Origin: a virus
Direction: 5' to 3' (one strand)
DNA: 42,613 nucleotides
Virus record (IMG/VR): IMGVR_UViG_3300040809_000386
Location: 1-42,613 of that record
Shown here: piece by piece, positions 1-42,613 of the stretch
Layout of the letters: every line of letters starts with the position of its first letter
Numbering within the stretch: position 1 is the stretch's first letter
Program-made: the position numbers and the translations under genes
The notes under the pieces: model-generated
What the model saw: only the letters and a program-made list of their open reading frames with translations
The model's database searches: none
What the model was told of the DNA's origin: nothing

Positions 1-589
1 ACCATAGTCCGCCGCCGCGTTTAACAACATCATTTAACTTATATCGTGTATCAGTTGCCCAATTATTTTTATAATCAAAACCTGTATTTAAATTATCCCA
101 GTCATTAACGTTTGCTTCTAAGCCTAAAGCTAAAGAAGCTGCACTAGTATGACCAGTAACACAACGATAAAGTCCAGCGCCGTACTTAACTAAATCTCCA
201 ACTTTGTAGTAAGTATTAATAGCCCAACTTGATTTCCAATCAAAGGATGGCTGAGCGAATGTATCCCATTTAGATTGGTCATTTTCAAGTAGTGCTTGCG
301 ACATATGTCCAGTAGTACAAATGTATACTGTTGAACCATATTTTACAAGATCATTTAATTCATATTGTGTACTAGCTTGCCAGTCACTTCTCCATTTTTG
401 ACCATCTGTCATTAGTTCCCATTTGTTAGTTCCCAAATCTAGATTAAAGTCTGACAATGAAGTATGTCCGGTTACACACAAGTATGTTTTACCGTTTACT
501 AATACTACGTCATCAACGTAATAGGTTGTAGAAGTTACCCAGTTGTTTTTCCAAACAAATCTAATTCTACCTAATTTAAACTCAGCCAT
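1..589 (-). CDS. Tail-fibre-like protein with repeats, N-terminal part only
   Basis: The reading frame is open from an ATG at 589 to the window edge, so only about 196 N-terminal residues are seen. A GGAG Shine-Dalgarno sits 8 nt before the ATG. The N-terminus (MAEFKLGRIRFVWKNNW) is nearly the same as that of the next gene upstream (MADFKLDRIRFKWKNQW), so the two are paralogues. At least four repeats follow, each with the pattern W-x(n)-Y-x(3)-D-x-V-x(2)-G-x(2)-Y-x-C-x(3)-H-x-S. They resemble small carbohydrate-binding (chitin-binding type 5/12-like) modules. The likely role is a virion surface or tail-fibre protein that touches host glycans. The family call rests on the repeat pattern; the substrate is unknown. 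Confidence 0.72.
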   Translation of the reverse strand, partial: MAEFKLGRIRFVWKNNWVTSTTYYVDDVVLVNGKTYLCVTGHTSLSDFNLDLGTNKWELMTDGQKWRSDWQASTQYELNDLVKYGSTVYICTTGHMSQALLENDQSKWDTFAQPSFDWKSSWAINTYYKVGDLVKYGAGLYRCVTGHTSAASLALGLEANVNDWDNLNTGFDYKNNWATDTRYKLNDVVKRGGGLW

Positions 590-625
590 TGCTTACTCCA
601 AAATTTTGTGTCTTCTTATACATAT

Positions 626-3600
626 TTAGCCATTCCCATTTAAGAATAGCTGTGCTTTCAACATATCACCTAATATGCCGTCAGTGAAATTTACATTATT
701 TTCAAAATTAACTACTCCTGTTGGAGAGCTTATTTCATCTTGATTTAATATATTTGTTTGTCCAGCTAATAGTCCGCTGACTACAACATCGGCGCCACCG
801 CCACCAATTTGTGCTTCAATAAATGTTGCTAGTGCTTTTTGTGTCGGCACAATATTATCGCTATTAGCAGCTAATGCTCCGTCAGTGCTAAATTCTCTAA
901 CAACTGCACTAGTACCACCTAACGATACTCCGCCTAGTCTTAGTTCAGTCAATCCAGACAATTGGAAGTCATCTGCATTCAATGTAATAACACCAGTAGC
1001 CTGTTCAACTTTAAACAACTCGCCTACTCTAAAGTTACCATCTTGGTCAGTTGATGTGTAGAACACTCTGCCGCCGCCACTGTCAACTGCTTCGTTAGGT
1101 TGACTAGGTTCGTTAGCAGAATCATAACCAAATATATATCTGCTAGGATATTCAGTATCACTTGCATTACCTGTACCGATATCTAAGAAGTCGTGTCCTG
1201 TTAGTCTAACTTGACTATAGCTTTCTCTAATAGTGATTGCTGTTGCATGTGCTTGTGTTGTATTTGATTTTAAATACGGTGTTATTGCTAATGTTGCTGC
1301 AAAATTTGGTGCTGTTCCAGTAATATTTGAAACTTCAACTACAGCATAAAGCGTGTCAGTGCCAGTAAATTCTAAGTTTGCGCCAGGTCCTGGAATTAAT
1401 GACAATCCTGTTACATTAATAGTTGGCCCAACTGGAAATTCATCTGCATAGCCTGCGCCGCTTACTGTTGCAACAAATGCTGACTGGTACCCTGATCCTC
1501 TTGAAGTCCAAGTAGGTTGTGCTAACACGCCATTGCCAATTCTCACTTCCCATGCACCTGGTGATGTTGCGTTTGGATCTGTAATTGTAACCGTTGGAGG
1601 TGATGACGACTCATAACCCGATCCTGGTTCAATAATTTTAAATTGATTTAATCCGCCACCGGAAATAGCAAGTCTTACAAACGCTGTTGTGCCGCTAGTT
1701 GGATCATCAATAACAACCCTTGGTTCAATTTGATATCTACTTGTACTATCAGGTTGTACAAGAGTTGCTCCGGTGAAATGCTGCCAGCCAGCACTGTCAT
1801 CTGATTCTTTAGCGACAGTAACTTGTTTACTAACATTATCAAATGCTGTAATATATCCATATTGTCCTGCGCCTGCGCCACTAATAATAACTATTCTCAT
1901 ACCATCATAGTTTGCAAATGTATTAATATCTGCTCCTGACAATATCATAGTTCCTGCACCTAATGACCCGCCATCCTGTGCGTTACCTTGTAATTGTAGA
2001 TAACCTGTTCCTAAAGGAAGTAGTCCTGTGCCTGTCAATCTAATTTGGAAGATGCCGCCGTCTCTAGTATTAGCAGTTGTAGAAGTTGCTCCGGTCCCTG
2101 CGCCAGTAACTGTGTATGTTGTGCTGGCATCATATCCTTCACCTGCGTTTGCATATTCTACAGTTAATACTTGGTTACCATCAGTAACTACATCGTTAAC
2201 AATTGCTTGTCCTGCTCTATTATTTAATGAAGCAGTGATTGGTGTTTCAGTGTTATCAACACCTTCTGCAACACTACCATATTTTCCGTATGAGTTGTTA
2301 CCATTAGTACCTCTAATTTTTCCGCCATTCTCTGCAAGATAGCCAATGTGGTTGTAGTATGTAAACACACTAACAAGCTCTGTTCTACCTAAATTTGTAC
2401 ACCATACACCAATACCGTCACTTAGTACCTGTGTAAAGTCGTTAGCAACAATAGAATCGTTGCCGCCAGCATGTAAGTCTCCGTCAATTTTTAATCCTGT
2501 ACATCCTGTACCAATTGTAGTTACATTTTGAATATAAGGGGATCTAGTTTTAATCCAAACACTTTCATCAGTTGGGCCAGTGCCTGGGTCCAAACTTACA
2601 TATGCTACGTCATTAACTGGACGTTTAGTAAAGTATGCATTGTCAACAGTTAATATGTCAAACAAACCTTCCATAGTTAAATTTCTAATGCCGCTGGCAT
2701 TTCTAACATAGAACATCTTAGTTGACTCGTATCCTGTTTCTGGCTGTATTACTGTGCTTCTTAATTCGTCGCCAACAATTGCACAACCTTCTGGCACAGT
2801 AATTGGAAGAACTTCTTTGTAAATTCCAGTTTTAACTATTACAGTTGATTCTTTTAAAGTTTGCACTTTTGCATTAAAGGTTGTTCCAAGACCACCTACT
2901 TGTGTAAAAGTTTCATTTTTCCAAGTATCAAATGTTCTGTTTAGTTGATTCCATAAATCTCGACCAGCATCTTCTTGTGCTTGTGTTCCTGACCATGTAG
3001 ATGTTCCATCAATGAATGCTTCGTACCAACTTATCCATAAAGCAGCATCACCTGCAACTATTGCTCCGGTGCCTCCTAGATCGCCATATGGATTACTTGT
3101 TCTAGCATTATTTGATTCTAGTACTGCTTTTAAATTAGGAGCATCAATAGCATATTGTGCGTTTGCAGATGCGCTTAATTCTAAAGCATTATCAATAGCA
3201 GTGTAATTAATTGAATCTCTATATGTAGGATTAGCTATAATTTGATCACATGCATACTTGATTGTTTTATAAGGAGAGTTTAAACTCTTACCTCTCTCTG
3301 GATTATCAATTCCATCTGGATGTACGTAGAACACATCAGATATAAGATCAAGATCTTGCCAATCTAGTCCTGTAGATTGTACACGTAAAACCTGTCCTTC
3401 ATTACCTCTAGCAAATCTTTGCTTGTTTAATTTAGCAGGATCGTTTGTATATGTAATTAAATCACCGCGTGTTGTTAGTACGTTTGAAGTTTTACCTTCA
3501 GCATGTAAATTCCATGTTACTGAATCAGTATCTGGTCTTTTACCTGTTGTTGATATATGCTTTACTGTACAAATATATGTATTTGATCCATATGTTGCAA

Positions 3601-5068
3601 GATCTTCTAGTTTGTATTCTCTTTGATTAGCCCACTGACCTCTCCACTGTCTGCCGGGAACAACTACTTCCCAATGCGTTGCACTTGGAGGTTCAACTAC
3701 ATCTTCATTGTCTAAGATAGCAACATATAAGTAACCGTTGTGTCTAACAACATCTCCTACTTTGTATTCTTGCGAGCTATCATAATTATAATCGCCCTTG
3801 TGATCAAAGTTTTCATAAACTTGTTGCCAAGTTGCTGTATCCGTTGCTTGCGGCTTTACGTTTACATTATTTACTAATGCTCTATATCCATATCCGCCAT
3901 AGTCAACTACATCACCAATTTGATATTCAACTACTGCGTCCCATTGATTTTCAAATTCCATTCCTTCTAAATATAAATTCCAATTGCTTAGTTCAGATGG
4001 AAAATCCGGTGGACTTGCAGAAATGTGTTGTGTAACACATTTCCAAATACTCGATCCTTTTTTAACAATGTCGTTAACTTTATAATTTACGCCAGCAGTA
4101 TGATTTTGTAAATAATTAACCGCTTGAAACGCTATTTCCCATTTAGATAAATCTAATTCAATACCTTCGTCTGTTGTTGCTGCACTAACATGTCCAGTAA
4201 TACATCTGTATATTGTTGCATTATTTTTTACAAGATCATTTGGTCTGTAGCGTGTGGCATTGACCCATGCGCCTTTGTATGAGTCTTGTTCTGAAATAAT
4301 ATGCCAGTTCTGAGATTCTGATTCTAATCCATCGTTGAATATTGAAGTACTAGTATGTCCATTAATACATTTGTAAATATAGCCATTATAAACTACTATA
4401 TCTCCTATATTATATATTGTACCGACAGTCCAGTCGTTTTTATATACTTGACCGTCGATTTGTTTTTCCCATACTGCTTCATTAGATACATTAAAATCGT
4501 TGCCCATTCCTGTGTGAAAATGGCAGTAAAAAAAGAATGGCGTAGCATCAAGAGGAATAGTAATTCTTATTTCTCTATAATGTGCAGTATTAAAATTAGC
4601 AACATAATTATCACCAGTAACCTCGGTATGATTAATATAATATTTTACACCGTCTTCAAATCTAAAACCACTGTTTACTAATGTACCATCTTCTGTTTTG
4701 CTAAAGAACATAGGATGAGGATTTGGCGTTCCTCCGTCAGCATTTGGAAAATAAACGTTAGTTTGATCGTCTTGATTGAATACGTATGTTAAACCTTTCT
4801 TTAACGTAATTTCAGGATTTAGTTGTCCTGAAACTCCATTGAAGTAATAAATGTTTCCTGTGTCAGCAGCATTTCTTCCTACGGTTATATATACTTCTTG
4901 ATCCAATGCGCCAAAGTCAGCAGCAAAAGATGCTGCTGACGTGTGTCCTACACGACATACATATGTTGAACCTGCATATTCTACAATCTCGTCTTTAATG
5001 TATGCAGTAGTCGGGGACCATTGATTTTTCCATTTAAAACGTATTCTATCTAATTTAAAATCTGCCAT
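626..5068 (-). CDS. Giant modular tail/receptor-binding protein (1480 aa)
   Basis: Seven repeats of the W...Y..GD.V.Y.G..Y.C...H.S type fill roughly residues 10-530. A cupredoxin-like domain (about residues 57-194) is inserted after repeat 1, with candidate copper ligands His118, Cys182, His185 and Met188. From about residue 580 there is a right-handed beta-helix (pectate-lyase-3-like) region, seen in the FYVHPDG start and the GIYKEVLPITVPEG stretch near residue 748. Gly/Thr-rich beta structure and a phage-fibre C-terminus follow. The start is preceded by AGGA, 8 nt away (leader TTAGGATAAAAA). It shares its N-terminus with the partial gene at 1-589 and lies last but one in a run of minus-strand tail genes. 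The likely role is adsorption apparatus or virion surface. The exact T4 counterpart (gp10, gp12, gp34-37) cannot be assigned. Confidence 0.75.
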   Translation of the reverse strand: MADFKLDRIRFKWKNQWSPTTAYIKDEIVEYAGSTYVCRVGHTSAASFAADFGALDQEVYITVGRNAADTGNIYYFNGVSGQLNPEITLKKGLTYVFNQDDQTNVYFPNADGGTPNPHPMFFSKTEDGTLVNSGFRFEDGVKYYINHTEVTGDNYVANFNTAHYREIRITIPLDATPFFFYCHFHTGMGNDFNVSNEAVWEKQIDGQVYKNDWTVGTIYNIGDIVVYNGYIYKCINGHTSTSIFNDGLESESQNWHIISEQDSYKGAWVNATRYRPNDLVKNNATIYRCITGHVSAATTDEGIELDLSKWEIAFQAVNYLQNHTAGVNYKVNDIVKKGSSIWKCVTQHISASPPDFPSELSNWNLYLEGMEFENQWDAVVEYQIGDVVDYGGYGYRALVNNVNVKPQATDTATWQQVYENFDHKGDYNYDSSQEYKVGDVVRHNGYLYVAILDNEDVVEPPSATHWEVVVPGRQWRGQWANQREYKLEDLATYGSNTYICTVKHISTTGKRPDTDSVTWNLHAEGKTSNVLTTRGDLITYTNDPAKLNKQRFARGNEGQVLRVQSTGLDWQDLDLISDVFYVHPDGIDNPERGKSLNSPYKTIKYACDQIIANPTYRDSINYTAIDNALELSASANAQYAIDAPNLKAVLESNNARTSNPYGDLGGTGAIVAGDAALWISWYEAFIDGTSTWSGTQAQEDAGRDLWNQLNRTFDTWKNETFTQVGGLGTTFNAKVQTLKESTVIVKTGIYKEVLPITVPEGCAIVGDELRSTVIQPETGYESTKMFYVRNASGIRNLTMEGLFDILTVDNAYFTKRPVNDVAYVSLDPGTGPTDESVWIKTRSPYIQNVTTIGTGCTGLKIDGDLHAGGNDSIVANDFTQVLSDGIGVWCTNLGRTELVSVFTYYNHIGYLAENGGKIRGTNGNNSYGKYGSVAEGVDNTETPITASLNNRAGQAIVNDVVTDGNQVLTVEYANAGEGYDASTTYTVTGAGTGATSTTANTRDGGIFQIRLTGTGLLPLGTGYLQLQGNAQDGGSLGAGTMILSGADINTFANYDGMRIVIISGAGAGQYGYITAFDNVSKQVTVAKESDDSAGWQHFTGATLVQPDSTSRYQIEPRVVIDDPTSGTTAFVRLAISGGGLNQFKIIEPGSGYESSSPPTVTITDPNATSPGAWEVRIGNGVLAQPTWTSRGSGYQSAFVATVSGAGYADEFPVGPTINVTGLSLIPGPGANLEFTGTDTLYAVVEVSNITGTAPNFAATLAITPYLKSNTTQAHATAITIRESYSQVRLTGHDFLDIGTGNASDTEYPSRYIFGYDSANEPSQPNEAVDSGGGRVFYTSTDQDGNFRVGELFKVEQATGVITLNADDFQLSGLTELRLGGVSLGGTSAVVREFSTDGALAANSDNIVPTQKALATFIEAQIGGGGADVVVSGLLAGQTNILNQDEISSPTGVVNFENNVNFTDGILGDMLKAQLFLNGNG

Positions 5069-5081
5069 TTTTTTATCCTAA

Positions 5082-5453
5082 TTATTCGTTGCCAGCCGAA
5101 GATGACCCATCATCATATGCTACTTTTGTATTTACACTTGCTACTAATTCGCCTTCACTATTAACATAATACCAAACATTTTTATCATGCCATCTATACT
5201 GTTCGTAATTTAAGTTACTATATAGAAGCTCGTGGTCGATATCTCTGCCTTCGTAAAAGTCAAAACCTTCTTCTAGTTGATCATAATCGTTTGCGTTATC
5301 GCCCGGCTTATTAATTTGTATGCTTCCATTAGCATCCATTTGATCCATTTTGCCTAAAAACAGCTCTCCGTTGTCTGTTCTACGTAATCCATAAAAATAT
5401 CTATTTCTTACGGCTGATAAAATTTGATCTGCATTTTGTCCCATATATGACAT
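5082..5453 (-). CDS. Small conserved virion-associated protein (123 aa)
   Basis: The protein starts MSYMGQNADQILSAVRNRYFY. It is acidic and Tyr-rich with no membrane segment or signal peptide. The ATG at 5453 has AAGGGG 7 nt upstream. It sits between two giant tail proteins in the same orientation with gaps of only 11-13 nt, so it is co-transcribed with them and is probably a tail-fibre accessory or structural protein. I do not recognise an enzymatic motif. The function is inferred from position only. Confidence 0.6.
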   Translation of the reverse strand: MSYMGQNADQILSAVRNRYFYGLRRTDNGELFLGKMDQMDANGSIQINKPGDNANDYDQLEEGFDFYEGRDIDHELLYSNLNYEQYRWHDKNVWYYVNSEGELVASVNTKVAYDDGSSSAGNE

Positions 5454-5464
5454 ATCATTACCCC

Positions 5465-5794
5465 TTATACAATATCTACATAACTAATAACGGCATCTAA
5501 CGATTCAATTTGATTCGATACAAGATACAATTGATTTGACGGTGCAAGAATTAATTTTTCTCCTGCTGCTAGTGCTCGCAAACTTGTGTTTGGCGGTACC
5601 ATAACATCTTTCATAAAGTATCCTTCAACACTTGTGTCGTCATGTACTAAAACACTAGCACTTACAACACTTTCAGTTAAGTTTGCTAAACTTAAACCTA
5701 CAATAGTTGATCTAGTTGCTGCATCAGTTTCTATTGCTAAGATTGGAACTGTCCCAACTTCTTTTACTACTTTATTTTTAAATTGTGTTGCCAT
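5465..5794 (-). CDS. Small beta-rich virion-associated protein (109 aa)
   Basis: The sequence alternates hydrophobic and polar residues and ends in a stretch typical of a small beta-sandwich (SNQIESLDAVISYVDIV). The C-terminus resembles the ISYVDIV/VSYLEV ending of the 175-aa protein at 12426-12953, so the two may be distant relatives that cap or decorate the same structure. The leader TTAGGATAAAAAG before the ATG is almost identical to that of the 1480-aa gene, which suggests duplicated translation signals. Only 4 nt separate it from the 1110-aa gene upstream. Function unknown; a structural role is likely from context. Confidence 0.6.
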   Translation of the reverse strand: MATQFKNKVVKEVGTVPILAIETDAATRSTIVGLSLANLTESVVSASVLVHDDTSVEGYFMKDVMVPPNTSLRALAAGEKLILAPSNQLYLVSNQIESLDAVISYVDIV

Positions 5795-5798
5795 CTTT

Positions 5799-8700
5799 TT
5801 ATCCTAATGTTATTGCGTATTCAATTGCTAAATCTTCTGCTGCTGTTACACTGATTGAACCTGTTGCACCTGCTACAGAAACCCAACTAAATCCGTCCCA
5901 TATTTCTAAATATCTTTGCTCTGTGTTATATCGTACCATACCAGTTTCTCTGTTAGCAGAAGCTGGACGTTGTACATTTGTTCCGACAGGTACAATAAAT
6001 CCACCTGTACCTGCAATTTTAAAATAACCAGAACCAGACTGTTCAAATAATGTTACTGCGTCTACTGCTCTATTTGTTATCGTTGAATCTTTAAATGCTA
6101 GGTCATCTATAACAACTGCTCCGCTGCCATTAGATGACAGCACTAAATCAGTATTTAGCGTAGTTGCTTCAATGACATTTCCGTCAATAACGATATCATC
6201 TACTTCAATTCTTGGTGTTTCTAATTTATCTGCATCAATTGTAGTAACTACATTATTGCTAATATAAAATCTAATAATATCGTCGTTTGCGCCTGGAGTT
6301 AGTTCTGGTGTTATATAAGTGTCTCGATCTAAATCGTATACTCCACTTAATGTAATCCAATTACCGTCGTAACCTTCGAACAAGTTAGTATCAGTGTTAT
6401 AACGAACCATACCAGTTGCAGGCGTTGGTCGACTTGCTGTATTTCCTTTTGGTAATTGCAAAGCACTTGACGAACTAATTCTAACTGTGCCGCTGTCTGA
6501 ATCTAAATTAATGTCTCCTGACAAACTTTCAATTGTATTACCGCTTAATCTTAAATTTCCTGTTTCAATTTTGTCACCAGTAATTGTAGTAACGTTGCCA
6601 CCGGTATTAATAGTTATGCCGCCAGTAGTGTCAATATTAAAGTCAGATGTAGTAAAATCTACAGTACCTGTTGATTGATCAATATGGAATAAATCACCAA
6701 CTCTAAAATCGCCTTTGTGATCAACTGAGCTATATCTTACTTTTGCTCCGTTTAATTCAGTAACTTCATTTGCTTGTATTACATTTGTATCGTCGTTGTC
6801 AGTTAATTTACCTGTGCCAATGTACGCTAAGTTTTGACTTACTAGATACATTAATACGCCTTTGCCGTCGCCTACTACTCCGTAGTTTCCGTATACACAA
6901 GCACTTGCAATAGAACGTAGTTCTGCACCGAAGTCTGTAGTATCTGCTAATGTTACATAGTTAGCTGTAGCTCCGCCGCTAAATCTTATGTCTTGTGAAT
7001 TTAAAGTGTCATCCGGAAATACTGTCGCTGCATTAGTTCCATTAAAATGTAATAACAATGATGTATCTGTATCACTTGTTTCTTCTGATGTTGGAGCAAC
7101 AAAATTACTAGTATACCTAGCTACACCTTTTGAAACTCTTAATTCGTCAATGTAACCGTTAAAATAATCTGCTGAGCCGTCAAAAATAGATCCAATTACT
7201 AATGGTTTAGCTGTGCCATAATTATGATTGTCAGTGTATGTTGCACCCGATTGTGTTCCGTTAACAAATAATTTTGTACTTGTTCCTGATTTTGTTAGTG
7301 CTACGTGTGTCCAAGTATTTGCACTTATTGTTGCTCCGGAAATTTGATTTCCGCTATTTGTATAATAAAATAGTTGATTAGATGCATCAATATATAACAT
7401 AGGTGCTAAATCAACTGCTGAACCTGCTCTAAAGTCAACAATAGTTTGTACAGTACCTGGATTAGTATGATAAATCCAAAAACTAATTTCTAATTCGTCA
7501 GTACCAAAGCCAAAGTCATCTTGTGATGTTATTCCAACATAGTCGCCAGTGCCGTCAAGCAATAAACTTGTTTGCCCAAATTTCTTCTGTGTTGTACTTA
7601 ATTGAGCATCAGCATATGCTGTAGTAGATTTGCCGCCGCGTTCTGCAGCAGTTTCTAAACCTGTTAAGTTGCCTGGTATATAAAATTTACCATCCGAATC
7701 AATACTATCAATTGTTCCTGTTGCAAGAACTGTAACACCATCAGTATCGTAGTAAGTAAATGTTTCCGCAGCACTAAATGTTCCTGTAACATCGCTAACT
7801 CTTACTGAAGTTTTTCCTGCTGCTTTTAATCCTGTAGCACCGTTAAGTGCATATAAGCCTCTGTTTGCAAAATATGTAAAACAGTTTAACCATTCAATTC
7901 TTGTACCGTTAGTAACAGTTAATGCATCTACTCCAGGCGTAATAAAAGTTACACTATGGAATAAACATCCTGCTTCTCTTGATGCTGCATTTGCTATACT
8001 GCCGTCAAGTTTGGCGCCACCGCCTGCATCACCTTGAGCAAAGCCTCTTGGATCGTCTGCAGGTGTAACACTTCCTGATGTAATTACACTTACGTTTCTA
8101 ATATATGGCGATCTTGATGTTACTGTAAAGTTGTTTGCAAACTCAAAAGCATATCCTGGAGCAAAGAAGTCTTTGATTGTAACATCTTCGATTGTAGATT
8201 CACCGTTGAGTAAAAATGCTGTGTTGTTAACAGAACTAACATGCGGTACAATATTTACGCTACGAATACTGTGTCCTTTTAGCGTTACACCGGCTGGTAC
8301 AGTCATTGGAAATAATTCTGTATATACACCTGGATAGATGTGAATAGTATCGCCTGCTGTTGCTTGACTTAGTGCATGTTTAATTGATGCATAAGGATCA
8401 TTAGGATGATCACCGGTGTAAGTGTCATTACCATTTTCTGCAACATACAGTGTATTACCTTGACGAAGTGCTAAGTTGATTCCGTCAGCAAGTATGTTAG
8501 TTGTAGTTACTGTTCCTGCATAAAAATTATTAGTCCAAACATCTTGCCATTGTTTCCCGCCAAGTGCCGGGTCAGTACCTAGTTGATACGTGTCTGTTGC
8601 GTCTGGTACAATATCACTTGCAATTTCTGCATTAAAAGTAACATTATCAGTATCTGCATCGCCAATTGTAATATTACCGTCTGCTGTAATGTTTCCTGTT

Positions 8701-9131
8701 GCCGTAATATTGCCATAAACATTTGTATTACCAAATATTTCAACAGTGCCGTTACCGTTTGGATTTATTTGTAAATTAGTGTCTGCAGAGTTTGTACTTA
8801 TAACATTGTTTTCAATGTCAAAGTCATCAATAACTAATTTTTGTTGGTACACTGTATTATTATTAGCGCCTAGTGTTAGACGATTTGTTACAGAAGATAT
8901 AGTGTTACCAGAAATTCTAACATCACCGAAAGCACCATCTCCTGGTACTTCTAAATTAGTTGTTCTTGTAGTTCCGGTTACATCTAGGTCATACTGGGGA
9001 CTTGCATTGTTTATGCCGATGCGACTGTTTGTAACATCTAGATATAGTAAGTCATTCTCAAAAGCTAGATCTACTCCCTCACGAAGCAGGTTTGCTTTTA
9101 AGAGCGGACCACTTATTCGACCAATAGCCAT
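5799..9131 (-). CDS. Modular beta-helix tail protein with LamG domain (1110 aa)
   Basis: The N-terminus (about 1-45: GRISGPLLKANLLREGVDLA and LLYLDVTNSRIGI) matches the 814-aa neighbour, as do the beta-helix domain (about 225-430, with GDHPNDPYASIKHALSQA and IYPGVYTELFPMTVPAG) and the C-terminal ending (AIEYAITLG against DIYAIVLG). The two are paralogues. This copy carries about 300 extra residues (435-733) containing a concanavalin/LamG fold (about 516-700; LLLDGTGDYVGI, FWIYHT, TWTHVALTKSGT, LFVNGT, GYIDELRVSKG). Two copies of the phage-fibre motif RPxxxxGMVRYNTxxxxFE lie near the C-terminus. It has its own late promoter and a structured leader. The likely role is a virion surface protein that binds glycans; the target is unknown. 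Confidence 0.75.
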   Translation of the reverse strand: MAIGRISGPLLKANLLREGVDLAFENDLLYLDVTNSRIGINNASPQYDLDVTGTTRTTNLEVPGDGAFGDVRISGNTISSVTNRLTLGANNNTVYQQKLVIDDFDIENNVISTNSADTNLQINPNGNGTVEIFGNTNVYGNITATGNITADGNITIGDADTDNVTFNAEIASDIVPDATDTYQLGTDPALGGKQWQDVWTNNFYAGTVTTTNILADGINLALRQGNTLYVAENGNDTYTGDHPNDPYASIKHALSQATAGDTIHIYPGVYTELFPMTVPAGVTLKGHSIRSVNIVPHVSSVNNTAFLLNGESTIEDVTIKDFFAPGYAFEFANNFTVTSRSPYIRNVSVITSGSVTPADDPRGFAQGDAGGGAKLDGSIANAASREAGCLFHSVTFITPGVDALTVTNGTRIEWLNCFTYFANRGLYALNGATGLKAAGKTSVRVSDVTGTFSAAETFTYYDTDGVTVLATGTIDSIDSDGKFYIPGNLTGLETAAERGGKSTTAYADAQLSTTQKKFGQTSLLLDGTGDYVGITSQDDFGFGTDELEISFWIYHTNPGTVQTIVDFRAGSAVDLAPMLYIDASNQLFYYTNSGNQISGATISANTWTHVALTKSGTSTKLFVNGTQSGATYTDNHNYGTAKPLVIGSIFDGSADYFNGYIDELRVSKGVARYTSNFVAPTSEETSDTDTSLLLHFNGTNAATVFPDDTLNSQDIRFSGGATANYVTLADTTDFGAELRSIASACVYGNYGVVGDGKGVLMYLVSQNLAYIGTGKLTDNDDTNVIQANEVTELNGAKVRYSSVDHKGDFRVGDLFHIDQSTGTVDFTTSDFNIDTTGGITINTGGNVTTITGDKIETGNLRLSGNTIESLSGDINLDSDSGTVRISSSSALQLPKGNTASRPTPATGMVRYNTDTNLFEGYDGNWITLSGVYDLDRDTYITPELTPGANDDIIRFYISNNVVTTIDADKLETPRIEVDDIVIDGNVIEATTLNTDLVLSSNGSGAVVIDDLAFKDSTITNRAVDAVTLFEQSGSGYFKIAGTGGFIVPVGTNVQRPASANRETGMVRYNTEQRYLEIWDGFSWVSVAGATGSISVTAAEDLAIEYAITLG

Positions 9132-9244
9132 CTCTTCTCCTCAGTACGGGGATCCTGTCCCTCTAGCCTAATTTTCAGCTTGCGCTCTTTGCCGGCTAAC
9201 CACAGTCTGACCCTGCAGGTATTGGTCATACTCTGCATTAATAT
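9132..9244 (-). promoter_or_regulatory. Structured 5' leader of the 1110-aa tail gene
   Basis: About 110 nt separate the late promoter from the ATG, and the stretch is visibly GC-richer than its surroundings. On the minus-strand RNA it folds into several helices. 9214-9237 gives UGCAG(A)GUAU/AUACCUGCA around loop GACCA, whose GACC could pair with the GGGUC just 3' of the stem (pseudoknot). UUAGCC (9194-9199) pairs with GGCUAG (9163-9168) around an inner AGC-GCAA-GCU hairpin with a GNRA loop. A GGGA/UCCC hairpin and then GAGGAG (Shine-Dalgarno) precede the start. A 41-codon frame (9113-9238) is also open but has no ribosome site. A folded leader acting on translation or RNA stability is the better reading. 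Confidence 0.5.
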
Positions 9245-9252
9245 TATTTATC
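9245..9252 (-). promoter_or_regulatory. T4-type late promoter (GATAAATA) for the 1110-aa gene
   Basis: The minus strand reads CGATAAATA, close to the T4 late consensus TATAAATA recognised by gp55. It lies about 115 nt before the ATG at 9131 and right after the 814-aa gene ends, so it separates two long units. Confidence 0.65.
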
Positions 9253-9263
9253 GTTTTTTAGGA

Positions 9264-11708
9264 TTAACCAAGTACTATGGCGTAAATATCAACTAATTCT
9301 TTGAGGACTACATCAGTAACTTCGGCGCCTTCACCAGCTGAACGCTGCCATTCTTCGCCGTTCCAAGTTTCAAGATATTCTTGGTCTGTGTTGTATCGAG
9401 TTTCACCTTCAAGCGGAGATGAATTTTGTTCTGCTTCTGTTCCAGCTGGAATAACTAGGCCAGTTGTGCCACCGAATTTTACATAGCCGTTATTTGTTGA
9501 TGCTAATATTAGATTGTTATTTGTAGTATTTAAAAATGTACTATCTTTCAAATCAAAATTTTCTGTTTCAACTACATTAGAAGAAGTAGTACGTCTCAAT
9601 TCTAAGTCGCTGTTTGATAGTGTAGTAGTAACAGTGTTATTATCAAACAGTACATCCCCTGTTGATAACCCGAGTAGATTAGTGCTATTACTATCTATAC
9701 TACCAACTATTGATCCTGCTGATCTAAAAATAATAGTATTATTTGTATCATGTGCATCTACGCTTGTCTGCCTGTCACTTGAATACGAGCCGCCAAAACT
9801 TAAATTTCCTGTTGAAAAACCTTCAAATAAATTTGAATCCGTGTTATATCGTATATCAGCTTGTAAGTTATTTCTTTGTATATCCGTGCCGTTACTTAAA
9901 ATTAAAGAAACATTATTATCTGTATTAAATAATCCAGTAACTGGAGATAGTGTTAAATCTCCATCAATAGTAGTTATTGTATTTCCGTTAATTCTAATAT
10001 TGCCTACATCAACTTTTGTTCCATCAATAAACGATCTTTCAAGACCGTTGCGTACTGTTATAGAACCAATACCACTAAAGTCAATTGTATTAGCATCTAT
10101 ACTAGTTGACCCAGTTTCAAAGTCTACAAAAAAGTTATCTCCAACTTTAAATGTACCGTCTGCATCAGTTGTTGTGTAATATATATTTCCAGAATTTAAT
10201 TCAGTAACTTCGTTTGCTGTAACAGTAAGTGTTCTATCATTTGATACATCTTTTCCTACGCCAATGTAAGCAAAATTATGTCCTATTAGATACATTAGTG
10301 TATTTGCGCCATCTGCTTCTGCACCTTTAGTACCATACACATTTGCTGAACCTATTGATCTTATTTCTGCACCAAATGTTGTGCCGTCGTTGGCTTTACC
10401 AGCAGTTCCGTTTGTTGCATATAATCCTCTATTAGCAAAGTATGTAAAGCTGTTTAGCCATTCTACTCTAACACCATTTGTCATTGTTATAGCGTCTACG
10501 CCCGGAGTAATAAATGTAGCTGCATGGAAAAGCATACTAGCTTCTCTAGTACTATCCCCTGTTGTTGCGCCATCAATTAACGCACCTTTGCCAGCATCAC
10601 CTTGATCAAAACCTCTTGGATCATTAGCACTTACAACACTACCTTTTGTAATAACTGTTACGTTTCTAATATACGGAGAGCGTTCTGTAATTATTGTATT
10701 AGCAGCAAAAGTAAACGCATGACCTGGACTATAAAAATCTTTAATTGTAAGATTTTCAATTGTAACATTTTGGTTCATTTCAAATGCATTGTTTGCATTT
10801 GTTCCGGCAGTAGGTTTAATAATACAGTTTCTAATATCTTCGCCTGATATGGTAATTCTTTCAGGAACAACTAAAGGAAATACTTCTTCATATTCTCCCG
10901 GATAAACGTGAATAGTCACCGGACCTTGTGTACTTGCATCAACTACGCTAAGAGCATGTGACAATGTACGGAATGCTCCGTGTTGATGGTCACCAACGTT
11001 AGTATTACTACCAAGTGTACTTACATAAAATATATTGCCTTGACGCCTTGCTAATGCACTACTTTCTACAATTACATTATCTACATATGTAGAAGTACCA
11101 TTTAATAAATTACTGTATATTGCGTTCCAGCGTTTTGTTTGTATTCCTAATGCACTTGCGTTTGAACTATCCGGTATAAGATCACTATTAACATCAGCTT
11201 CAAAGTCAACGCTGTCTTCATCGCCGTCACCTAATACTAAACTTCCTCCAAATGTTATGTCGCCAGTTGAATGTATATTACCTGTTGAATTCCAAGAGCT
11301 TTGTATTTCAATTGTGCCTGTGCCGTTTGGTCTTATTTCAATATTTGTATTATCAGTAGTAGAACTAAGTTCATTTCCGTCAAACTTTAAATTTGCAGTT
11401 TCAATACCGGTTGCAAAAATATCTCCTGTTGAATTTAAATTAATAGTATTTTCAACTAACTGGGTTATTGAGTTTCCTTGTAATTCAAAACTGCCTAAGT
11501 TAAAAGTACCAGTTGTTATTACATTAGTTGTTCTAATCGGTGAGATTGTAGTAAGTACGTCAGGACTTGCCATCGAAGTAGTGTTAATACCAATTCGACT
11601 ATTGTTAACATCTAGGTAAAGTAAATCTGTTTCAAACGCAAGGTCGACACCTTGACGTTCAAGATTAGACTTGAGTACTCCACCGCCGATTCTACCTACT
11701 TGCGACAT
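9264..11708 (-). CDS. Beta-helix tail protein (814 aa), paralogue of the 1110-aa protein
   Basis: The N-terminus (GRIGGGVLKSNLERQGVDLA, then LLYLDVNNSRIGI) and the beta-helix core (from about residue 225: VGDHQHGAFRTLSHALS, IHVYPGEYEEVFPLVVPE) align with the 1110-aa neighbour. It lacks the LamG cassette: the sequence runs straight from LYATNGTAGK to TTFGAEIRSIGSANVYG. Two RYNTxxxxFE/LE fibre motifs lie near the C-terminus. The ATG at 11708 has a GGGAG ribosome site and a late element 24 nt upstream. It is likely a tail or virion surface protein, and the shared ends suggest both paralogues dock to the same partner. No T4 gene number can be assigned with confidence. Confidence 0.72.
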   Translation of the reverse strand: MSQVGRIGGGVLKSNLERQGVDLAFETDLLYLDVNNSRIGINTTSMASPDVLTTISPIRTTNVITTGTFNLGSFELQGNSITQLVENTINLNSTGDIFATGIETANLKFDGNELSSTTDNTNIEIRPNGTGTIEIQSSWNSTGNIHSTGDITFGGSLVLGDGDEDSVDFEADVNSDLIPDSSNASALGIQTKRWNAIYSNLLNGTSTYVDNVIVESSALARRQGNIFYVSTLGSNTNVGDHQHGAFRTLSHALSVVDASTQGPVTIHVYPGEYEEVFPLVVPERITISGEDIRNCIIKPTAGTNANNAFEMNQNVTIENLTIKDFYSPGHAFTFAANTIITERSPYIRNVTVITKGSVVSANDPRGFDQGDAGKGALIDGATTGDSTREASMLFHAATFITPGVDAITMTNGVRVEWLNSFTYFANRGLYATNGTAGKANDGTTFGAEIRSIGSANVYGTKGAEADGANTLMYLIGHNFAYIGVGKDVSNDRTLTVTANEVTELNSGNIYYTTTDADGTFKVGDNFFVDFETGSTSIDANTIDFSGIGSITVRNGLERSFIDGTKVDVGNIRINGNTITTIDGDLTLSPVTGLFNTDNNVSLILSNGTDIQRNNLQADIRYNTDSNLFEGFSTGNLSFGGSYSSDRQTSVDAHDTNNTIIFRSAGSIVGSIDSNSTNLLGLSTGDVLFDNNTVTTTLSNSDLELRRTTSSNVVETENFDLKDSTFLNTTNNNLILASTNNGYVKFGGTTGLVIPAGTEAEQNSSPLEGETRYNTDQEYLETWNGEEWQRSAGEGAEVTDVVLKELVDIYAIVLG

Positions 11709-11731
11709 TTATTGTTCTCCCTCTGACTATG

Positions 11732-11739
11732 TATTTATT
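11732..11739 (-). promoter_or_regulatory. T4-type late promoter (AATAAATA) for the 814-aa gene
   Basis: CAAATAAATA on the minus strand overlaps the stop codon of the 228-aa gene and sits 24 nt before the ATG at 11708. That spacing fits a late transcript with a short leader. Confidence 0.6.
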
Positions 11740-12421
11740 TGTCAAAGTTATGTAATACGGTGATATCTTTTCCAAAAGGTGGCGGAGATGTAAATCTTAG
11801 ATAATATCCCGTTGGTCTTACTTGGCCAGTTCCTGTAGGTGCGATATTATTCATGCTGAATACTGTATCTACAGTATTAGAAGCTGCGCCTAGTAACGTA
11901 AAATCTGTAGTTCCAACAGTTGTTATTTTATACTCTGTGCCTTGTGTTGCTGTTGTTACATCAATTTCCCCACCTAAATCACTTGCTGGAGGATTTTGTA
12001 TTATAGTATAGTTAGTTGTTGCTATTTGAAAAACGTTTTCAACAAATACTAAAATATGTCTTTCTTGAGAAGGTGCAAATGAAGTATTGTTTGCTAACTT
12101 ACCAAATATAATGTTAGTTGCGTCAGCACCTGTTAACGTTTGTTGAACAATGCCCGGATCTCGGTTAGGTTCTTTAAATCTAATCTGTCTCCAACCGCCA
12201 TCTTGGTATGCTTCAAATTGATTACTCGTAGTGTCATATCTAACTTGGCCTTCAGTTTGTGCTGTAGCAATTCCAAATTCGCTTGGTCGTTCAGATGAAA
12301 CGCCTTTTGGTACTAACAATGCACGTTCGCTATCAATAATTACTTGATTGTCGATATCGTACTGTACACCTTTTCCTGTAATACTTCTTGAGTTAGTAGT
12401 TTGACGCTTTATCAATCTCAT
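11735..12421 (-). CDS. Virion structural protein with inserted GTTDFT module (228 aa)
   Basis: The N-terminal half carries the fibre motif ERPSEFGIATAQTEGQVRYD followed by TTSNQFEAYQDGGW, also found in the 1110- and 814-aa proteins. Residues about 150-200 hold a module (YKITTVGTTDFTLLGAASNT, then a Gly/Thr stretch) that recurs in the next gene. The C-terminus (YYLRFTSPPPFGKDITVLHN) is beta-rich. It lies 4 nt after the 175-aa gene, so the pair is probably coupled. A tail-fibre or baseplate-attached structural protein is likely; the exact role is unknown. Confidence 0.62.
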   Translation of the reverse strand: MRLIKRQTTNSRSITGKGVQYDIDNQVIIDSERALLVPKGVSSERPSEFGIATAQTEGQVRYDTTSNQFEAYQDGGWRQIRFKEPNRDPGIVQQTLTGADATNIIFGKLANNTSFAPSQERHILVFVENVFQIATTNYTIIQNPPASDLGGEIDVTTATQGTEYKITTVGTTDFTLLGAASNTVDTVFSMNNIAPTGTGQVRPTGYYLRFTSPPPFGKDITVLHNFDK

Positions 12422-12425
12422 TTTA

Positions 12426-12953
12426 TTATACTTCCAAATAGCTTACTGTTGCTGATAATACAGTATATCTCGATGTACGAGCTTCGCCTGATCCTGCGCC
12501 TGCGCCTGTTGCAACGAAGATAGTTCCAATATTACTATCAACTGCTCCAATTGATGTAAAGTCTGTTGTTCCTGGGGTAGTAATTACATATTCTTTTCCA
12601 GCTACAAAGCTACCTGCTTGTACAGGAGTATCTACAAATTCTGGTTCAGATTGAAATCTAATTTTATCGCCTTGGCTAAGAACAATTTTTTCATTATCGA
12701 ATGTAAATGTCTCTCCTGCAGGTAACTCTAAGTTGTTTATAACTCGAGTTACATAGTTATCAGTTGCTTCGCCTTGTCGTACTAAATGTATATCAAATTG
12801 AGCAGTTGTTGAACCATTATTACAAACTAAAATATTTGTAATAGCATATGTTTTGTTTTCAGGTACTGCGCCTGCATACGCACCGGGGTTATTACCTTCC
12901 GGATCTAATATATCTACGTATGTTTGTCTTAATTGTGCGTTTACAATTGCCAT
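12426..12953 (-). CDS. Small virion structural protein with GTTDFT module (175 aa)
   Basis: This is a beta-sandwich-like protein beginning MAIVNAQLRQTYVDILDP and ending SYLEV. Residues about 112-157 hold the cassette YVITTPGTTDFTSIGAVDSN followed by a short Gly/Ala run, clearly related to the one in the 228-aa neighbour. The flanks (FQSEP before, RTSRYTVLSATVSYLEV after) look like one domain that the cassette interrupts. Nine nt separate it from the gene upstream. A decoration or fibre-adaptor role is an inference from context. Confidence 0.6.
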   Translation of the reverse strand: MAIVNAQLRQTYVDILDPEGNNPGAYAGAVPENKTYAITNILVCNNGSTTAQFDIHLVRQGEATDNYVTRVINNLELPAGETFTFDNEKIVLSQGDKIRFQSEPEFVDTPVQAGSFVAGKEYVITTPGTTDFTSIGAVDSNIGTIFVATGAGAGSGEARTSRYTVLSATVSYLEV

Positions 12954-12962
12954 TTTGCTTCC

Positions 12963-13997
12963 TTAAAATAACATGCTGAATAGCAGTGATCTATTTTTAC
13001 TTATTAATTCATCTCGTGTTTGTTCTTTATTCACAAAAAACAAACCTGTTTTTCCGTTAGATTGATCTGAAGCATATAATTTAATGCCTTCACTAGTATA
13101 TAACGGTTCTAAATTTTCAGGTGACACATCGTCTAAACCCGGAACACTTGTTAATACTAATGAATCTTCAACTTTAACTCCGCCAACTCCTGGCGCCCTA
13201 AGAACTAAATCAGCATCACTTGCTAGTGTTTCAATAGTAGTTCCTGTAACTCTTATTTGATCAAATTCCCAACGGTCTGCATACAGTTGAGAAACTATAT
13301 TATTGTCTATTGCAAATTTTATTACACTTGGATTGCTTGTTGTTTCTTCGTCTTCAATAATACTAGTAACTGATAACGATCCGTCACCAATTTGACTTAA
13401 GAAAACATTAGCAAAGTTATATGCAACATAATCTGCTACACCTTGAACATTGGTTAATGCGTCTGGATTTCTTAATGCTCCATTAATATTGCCGCCGGCG
13501 TCATATTCAAATGTGCCGTATTCGTAGTTTACTACATTCTCAACAGATACAGTAGGTGCTGCGCCGGAACCTGTTGACGGATTTCCCGGGGTTAGCATTA
13601 AAGATGCTCCGCCAGTGTCTAGTCCACTTGTTCTAAGTTTTTGCAGGTTGCTTCCGCCGTCATAAATTATAAATCCGCTTATATCTTCATCATAACCAAA
13701 GTATGCATTAGCAATACTTCCTCGATTAATTTCTAATCCAGAAAATCTTTCAGTTCCTTGAATTCCATTTGAACCATCATCACCTTGATTAAGTGTAATA
13801 ACTCTATCTGTAATAACAGTATCAGTAGTTTCTAGTCTTGTAAAGTTTCCTTCAACTACTAAATCTCCAGTTACAAAAACTGTTCCTGCATCTAGTCCAG
13901 TATTAAGTTTTATGTAGCCGCCAGGTTGAACAGTTACAGTATAGTTACCGCTATCTGCAACTCCAGGTGTTCCTGCTATATTAAGATACTTAGACAT
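12963..13997 (-). CDS. Virion structural protein (344 aa)
   Basis: The protein begins MSKYLNIAGTPGVADSGNYT. It is beta-rich, with stretches typical of phage fibre and neck proteins (FVTGDLVVEGNFTRLETTDT, DRVITLNQGDDG). Its latter half shares short strings with the beta-helix tail proteins (DADLVLRAPGVGGVKVEDS resembles the STDLVLSSNGSGAVVIDD type). The start has AAGGA upstream that overlaps the U-tract of the preceding terminator. It is the first gene of the tail-surface run after the 134-aa gene. No enzyme motif is seen; function unknown. Confidence 0.6.
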   Translation of the reverse strand: MSKYLNIAGTPGVADSGNYTVTVQPGGYIKLNTGLDAGTVFVTGDLVVEGNFTRLETTDTVITDRVITLNQGDDGSNGIQGTERFSGLEINRGSIANAYFGYDEDISGFIIYDGGSNLQKLRTSGLDTGGASLMLTPGNPSTGSGAAPTVSVENVVNYEYGTFEYDAGGNINGALRNPDALTNVQGVADYVAYNFANVFLSQIGDGSLSVTSIIEDEETTSNPSVIKFAIDNNIVSQLYADRWEFDQIRVTGTTIETLASDADLVLRAPGVGGVKVEDSLVLTSVPGLDDVSPENLEPLYTSEGIKLYASDQSNGKTGLFFVNKEQTRDELISKNRSLLFSMLF

Positions 13998-14010
13998 TCA
14001 TTTTCCTTAA

Positions 14011-14035
14011 AAAATGTAGGGGATTGCTCCCCTAC
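14011..14035 (-). terminator. Rho-independent terminator after the 134-aa gene
   Basis: GTAGGGG (14016-14022) and CCCCTAC (14029-14035) form a perfect 7-bp GC-rich stem around a 6-nt loop. On the minus strand it is followed by ATTTTTT. It sits 11 nt after the stop of the 134-aa gene, and its U-tract runs into the ribosome site of the next gene. Confidence 0.85.
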
Positions 14036-14045
14036 TTTTCTATTC

Positions 14046-14450
14046 TTAGTCAGCTTCAAAATCATCTGCACCAGTGAATGAATCATCTGTTCCAGCTTCT
14101 TCCATTTCAACTGCGCCGTCATCTGTAGCATTACTAAAGTTCCAAGCAATTTTTGTGCCTGAGTCAAGTGTTACCATACGTCCTGCAATTTTTGTAACTT
14201 GACGAGCTGTTCCGCCATCGTCTTTTACAGTAATAGTCATATCGCCTACTGCTAAAGTACCTTGTGCTTTATCAGCTAGAGTACAATCTTCTGTGTTTGT
14301 GCCGTCTGTGCAACGGAACTTTTTAGATCCTAATTGCTTTACAATCCAACCGTTTGCTTCAGCTTGTCCTGTAGCACGGAAACGAACTTTGATTTCATTG
14401 CCGCCTGCTGTTGGCTCTCCAAAATATCTTTTATTAAGTGGTCTTCCCAT
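14046..14450 (-). CDS. Conserved marine T4-like virion protein (134 aa)
   Basis: The protein starts MGRPLNKRYFGEP, a start I associate with a conserved small protein of marine T4-like phages. The body is beta-rich with two paired Cys (FRCTDGTNTEDC) and the tail is very acidic (MEEAGTDDSFTGADDFEAD). It has its own late promoter, a three-hairpin leader and its own terminator, so it is probably expressed as one strong single-gene message. It lies close to the capsid gene. A head-decoration or capsid-associated role is plausible but unproven. Confidence 0.65.
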   Translation of the reverse strand: MGRPLNKRYFGEPTAGGNEIKVRFRATGQAEANGWIVKQLGSKKFRCTDGTNTEDCTLADKAQGTLAVGDMTITVKDDGGTARQVTKIAGRMVTLDSGTKIAWNFSNATDDGAVEMEEAGTDDSFTGADDFEAD

Positions 14451-14545
14451 TTGTTTTCTCCTATAAAAAGTAGTCCTATGCCCGTTCTATGGGCTACGCT
14501 GTGGTGCAGCATAAGTCCGCCTTGCGGCACACTATCTGACAATAG
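14451..14545 (-). promoter_or_regulatory. Three-hairpin 5' leader of the 134-aa gene
   Basis: Between the late promoter and the ATG the minus-strand RNA has three adjacent hairpins. CCGC-AAG-GCGG lies at 14517-14527, UAUGCUG-CACCA-CAGCGUA (7 bp, one U-G pair) at 14495-14513, and GCCC-AUAGAAC-GGGC at 14480-14494. The ribosome site UAGGAG follows. The U-G pair would be an A-C mismatch on the other strand, which points to function in this RNA. Likely effects are message stabilisation or translation control. Confidence 0.5.
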
Positions 14546-14553
14546 TATTTATC
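14546..14553 (-). promoter_or_regulatory. T4-type late promoter (GATAAATA) for the 134-aa gene
   Basis: TGATAAATA on the minus strand lies 96 nt before the ATG at 14450 and just after the terminator of the RNA gene at 14560-14807. It is the same element as at 9245 and 39834. Confidence 0.65.
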
Positions 14554-14559
14554 AAATAA

Positions 14560-14807
14560 GAAAAAAGCCCGACACAGTTATGCATCGAGCTTTTACTAAT
14601 AAAGGTGATAGGTTGGACTTTGAGAATACCAACAACCTCCTAGTAGCTCTCGCTATATTCGGAGGAGCCTAGCATCGGATAGTTACTTCCAAAAACATAT
14701 CTTTGTATCTCTACACTCATATGTTGCCACTACAGCTACTAGCCAAGTTGTGTCACTACGCAACACCGTTCCTTGCACTATCTAACTTAGACCGTCGCCT
14801 AACTTAT
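14560..14807 (-). ncRNA. Candidate novel structured small RNA (~250 nt)
   Basis: No convincing protein frame exists here, but the stretch has its own near-consensus sigma70 promoter and a strong terminator on the same strand. On the minus-strand RNA, GAUAGU (14777-14782) can pair with ACUAUC (14678-14683), closing a domain. Inside is a nested hairpin ACAUAU/AUAUGU (14719-14724 with 14695-14700) with an inner UGUA-GAGA-UACA. Next is CCUCC/GGAGG (14661-14665 with 14636-14640) around UAGC-GAGA-GCUA, and then GUUGG/CCAAC (14629-14633 with 14612-14616). Two GNRA tetraloops of the same type (GAGA) are notable. It lies between the capsid terminator and the next late promoter. I cannot match it to a named RNA family. 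The gene call rests on the signals plus foldability. Confidence 0.62.
14561..14594 (-). terminator. Terminator of the small RNA
   Basis: AAAAGCUCGA pairs with UCGGGCUUUU (10 bp, one U-G) around a 12-nt loop, followed by UUUUUUCUU on the minus strand. The wobble would be an A-C mismatch on the plus strand, so the terminator works leftward. Confidence 0.75.
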
Positions 14808-14813
14808 GTATTA

Positions 14814-14841
14814 ACTATAACATCATTACAAACAATGTCAA
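14814..14841 (-). promoter_or_regulatory. Sigma70-type promoter of the small RNA
   Basis: The minus strand has TTGACA (14836-14841), a 16-nt spacer, then TATAGT (14814-14819). No gene start follows on this strand until 14450, beyond a terminator, so the promoter serves the RNA. Confidence 0.7.
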
Positions 14842-14859
14842 CCACTTTTTTAAAAAAAA

Positions 14860-14891
14860 GTCAAAAAAATAGGCCCCGTAAGGCCTATTTT
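14860..14891 (-). terminator. Rho-independent terminator of the capsid gene
   Basis: AAATAGGCC (14867-14875) and GGCCTATTT (14882-14890) make a perfect 9-bp stem with a 6-nt loop. On the minus strand it is followed by a T-rich run. It lies about 20 nt after the stop of the major capsid gene. Confidence 0.85.
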
Positions 14892-14910
14892 CTGTTTAGT
14901 AAAACTAAAC

Positions 14911-16089
14911 TTAGCTAAAGCTAACTGCTGTGTCAGTAATGTCTACTTTACCCAAGTAGTCAGCTGCGTTACCAAGCGATGACGCAGTGTTATTCAACTC
15001 AACATATCCATAACGTGTCATGAATGATACTGTTGGTTCGAATGTACCTGGATCCAATACAACTCCTGAGCTCATTAGCGGGATGTATGGGCAATAGAAT
15101 GCCGCTGCATCTGATTCGCTTGAACCTTTGTAGCCGATTAGTACTGCTGAATCGTCAGCAGCATAAGTGTTTACATACACTTTCATAGCGTTGTTCAAAG
15201 TACCAACCATCTTAGTGTTAGTTGGGGCTTCAAAAGCACCTTCAGTTGTACGTGCAAACGCTGAAGTTGTAGCAGATTGTAGGATTGTTAACGCGAATGG
15301 CGATACAACAGCCCAGTTACCTGCACCTCTACGTGTGCGCTGTGCAATCAAGTTACTTACGCGGTTGATCTGCACTGCCAATGCGGCATGCTCGTCACCT
15401 ACGAATGTAGCTGTACCTGAAACACCTGTTTGTACATATGTTTCAGCAGCAGTACCAGCTAGTGTGTCTAAAGACGCTAGTACTTCTTGATCGATTTCAG
15501 CAGTAATCTCTTGTGCTAATGCAGCCATGATTTCTGCTTCTACGTCAATACCATGCATAGACTGTGCGTCTTGTGCAGCTTCAAACGTCCAGCGAGCTGA
15601 CAACTTACGTGTCTTAGCTTCAACTGTCTGCTTCAAGATTTGAATTGACATTCTGTTACCGGCTTCACCTTCAAGTGTCGCTGTTGCATCAGCTTTACCT
15701 GATGTAGCATTACCTGAATATGCTTCAGCAATTTTGAATGGGCTTAAAGCTTCTTCGCCTGCTGTTGCACCTGATGCGCCTGTACCTACTGTGTCTGAAT
15801 AACGAACACGTAGAGTGTGGATTTGACCCACAGGACCAGTCATTGGTTGTACGCCTACTAACTCGTTAGCAATAACGGTTGGCATTACACGTCTGATTAC
15901 TGGAAGAATCACACGGTTTAGTGTTGCAACGTTGCCCGCAGATGTTGCACCAGCTGTAGCACTCTCTGACAAGTACTTGCGAGTATTTTCTAGCGTAGCA
16001 GCCATAACAGACTTCTTGTTGCCTTGCAAGCCTTCAAGAAGAGCAGTTTTGGTGTCTACCCAGCGGCTTTCTAATAGTTCTGACATCAT
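14911..16089 (-). CDS. 23: Major capsid protein gp23
   Basis: HK97-fold T4-type major capsid protein, which builds the hexamers of the head. The N-terminal stretch SRWVDTKTALLEGLQGNKK, the IRRVMPTVIANELVGVQPMT motif, ARWTFEAAQDAQSMHGIDVE and the C-terminal TFEPTVSFMTRYGYVELNN are characteristic. The LLE near residue 19 fits the LxE/IxE cleavage sites used by the gp21 protease. At about 390 residues it is short against T4 gp23 (521), so insertion-domain sequence is reduced. Two ATGs abut (16089 and 16086); the second has the better spacing to GGAG. It follows gp22 by 11 nt and ends at a strong terminator, as expected for the most abundant virion protein. Confidence 0.96.
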   Translation of the reverse strand: MMSELLESRWVDTKTALLEGLQGNKKSVMAATLENTRKYLSESATAGATSAGNVATLNRVILPVIRRVMPTVIANELVGVQPMTGPVGQIHTLRVRYSDTVGTGASGATAGEEALSPFKIAEAYSGNATSGKADATATLEGEAGNRMSIQILKQTVEAKTRKLSARWTFEAAQDAQSMHGIDVEAEIMAALAQEITAEIDQEVLASLDTLAGTAAETYVQTGVSGTATFVGDEHAALAVQINRVSNLIAQRTRRGAGNWAVVSPFALTILQSATTSAFARTTEGAFEAPTNTKMVGTLNNAMKVYVNTYAADDSAVLIGYKGSSESDAAAFYCPYIPLMSSGVVLDPGTFEPTVSFMTRYGYVELNNTASSLGNAADYLGKVDITDTAVSFS

Positions 16090-16100
16090 TATCTCCTTAA

Positions 16101-17201
16101 TTATAATCCAGCAAGACGTTTAATATCAACCACATTACTTTGTGTTTCATCGTCTGCTTTAGTTGCTGTCATTGTTTCTTCTCTGTTGCCTGTAACTTCT
16201 TTGCCTTCTGTTAATGCTGCCTTACGCTTTGCTGGAGTATTTCCGTCGATAACCGATGGTAAGTACTTGTCAAACTGCTTTTGCAAACGGTCTGTCTGTA
16301 CTGATTCCAGTAAGTCTGTCATAATCTCGCGCTGATCGTTGCTCAAAGGAGCAATCAGTTCGTTCATAATCTTTTCTCTTTTTGCTGTTTCAACTAAACG
16401 CTGTTTTTCAACGTTAACTGATTCAGCTAAAGTTTTTGCCTTCGATGCAAATGCTTTTGCTTCTGCAAGTTGCTTGTTTTTAATATCAACAACTTTAAGA
16501 AGTTTAGCTACTTCTGAATTCTCATTCAAGTGGCTAGTTGTATATTCGCTTGCAAATGCTTCGAAGATTTTACGACCAAAATCGTTTCTTCGTGCTGTGT
16601 CAATGTCTTCTTTAAGTGCAGCAATTTCACCTTGCAGTGATTTGCCAACCATTTCAGATACTGCTGTAGCACTTCTTTCAATAAAGTTAGTCTTAACTTT
16701 ATTAAAGTGTGTTTTAGCTTCACGTACTAAACGTACTTTTGTTTCTGCTAAATCTTTCTTGTCTTCATGGAATTCTGAAATTTCATTAGACAGGGCATCT
16801 ACTACAAACTCTTCTAACTGGCTATAACTTTCAGCCAGTGCAGCTTTGTCTGCACGTAGTTCTTTAATTTCTGCTGCTAAATTTTCAGCAACAAAACCTT
16901 TTAGAAGATCTGCATTTTCACGCATTGCAACCGCATACTTTGCTTTTGCTTCTGCTAAACCTTTACGGTCTTCTTGGAATTCTGCAATCTCTTCTGCAAG
17001 ACGCTCGGAAAGCATTGAGTCGATAGCTTCAACCATAGTTGATTTATCGTGCTCATACTTTTGTGCAAATTCTTCACGAAGTTCAGCAGCTACTTGCTGC
17101 TTATTTTCAGAAACCTTTGCGTTCCACGCCTCTTCTAACTCAGCCCTGATTTCCTCTGAAACAACATCATTTTCAAACAGTGTTTTCAGTGCATCAATCA
17201 T
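16101..17201 (-). CDS. 22: Prohead core scaffold protein gp22
   Basis: A 366-aa, almost wholly helical, charged protein between gp21 and gp23, the T4 order. About four internal repeats of roughly 45 residues are visible, each with an E-I-x-E-x(2)-x-D-K-x-x-L-A-E core (AEEIAEFQEDRKGLAEAK, AAEIKELRADKAALAES, SNEISEFHEDKKDLAETK, QGEIAALKEDIDTARR), giving a long coiled coil. It forms the inner scaffold of the prohead and is normally degraded by gp21. ATG at 17201 with GGAG 8 nt before it. Confidence 0.9.
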   Translation of the reverse strand: MIDALKTLFENDVVSEEIRAELEEAWNAKVSENKQQVAAELREEFAQKYEHDKSTMVEAIDSMLSERLAEEIAEFQEDRKGLAEAKAKYAVAMRENADLLKGFVAENLAAEIKELRADKAALAESYSQLEEFVVDALSNEISEFHEDKKDLAETKVRLVREAKTHFNKVKTNFIERSATAVSEMVGKSLQGEIAALKEDIDTARRNDFGRKIFEAFASEYTTSHLNENSEVAKLLKVVDIKNKQLAEAKAFASKAKTLAESVNVEKQRLVETAKREKIMNELIAPLSNDQREIMTDLLESVQTDRLQKQFDKYLPSVIDGNTPAKRKAALTEGKEVTGNREETMTATKADDETQSNVVDIKRLAGL

Positions 17202-17216
17202 TGTGTTCTCCTAATT

Positions 17217-17834
17217 TCACTGGAGTTTACTGATTATATTAATCAGTGATTCCTTTAGATACTTTTGTGCCTTTGGATCTTCTTTAGTAGCCTGTGCTAA
17301 TTCATATGCCTTCATCCCGCCTCTTGAATTCATAAGTTGTTCATAAATTGGAGTAGGATATGCACCAGGAGCAGATGGCTGAGCAACTACGTCCACGGTA
17401 ATAATTTCAAAGTCAGCAACGTTACCGCTGCTGTCAACTTCACCAGAGCCCCTAGATGAAACACCTAGTTTAACTCCGCTTTCAAGCATTGTTTTAACTA
17501 GTTGTCCCATTGGGGTTGGTAAAATTTTCAACTTTCCGTAACCGTTGTCACCATCCATCCAACATTCAGTTATCATATGGCTTACACGGTCAATATTGAT
17601 GTTAAGTCCTTCTGGATGATCAACTTCTCCGAGAGGAGTATAGCCACCGCTAATCTGATCATTGAGCGTTTTGACAGCCCTGCCGATTTCATCTACAGGA
17701 TACACTCGCTGATTAGCATTACGAATACCGCCTTGGATAATAATACCTTTTAAATAAAGGTCTTTACCCTCGTTAGCATTCTCTAATACTACGTTAGCTT
17801 GGTCAAATGTCAAATGCTCTCGTAAATCGTTCAT
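17217..17834 (-). CDS. 21: Prohead maturation protease gp21
   Basis: Serine protease of the T4 gp21/herpes-assemblin class that digests the core and trims gp23. Visible features, counted from the TTG that precedes the ATG: catalytic His in GEVDHP (His74) and Ser in KLGVSSRGSG (Ser127/128), with the flanking SRVSHMI-like strand and VVAQPSAPGAYPTP. About 205 aa, close to T4 gp21 (212). The frame could also begin at a TTG at 17837, but the ATG at 17834 has AGGGA at a better distance and is used here. It lies 16 nt before gp22 and 19 nt after the acidic core protein. Confidence 0.94.
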   Translation of the reverse strand: MNDLREHLTFDQANVVLENANEGKDLYLKGIIIQGGIRNANQRVYPVDEIGRAVKTLNDQISGGYTPLGEVDHPEGLNINIDRVSHMITECWMDGDNGYGKLKILPTPMGQLVKTMLESGVKLGVSSRGSGEVDSSGNVADFEIITVDVVAQPSAPGAYPTPIYEQLMNSRGGMKAYELAQATKEDPKAQKYLKESLINIISKLQ

Positions 17835-17855
17835 CAAGATTCCCTAACTACTTTT

Positions 17856-18845
17856 TTAGCCGCCAATAGTTGGTTTTTTATTAGCTGCTGTCTCTGGTTT
17901 GCCCTTTTTCTCAGCGCCGTGACCAGGTTCGGTTTTGCCAGCTTTTGCTGCCTTACCACCAGGAACGTTAATGTTCTTGGTATTCATATCCTTAGCGTTC
18001 TGATCACTTAATGCAGAACCCTTAAGGTTACCTTTGTTAGCTTCTACGCCTGCTTCTGTACCAGCTTGGTTCAAGTTGCTTGCGGTTCCGCCCATATCGT
18101 TTTTATTTGCTACTGTCGACTTAGTGTTTGCACCATTGTCACCCATTGTAGCACTTACTTTTTCAACATACTCGCGCATTTGCTCGCCTGCTGTTTTTGG
18201 TTCTTTTGATTCTTCAACTTCTTCGTCAGTTGCTTCATCTACTTCTTCGTCTGTAGCTTCGTCAACTTCTTCGTCAGTTGCTTCATCTACTTCTTCGTCT
18301 GTAGCTTCAAATGCAAACGCTTCTTCTTCTGGCTCTTCTTCGCCTTCATCGTCGTCGCCTTCGTCATCGCCAGCCATCATTTTTTCAAATTCTGCTTTTA
18401 GGTCGTCTAGCGCATCTTCTAGGTCTTCTACACGATCTTCAACATCGCCTTCGCCTTCTTCGTCGCCTTCTTCACCTTCGTCGTCCATGCCTAGGTCTGC
18501 CATCATGTCGTCAGTTGGATCACCGCCCATGTCTGCCATTGGATCTGCTTCTACTTCAAACTCATCTAGGTCAAAGCCTTCTTCAACTTCTTCGTCAGTA
18601 GCTTCGTCTACTTCTTCGTCAGTAGCTTCGTCTAAATCTTCTTCTGACTCGTCTACTTCTTCGTCAGTAGCTTCGTCTACTTCTTCGTCAGTAGCTTCTT
18701 CAACTTCGGCTTCGTCTTCTAGTAAACCTTCGTAGATATCACGTGATTTTTCAACTACAATCTCGTGGAATAATTCTTGTGCTGCTTCTTTGTCTTCATT
18801 GACAAGAAGCTCTAGCATCTTTTCAAACTTATTTTGATCTGCCAT
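17856..18845 (-). CDS. Acidic repeat prohead core protein (329 aa, gp67/68-like role)
   Basis: The N-terminal ~40 residues are helical (MLELLVNEDKEAAQELFHEI). Two blocks of an 8-residue acidic repeat ATDEEVDE follow, four copies near residues 46-90 and four near 178-212, separated by a Met/Gly/Asp-rich stretch (GGDPTDDMMADLGMDDEGEE) and a short helix. The C-terminal third is Asn/Gly/Lys-rich. The gene lies between the portal and the protease, where T4 keeps its acidic core proteins gp67 and gp68. A prohead core component removed at maturation is the best reading; sequence homology to T4 gp67 is not evident. Start supported by AGGAG. Confidence 0.72.
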   Translation of the reverse strand: MADQNKFEKMLELLVNEDKEAAQELFHEIVVEKSRDIYEGLLEDEAEVEEATDEEVDEATDEEVDESEEDLDEATDEEVDEATDEEVEEGFDLDEFEVEADPMADMGGDPTDDMMADLGMDDEGEEGDEEGEGDVEDRVEDLEDALDDLKAEFEKMMAGDDEGDDDEGEEEPEEEAFAFEATDEEVDEATDEEVDEATDEEVDEATDEEVEESKEPKTAGEQMREYVEKVSATMGDNGANTKSTVANKNDMGGTASNLNQAGTEAGVEANKGNLKGSALSDQNAKDMNTKNINVPGGKAAKAGKTEPGHGAEKKGKPETAANKKPTIGG

Positions 18846-18875
18846 TTTTAACTCCTATAAATGTTTTGTACACTC

Positions 18876-18898
18876 AAGAAACATCGAAGATGCTTCCT
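18876..18898 (-). promoter_or_regulatory. Hairpin in the 5' leader of the acidic core gene
   Basis: The minus-strand RNA forms AGGAAGCAUC-UUC-GAUGUUUCUU, 10 bp including two G-U pairs that would be A-C mismatches on the plus strand. It lies about 30 nt before the ATG at 18845. The rest of the 18846-18974 gap is AT-rich and shows no clear promoter. Confidence 0.45.
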
Positions 18899-18974
18899 TT
18901 GTGGGGCTGTCAATATATATTTACATTATTTTTGAAAAAGTACGTAGAAATAGGCTCAAAATGAACCAAAAAAT

Positions 18975-19562
18975 TTAATTAACAAATTTTTCTATAAAAT
19001 CTGCAACAGAAATGTGTTTTAGATTGTTTAATTTAGTAAATTGTCTAGGAATAAAGTTATTTTCTCCTAACACTCTTATATATCTCTTGTCGGGGTTGTT
19101 AAATATGACACTATAAGTCTGTCTCTCCCAATTTCCATAATATGTTGCAGGTGCATCACTTTTTTTATAATTGTCAGTATCGGCGTATATATTATTAACT
19201 GTATTATCTTTGCCTATGCCTTTATAATCAAAGCCTAGAATGTATATTTCATTATTATTATGAATAGAAGCTAAATGGAGTGCAGTAGGTCCACTGCTCC
19301 ATCCTTTTGTTGGTTTAAAAAAATTAAATCCAGTCATTCGGTGATATAACTTATTAGGATTTGTCCATACTTCGTTGCTATGTTGATAACGTGCATTATT
19401 AATTTCTATAATCATTTTAACATCAACTGAAATTAGATAATCAGGAGAATACTCTCTAAAAAGAGCATTACATCCGTATGTTTTACCTTTTGACTTTAAT
19501 TGATTTAAATTAATTGGCTTTCGGCTTACACCATTGCCGATAACAAATGCTGCTAGGGACAT
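18975..19562 (-). CDS. Unknown protein with Rossmann-like start, in the head operon (195 aa)
   Basis: The protein begins MSLAAFVIGNGVSRKPINL. The short hydrophobic strand plus GNG loop, followed by YGCNALFREYSPDYLISVDVK, resembles nucleotide-sugar or DUF115/MptE-like proteins. GPTALHLAS and EIYILGFDYKG fit later strands of such a fold. No signal peptide or membrane segment. The ATG overlaps the stop of the 81-aa gene (TAATG), so translation is coupled to the head genes. T4 has no counterpart here. Possible roles are sugar transfer or modification, but this is only a fold guess. Confidence 0.5.
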   Translation of the reverse strand: MSLAAFVIGNGVSRKPINLNQLKSKGKTYGCNALFREYSPDYLISVDVKMIIEINNARYQHSNEVWTNPNKLYHRMTGFNFFKPTKGWSSGPTALHLASIHNNNEIYILGFDYKGIGKDNTVNNIYADTDNYKKSDAPATYYGNWERQTYSVIFNNPDKRYIRVLGENNFIPRQFTKLNNLKHISVADFIEKFVN

Positions 19563-19807
19563 TAGAGATCTGCTTGTTGTTGCGCTGCTATTCCGTACAT
19601 TTGCTTTACAAATTCAAGTTCTTTTAGTTTTTCTTCATTGTGTAACTCAGACGATTTACGAATTTTTTGAATTTGTTTTAGACTTAACCGTGTTTTGCGT
19701 GTATCTTTTTTATCCACAACGGATTCGTCGTCGTTAGCATCGTAGCGTTTATCTTCTACTGGCTCAACTGTTTGTGGATCAAAATAAAATAGTTCACGTA
19801 GTATCAT
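19562..19807 (-). CDS. Small prohead core protein between gp20 and gp21 (81 aa)
   Basis: Charged and helical, with an acidic first half (DPQTVEPVEDKRYDANDDE) and a basic/helical second half (RKTRLSLKQIQKIRKSSE, then LKELEFVKQMYG). Size, charge and position right after the portal fit the T4 gp67/gp68 class. The ATG is only 6 nt downstream of a perfect late element, so a transcript from that element would have almost no leader. Most translation probably comes from read-through of gp20. Confidence 0.6.
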   Translation of the reverse strand: MILRELFYFDPQTVEPVEDKRYDANDDESVVDKKDTRKTRLSLKQIQKIRKSSELHNEEKLKELEFVKQMYGIAAQQQADL

Positions 19808-19812
19808 ATTAT

Positions 19813-19820
19813 TATTTATA
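19813..19820 (-). promoter_or_regulatory. Perfect late element TATAAATA at the end of gp20
   Basis: ATATAAATA on the minus strand overlaps the gp20 stop codon and lies 6 nt before the next ATG. It matches the T4 late consensus exactly, but its distance to the start is unusually short. Confidence 0.5.
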
Positions 19821-21570
19821 TCGTTTGTTCAGTTCCGGGTGCAGTAGTAGATCCTAGTTCTTGTCCTGTTGCTGTTTCAGGTCCTGCATCAGTGCCGCCA
19901 TCAGCTGTATCTGCATCAGGATCAACTTCGTCTTCAAGGTTAGACATATCGTCGCCAATGCCTGCACTTGTTATTCCAGCGTCACGCATTTCTGCACTTG
20001 CGTCACCTGGAATAGGATCTAAATTCTCTTCGTTTTCTTCTCGCCATAAACGTTCGTTTTCTGCAAGTTCCTCGTCTGTCATGCCTAAGAAACGTTTCAT
20101 AGCAAAACGATTTGAAATATAAGGTATAGCACTCATTTGTGTATATGTTGGTACACGAGCATTATCAATTTCACTTTGTCTATACGCTGCAAAATTTTGC
20201 GGTGGTTGAAATTTAAGATCAAACATTGCAACATCAACGTTCATTCCTTTTTCAAGAAGATATCTTTTAAACTCTTGATCAAATTCTTCAACAACTAAAT
20301 TTTGTAAACGTTCGCAATACGTATTAAATCGCAGTTCTTGAATATATGCTGTGCCCACTCTGCCATCATTATACTGCGCTGCACTATCGTCGGCACCTGT
20401 GGGTAAGTATGAGCTAGGAATGCGCAAGCCTCTAACCAATTTATTTGTAAAGTATCTAAGGTCATCAATTTCTCCTAGGTTAGTTCCTCCAGGAAGTGTT
20501 TCTACTTTAGAACCTCTGCCTTCAGCAGTTTGCGGGAAAAAGTAATCTTCGTTGATTGACAGGGGATTGTATGAACTGTCTATGACATTTTGGCCTCCGC
20601 CTGTGGACGATGGGATACGTCTTTGATGTATTTCCGTTTTAACACGTTCTACAAATTGCATAGCAAGGTGTGATGGCATGTTACCCACATCAACATAGAA
20701 TACTCTTCTTTCTGGTGCTCGTTGTACACGATAGATAATAATAGCATCTTCAAGCAATTCTTTTTGCTTGTATACTTTAAAAATTGTTTCTAATAAACTG
20801 TTACCAAATGGATAGTTGTTGTCTAAACCTTCTGACAATGAAAGATGTACAACGTGTTCTGCATCAACTGTAACTTCCCCATCGTCAGTTGTAAATCTGC
20901 TGCCACTCATGCTAGACTGAGGTTGTCCTACCATGCCACGAGCGCCGCCAGTGGGTTGATATTGTGATCCGCCGCCGCCAGTTATGTTGCCGTTTGTTTG
21001 ATATGGTGTTGTAGCAATACCGTCTTTAAAATTAAAATTAATATTTTTAATTACATACTGTTCAGGAACTTTACCTTCTGATTCGTTTACAATAATGCGT
21101 GATACGTTTGCAGGATCAACATGAAACCAACGCTTAGTTTCTGGATCGCGTAGGAAGAATTGATCCCCCATTTTGAATACATTGCGTAGTATTCTAAAAA
21201 TCTTTGTTTCAAAATTCTGTAGCTTGTTCCACTGTTGTAAATATTTTTGAACAATAGTAATTTCTGAGTTAGTTGCTTTTTGTTTAAAATCAATAATAAA
21301 GGGTGTATTATTTTGTTTATTCTTTTGTGTGCAAAATTCAGCAAGAATATCTAATGCAGCGTTAACTTCACTGTCTAAATCCATTGTGTTATATTGCCCG
21401 TAGCGTTCAACTCTGTTAGGTGAACCTACATAAACATCAGGCAAGTAGCTCGAATAGTTGGATCGCGCAGGTCCTGCCATGTTGCCGCTATTTTTTGATG
21501 TAAACGGACTATAACTACCGTTTTGATTATCGCCTGTTGGTACAGGTGTAAAATATTTTTTCCAACTCAT
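19816..21570 (-). CDS. 20: Portal vertex protein gp20
   Basis: 584 aa against 524 in T4. Dodecameric portal through which DNA is packaged and to which the neck binds. Diagnostic stretches: VERYGQYNTMDLDSEVNAAL, ALDILAEFCTQKN, EHVVHLSLSEGLDNNYPFGN, IYRVQRAPERRVFYVDVGNM, FFPQTAEGRGSKVETLPGG and LRIPSSYLP. A Gly/Gln-rich insertion lies near residues 195-230 (TNGNITGGGGSQYQPTGG), and the C-terminus is an acidic Gly/Thr tail. Start ATG with GGAG 6 nt away, 11 nt after the tape-measure candidate. Confidence 0.97.
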   Translation of the reverse strand: MSWKKYFTPVPTGDNQNGSYSPFTSKNSGNMAGPARSNYSSYLPDVYVGSPNRVERYGQYNTMDLDSEVNAALDILAEFCTQKNKQNNTPFIIDFKQKATNSEITIVQKYLQQWNKLQNFETKIFRILRNVFKMGDQFFLRDPETKRWFHVDPANVSRIIVNESEGKVPEQYVIKNINFNFKDGIATTPYQTNGNITGGGGSQYQPTGGARGMVGQPQSSMSGSRFTTDDGEVTVDAEHVVHLSLSEGLDNNYPFGNSLLETIFKVYKQKELLEDAIIIYRVQRAPERRVFYVDVGNMPSHLAMQFVERVKTEIHQRRIPSSTGGGQNVIDSSYNPLSINEDYFFPQTAEGRGSKVETLPGGTNLGEIDDLRYFTNKLVRGLRIPSSYLPTGADDSAAQYNDGRVGTAYIQELRFNTYCERLQNLVVEEFDQEFKRYLLEKGMNVDVAMFDLKFQPPQNFAAYRQSEIDNARVPTYTQMSAIPYISNRFAMKRFLGMTDEELAENERLWREENEENLDPIPGDASAEMRDAGITSAGIGDDMSNLEDEVDPDADTADGGTDAGPETATGQELGSTTAPGTEQTI

Positions 21571-21581
21571 TTAATTCTCCA

Positions 21582-24500
21582 TTAGCCCGGCAATACACTT
21601 ACTGAGCTTGTTGCAATGTTACCGCTTGCTAAATTTTTTGTATTTCTTTGTACGCCTAATTCGATATCTCTTATTTCGGACAATACAGCTAATACTGCTC
21701 CCATTGTAGAGTTTAGTTGATCGCTGTTACTGCTGCCGCCACCTATTGAATCCATTTTAGCTACTACATCTCCGGCGTTAGTACCTTTACCTGGGCCATA
21801 TTTGTTATCTTTAGCAAGTTCGTCATTTAATTTTCCAAGAACTTCTACTAAAGACTCCATAGCACTAGTATACGTTCTAACGCCGTTGATGTCAAGTCCT
21901 TTTTTCAATGTTTCAAGATTATTTTGTAACTCTGGTATTGAAGCAAATGACTGCACTACAGATTGTGTCTGTTGTAGTGCTGCTAGTCCTGTTTGTGCTT
22001 GTGTCGGATCTAAACTTGCAGGATCAGGAGCTTCAGGAGCTTCAGGAGTTTCTACTGCTGCTGTCTCATCACCAAAAAATGATTTGCCTTCTCCGCCTAA
22101 CCATTTTGGCAAATATTGTTTAAAGTTTGGCATTTCAAAATCAAACGTAAAGAACCCTTTAACTTTATCAATTATACCTTGGAACATACTAGATATACTT
22201 GGTATTGCTAACTCACCAAAGCTAAACATACCTGTTACTGTTTCCCATGCAGTTGTTAACAATCCTGATATTGAAAATCCGGTAGCCTCTTCTCCCCATG
22301 CAAAGAAGCCTTTGACAGTTTCCCATGCTTTTGTTGCTAATATTGATATTCCTAAACCAATAGTATCGGCTTGCCATGTAAAGAAGCCTTTGACAGTTTC
22401 CCATGCTTTTGTTGCTAGTGCAGAAATACTAAATCCTTCTTCTCCAAAATCAAAGAACCCTGTTATCTTAGTCCATGCTTCGCTTATTAAAGTACTGATT
22501 GCATATGTTGCTTCACCTTCACCAAAGCCAAACCAACCAGTAACTGTATTCCATAATTTTGTAAGGTCTTCAGAGATACTAAACTTTGTATCAACAAGTG
22601 TAAACCAGCCTGTTACTGAATCCCATGCTTTTGTAGCAATATCTATAATGCTGTAATTTCCATCTTCGCCAACAGTAAACCAACCTGTCACTGATTCCCA
22701 AGCTGTACTAAACAATCCACTTATTCCAGTAGCAGCATCTCCTAGTACATCAGCTCCCCATGTGAATGCACCTGTTAACATATCCCATGCTCCGGCCAAT
22801 AAGTCCTTCATAGCTTGAATTCCAAACACTGCCACAACTGCTGCTGCGATGCCTGCAGGAATAGCCAATACTGGTGCGGCAATAGCTGCGCCGATTCCAA
22901 CTAATCCGCCTATGAATAAAGTACCCCAAGGTATGTCAAAGTCAAACATACCATCAGCAAATCCCTTTGCTGCTGCTGTAATGCCTTCTAATACAATATT
23001 ACCGCTATCACCAAATGCTTTTGATATTGTTCCGCCTTCGCCAAACAAATCTCCAATTAAACCTTTTACTTGTACAGTCTTTTTACCATCTGGTGTATCA
23101 ATTTCTTCTTCACCGCCAAATAGTGCTGTGCCTAATCCGTATTTTTTGAAATTGTCAACAAAGGTAGAAATTGAATTAAAGAAACTATCCATAGTAGCTT
23201 GTAGAGTTCCGTCTTCTATTATCCCAGTAATCTTTGTTGAAAAGTCTTTTACTAACGCAGCTGCGCCTTCAAAAATGCCACTGTCTACAAATGCTTCTTG
23301 TATAATACCTCGTGCGGCACGTATTGCTTCTTCAAACGTAGTAAATGCATCGGTAGTTTTATCTCGTGCGTCTTGTTCTTTCTTTGCTGCGCCTAAATCT
23401 CGACCTGCAACTTTCATCAGTTGTGGTATAGTATCTAAAAATTCGCCCATCGCTGGATTTGCTTGACGCAGAACGTCGATCATTTGTTTTTGTTCTGCTG
23501 CTGTACCTTTGGCAAATCCAGATAAACCTTCAACACTGTTTTCTAGAGCTTCCTGCAAAATCTTTGGGTCGGCGCCTTGACCAATTTGTTTAAGTGCGTC
23601 TTGCACAGCAGGACCTGCATCGCCCATCATTGCTAAAAACTGACCGGTTTCAGGACCACTAGGCATTCCGTCCAATAAATCTTTCATGGCGGCGCCTGCT
23701 GCTCCGCCAACATCGTCAATAAGTCCCAAACTCAATTGAAGATTTTTACCTCCTTCAGTAAGGTTCCCTTCAGCATCTCTAAATGCATTTAGCATGCCAC
23801 GAATACCTGCATCAGTTGCTTGTTCGCGTAATGCTTTTTCTGCTTCTTCTCTAGTCTTGCCTGTTACTTTAGCAAGTAAATCAACTTGTTTTAAATAATC
23901 TGCACTTCCGGCTGCAAGCTCTTCTGTGCTCTTTCCTTGGAGAGTACCCATACGTGCTTGCAGGTCAATATAATCTCCCATGCCTTCGTTAACTTCTTCA
24001 ACAGTAAATCCCATGTTTTTAAGAGCAGCAAAGTCTCCAGACTTTTTAATGTTGTCATTCATCTTTTTAAAGCGTTCAGCACCTAGGGTAACACTTCCGC
24101 CTAATGCTGCTAAGTTGTCTGCATTATTAGTTATAAGTCCAGCAAACTCATCTAACGACAATCCCATTTGAGCAGCACTTCTACGTGTTTCCATCATGTC
24201 ATTGCCAAATGCAGCACCTGTTGCACTTAGAGTTCTAAATGTAGAAACAGTGTTGTCAATGTATCCAGCAAAGCCGCCCAGCAATCCGCCAACAATTGGA
24301 ATGTGCTGTGCAAAGTCTGATAGATTATTTCCACCGTTAACAAATTCTTTAGCTAGACCTGTAAAGCCACCTACTACTGATCCTAACAGCCCGCCAACAG
24401 CATTCATAGATGCCTGGCCTAATTTTTTAATAGTGTTTGTAGTCTTCTTAGTTTCTTTAGTATTTTCTTTTTTAGCTGTTGAATTTTCTTTTATATGCTT

Positions 24501-24671
24501 AGAAGATTCGTCCATTACTGCCTGCATCTTCTTAGTAATGTCAGCAGGATTAACGCCTTTTGCTTTAGCCATTGCTTCCATAGTCACAACTAAACGAGCA
24601 AGAGTCACTTCGCTTGCTACACCGTCGCTGCCGCCTACATTGCCAATTTCTACTTCTTCAGCCAAAATCAC
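21582..24671 (-). CDS. Tail tape measure protein candidate (~1029 aa)
   Basis: A long helical protein. Residues 1-90 are coiled coil with a Lys/Thr-rich stretch. A Gly-rich hydrophobic segment lies near 90-140 and a strongly hydrophobic one near 575-615 (GGLVGIGAAIAAPVLAIPAG). About nine tandem repeats of W-x(2)-(V/I)-(T/K)-G-x-F, each about 33-40 residues, fall near 630-845. Regular Trp/Phe repeats and hydrophobic segments are typical of tape measure proteins, which set tail length (T4 gp29 is the functional counterpart). Its divergent neighbour is a frameshifted chaperone pair, which also fits. The listed start is a GTG; a TTG at 24665 (giving MAEEVEIGN) has AGGA at a better distance and may be the true start. 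Confidence 0.65.
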   Translation of the reverse strand: MILAEEVEIGNVGGSDGVASEVTLARLVVTMEAMAKAKGVNPADITKKMQAVMDESSKHIKENSTAKKENTKETKKTTNTIKKLGQASMNAVGGLLGSVVGGFTGLAKEFVNGGNNLSDFAQHIPIVGGLLGGFAGYIDNTVSTFRTLSATGAAFGNDMMETRRSAAQMGLSLDEFAGLITNNADNLAALGGSVTLGAERFKKMNDNIKKSGDFAALKNMGFTVEEVNEGMGDYIDLQARMGTLQGKSTEELAAGSADYLKQVDLLAKVTGKTREEAEKALREQATDAGIRGMLNAFRDAEGNLTEGGKNLQLSLGLIDDVGGAAGAAMKDLLDGMPSGPETGQFLAMMGDAGPAVQDALKQIGQGADPKILQEALENSVEGLSGFAKGTAAEQKQMIDVLRQANPAMGEFLDTIPQLMKVAGRDLGAAKKEQDARDKTTDAFTTFEEAIRAARGIIQEAFVDSGIFEGAAALVKDFSTKITGIIEDGTLQATMDSFFNSISTFVDNFKKYGLGTALFGGEEEIDTPDGKKTVQVKGLIGDLFGEGGTISKAFGDSGNIVLEGITAAAKGFADGMFDFDIPWGTLFIGGLVGIGAAIAAPVLAIPAGIAAAVVAVFGIQAMKDLLAGAWDMLTGAFTWGADVLGDAATGISGLFSTAWESVTGWFTVGEDGNYSIIDIATKAWDSVTGWFTLVDTKFSISEDLTKLWNTVTGWFGFGEGEATYAISTLISEAWTKITGFFDFGEEGFSISALATKAWETVKGFFTWQADTIGLGISILATKAWETVKGFFAWGEEATGFSISGLLTTAWETVTGMFSFGELAIPSISSMFQGIIDKVKGFFTFDFEMPNFKQYLPKWLGGEGKSFFGDETAAVETPEAPEAPDPASLDPTQAQTGLAALQQTQSVVQSFASIPELQNNLETLKKGLDINGVRTYTSAMESLVEVLGKLNDELAKDNKYGPGKGTNAGDVVAKMDSIGGGSSNSDQLNSTMGAVLAVLSEIRDIELGVQRNTKNLASGNIATSSVSVLPG
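22140..22800 (-). repeat. Tandem Trp/Phe repeats in the tape-measure candidate
   Basis: About nine protein-level repeats (AWDMLTGAFTW, AWESVTGWFTV, AWDSVTGWFTL, LWNTVTGWFGF, AWTKITGFFDF, AWETVKGFFTW, AWETVKGFFAW, AWETVTGMFSF, IIDKVKGFFTF). Two adjacent units share long identical DNA stretches (around 22300-22410), which suggests recent duplication. Confidence 0.75.
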
Positions 24672-24691
24672 TATCCTAAGTTATATGCGCA

Positions 24692-24699
24692 TATAAATA
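24692..24699 (+). promoter_or_regulatory. Perfect T4 late promoter TATAAATA for gene 26
   Basis: TATAAATA on the plus strand, 44 nt before the gene 26 ATG at 24743. It faces the minus-strand late promoter at 24724-24731. Confidence 0.75.
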
Positions 24700-24723
24700 A
24701 TAGAGATACATATTATTACATTG

Positions 24724-24731
24724 TATTTATA
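24724..24731 (-). promoter_or_regulatory. Perfect T4 late promoter TATAAATA for the tape-measure candidate
   Basis: TATTTATA on the plus strand reads TATAAATA leftward, about 53 nt before the tape-measure start. It lies downstream of the opposing promoter at 24692, so the two late transcripts should overlap at their 5' ends. Confidence 0.72.
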
Positions 24732-24742
24732 CGGAGACAATC

Positions 24743-25630
24743 ATGGCAGAATTTAACCCCCAAGAATATTCAGGTAATATTAACCTGGATCCTAATCCTT
24801 TAAGGAAATACTTTAGACAACCTAAAGTTTATGTTACATTACCAAGTAATGGACAATTTTATCCTGAAGGCACAATTGATATTCCAGAAAACGGTGAATA
24901 TCCTGTACTAGCAATGACAGCAAAAGATGAACTTGCTATGAAGACTCCAGATGCATTGCTAAACGGACAAGCTACTGTTGATGTAATACAAAGTTGTATG
25001 CCTAATATCAAAGACGCATGGAAACTTCCAAGTGTTGATTTAGATGCTATTCTAATTGCTATACGTATTGCAACATATGGTGAAGAAATGGAAATTACTA
25101 CTAAAGTTCCAGGCATCGGTGAAGAACGTTCATTTAATATTGATCTAAGACAACTACTAAACAAACTTGTTACTGCTGACTACGATGGACACGTTCAGTT
25201 AGGTGAGATGAGTGTTACTACTCGTCCACTAACTTATTTAGAATTTACAGAAGCAAGCCTACAAACGTTTGAAGAACAACGTATCTTTGCACTAGTTAAT
25301 GATGAAGAAATTTCAGATGGTGAAAAACTTTCTAAATTTAATAATAGTTTTAAAAAATTAACAGATCTAACAGTTAATACACTAACTCAAAGTATTGTTG
25401 AAATTACAGTAGGAGACGATACTGTAACGAATCCTGCACATATTCAAGAATTTGTTGACAATGCTGATAAATCTTTCTTTAGATCTATAACTGATCACTT
25501 AGATAATCAAAAGAAAAAGTTTTCAATTGAACCGTTAAAAGTTAATAGTACTGACGAAGATGTTGAAGCTGGTGCGCCTAAGCACTGGGAAGTACCAATT
25601 ACGTTTGACCAAGCAAATTTTTTCGGATAA
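24743..25630 (+). CDS. 26: Gp26-like baseplate hub/tail assembly protein (295 aa)
   Basis: Starts MAEFNPQEYSGNINLDPNPL, then KYFRQPKVYVTLPSNGQFYPEGTI, the conserved start of the T4_baseplate (gp26) family. LAMTAKDELAMKTPDALLNG and the CMPNIKDAWKLPSVDLDAIL stretch are also typical. T4 gp26 is 208 aa. In T4 it is grouped with hub assembly proteins; here its position beside a tape measure and the -1 frameshift at its 3' end suggest it is a tail-assembly chaperone. ATG with GGAG 6 nt before it. The 0-frame stops at TAA 25628-25630. A -1 shift would give a fusion of about 370 aa with the next frame. Confidence 0.85.
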   Translation: MAEFNPQEYSGNINLDPNPLRKYFRQPKVYVTLPSNGQFYPEGTIDIPENGEYPVLAMTAKDELAMKTPDALLNGQATVDVIQSCMPNIKDAWKLPSVDLDAILIAIRIATYGEEMEITTKVPGIGEERSFNIDLRQLLNKLVTADYDGHVQLGEMSVTTRPLTYLEFTEASLQTFEEQRIFALVNDEEISDGEKLSKFNNSFKKLTDLTVNTLTQSIVEITVGDDTVTNPAHIQEFVDNADKSFFRSITDHLDNQKKKFSIEPLKVNSTDEDVEAGAPKHWEVPITFDQANFFG

Positions 25631-25647
25631 GGGTCCTAGCATGGACC
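25615..25647 (+). promoter_or_regulatory. Programmed -1 ribosomal frameshift signal
   Basis: In the gene 26 frame the bases read A AAT TTT TTC GGA TAA. This contains two overlapping canonical X XXY YYZ slippery heptamers, A AAT TTT (25615-25621) and T TTT TTC (25618-25624), just before the stop. Seven nt after the second begins a stem GGTCC (25632-25636)/GGACC (25643-25647) with a 6-nt loop, at the usual spacing for a stimulator. A -1 shift enters exactly the frame of the 25648-25854 ORF, which is open back through the site. Confidence 0.75.
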
Positions 25648-25854
25648 GTGCCAGAGATCCTCGAAGAAGTAAAGGTCCTACAAGGTGATCAGAAGCAGAT
25701 TAAATCTGAGATAATGAAACTGTGTTGGTATATGCGAGGCGGTGTTACACTCGATGAAGGATTTAATTTAAGTCACGAAGATAGGCAATTAATTGCAGAT
25801 ATTGTTAAAGAGAATATGGAAACAACAAAGAAAAGCGGATTACCTTTTTTCTAA
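25648..25854 (+). CDS. -1 frame extension of gp26 (chaperone C-terminal domain, gp51-like position)
   Basis: The only start codon is a GTG that lies at the end of the frameshift stem, and no good ribosome site precedes it. The frame is open back to the slippery site (FRIRVLAWTVPEILEEVK), so it is best read as the C-terminal 77 residues of a gp26 fusion. Conserved-looking core: KLCWYMRGGVTLDEGFNLSH followed by EDRQLIADIVKENME and a KKSGLPFF end. A small helical domain with W-x-x-R-G is common in tail chaperone extensions. The alternative is independent GTG translation. The stop overlaps the stop of the convergent 118-aa gene by 4 nt. Confidence 0.65.
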   Translation: MPEILEEVKVLQGDQKQIKSEIMKLCWYMRGGVTLDEGFNLSHEDRQLIADIVKENMETTKKSGLPFF

Positions 25855-25868
25855 AAAGGTTTTCCTGT
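25842..25868 (+). terminator. Possible terminator between convergent genes
   Basis: ACCTTTTT (25842-25849) and AAAAAGGT (25853-25860) form an 8-bp stem with a 3-nt loop that spans both stop codons, followed by TTTCC. The stem is AT-rich, so strength is uncertain. Confidence 0.4.
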
Positions 25869-26207
25869 TTTAGGATCAAGCAGTTTAGCTCTTTTAATGA
25901 TAAAGTTTTGTTTTCCAGAGTTTATAACTACTACACTGTCGTCACCGTCTTTACTTGCTCCAACTACTTTAGCATTAGTTAGTTTTCCTGCTTTACTCAT
26001 AAATTGTACTGGTTGGTTTGGGGCAAACTTTACTTGCGGAGCAGGCTTTGCTACAGTTTTTGATTTAGAAGTAGACTTTGCTTTGTTTTCTTCAGCATCT
26101 TTCCATCCTTGTTTAATTGGATCCCATATAGCTCCTACTTTATTAGATTTTTTAAAGCCAGTTTTGAAAGAATCTTTAAATCCTTCGTCAATTTCATTAA
26201 TTTTCAT
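25851..26207 (-). CDS. Small basic protein with MKINEI start (118 aa)
   Basis: The N-terminus is MKINEIDEGFKDSFKTGF. A Lys/Ala/Pro-rich linker (KAKSTSKSKTVAKPAPQVK) leads to a small beta domain at about 65-118 (VQFMSKAGKLTNAKVVGASK, VVVINSGKQNFIIKRAKLL) that looks like an SH3- or KOW-type barrel. The ATG overlaps the TGA of the hydrolase gene upstream (ATGA), so the two are translationally coupled. The function is unknown; nucleic-acid or protein binding is plausible from charge and fold only. Confidence 0.55.
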   Translation of the reverse strand: MKINEIDEGFKDSFKTGFKKSNKVGAIWDPIKQGWKDAEENKAKSTSKSKTVAKPAPQVKFAPNQPVQFMSKAGKLTNAKVVGASKDGDDSVVVINSGKQNFIIKRAKLLDPKTGKPF

Positions 26208-26788
26208 TTAACATCATCCAATACTCGTATATATTTATAGTCTCTAGCTCTTCTTTGGTCTTGTCTTCCTAATCTTGTTTTTAAATGAGGTGATGGCCAA
26301 TGACAAACAAGTTCAAGTGCAATATATTTATTTAAATTTAAATCATTTTCATTATTAATTCTATGATATCCAATATATTTTCTATGTAGTATACACATTT
26401 GTTCATGAAACCCAGTGTAGACAATTGAGTCACATCCGTCAGGTATGTAATCAACAATCATATTTTTTTCAAGATATCGATGTTCAACTACAGGCAAGTG
26501 ACTAAATCTAGGATCGATCGGTGTTGGAATATCTGTTTTAGTAGCTCTATCATAATAACCAAGATCAGTTACTACAAGCCAGTTCTTGACCCGCGGCAAA
26601 AAATTGTATATTTTATCAGCCCATCTCTTATTCCAGTCATCAATATTATATCCAGGTAATATGTCAGTATCACGATTAGGTTCAGCAGCTTCTACTAATT
26701 TTGATTGTTCAATCCAAGGATCCATAATTACCCAAAGAGCTGTATCGCAAAGATGTTTTTTGTTTTTAAGACTAAGTGAATGTAACAT
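26204..26788 (-). CDS. Isochorismatase-like cysteine hydrolase (194 aa)
   Basis: The first strand DTALWVIMDPW matches the ALLVIDMQN strand of isochorismatase/nicotinamidase-fold enzymes, with Asp23 in the catalytic position. VEHRYLEKNM gives a candidate Lys108, and SIVYTGFHEQMCILHRKYIG matches the G-x-x-x-x-x-C strand-loop with Cys132 as nucleophile. The Asp-Lys-Cys triad therefore looks complete. The substrate cannot be told from sequence; the family includes nicotinamidases and ureido hydrolases. A start at Met22 would cut the first strand, so the upstream ATG at 26788 is kept, although a late element lies only 8 nt before it. Confidence 0.6.
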   Translation of the reverse strand: MLHSLSLKNKKHLCDTALWVIMDPWIEQSKLVEAAEPNRDTDILPGYNIDDWNKRWADKIYNFLPRVKNWLVVTDLGYYDRATKTDIPTPIDPRFSHLPVVEHRYLEKNMIVDYIPDGCDSIVYTGFHEQMCILHRKYIGYHRINNENDLNLNKYIALELVCHWPSPHLKTRLGRQDQRRARDYKYIRVLDDVK

Positions 26789-26795
26789 GTGTATC

Positions 26796-26803
26796 TATTT
26801 ATT
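26796..26803 (-). promoter_or_regulatory. Late element AATAAATA before the hydrolase gene
   Basis: CAATAAATA on the minus strand ends 8 nt before the ATG at 26788. As at 19813, a transcript starting at the normal distance would begin at or inside the gene, so its role is uncertain. Confidence 0.4.
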
Positions 26804-26806
26804 GTG

Positions 26807-26915
26807 AATATCTACTACGTAGATATTAGTTATCGCTAACGCTCAAACTATACACTTCGTTTGTAGATAGAAGTAATTAATATGATACAAATGCATTATT
26901 ACGAATGTAATAATG
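26807..26915 (-). repeat. Two perfect inverted repeats in the hydrolase leader
   Basis: 26807-26827 is a 9-bp perfect inverted repeat (AATATCTAC/GTAGATATT) with loop TAC. 26894-26915 is another 9-bp perfect one (CATTATTAC/GTAATAATG) with loop GAAT. Both are AT-rich hairpins. They could end or protect the RNA encoded to their right, or bind a protein. No clear U-tract follows on the minus strand. Confidence 0.5.
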
Positions 26916-26923
26916 TTTAAGTT

Positions 26924-27311
26924 TCATGTAGATTGTTTCAGTCAGACGGAACCTGTTACGGTCCCATCTAATCTCAAAATGCGCTTCATGTGAGTCTGCA
27001 CCAGCCGAGACATTGGAAGTAGGTGTTTAGTTTATACACAAAGTACAATGGGCTCTGACCTTTCCCAACCTACGTCGACATCGTGTACTATATAGAGTGC
27101 ATAAGACGCTCTTATGCTTTCTGTATAATACATTACCTCTCGCTTCGTTCCTATTGCTAAAGAGTTTTTATGTACTGTGCTTGTGTTTCCGACTGCTAAC
27201 ATTCAATCTACATCAATCCAACGCCTTATTACCAGACGCGACTCAACGTGTTACGTGTGCTTCTATACGAGAGCTTTTTCCACAGCGGTAAATTAATCTG
27301 GCCCGCCAACC
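26924..27311 (-). ncRNA. Candidate novel large structured RNA (290-390 nt)
   Basis: The 523-base gap after the GIY-YIG gene has no credible protein. Minus-strand folding shows a long-range 10-bp helix AUGUAGAUUG (27204-27213) with CAAUCUACAU (26926-26935). It is stacked on CAGUC (27191-27195) with GACUG (26939-26943). Directly inside is AGAUGGGACC-GUAACA-GGUUCCGUCU (26944-26969), 10 bp with two wobble pairs that are A-C mismatches on the plus strand. Other helices are GCAUAAGA/UCUUAUGC (27099-27117), GUAGGU/ACCUAC (27068-27073 with 27019-27024) and CUUC/GAAG plus AUGU/ACAU (27010-27019 with 26984-26991). Promoter not clear; it may be processed from the gp47-gp46 transcript. I do not recognise the family, and intron, tRNA and RNase P signatures are absent. 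Confidence 0.55.
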
Positions 27312-27761
27312 TTATGTGTTAGATTGTTTTGCCTTGATATGGTGTTCTAGCAATGCCTGTTTGAGTTTGTCTGAGCCGCCTACTCTAACATTAATGATAC
27401 CGTTGTAGTAATCATCTGTTTCAAGTACTCGCCTATCAAACTGCTCTCGTGCCTCAATATAGGACATCTCGCCCCTGCCTTTGCATAGATATAGAATTTC
27501 TCTTGTAAAGTTCTCTGGACCAAGTTCTGCAACATCTGCATTTAGTCTATCTGAGCTACCCCAATAGTCACGCCAGTCGCTTTCTTTTGTTCCACGTCTT
27601 TTATTTTTTTTGCCTTTGAGTGGTGGCTTTGTAGTTTTAAATTTTGCTAGTTTTTTGCCTACATATTTTTGATTTGTAATGGTATTAGTAATAAGATAAA
27701 CAAAACCTTCGTACTCTTTTGGTATTTGGTCAATTGTTTTTCCTTGGTAAGTCCATTGCAT
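27312..27761 (-). CDS. GIY-YIG endonuclease-like protein (149 aa)
   Basis: The GIY-YIG core is seen as GFVYLITNTITNQKYVGKK (residues about 19-37), followed by a basic stretch with KKNKRRGTKESDWRDYWGSS and the family Glu in MSYIEAREQFDRR. It belongs to the single-domain endonucleases common in T4-like phages (Seg-like). No separate DNA-binding domain is visible, so it may be a free-standing nicking or homing enzyme or a repair nuclease. It is the last protein gene of the gp55-gp47-gp46 unit and borders a large structured RNA. Confidence 0.82.
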   Translation of the reverse strand: MQWTYQGKTIDQIPKEYEGFVYLITNTITNQKYVGKKLAKFKTTKPPLKGKKNKRRGTKESDWRDYWGSSDRLNADVAELGPENFTREILYLCKGRGEMSYIEAREQFDRRVLETDDYYNGIINVRVGGSDKLKQALLEHHIKAKQSNT

Positions 27762-27783
27762 CTATTACTTACCGTTGCCTTAG

Positions 27784-27999
27784 TTATTCTTCGCCTGTTT
27801 TGGTTTTTCTTGTACTCATATGTAAATGATGAACTTCGTCTGAACGATCTTTTGCTAAAGTGCGTATGTCTCTTAGACATTTACGCACTTCTCGATGTGT
27901 TCGCACACTATTTTGTCTTTCAAAGCGTTCGCTTGCTTCAAAATATTTAAGATATGCTTGCACTAATTGATCATGAATGTCATTATCATCATCAGTCAT
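27784..27999 (-). CDS. Small conserved helical protein after gp46 (71 aa)
   Basis: Helical and charged: DQLVQAYLKYFEASERFERQ, then REVRKCLRDIRTLAKDRSDE. It starts within the gp46 stop (TAATG), so translation is coupled to the recombination nuclease. Its size and helix pattern suggest a small accessory or nucleoid-type factor; there is no known motif. It could act with gp46/47, but this is inferred from position only. Confidence 0.6.
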   Translation of the reverse strand: MTDDDNDIHDQLVQAYLKYFEASERFERQNSVRTHREVRKCLRDIRTLAKDRSDEVHHLHMSTRKTKTGEE

Positions 28000-29771
28000 T
28001 ATTCTACAACATCTAAATCATTTGCATAACTTGTAAATCCGTTTTCTTTTACGACTCTTAGTACGTGATTAACACGACCAATAAGTTCATCCTTGTGCGA
28101 GATAAGATAAATGTTCTTTTCACGCTCACGTGCCATCTTTTTAAGGATGCTTAGTGAATTTTCAACACCAGCAGTATCCATGCCACTGTCAATTAACTCG
28201 TCAATGAACAACAAGTTGATATTTTGATACAAACTTTCCCAAACATCTCTAAATGCAAAGCTCAAACCTAGTATAAGTCTGTTACGTTCGCCTCTTGACA
28301 AGTTGTCAAAGTCTAAATCTTGTCCTAGCTGCGTAATTTCAACGCTTAAATCATTTAAGAACACAACTTGATGCGGCAAACCAATCTTATCTAAGTAATA
28401 TGTAAGTCTATTGTTTAGATAAGCTAAGTTTTGATCAATAATCTTCTTACGAATAAAACTATCTTTGTTTGTCAGTAGTTTTAATAAAAATTCTTGGTGT
28501 TCTTTAAAACTAGTAAGTTCATTTACTACATTCCAATTAATTTCTTGTATAGCACTATTATTAAGTTCGTCAATTTGCGTTTGATATGGATCTGTTTCTG
28601 TTTGTTTATTTGTTAGTGCAGTGCGTAAACTATCAACATTTTGTCTATGTTCGTATGCTTCTTTAGCAGTTTCATAGTATGTTGTAGGCTTGCCATTGAT
28701 ATCACCAATTTCATCAAGTGCTACTACAACTTCTTTTATTTTAACATTAATTTCTGATTGATATGCAATAGCATCTTCAAGTTCTTTACTTTTACGTAAA
28801 GAAATTTCTGTTTTTTTGTCTGCATGTAGTTCTTGACCACATGTGTAACAAGTAGCATCATCTAATTCTAAGATGTCTTTATTAACTTTTTCTACAGACT
28901 TGTCGGCACGTACTAGTGCAGGTTCTAACGTGCTTAATTCTTTTCTAAGAGCCAAAATAGCATTGTTATGTTCATTCCAATTTTGTAATTTTTCATGAGC
29001 TTCTAGTTCAGAATCGATGTCTAAATGCTCTAATTCGCTAATTGCTTCTCGTAATCGAATAGTATCAGATGTACGTTTAGCTAACCATGCCTTTTGATTA
29101 CTTTGCAAACTACTGATAGTAGTTTCAATTTTACTATTTGCAGTTTGTATTGCCTCAATTTTTAGTGTTTCAGAAGTAATTGCTTCTTTAGTTTGCCGGA
29201 CTTGGTCTTTAAGAGTATCTGCCTTCTCACTAAGGATAGTAATACCTAACAATTGTTCAATAATAGCACGTTGATCGTTTTGTCTCATACTAAGAAATGG
29301 TTCAGTGTATGTGTTTAGAGCAACAATATGCTTGAACATATCGTGACTCATACCTAACAAGTCGTTAATTGTTTCTTGTGTCTTGCGACTATCACCTTGC
29401 GACTCGTCTGTAAGTTGTTGTTCGTTATCGTTAACAAAAAACTTTAATACATTTGGAGATCTTCCGCGTTCAATTCGATAATCAATGCCATTCTTTTCAA
29501 AATGAAGTGTAACTAACATGCCTTTGCTGTTAGTTTTATTAATTAGGTTATTACGTTTAATATTTGTAAGTGCTGTGCCGTATAATGCATAACTTAGTGC
29601 ATTAATAATAGTAGTTTTACCAGTACCATTACGTGATCCACTATCATCACCGCCTTGATCTAAGTTTTCACCAAGTACAAGTGTTAATTGTTCTTTATTA
29701 AAGTCAACAGCCTGAGTTTGGTTACCCACACTCATAAAGTTTTTTACGGTTAAATCTTTGATGCGTATCAT
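27999..29771 (-). CDS. 46: Recombination endonuclease subunit gp46 (Rad50-like ATPase)
   Basis: 590 aa (T4 gp46: 560). Walker A GSRNGTGKTT at residues 45-54, preceded by a short insertion (LDQGGDD). Two long coiled coils flank a zinc-hook CYTC near residue 310. The ABC signature is LSRGERNRLILGLSFAFRD, Walker B is LLFIDELIDSGMD, and the H-loop is YLISHKDEL. With gp47 it resects DNA ends for recombination-dependent replication. The ATG follows the gp47 stop directly (TAAATG), so the subunits are made in ratio. Confidence 0.97.
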   Translation of the reverse strand: MIRIKDLTVKNFMSVGNQTQAVDFNKEQLTLVLGENLDQGGDDSGSRNGTGKTTIINALSYALYGTALTNIKRNNLINKTNSKGMLVTLHFEKNGIDYRIERGRSPNVLKFFVNDNEQQLTDESQGDSRKTQETINDLLGMSHDMFKHIVALNTYTEPFLSMRQNDQRAIIEQLLGITILSEKADTLKDQVRQTKEAITSETLKIEAIQTANSKIETTISSLQSNQKAWLAKRTSDTIRLREAISELEHLDIDSELEAHEKLQNWNEHNNAILALRKELSTLEPALVRADKSVEKVNKDILELDDATCYTCGQELHADKKTEISLRKSKELEDAIAYQSEINVKIKEVVVALDEIGDINGKPTTYYETAKEAYEHRQNVDSLRTALTNKQTETDPYQTQIDELNNSAIQEINWNVVNELTSFKEHQEFLLKLLTNKDSFIRKKIIDQNLAYLNNRLTYYLDKIGLPHQVVFLNDLSVEITQLGQDLDFDNLSRGERNRLILGLSFAFRDVWESLYQNINLLFIDELIDSGMDTAGVENSLSILKKMAREREKNIYLISHKDELIGRVNHVLRVVKENGFTSYANDLDVVE

Positions 29772-30788
29772 TTAGTGTTCTATTCCATTATAGATGTCTA
29801 ACAACATTTTTTTGTTGAAGTTTTCTGTGTCAAGTGCAGCAATTTCTTTAGATACTATTTCATCTACGCTTTCAAAAGTAGAAATATCTAAGTCTGTTGT
29901 AATTTCTTCTATTTGTTTTTGCGGTATTAGTGTTAATTCTCTTACATTATAGTCTCTTATAAATGTTTCTTTAATAAAATTAGCTTCTTCATAAGATATA
30001 GGCAAGTCAAGTGTAACACGTAGATACATTTTAGGTTTTATAATTGTTTCTGTGTTGTCTAATAGCTGTGATAAGGTAACAGTGCGGTACTTAGGACAAT
30101 CAGGCCAGTTAATATACTCTGGCTCTGCATTGTTCTCACGGTCTAGTATCATCATACCACGGTCGTCATCGCCTACATCGGCATAATTGTGCGGAAATGC
30201 ATTACCAATGTAATGAATAGCACCTTGTTTTTGTCTTTTATGAAAATGGCCACTGAATACATACTCTTGATTCTTAAAGTGTTCTACTTTTAGATCTCCG
30301 TGATCCGGCATTCTAACCAGAGCATTCATATAAAAGCTAGGAAGTTCAAAATGACCAAACATATATCTTGCTTTTTGTTTTTCCATCTTCTTCCATTCAT
30401 CGCCAACTAACCAAGGAACAAGAACTACGTCTTCTTCTTCATAAATTTCATCTACAAATGTAATTCCTTCAATGTGCTTGCCGAAGATAGTTGAACTTAC
30501 ATCACGTTTGTCTTTATAATACAAGTCGTGATTACCTACAAACATGTAAAACTTGTCAAATGCTTTACCAAGTTTTTCTAAACTACGTATAGTAGCATCC
30601 ATAGTAGTTAAATTTAACGAATTCCTGTTGTGATGCCAATCACCGCAGAAGATACCGGTCTCACATCCGTTCTCTTTTGCTTGTGCAATGTACCAATCGA
30701 TAAAATCTTCACAATCGTCGTTGTGAATTCGACTATTTCCTTTAAGTCCAAAGTGAATATCGGTAAAAACCGCTGCCTTTTTAAACAA
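29772..30788 (-). CDS. 47: Recombination endonuclease subunit gp47 (Mre11-like nuclease)
   Basis: Calcineurin-like phosphoesterase, 338 aa, as in T4 (339). Metal-binding motifs appear in order: FTDIHFG (Asp10, His12), FCGDWHHN (Asp50), GNHD (86-88) and SGHFHK. It is the nuclease partner of gp46. The start is a TTG with GGAG 10 nt upstream; the nearby ATG is in another frame and stops after seven codons. It has its own near-consensus sigma70 promoter in the 61-nt gap before it. Confidence 0.96.
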   Translation of the reverse strand: MFKKAAVFTDIHFGLKGNSRIHNDDCEDFIDWYIAQAKENGCETGIFCGDWHHNRNSLNLTTMDATIRSLEKLGKAFDKFYMFVGNHDLYYKDKRDVSSTIFGKHIEGITFVDEIYEEEDVVLVPWLVGDEWKKMEKQKARYMFGHFELPSFYMNALVRMPDHGDLKVEHFKNQEYVFSGHFHKRQKQGAIHYIGNAFPHNYADVGDDDRGMMILDRENNAEPEYINWPDCPKYRTVTLSQLLDNTETIIKPKMYLRVTLDLPISYEEANFIKETFIRDYNVRELTLIPQKQIEEITTDLDISTFESVDEIVSKEIAALDTENFNKKMLLDIYNGIEH

Positions 30789-30817
30789 ATCTAAGTTTCT
30801 CCATAGTTAGCTTGTAT

Positions 30818-30846
30818 ATTATACTATAAATTTAGGAAGGCGTCAA
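30818..30846 (-). promoter_or_regulatory. Sigma70-type promoter for gp47-gp46
   Basis: The minus strand has TTGACG (30841-30846), a 17-nt spacer, and TATAAT (30818-30823). It starts right after the gp55 stop, so gp47 and gp46 have extra early transcription besides read-through from the gp55 promoter. Confidence 0.8.
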
Positions 30847-30849
30847 CCG

Positions 30850-31689
30850 TTAATCGGTGAATGGTGTCTGGCTAGCTTGTTCGTTACGCTTAACACTAGC
30901 TTCCCATTCACCTTCGTTCTGCCTAGTATAGCTCGGTGTTAAGTCATTCATTTCTAAAATGTCATCACGTATGTTTTGATTACGTTTTTCAATGTTAATT
31001 ACTCTAACAAACGAATTTGTTACGGCTGCGGTATAGTATGCAAAAGGGTTATCCGACTTTGACTCGTCAAATTGCAATCCAATTTGTGTTAATTGCAAAA
31101 TAGCTTGACCTTTCATTTCATCGTTATAGGTATATCCACGAACATTGCCGCGGGTAGCATAACGATCTACTAATTTTAACCACATCATTGCAAGTTTATC
31201 AGTTGCTTTACCGTGTTTATGATTAAAACAACCATTTTCCATGCCACCTTGCCAATGCGACTTGCCAACTAGTTGTAAATTTCCTTCGTCGTCAAATTTA
31301 TAATGTACAAATGGAGGAAAATTTAATTTGACTTTAGTATCTGCTATTGTTTTTGGATTCTTTTTTCTTCCTACTTCTTCTGGAATATGATCAAATGTCA
31401 TAACACGGAAGATTAATTCTTCTTTAGTAATTGAAGTGTAAGGAACTTCACATTCTGCTTGTTTTACTTTTTCACCTGCCATTTTTCTGCGTTCATATTC
31501 TGCACTTGACAGCTTTTTTGCTTTATTGCGTTTTGCTTCAGCAATTGTACGTATATTAATTTTTTCTACATCGGGTAAAATAATATCATATTGTCCGTAT
31601 AACGGATCTATGTAGCTATTGAATGTATTTTTTGATTTGTGTATTTCTTTTAAGATATCTTTGTTGTTTAGATAATTTTTTGCTCGCAT
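30850..31689 (-). CDS. 55: Late-transcription sigma factor gp55
   Basis: T4-type late sigma that directs polymerase to TATAAATA promoters. The sigma region-2-like core is DEMKGQAILQLTQIGLQFDE, then SDNPFAYYTAAVTNSFVRVI and NIEKRNQNIRDDIL; the DNPFAY motif is diagnostic. At 279 aa it is much longer than T4 gp55 (185). About 110 N-terminal residues are extra and basic (RTIAEAKRNKAKKLSSAEYE) and could contact polymerase, DNA or other phage factors. It heads the minus-strand unit with gp47 and gp46 and is preceded by a consensus sigma70 promoter that overlaps a late element. Confidence 0.88.
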   Translation of the reverse strand: MRAKNYLNNKDILKEIHKSKNTFNSYIDPLYGQYDIILPDVEKINIRTIAEAKRNKAKKLSSAEYERRKMAGEKVKQAECEVPYTSITKEELIFRVMTFDHIPEEVGRKKNPKTIADTKVKLNFPPFVHYKFDDEGNLQLVGKSHWQGGMENGCFNHKHGKATDKLAMMWLKLVDRYATRGNVRGYTYNDEMKGQAILQLTQIGLQFDESKSDNPFAYYTAAVTNSFVRVINIEKRNQNIRDDILEMNDLTPSYTRQNEGEWEASVKRNEQASQTPFTD

Positions 31690-31712
31690 TATTGTTAGGC
31701 TCCAGGTTTATA

Positions 31713-31746
31713 TATTTATTATAATATACATACATAATTTTGTCAA
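31713..31746 (-). promoter_or_regulatory. Consensus sigma70 promoter overlapping a late element, for gp55
   Basis: TTGACA (31741-31746), a 17-nt spacer and TATAAT (31718-31723) match the consensus at every position. The -10 box runs into AATAAATA (31713-31720), a late-type element. The late sigma gene can therefore be read early by host polymerase and possibly late by gp55 itself. Confidence 0.82.
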
Positions 31747-31753
31747 CTAAATA
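31746..31753 (+). promoter_or_regulatory. Possible late-type element ACTAAATA for the baseplate operon
   Basis: ACTAAATA lies 24 nt before the ATG at 31777. It differs at two bases from TATAAATA and touches the -35 box of the divergent gp55 promoter. A similar CTAAATA lies before the gene ending at 589 (623-629). Confidence 0.35.
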
Positions 31754-31776
31754 CTAGTGTTATTGGAGAAAAAAAT

Positions 31777-32604
31777 ATGGCAGAATATAATGCAGCAAAC
31801 TTTGCATCATCGGTAGCTAACGATGCTGCTGAAGCAGTCACATCAGCTGCAACTGATGCAGCAGGACAATATATCAGCGGAATGGGTCCACTTGGACAAG
31901 CTACTGCCCAGTTTCTTTTTGATACAGTTATTAGTGATCGAACTATTACACGAGCAATTATTTCATCTGATATATCAACTAGGAACGATAGTGACTGGAG
32001 AGTTTCTATTAGTATTCCTGAAGTATTATTAGTAGGTGATATACTTGGTCCATTAAAAGAAAATACAGGTACTTCGTCGGCATTTAACACAGGAAATAGA
32101 ATGGTGTTTCCGTTTAATCCGTCAGTGTTGTTTAGTCACACAGCTAATTATGCACAAGTTCAGCCAACACATACAAATTATGCATACAATGCATATGAAA
32201 ATAGCCAAGTTGATGCTATTACAATTACAGGAGAATTTTTTCAAGAAAATGAAAACGATGCAAAGTATTGGATTGCGTGTTTACACTTTTTAAGAACTGC
32301 TACAAAAATGTTTTATGGAGAAAGTGATCCTTTAGGTAATCCTCCACCTGTTTGTAGACTAAATGGTTACGGCGACCATGTTTTAAATAATATACCTGTT
32401 GTTATAACAAACTTTACAACTGATATGCCACAAGATAGTGATTATATTGAATGTACTGTTAACGGAATTAAAAACTTCGTACCAGTACAAAGCACAATTA
32501 CAGTAACACTACAGCCGCAGTACGCAAGACGTTCGCAAGCAAGATTTAGTTTGAATGAATATGCAGCAGGCGGCCACGTTCAAGGCGACGAAGGATTTAT
32601 CTAA
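31777..32604 (+). CDS. Gp48/gp54-like tail tube cap or baseplate protein (275 aa)
   Basis: The N-terminus is Ala-rich and helical. The core has FNPSVLFSHTANYAQVQPTH, then NYAYNAYENSQVDAITITGE, FLRTATKMFYG, PPPVCRLNGYGDHVLNNIPV and TDMPQDSDYIEC. These patterns are shared by the T4 gp19/gp48/gp54 tube-like family in marine phages. It starts the plus-strand baseplate unit and is followed by gp53 (TAATG overlap). Role: the platform where the tail tube starts. Which of gp48 or gp54 it corresponds to is uncertain. Confidence 0.6.
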   Translation: MAEYNAANFASSVANDAAEAVTSAATDAAGQYISGMGPLGQATAQFLFDTVISDRTITRAIISSDISTRNDSDWRVSISIPEVLLVGDILGPLKENTGTSSAFNTGNRMVFPFNPSVLFSHTANYAQVQPTHTNYAYNAYENSQVDAITITGEFFQENENDAKYWIACLHFLRTATKMFYGESDPLGNPPPVCRLNGYGDHVLNNIPVVITNFTTDMPQDSDYIECTVNGIKNFVPVQSTITVTLQPQYARRSQARFSLNEYAAGGHVQGDEGFI

Positions 32605-32903
32605 TGCAAACAAAAAGTTTATCACCATACGGTAATACAACAATTAATAAATCGGGATATTTAGATATCTTATCTCCTAGAGCTATTCCTGTACATCCGG
32701 ATGATGTTCTTTACGAGATTAGGCCTGAATTTACTTATAGGCCCGATTTATTAGCTTATGTTGCTTATGGAAGAAGAGAGTTATGGTGGGTTTTTTCACA
32801 ACGTAACATGGATATTATTAAAGATCCTGTTTTTGATTTTATTGCAGGAACTAAAATTTATTTACCGCAAGACAAATTATTAAGACAAACATTAGGAATA
32901 TAA
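32604..32903 (+). CDS. 53: Baseplate wedge protein gp53
   Basis: 99 aa, shorter than T4 gp53 (196). Typical stretches are LDILSPRAIPVHPDDVLYEI, TYRPDLLAYVAYGRRELWWV, then FSQRNMDIIKDPVFDFIAG and TKIYLPQ. The LysM-like region of T4 gp53 appears to be missing. It links wedges around the hub. Its ATG shares a base with the stop of the gene before, and its stop abuts the next ATG, so all three are coupled. Confidence 0.85.
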   Translation: MQTKSLSPYGNTTINKSGYLDILSPRAIPVHPDDVLYEIRPEFTYRPDLLAYVAYGRRELWWVFSQRNMDIIKDPVFDFIAGTKIYLPQDKLLRQTLGI

Positions 32904-35900
32904 ATGAGTAAGTTTCTAACAACTGCGGTAACTACAGTATCAAATGCAGCACCAACTATCAATGATGTTTCAAAAGCTGCAACAGATGCAGCTAATAGTG
33001 CATTATCTAATGTAACTGGTATTGCCCAGGGAAATGATTTTGTTAATAGGTTTGCAAGTGGTCTAGCAAGCGGACTATCAAGTGCTGTAGGAGAAGCATT
33101 AGGTGGTATAATTGGTAACGATGATACTTTTAAAAGTATACTTTCTGATCCTATTAGTATTATTACTAGAGGACAAGCAGATCTTATTGGATTAACAGGC
33201 GGACGATTCGATTCTTTAGTAGCGCAATATGACGAGCTTAAAGCCAGAACAAACTTTAGTGGAGAATTTATTGATTCAGGATATAAAAGTCCGTTTTCTG
33301 CATCTGGTGAGTCTGCAAGCAGAATACCAAACCCGCTAAGAAATCATAACGGATACAATTATATTATTACACTAGGTGTGTTAAGTCCACAAGAATATAA
33401 TAATCCTGCCTCTTATAGAAGCGCCGGCGGATTTAAGAAAATTATTTTAAAAAGCGGTGGCGGCAACTTAGATAAACGTTACCAAGTTTTTGATGAAACT
33501 GGTGGCGGCACAAGTGAACATGCAGAGTATTATATCGATGATATTGACTTAGAAGCAGTTATTGCACCAAATCCAAATACTGGTGTAGCGATGGGAACAA
33601 ATTTATCATTTACAGTAACTGAACCGTATTCGATGGGAAATTTTGTTGAAGCAATTATAGGTATAGCACGTGATACGGGTTACCAAAATTATCTAGATGC
33701 TCCTTTTTGCTTAAAGTTTGACTTTGTAGGATGGAACGAAGGCGGCCAACAAACTGCTAATTTTTTACAGCGTCCTATTTTTATTCCAATTAAAATTACA
33801 ACGGTTGATTTTAATGTATCAGGAACAGGGAGCGTTTATAGTGTTAGAGCAGTTCCGATGAGTGAGTCGGGACTATCAGATACTGTTAATCATGTTAAAA
33901 CACCTATTAAAGCTACTGGAACATTAGTACATGAAATTTTAGAAACATCAATAGCTTCTGTAAGTGGAGGCATAAACGCTCAGATTGAAGCTCTAGAAGA
34001 TTCAGAAGCTACATCTTCGTCTGACAGGTATGTAATTGTATTTCCAAAAACTAGAACATCACTAGTTGATGCACTAAAAGAAAATCAAGTTGACGAATCA
34101 GCATTTACAACTACAATTGAAGATGCTATTAAAGAACAAAAAGGATCAACAAAAGATCTTACAGGTAACACTTACCAAGGCGCTAAAGTAAACAATGTAG
34201 AAGTCAAAGCTGCAAGTTCTACATTTGCTATTTTAAAAACATATGCCGAAGATGAAGGTCTGATGAATGCAATTGGTATAAGTGCAGTAACTACAAGTTC
34301 AAATGTAGGAGGAAACCAAGCAGAAGCAGAACCGGCCGCTGCCATTGATCCTAATACTGGAAAAGTAGACGCATCGTCTCAAGCAGCCCAATCATCTGAC
34401 AAAGCAAGAGATTATCAATTTGGTCAAGGTGAAAGAATTACTAAAATTATTGAAAAAATAGTTAATCAAAGCGAGTATGCCGCAGAAAAAGCCACTGAAG
34501 GTTCAACTAATGGTCTAAACAAATGGTATAAAATTGACACTCAAGTTTTTATTGATGAAAATCCAGAAACTGAGTATCAATTAGGACGTCCGCCTAAAGT
34601 ATATGTATATTCTGTAGTTGAATACGAAGTTGACGAAGCGCACGTATTAGCAACTAACCAAAAACCTGCAAATACTGAGGGTCTAAAAAAAGCTGCTGCA
34701 AAAGAATATAATTATATCTACACTGGTAAGAACGAAGATGTATTAAATTTTGATATCAATTTTAATCAAGCGTTTATGCAAACAGCATTATCTAATTTTG
34801 GTATGAACAAAGGCGGAGTTAGAGGAGATAATCATAAAACAAATACAGCAATTACTGAAACTACTACTTCAGCAACACCACCAAAAGACACTGATCTCAC
34901 ACAAAAAACAGAAGCAGGAGCACCTACAGAGCAAGCAGCTAGTTTAGGTACAGAAAGTAGCGGAACAGTAAATCCAGATATTAGAAGACAAATTGCTGAA
35001 ATGTTCCATGATAGAATTACTAATATGCCACTGGATATGGTTACTGCTGAAATGGAAATTATGGGAGATCCTTTCTTTATCCCTCAAGAAACAGGAAACT
35101 ATGTTGCACCTGCTGGCAACTCGCCAAATGCTACAGCTGACGGTACAATGACATATCAGCAATCTGAAGTATTTTGTGTAGTTAATTTTAAAACACCATT
35201 TGATTATCAAATAAAAGGTGCAACTATGGAAATGCCAACAGTGGTTCCTGGTTTTAGTGGACTGTTTTCTGTATGGGCAGTTACTAATAGATTTTCAAGA
35301 GGACAATTTACCCAAACACTTAAATTAATTAGGCGTAGAGGTCAAGACGACCCTGCAACTACTAATAATAAAGCATTTGTTGAAGTTAATGATGATGTAA
35401 ATATAGCAAAAGAACCAGTTGTTGTAGATGGCGAACCAGGAAATCCAAATCCGCCTATTACTATACAACCAGACGAGTTTGATACAGCAGTTTGTGACGA
35501 TAGTAAAAAATTAACTTTTGGTGTAGACGATATTATGAAGTTAGTTCCTGCACTAGACGTTATTATTCCGAATCTTCCTACAGAAGTATTTGGAATAAAT
35601 CCGCCAGAATTGCCAGCATTTGATTTAGATGTTATAGGCGCACTTCCAGATTATGATGAAATTGCTGCTAGTGTTTCTGGATTTGATGTAGGTGCATTAG
35701 CTCCTGCGCTTCCGGCAATCCCTGCGACACCGCAGATACCTTCACTTCCTGATCTATTTTATCAGCCACCATTCCCGGCATCAACTGCTGTTAATAATGC
35801 TGTTAACGATATTTCAAATGCTGCATCTACAGCAGTAAATGATGCATTACAAGGCAGCGGTGACGGCGGCGGCCTTTCTTTTGGCGGCGGCCCCACAGTA

Positions 35901-36086
35901 ACTACCAACCCTAGCGGTACAATAACTGTTACTGCTACAAATCCTGTTACAGGAGATCAAGTAGGATTTTCAGGCAACCCTGATAACTTTCAAACATCAA
36001 CACCTGCATCAGGGGTTGTTCCATCATCAGCACCCATAAACAGTTTTCAGTATTGGCAAGATCTACAAAACCAAGGCGGTGGTTGA
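32904..36086 (+). CDS. Large baseplate hub-region structural protein (1060 aa)
   Basis: The N-terminal 110 residues are Ala/Ser-rich and helical. Beta-rich domains follow at about 150-330 (GYNYIITLGVLSPQEYNN, YYIDDIDLEAVIAPNPNTG, NLSFTVTEPYSMGNFVEAII). A linker (about 475-500) leads to a second beta region (about 690-825: HDRITNMPLDMVTAEMEIMG, GFSGLFSVWAVTNRFSRGQF, TLKLIRRRGQ). The C-terminus is Pro/Gly-rich and low complexity (PALPAIPATPQIPSLP). The stretch NMPLDMVTAEMEIMGDPFFI looks like a hub/gp27-type tube domain. Position between gp53 and gp5 fits a hub component (gp27-like), but this is an inference. Confidence 0.55.
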   Translation: MSKFLTTAVTTVSNAAPTINDVSKAATDAANSALSNVTGIAQGNDFVNRFASGLASGLSSAVGEALGGIIGNDDTFKSILSDPISIITRGQADLIGLTGGRFDSLVAQYDELKARTNFSGEFIDSGYKSPFSASGESASRIPNPLRNHNGYNYIITLGVLSPQEYNNPASYRSAGGFKKIILKSGGGNLDKRYQVFDETGGGTSEHAEYYIDDIDLEAVIAPNPNTGVAMGTNLSFTVTEPYSMGNFVEAIIGIARDTGYQNYLDAPFCLKFDFVGWNEGGQQTANFLQRPIFIPIKITTVDFNVSGTGSVYSVRAVPMSESGLSDTVNHVKTPIKATGTLVHEILETSIASVSGGINAQIEALEDSEATSSSDRYVIVFPKTRTSLVDALKENQVDESAFTTTIEDAIKEQKGSTKDLTGNTYQGAKVNNVEVKAASSTFAILKTYAEDEGLMNAIGISAVTTSSNVGGNQAEAEPAAAIDPNTGKVDASSQAAQSSDKARDYQFGQGERITKIIEKIVNQSEYAAEKATEGSTNGLNKWYKIDTQVFIDENPETEYQLGRPPKVYVYSVVEYEVDEAHVLATNQKPANTEGLKKAAAKEYNYIYTGKNEDVLNFDINFNQAFMQTALSNFGMNKGGVRGDNHKTNTAITETTTSATPPKDTDLTQKTEAGAPTEQAASLGTESSGTVNPDIRRQIAEMFHDRITNMPLDMVTAEMEIMGDPFFIPQETGNYVAPAGNSPNATADGTMTYQQSEVFCVVNFKTPFDYQIKGATMEMPTVVPGFSGLFSVWAVTNRFSRGQFTQTLKLIRRRGQDDPATTNNKAFVEVNDDVNIAKEPVVVDGEPGNPNPPITIQPDEFDTAVCDDSKKLTFGVDDIMKLVPALDVIIPNLPTEVFGINPPELPAFDLDVIGALPDYDEIAASVSGFDVGALAPALPAIPATPQIPSLPDLFYQPPFPASTAVNNAVNDISNAASTAVNDALQGSGDGGGLSFGGGPTVTTNPSGTITVTATNPVTGDQVGFSGNPDNFQTSTPASGVVPSSAPINSFQYWQDLQNQGGG

Positions 36087-36142
36087 GCCAACATATGAAA
36101 GTCTTATTTTTAAATAAAATAATTACAGTATAAGGAATATTA

Positions 36143-36862
36143 ATGCCATACCAAGATTTAGCACCAGATGCAGGACCAGAAGACATTCAACAAAAAGGGG
36201 CAGATGCTCCTTCTGAAGATCTTCCTGTTGAAGGTCAGTATTGGCTAGACGAATATGAAACAATTACCTATTTAACATACGATCAGTTTGTCGCAGATAT
36301 TGTTAGTGTTGCAAAGCCTATAACAGAAAATACAATGCCTACTCTTGTTAGGGTAGTTAACGGTGAACCATTTTATACTATGAAAAATAGATTTTTTATA
36401 GCATATGCATCTATTAACGGAAATGTAATACGTACATTATACGATTATAATGCAGAAATAGTAGAAAATAGTGATAGAACTAAAATTTTCCAGCCTCCAG
36501 GCTCTGTTAAATGTGGAGAATATAAAGGTCTTCCTATATTTGAAGCTAATCCAGATGTTAGTAATGAACCGCCTGAAGAATCTTCTTCTGTAACAAGTAA
36601 CGCCAGCGGCACAACAACAAAAACAACACAAAACACAAAGACCGGAGAAACAACAACTACTACAAAAACAACTAGTGAAACTGAAGATCAAGAACCAGAT
36701 GCAGGTCCAGCAACTCCTAATACTGAAACAACTACTCCTTCTACTGTTACTGAACCTCCTCCAACTGCATCTTCAGGAACAGTATATAATTACGAAGTAC
36801 TAAAGCCTGGGTTTGACAGATATGATTTTAAAAGTGGAAAAAAGGTTTTTACAACTCCTTAA
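36143..36862 (+). CDS. Thr-rich baseplate-region protein (239 aa)
   Basis: A globular N-terminal domain of about 135 residues (YWLDEYETITYLTYDQFVAD, TLVRVVNGEPFYTMKNRFFI) precedes a long Thr/Glu/Pro linker (residues about 145-210) and a short conserved-looking end (YNYEVLKPGFDRYDFKSGKK). The linker codons are simple and ACA-rich, as in flexible tethers. It lies 56 nt after the hub protein and 11 nt before gp5, with AAGGA before its ATG. A structural tether or chaperone for the gp5 spike is possible; function not recognised. Confidence 0.55.
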   Translation: MPYQDLAPDAGPEDIQQKGADAPSEDLPVEGQYWLDEYETITYLTYDQFVADIVSVAKPITENTMPTLVRVVNGEPFYTMKNRFFIAYASINGNVIRTLYDYNAEIVENSDRTKIFQPPGSVKCGEYKGLPIFEANPDVSNEPPEESSSVTSNASGTTTKTTQNTKTGETTTTTKTTSETEDQEPDAGPATPNTETTTPSTVTEPPPTASSGTVYNYEVLKPGFDRYDFKSGKKVFTTP

Positions 36863-36873
36863 AGGAATAATTA

Positions 36874-39351
36874 ATGGCTTCAAGTTACCAAAGAACTAGA
36901 CATACAGAAAAGAAATTCAACGATCCAGGACCGTATGAAGCAATCGTAGTAAATAATCTTGATACAAAGTATATGGGCGGATTGACAGTTGAACTTTTAA
37001 AATATACTTCAGCTGGTGGCACACCAGAAAGAACAGGACAATTATTAAACGTAAAGTACCTAAGTCCGTTTTACGGAGTAACTCCTAATAATGCACTTAC
37101 AGCAAATGAAGGATATCAGCATACACAAAAGTCTTACGGTATGTGGATGGTGCCGCCAGATGTTGGAACCCGTGTTCTTGTTATTTTTGCAGAAGGCAAT
37201 GCAAACTTTGGTTATTGGATAGGATGTATACCTGCAGATTATATGAACTTTATGGTTCCTGACGGCAGAGCATCAACAGAAAAAACAACCCAAGCAGATT
37301 TACCAGAAAATTTAAAAGGCAGAAAACTTCCTGTAGGAGAATATAATAAAGCAAACGAAGATGGTGCTTTAATTGACCCTACGCTATTTAATAAACCATA
37401 TAATAAAGATTTTACTGAAACATTAGAAGTCCAAGGTTTATTAAATGACGAAGTTCGAGGAACAACAACTACTAGTGCTAGACGTGAAATACCTAGCATG
37501 GTTTTTGGTGTTAGTACGCCGGGCCCTAAAGATTATAGAGATGGTGCTCCAACGGCTGCAATTGGTTCTGCAAAACAAAAGATTTCAGTTCCTTCTAATA
37601 GATTAGGCGGAAGTAGTTTTGTAATGGACGACGGTGATGATAGGTTTGTAAGAGCTACTCATGCAGAAGACGGCCCGCCTATTTACAAAAATGTAAAAGA
37701 AGGTCAAGAAGGCGATAATACAATTCCTCAAAATGAATTGTTACGTTTTAGAACACGCACTGGACATCAGCTTCTATTGCATAATTCGGAAGATTTAATT
37801 TACATAGGAAACGCTAGAGGCACTACATGGATAGAAATGTCTAGCGATGGCAAAATTGATATTCACGCACAAGACAGTGTTAGTATTATGACTGAAAATG
37901 ATCTTAACGTTACTGCCGAACGTGATATTAATTTAGAAGCAGGAAGAAATGTTAATATTAAAGCAACTGCACGTTACAATGATGGTAGTGCAACAGATAA
38001 AAATGATGCTCCTAGCGGCAGGGTGCAAATAGAATCTGCATATGATTACAATTTACATATTGGTGCTGATAGTAAAGTAACTATTGCAAAAGATCATCAT
38101 ATGAAAGTAAAGAAAAATCAATATATTGACACTGCTGGAAATATGAATATTAAATCAGTCGGTGATAATAGATTAACTACAGGTGCATATACTCATATAA
38201 GCAGCAAAAAAGAACACAGAGAAACAGCAACGTTTGTTCATATGAATGGACCAAAAGCAGCAACAGCACAAACTGCAAAAGAAGTTGATATATTAGGTAC
38301 AGTAACTTTACCTCGTGTTAAACCAGGCGGCATAATTGAACCTTATGAAAGTATTTTATGTAGAGCTCCGCAACACGAACCTTGGCCACATCATGAAAAT
38401 TTAGATCCTTTATCTTATAAAAAAACAGAAACTGACAGAGAAACACCTGGAGGATTACCGTCAGCTAATAGGGTACTAACTCCTGATACATTCTTTAAAA
38501 ATACAGGCGGTAGGAAAGCAAGTGCATATGTTGCTGGCAGCGGCGGCCAGATTAATTCAGGTACAACTTCTCTTGCAGGAAGAAAGGATTTAAATGGAGA
38601 CGAATTAGGTTTTACAGGATCAGATGATTATGCAGCAAATCCAAATTTTGAATTTAGTGAAGAATTAGGATCATTGAGTGCAAAATATGAGTCTAGAGGA
38701 GAGCCATCTGCTATTGGTTATGACAGAACTGGCGGCTGGAGTTATGGAACATATCAAATTGCTGCTAATACAGGTGCAATGGGTAATTTTATTAAGTATT
38801 GTGAACATAATTATTCCAGTTTGTATGACGGAATAAATGCATTGGGCGGAGAAAATGCAGCAAGATCAGGATCTGATACTTTTAAACAAGGTTGGCAATC
38901 TTTAATGTCCGATGCTGCTAATGCAGAAGCACAACATTCGTTTGCTGTTAAAACATACTTTGAACCTGCTGCAAAACGTATTAAACGAGCTACTGGAATT
39001 GATCCACGAGAACGTTCTAAAACGCTACAAGATGTTGTTTGGTCTACAGCTATACAACATGGAAATTCAGGATGCCAGCGTATATTTGAAAGAGCAGTTA
39101 AAACCATTGGCGCAGATACACCATCTGATAGAGCAATGGTTAAAATGGTATACTTAGAAAGGGCTGCAAGTAACGGAATGAAATATTTTGGTTCAAGTAC
39201 TCCTGCTGTTAGAAGATCAGTTGTGTCTAGATTTAAAAATGAATTAGCAGATGCACTAAAAAGTTTAATAGATGAGCAAGAATCGCAAGCAGATGTAACA
39301 ATAAGTCCGGATGATAATTTAGCAGAAATACCGCCAATTGGACCATTTTAA
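36874..39351 (+). CDS. 5: Baseplate hub spike gp5 with C-terminal peptidoglycan hydrolase
   Basis: 825 aa against 575 in T4. The N-terminal OB-fold domain (about 15-130: YEAIVVNNLDTKYMGGLTVE, GMWMVPPDVGTRVLVIFAEG, NFGYWIGCIP) is gp5/VgrG-like. A triple beta-helix region follows near 290-460 (RTGHQLLLHNSEDLIYIG, then ENDLNVTAERDINLEAGRNV). The C-terminal 230 residues are a lysozyme-like domain (LSAKYESRGEPSAIGYDRTG, GWSYGTYQIA) with candidate catalytic Glu606. In T4 the lysozyme lies between the OB fold and the helix; here it is at the end. Role: cell-puncturing spike that opens peptidoglycan. AAAGGA ribosome site before the ATG. Confidence 0.88.
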   Translation: MASSYQRTRHTEKKFNDPGPYEAIVVNNLDTKYMGGLTVELLKYTSAGGTPERTGQLLNVKYLSPFYGVTPNNALTANEGYQHTQKSYGMWMVPPDVGTRVLVIFAEGNANFGYWIGCIPADYMNFMVPDGRASTEKTTQADLPENLKGRKLPVGEYNKANEDGALIDPTLFNKPYNKDFTETLEVQGLLNDEVRGTTTTSARREIPSMVFGVSTPGPKDYRDGAPTAAIGSAKQKISVPSNRLGGSSFVMDDGDDRFVRATHAEDGPPIYKNVKEGQEGDNTIPQNELLRFRTRTGHQLLLHNSEDLIYIGNARGTTWIEMSSDGKIDIHAQDSVSIMTENDLNVTAERDINLEAGRNVNIKATARYNDGSATDKNDAPSGRVQIESAYDYNLHIGADSKVTIAKDHHMKVKKNQYIDTAGNMNIKSVGDNRLTTGAYTHISSKKEHRETATFVHMNGPKAATAQTAKEVDILGTVTLPRVKPGGIIEPYESILCRAPQHEPWPHHENLDPLSYKKTETDRETPGGLPSANRVLTPDTFFKNTGGRKASAYVAGSGGQINSGTTSLAGRKDLNGDELGFTGSDDYAANPNFEFSEELGSLSAKYESRGEPSAIGYDRTGGWSYGTYQIAANTGAMGNFIKYCEHNYSSLYDGINALGGENAARSGSDTFKQGWQSLMSDAANAEAQHSFAVKTYFEPAAKRIKRATGIDPRERSKTLQDVVWSTAIQHGNSGCQRIFERAVKTIGADTPSDRAMVKMVYLERAASNGMKYFGSSTPAVRRSVVSRFKNELADALKSLIDEQESQADVTISPDDNLAEIPPIGPF

Positions 39352-39366
39352 TAGGGTAAATACAGT

Positions 39367-39807
39367 ATGAGTCAATTAGAAAAAAATCTATATAAACGTG
39401 TAACAGTACAGCCAAACTCTAAAAAATCACTTGACGGTAGAACCTATAGAGGATTTTCTACAGTTTCACCTGATGCAAAAAACTTTGGATTGTACGACTA
39501 TGACTTAATTAAGCAAGATTTAATAAATCATTTTCATATTAGACAGAGTGAAAAATTAAGCGATCTTACATTTGGAACTATTATATGGGATATCTTATTT
39601 GAACCGTTTACAAAAGAAGTACAAGAAGCAGTAGTTAATGATGTTACTCGTATTGTTAACTATGATCCTAGAACCAAAATAGATCAAATTATAGTTGATA
39701 CATACGAGCAAGGCATACAAGTTGATATATCCCTTATATTTTTACCCTACAAAATTCAAGATCAGTTACGTTTTAGATTTGATAAAGAAAACGGTCTATT
39801 AAGTTAA
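39367..39807 (+). CDS. 25: Baseplate wedge protein gp25
   Basis: 146 aa (T4: 132) of the gp25/GPW family. Typical parts are RTYRGFSTVSPDAKNFGLYD, YDLIKQDLINHFHIRQSEKL, then FGTIIWDILFEPFTKEVQEA and RIVNYDPRTKI. It is part of the inner wedge that joins gp53 and gp6 to the sheath. It follows gp5 by 15 nt. Confidence 0.95.
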   Translation: MSQLEKNLYKRVTVQPNSKKSLDGRTYRGFSTVSPDAKNFGLYDYDLIKQDLINHFHIRQSEKLSDLTFGTIIWDILFEPFTKEVQEAVVNDVTRIVNYDPRTKIDQIIVDTYEQGIQVDISLIFLPYKIQDQLRFRFDKENGLLS

Positions 39808-39833
39808 AATTAAATACGCACTTTTTCTATTCA

Positions 39834-39841
39834 GATAAATA
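39834..39841 (+). promoter_or_regulatory. T4-type late promoter (GATAAATA) for gp6
   Basis: AGATAAATA lies 25 nt before the gp6 ATG in the 58-nt gap after gp25. It is the plus-strand version of the elements at 9245 and 14546. Confidence 0.65.
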
Positions 39842-39865
39842 TCATTAGTAAACAAGGAAAAGCAT

Positions 39866-42613
39866 ATGTCTGCAACTGATAGGCAGTCACGGTTATTAGT
39901 AGCTGAGGACTGGAAAAGAATTTATCAATCATATCGTAACGCTGATTTTCAATCATACGATTTTGACAATTTAAGACGCACAATGATTAATTATCTGCGT
40001 CAAAATTATCCAGAAGATTTTAACGACTATATTGAATCTAGTGAATATCTTGCACTGATTGATATGATTGCTTTCCTTGGGCAAAACCTATCATTCCGCA
40101 TTGATCTAAATGCAAGAGAAAATTTTCTTGAAACAGCAGAACGTAGAGAAAGCGTCTTACGTCTAGCTCGTATGCTTGCATATAATCCAAGACGTAATCA
40201 AGCAGCTAATGGTTTGATGAAAATTAATACAATTAAGACTACAGAAAATGTTGTAGATAGTACTGGATTAAATTTAGCAGGAATTACAATAAAATGGAAT
40301 GACCAAACTAATTCAAGTTATTTTGAACAGTTTTTAAAAATAATGAATTCAGCGTTGCCTGTACAGAACTCTGTTGGTAATCCTTTAAAGTCGGCATCTA
40401 TTGCCGGCGTCTCAACACAAAAATATAAATTTAATTCTACTAATACAGCTTCGGCAATTTACCCATTTACAAAAAGAATTGAAGGCGTTAACACAAGATT
40501 TGAAGTTGTAAGTACAGATATTATAGGAGATGCACTTGTTGAAGAACCTCCGCTCCCAGGCAACAACCCTGCTATGTTATTTAGAGATGACGGACAAGGT
40601 GCTGGCAGTGCTAACACAGGATTTTTTATGGCTTTCCGACAGGGAAAGTTAGACAGCGGAAAATTTTCAATTACAAATCCTACTCCAAATCAATCAATTG
40701 CTATTGATGCAGAGAATATCAATAATACTGATATTTGGTTATACGGTTTGAATTCCGGAGGATTTGAAAATGCAGCTTGGACTAAAATTGACTCAGTAGA
40801 AGGAAACAATGTTGTATATAATAGTTTGTTTAACAGTACTAGAGATGTATTTGCAGCAACAACGAGAATTGGCGATAGGATTAATCTAGTCTTTAGTGAT
40901 GGCGTTTTTGGTAATTTGCCAGCAGGAGATTTTAAAGTTTATTATAGAACAAGTTCTGGAACAAGAGCAATTATTACACCTAGTGCAATAGGACTTGTAC
41001 AAATAGAAATACCTTATCAAACAAGAACAGGTAGCAAAGAAACATTAACACTTGGCTTAAAATTAACATCTACTGTTAGTAACGGCACAGCAACAGAATC
41101 TAATGAAGAAATAAAAGCAAATGCTCCTGCAACTTATTATACACAAGATAGATTAGTTACAGGAGAAGATTATAATATTGGTCCTCTTGCAGTAAGTCAA
41201 GAAATTATTAAAACTAAAAGTACAAATAGAATTTCTAGCGGTATAAGTAGGTATTTTGATTTAAAGGATGCTAGTGGAAAATATTCAAACACTAGTTTAT
41301 TTGTAGATGACGGAGTTATTTACAAAGAAAATTATGAAGAAAAGCAAACTTTTACTTTTTCAACACAAACAGATATCGAAGGCGCGATTTATAATATAAT
41401 TGAAAAGATTATTCAGTATCCAAATAGTAAAAACTTTTATCTATCGCAATATCCAAAAATTATTGTTAGTGACTTAAATGCTTCTTGGAAAGCTGTAACA
41501 ACAGAAACAAATTCTTATTCTGGAATTCTTCAAGATGTAAGTGAAAATGCATATGCTGTTGGAAGTTTTACTGCTAATAGTTTAAGATTATTAGAAACGG
41601 GTACAATGATAAAGTTTGTTCCGCCAGCAGGAAAACATTTTATGCCAAATGGCACATTAATGGACGATGATGGTAATGAACATTTAGGCAAAACAATGTA
41701 TAAGTGGGTCAAAGTAATGTCAGTTACTGATGACGGCACATCAATAAATCCTGATAGCGCAGCAGGCATTATTATTAATGACTATATTGATAGTGGTGCT
41801 TTAGTTGAGCAAGTAATACCAAAATATTCCTTAAGACTAATTAATGATGTAAAAACGCAGCTTATTGATCAAGCATTTGAATTAAGAAACTTTGCATTAA
41901 GATATGACATATACGATAGACAGTGGAAAATAGTAGTAGGCGAAGATGTTAACACTATAAGTAATTTTGCAACAGGTAAAGCAGGCGACATATCAGGTGA
42001 TAATTTAGATGCTAGTTGGATGTTGTACTTTAAAACTGACGGTCAAAAATATACTGTTACATATCGACAGACAAGATATGTAATGGAAAGTGAAGATGAA
42101 ATACGTTTCTTCTTTGATAATGCAGATAAAATTTATGATCCTTCTACAGGAAAAACTGTGCGTGATAAAATTGATATTCTAAATATTAATCGTAAACCAG
42201 GAGAACTAACACCGTTTACAAGAGATTATTCTTGGACAATTACAGATCAATATAAAGATAGTGAAGGATATTTAGATAGTAGAAAAATACAAATCCAATT
42301 CATTGATTTAGACGACGACGGAGTATTTGACGATCCAGATATATTTGAACAAATAGTTGGCGAACTTGCTGATTCTGTTTCTATCGGTGAGAAAGTAATA
42401 TTTCAAAAGAAATATACTACATCTGATGGAGTAGAAGATTACAAGTTTTTTAATAACTTAAACAATGAAATTGTTATTGTACAAAATGAAGCTGCAATAG
42501 CACCTTATAGTTCTCGCACCGAAGGACAAGTATTTTATCTTCAAGATGAACAAATATTTAGAAAATTAAATAAGCAATTGAATAATACACAAATTAATAC
42601 AGACTATAAAGCA
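39866..42613 (+). CDS. 6: Baseplate wedge protein gp6, N-terminal 916 residues
   Basis: Starts MSATDRQSRLLVAEDWKRIY with AAGGA 8 nt upstream; the frame is open to the window end, so the C-terminus is missing. Characteristic parts are YDFDNLRRTMINYLRQNYPE, YLALIDMIAFLGQNLSFRID and RENFLETAERRESVLRLARM, with GDRINLVFSDGVFGNLPAGD further on. T4 gp6 is 660 aa; this one already exceeds 900, as in marine relatives with larger gp6. It forms the wedge ring of the baseplate. Confidence 0.95.
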   Translation, partial: MSATDRQSRLLVAEDWKRIYQSYRNADFQSYDFDNLRRTMINYLRQNYPEDFNDYIESSEYLALIDMIAFLGQNLSFRIDLNARENFLETAERRESVLRLARMLAYNPRRNQAANGLMKINTIKTTENVVDSTGLNLAGITIKWNDQTNSSYFEQFLKIMNSALPVQNSVGNPLKSASIAGVSTQKYKFNSTNTASAIYPFTKRIEGVNTRFEVVSTDIIGDALVEEPPLPGNNPAMLFRDDGQGAGSANTGFFMAFRQGKLDSGKFSITNPTPNQSIAIDAENINNTDIWLYGLNSGGFENAAWTKIDSVEGNNVVYNSLFNSTRDVFAATTRIGDRINLVFSDGVFGNLPAGDFKVYYRTSSGTRAIITPSAIGLVQIEIPYQTRTGSKETLTLGLKLTSTVSNGTATESNEEIKANAPATYYTQDRLVTGEDYNIGPLAVSQEIIKTKSTNRISSGISRYFDLKDASGKYSNTSLFVDDGVIYKENYEEKQTFTFSTQTDIEGAIYNIIEKIIQYPNSKNFYLSQYPKIIVSDLNASWKAVTTETNSYSGILQDVSENAYAVGSFTANSLRLLETGTMIKFVPPAGKHFMPNGTLMDDDGNEHLGKTMYKWVKVMSVTDDGTSINPDSAAGIIINDYIDSGALVEQVIPKYSLRLINDVKTQLIDQAFELRNFALRYDIYDRQWKIVVGEDVNTISNFATGKAGDISGDNLDASWMLYFKTDGQKYTVTYRQTRYVMESEDEIRFFFDNADKIYDPSTGKTVRDKIDILNINRKPGELTPFTRDYSWTITDQYKDSEGYLDSRKIQIQFIDLDDDGVFDDPDIFEQIVGELADSVSIGEKVIFQKKYTTSDGVEDYKFFNNLNNEIVIVQNEAAIAPYSSRTEGQVFYLQDEQIFRKLNKQLNNTQINTDYKA

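Follow-up and report, generated by a model that had tools for sequence, protein, structure and literature searches.

A gp26-like gene of a marine T4-like myophage as a probable tail assembly chaperone made by -1 frameshifting on T TTT TTC

Tail assembly chaperones of T4-like phages were identified by Vladimirov, Gautam & Davidson in 2022 (Virology 566:9-15), a study that we compared through papers citing it (PMC10885494, PMC12846349). As these papers describe it, T4-like phages have short and long chaperone forms sharing their N-terminus (PMC10885494, PMC12846349), poly-T -1 frameshift signals are known in the TAC-N genes of T4-like phages (PMC12846349), and frameshifting is replaced in some T4-like phages by a short gene together with a longer, fused one (PMC10885494). 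From the description, the chaperone genes meant would be gp26 and gp51. In phage lambda, gpG and gpGT are two forms made by a -1 frameshift beside the tape-measure gene, and a 2016 review described the G-T frameshift as widely conserved except in T4 (PMC5009743). Sullivan et al. 2010 reported cyanophage and vibriophage gp51 copies that lack about 200 N-terminal residues (PMC3037559).

Here, we analysed a 42.6-kb virus record (the whole stretch is called the window below), which has T4-type portal, major head protein, baseplate wedge, late sigma and gp46 genes. We consider it highly probable from comparative sequence analysis that its gp26-like gene encodes the frameshifted tail assembly chaperone (TAC-N/TAC-NC) of a marine T4-like myophage, with the slip on T TTT TTC. 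As T4-like chaperones and poly-T signals are already published, to go by the citing papers, the finding adds a case to a known kind: the chaperone reading, though very probably correct, is no novelty. A view of the T4 gp26/gp51 link as unpublished was rejected when Vladimirov et al. 2022 was found through those papers. Relative to that study as represented by its citing papers, what is new here is an unannotated case, the spread among jumbo phages, the signals in the RNA, and a tape-measure gene that is divergent, with a late-promoter motif facing each gene. The set of T4-like phages with an evident frameshifted chaperone is thereby extended to an uncultivated marine clade and to RaK2-like jumbo phages. 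The features are listed in Table 1.

Table 1. Features of the gp26-like locus and related features in the window
Feature	Positions	Strand	Evidence or remark
Tape-measure protein gene, divergent from TAC-N	21582..24671	-	phrog_58 tail length tape measure protein, E 4.7e-19
T4-type late promoter motif TATAAATA facing TAC-N	24692..24699	+	pattern search
T4-type late promoter motif TATAAATA facing tape-measure gene	24724..24731	-	pattern search
Putative TAC-N, gp26-like short form, 295 aa	24743..25630	+	T4_baseplate PF12322, E 2.2e-13; phrog_150, E 7.3e-16
A AAT TTT overlapping heptamer, probably incidental	25615..25621	+	varies among relatives
T TTT TTC slippery heptamer, in phase, one codon (GGA) ahead of TAA	25618..25624	+	invariant in relatives
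-1 extension, 76 aa + stop; putative long form TAC-NC, 370 aa (294 + 76)	25624..25854	+	length kept in relatives; purifying selection; AlphaFold model
Predicted stimulatory hairpin, 5-nt spacer, outer stem 25630-25635 with 25656-25661	25630..25661	+	covariation; clade fold z
T4-type late transcription sigma factor homologue	30850-31689	-	phrog_12791, E 9.9e-79

Relation to T4 gp26 and gp51

We observed that T4 gp26 and gp51 form one family across their length; by sequence, they are paralogues. The cyanophage fusion matches phrog_150 over positions 5-280 of 282, much like T4 gp51, and hhalign aligned the cyanophage fusions with T4 gp51 throughout (98.4%). In isolation, the cyanophage -1 domain matches phrog_634 'baseplate hub assembly catalyst' (1.8e-30), and so does the gp51 C-terminus; the -1 domains of cyanophages, PX29, D484 and RHph_Y68 also match the gp51 C-terminus. 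The cyanophage -1 domain is, on these matches, the C-terminus of T4 gp51, and because gp26 and gp51 are paralogues, frameshifting would therefore give a gp26-like short form and a gp51-like long form, the two members of the tail assembly chaperone pair. Full-length window-type fusions aligned with the cyanophage fusions (98.5%) and with the jumbo phage fusions (100%), and the -1 domains of the window and jumbo families matched on their own (96.7%). By itself, neither the window nor the jumbo -1 domain profile significantly matched the cyanophage gp51 domain, and direct hhalign of window-type or jumbo fusions against single-sequence T4 gp51 or gp26 gave no match; the link from the window to gp51 therefore needs the cyanophage profile together with the full-length fusions.

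T4 resembles the frameshifted loci in that its gp26 corresponds to the short form and its gp51 is collinear with the cyanophage fusion. However, it has two genes and no slippery site, and T4 gp26 ends with Phe-Phe spelled TTC TTT. The short gene was also free of the heptamer in the other Straboviridae with two genes (RB43, Aeromonas phage 31 and a Krischvirus). In an unrooted tree, the gp51 copies grouped together (100/97), and so did the frameshift forms (85/94), among which K474 was placed. This tree, unrooted as it is, fits a history in which the two-gene T4 pair replaced an ancestral frameshift by duplication, a view that thus gains support. The 'short gp51' of cyanophages and vibriophages equals the -1 domain or a C-terminal part of it. 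It has been read as a truncated copy (PMC3037559), whereas a frameshift from gp26 would account for the gap: these proteins probably looked truncated because their N-terminal part comes by frameshift from gp26. In RB43 (positions 1801-3487 of our locus L185), a gp51-like, a gp26-like and a gp25-like gene follow one another on the same strand and the first two overlap, an arrangement consistent with tandem duplication.

The likeness to lambda gpG/gpGT lies in the two forms from a -1 frameshift beside the tape-measure gene. Unlike in lambda, the tape-measure gene of the window is divergent and not downstream on the same strand, and sequence or fold similarity to lambda gpG/gpGT and other frameshifted chaperones was not found. 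Fold searches with the models of gp26 and of the -1 domain gave neither a usable match to a known chaperone fold nor a significant PDB match, and sequence searches of PDB gave nothing relevant.

It could be argued that the gene encodes a structural part of the baseplate hub only, and that the -1 domain has some other role. Such genes are annotated as 'baseplate hub', and genetic work cited in PMC3004832 puts T4 gp26 in the hub; however, the same review lists gp26 and gp51 as hub assembly chaperones, with gp51 absent from the particle. Moreover, CBB_250, the gp26 homologue of jumbo phage CBB, is absent from the printed stretch CBB_247-CBB_251 of the virion proteomics table, which hints at a non-virion role for a protein whose GenBank label is 'structural protein'. 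Hence, we regard a purely structural role as unlikely. The original prediction had suggested that gp26 and the following domain are the tape-measure chaperone rather than only a hub part, and this gains support from the kept slip site, the -1 frame under purifying selection, the T4 gp26/gp51 architecture and the published T4-like chaperones.

The slippery heptamer

The gp26-like gene ends with GCA AAT TTT TTC GGA TAA. Among the 12,346 codon pairs of the 31 main ORFs of the window, in-phase T TTT TTC occurs once, at this 3' end, and owing to this single occurrence its presence here is beyond chance. The first scan of viral contigs, made with the window's own gp26-like protein as the query, found 77 relatives, 73 of which included the 3' end of the gene. 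We observed T TTT TTC 1-4 codons ahead of the stop in all these 73 window-type contigs, down to 38% identity. The second scan, with cyanophage gp26 as the query, gave 80 loci, and the heptamer was invariant in 80/80. Thus, the slip site and the -1 frame singled out in the original prediction are kept in all 153 contigs examined. Among 14 named jumbo phages, RaK2-like and others, 13 also had T TTT TTC and the remaining one, XacN1, had T TTT TTT; the T4-like phages S-BM1, PX29, Ps15, D484 and P-RSM4 had T TTT TTC as well. Variant heptamers were seen in RHph_Y68 (T TTT TTG) and in Melnitz, C48C1 and CM1 (T TTT TTT). The canonical heptamer was not found in the gp26 relative of Vibrio phage K474, nor was a heptamer found at the stop examined in the uncultured phage LR756511. 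In K474 (around position 3223 of our locus L100), the -1 ORF is present and an ATG overlaps the stop (TAATG), so that coupled translation may be used instead.

The Phe-Phe pair at the slip spot was spelled TTT TTC in every locus of two non-redundant sets (35 and 66), whereas the gene's own codon use gives an expectation of 0.16-0.21 per locus; because the loci are related by descent and the window's protein served as the query of the first scan, a combined probability would not be a formal test. The codon ahead of Phe-Phe, in contrast, varies: in the 35 non-redundant loci it was AAT (23), ACT (6), CAT (2), GAT (2), GCT (1) or AGT (1). Two overlapping in-phase heptamers had been proposed before the stop, and both are present in phase. 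Because of this variation, A AAT TTT was ruled out as the slip site and is probably incidental, and T TTT TTC alone is conserved. In-phase TTTTTTC at the end of gp26 thus offers a compact annotation rule that marks the site. The window has another in-phase heptamer, A AAA AAG (36836-36862, plus strand), a few codons ahead of the stop of ORF 36143-36862; it was rejected as a fusion site, since its -1 frame closes before the next gene.

The -1 frame domain and RNA signals

After the slip, the -1 frame reads FF-RIRVLAWTVPEIL..., with 76 open codons (25624-25851) and a stop at 25852-25854. The mechanically called 68-aa GTG ORF (25648-25854) is the 3' part of this extension. The original prediction had equated the -1 frame with that ORF and placed its sole GTG start inside a stem; the frame is open and contains the ORF, but the GTG (25648) sits just 3' of the 5-bp stem. 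The domain is 75-76 aa long in all 70 complete window-type loci, and in the 80 cyanophage-type loci the frame runs for about 60-68 aa where the contig continues. An AlphaFold model of the domain is all-helical (pLDDT 92). None of the phage records examined annotates a fusion. The -1 frame stop shares 4 nt (25851-25854) with the end of a convergent ORF on the minus strand (25851-26207).

Next, we compared the nonsynonymous/synonymous ratios of the reading frames. Over an initial stretch of ten analysed codons past the stop, the -1 frame had a ratio of 0.49 for the window type and 0.34 for the cyanophage type, as against 0.9-1.6 in the other frames; the underlying distances are uncorrected and partly saturated, and the evidence is the contrast between frames rather than the absolute values. 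In loci having no possible start in the first 14 codons, the -1-frame ratio was 0.59 (window type) and 0.32 (cyanophage type); across both comparisons, the other frames spanned 0.8-4.3. These ratios indicate that -1 codons upstream of any start codon are under purifying selection.

This result bears on whether the -1 ORF might be a small gene in its own right, with translation beginning by re-initiation or at an internal GTG/ATG. An ATG does overlap the gp26 stop in some relatives (ATGA in our locus L010 and others, TAATG in 121Q), and many records annotate a separate small ORF ('baseplate hub assembly catalyst', gp51). However, start codons come and go among the relatives while T TTT TTC is constant; 13 of 23 window-type loci tested have no ATG, GTG or TTG in the first 14 codons of the -1 frame, yet these codons are under purifying selection; and T4 gp51 is a fused protein. 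The GTG at 25648, which the original prediction had weighed as a possible independent start, is not conserved, most relatives having no start codon there. We therefore judge a separate gene to be very improbable and retain frameshifting.

As for RNA signals, the 5-bp GC stem (GGTCC/GGACC) of the original prediction does exist at 25632-25636/25643-25647; however, it is unconserved, with 44.6% of cells paired across relatives versus 49.3% in shuffles, and it is unsupported as a stimulator. A longer stem (25630-25635 with 25656-25661), which was named after the alignment had been viewed, beats its own shifted versions, the paired changes in relatives falling mainly at one C-G/U-A pair. RNAalifold did not find a consensus structure on either alignment, and the stems were then assessed by named-pair counts and fold z-scores. 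In the window, the fold of 25625-25690 has a minimum energy of -16.2 kcal/mol with a z of only -0.68, no better than shuffled sequence. The mean z just past the slip site was -1.07 ± 0.28 for the window type and -1.69 to -2.11 ± 0.2 for the cyanophage type, with control windows mostly near 0. The hairpin at 25630-25661 is thus supported for the clade, as a predicted structure, by covariation. The cyanophage loci have another 5-bp hairpin, in which all five pairs show changes on both sides. A GAG-GGR stretch some 9 nt ahead of the heptamer is also enriched in cyanophages (GAG 71% versus 31% gene-wide), which suggests an internal Shine-Dalgarno element. That RNA polymerase rather than the ribosome changes frame on the T run is extremely unlikely: the site is a six-T run (7-8 T in XacN1, CM1, Melnitz and C48C1), but six T is short for transcriptional slippage, and the codon phase is fixed, C at position 7 is fixed in nearly all loci and the downstream structure is selected, as in tandem ribosomal slippage.

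In the ribosomal frameshift that we favour, most ribosomes would stop at TAA (25628-25630) and release the short form, and a fraction would slip back one base while tRNA-Phe occupies the P and A sites over the heptamer, aided by the hairpin 5 nt downstream. The slipped ribosomes would produce the long form with its helical C-terminal domain. By analogy with lambda gpG/gpGT, the tape-measure protein would be coated by the short form, while the long form, the rarer of the two, would bring tube subunits to it. In this scheme, sequence comparison shows the conservation of the slip site, the selection on the -1 frame, the structure signal downstream in the clade and the homology to T4 gp26/gp51; slippage efficiency, tape-measure binding and the roles of the two forms are what we infer.

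The tape-measure neighbour and late promoters

The gp26-like gene was predicted to lie beside the tape-measure gene, and the phrog_58 match of its neighbour bears this out. The usual order, with the chaperone upstream of the tape measure on the same strand, which we did not regard as essential, is not found here; in the window, the two genes lie on opposite strands. In 72/72 testable relatives, the gene has a divergent neighbour of 300 aa or more, classed as an ORF and not individually as a tape measure, and the distance between them is mostly about 73 nt; RaK2-like jumbo phages have a large divergent gene in the same place.

The 71-nt gap (24672-24742) holds two of the four exact TATAAATA motifs of the window, one facing each flanking gene, and a late sigma factor is encoded in the window (Table 1). 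Since four motifs in total do not exceed the chance expectation (5.9), the late-promoter argument rests on the position of the motifs. In the gaps of the 72 relatives, exact motifs were observed on the plus strand in 33 and on the minus strand in 32. We tentatively propose, at slightly less than even confidence, that back-to-back late promoters about 70 nt apart may drive the chaperone and tape-measure genes in opposite directions, and that paired promoters and frameshifting, not operon order, may set the ratio of the products. Elsewhere in the window, a SegE-like GIY-YIG homing endonuclease gene (27312-27761, minus strand; PF19835, E 7e-35) lies close to the gp46-like gene.
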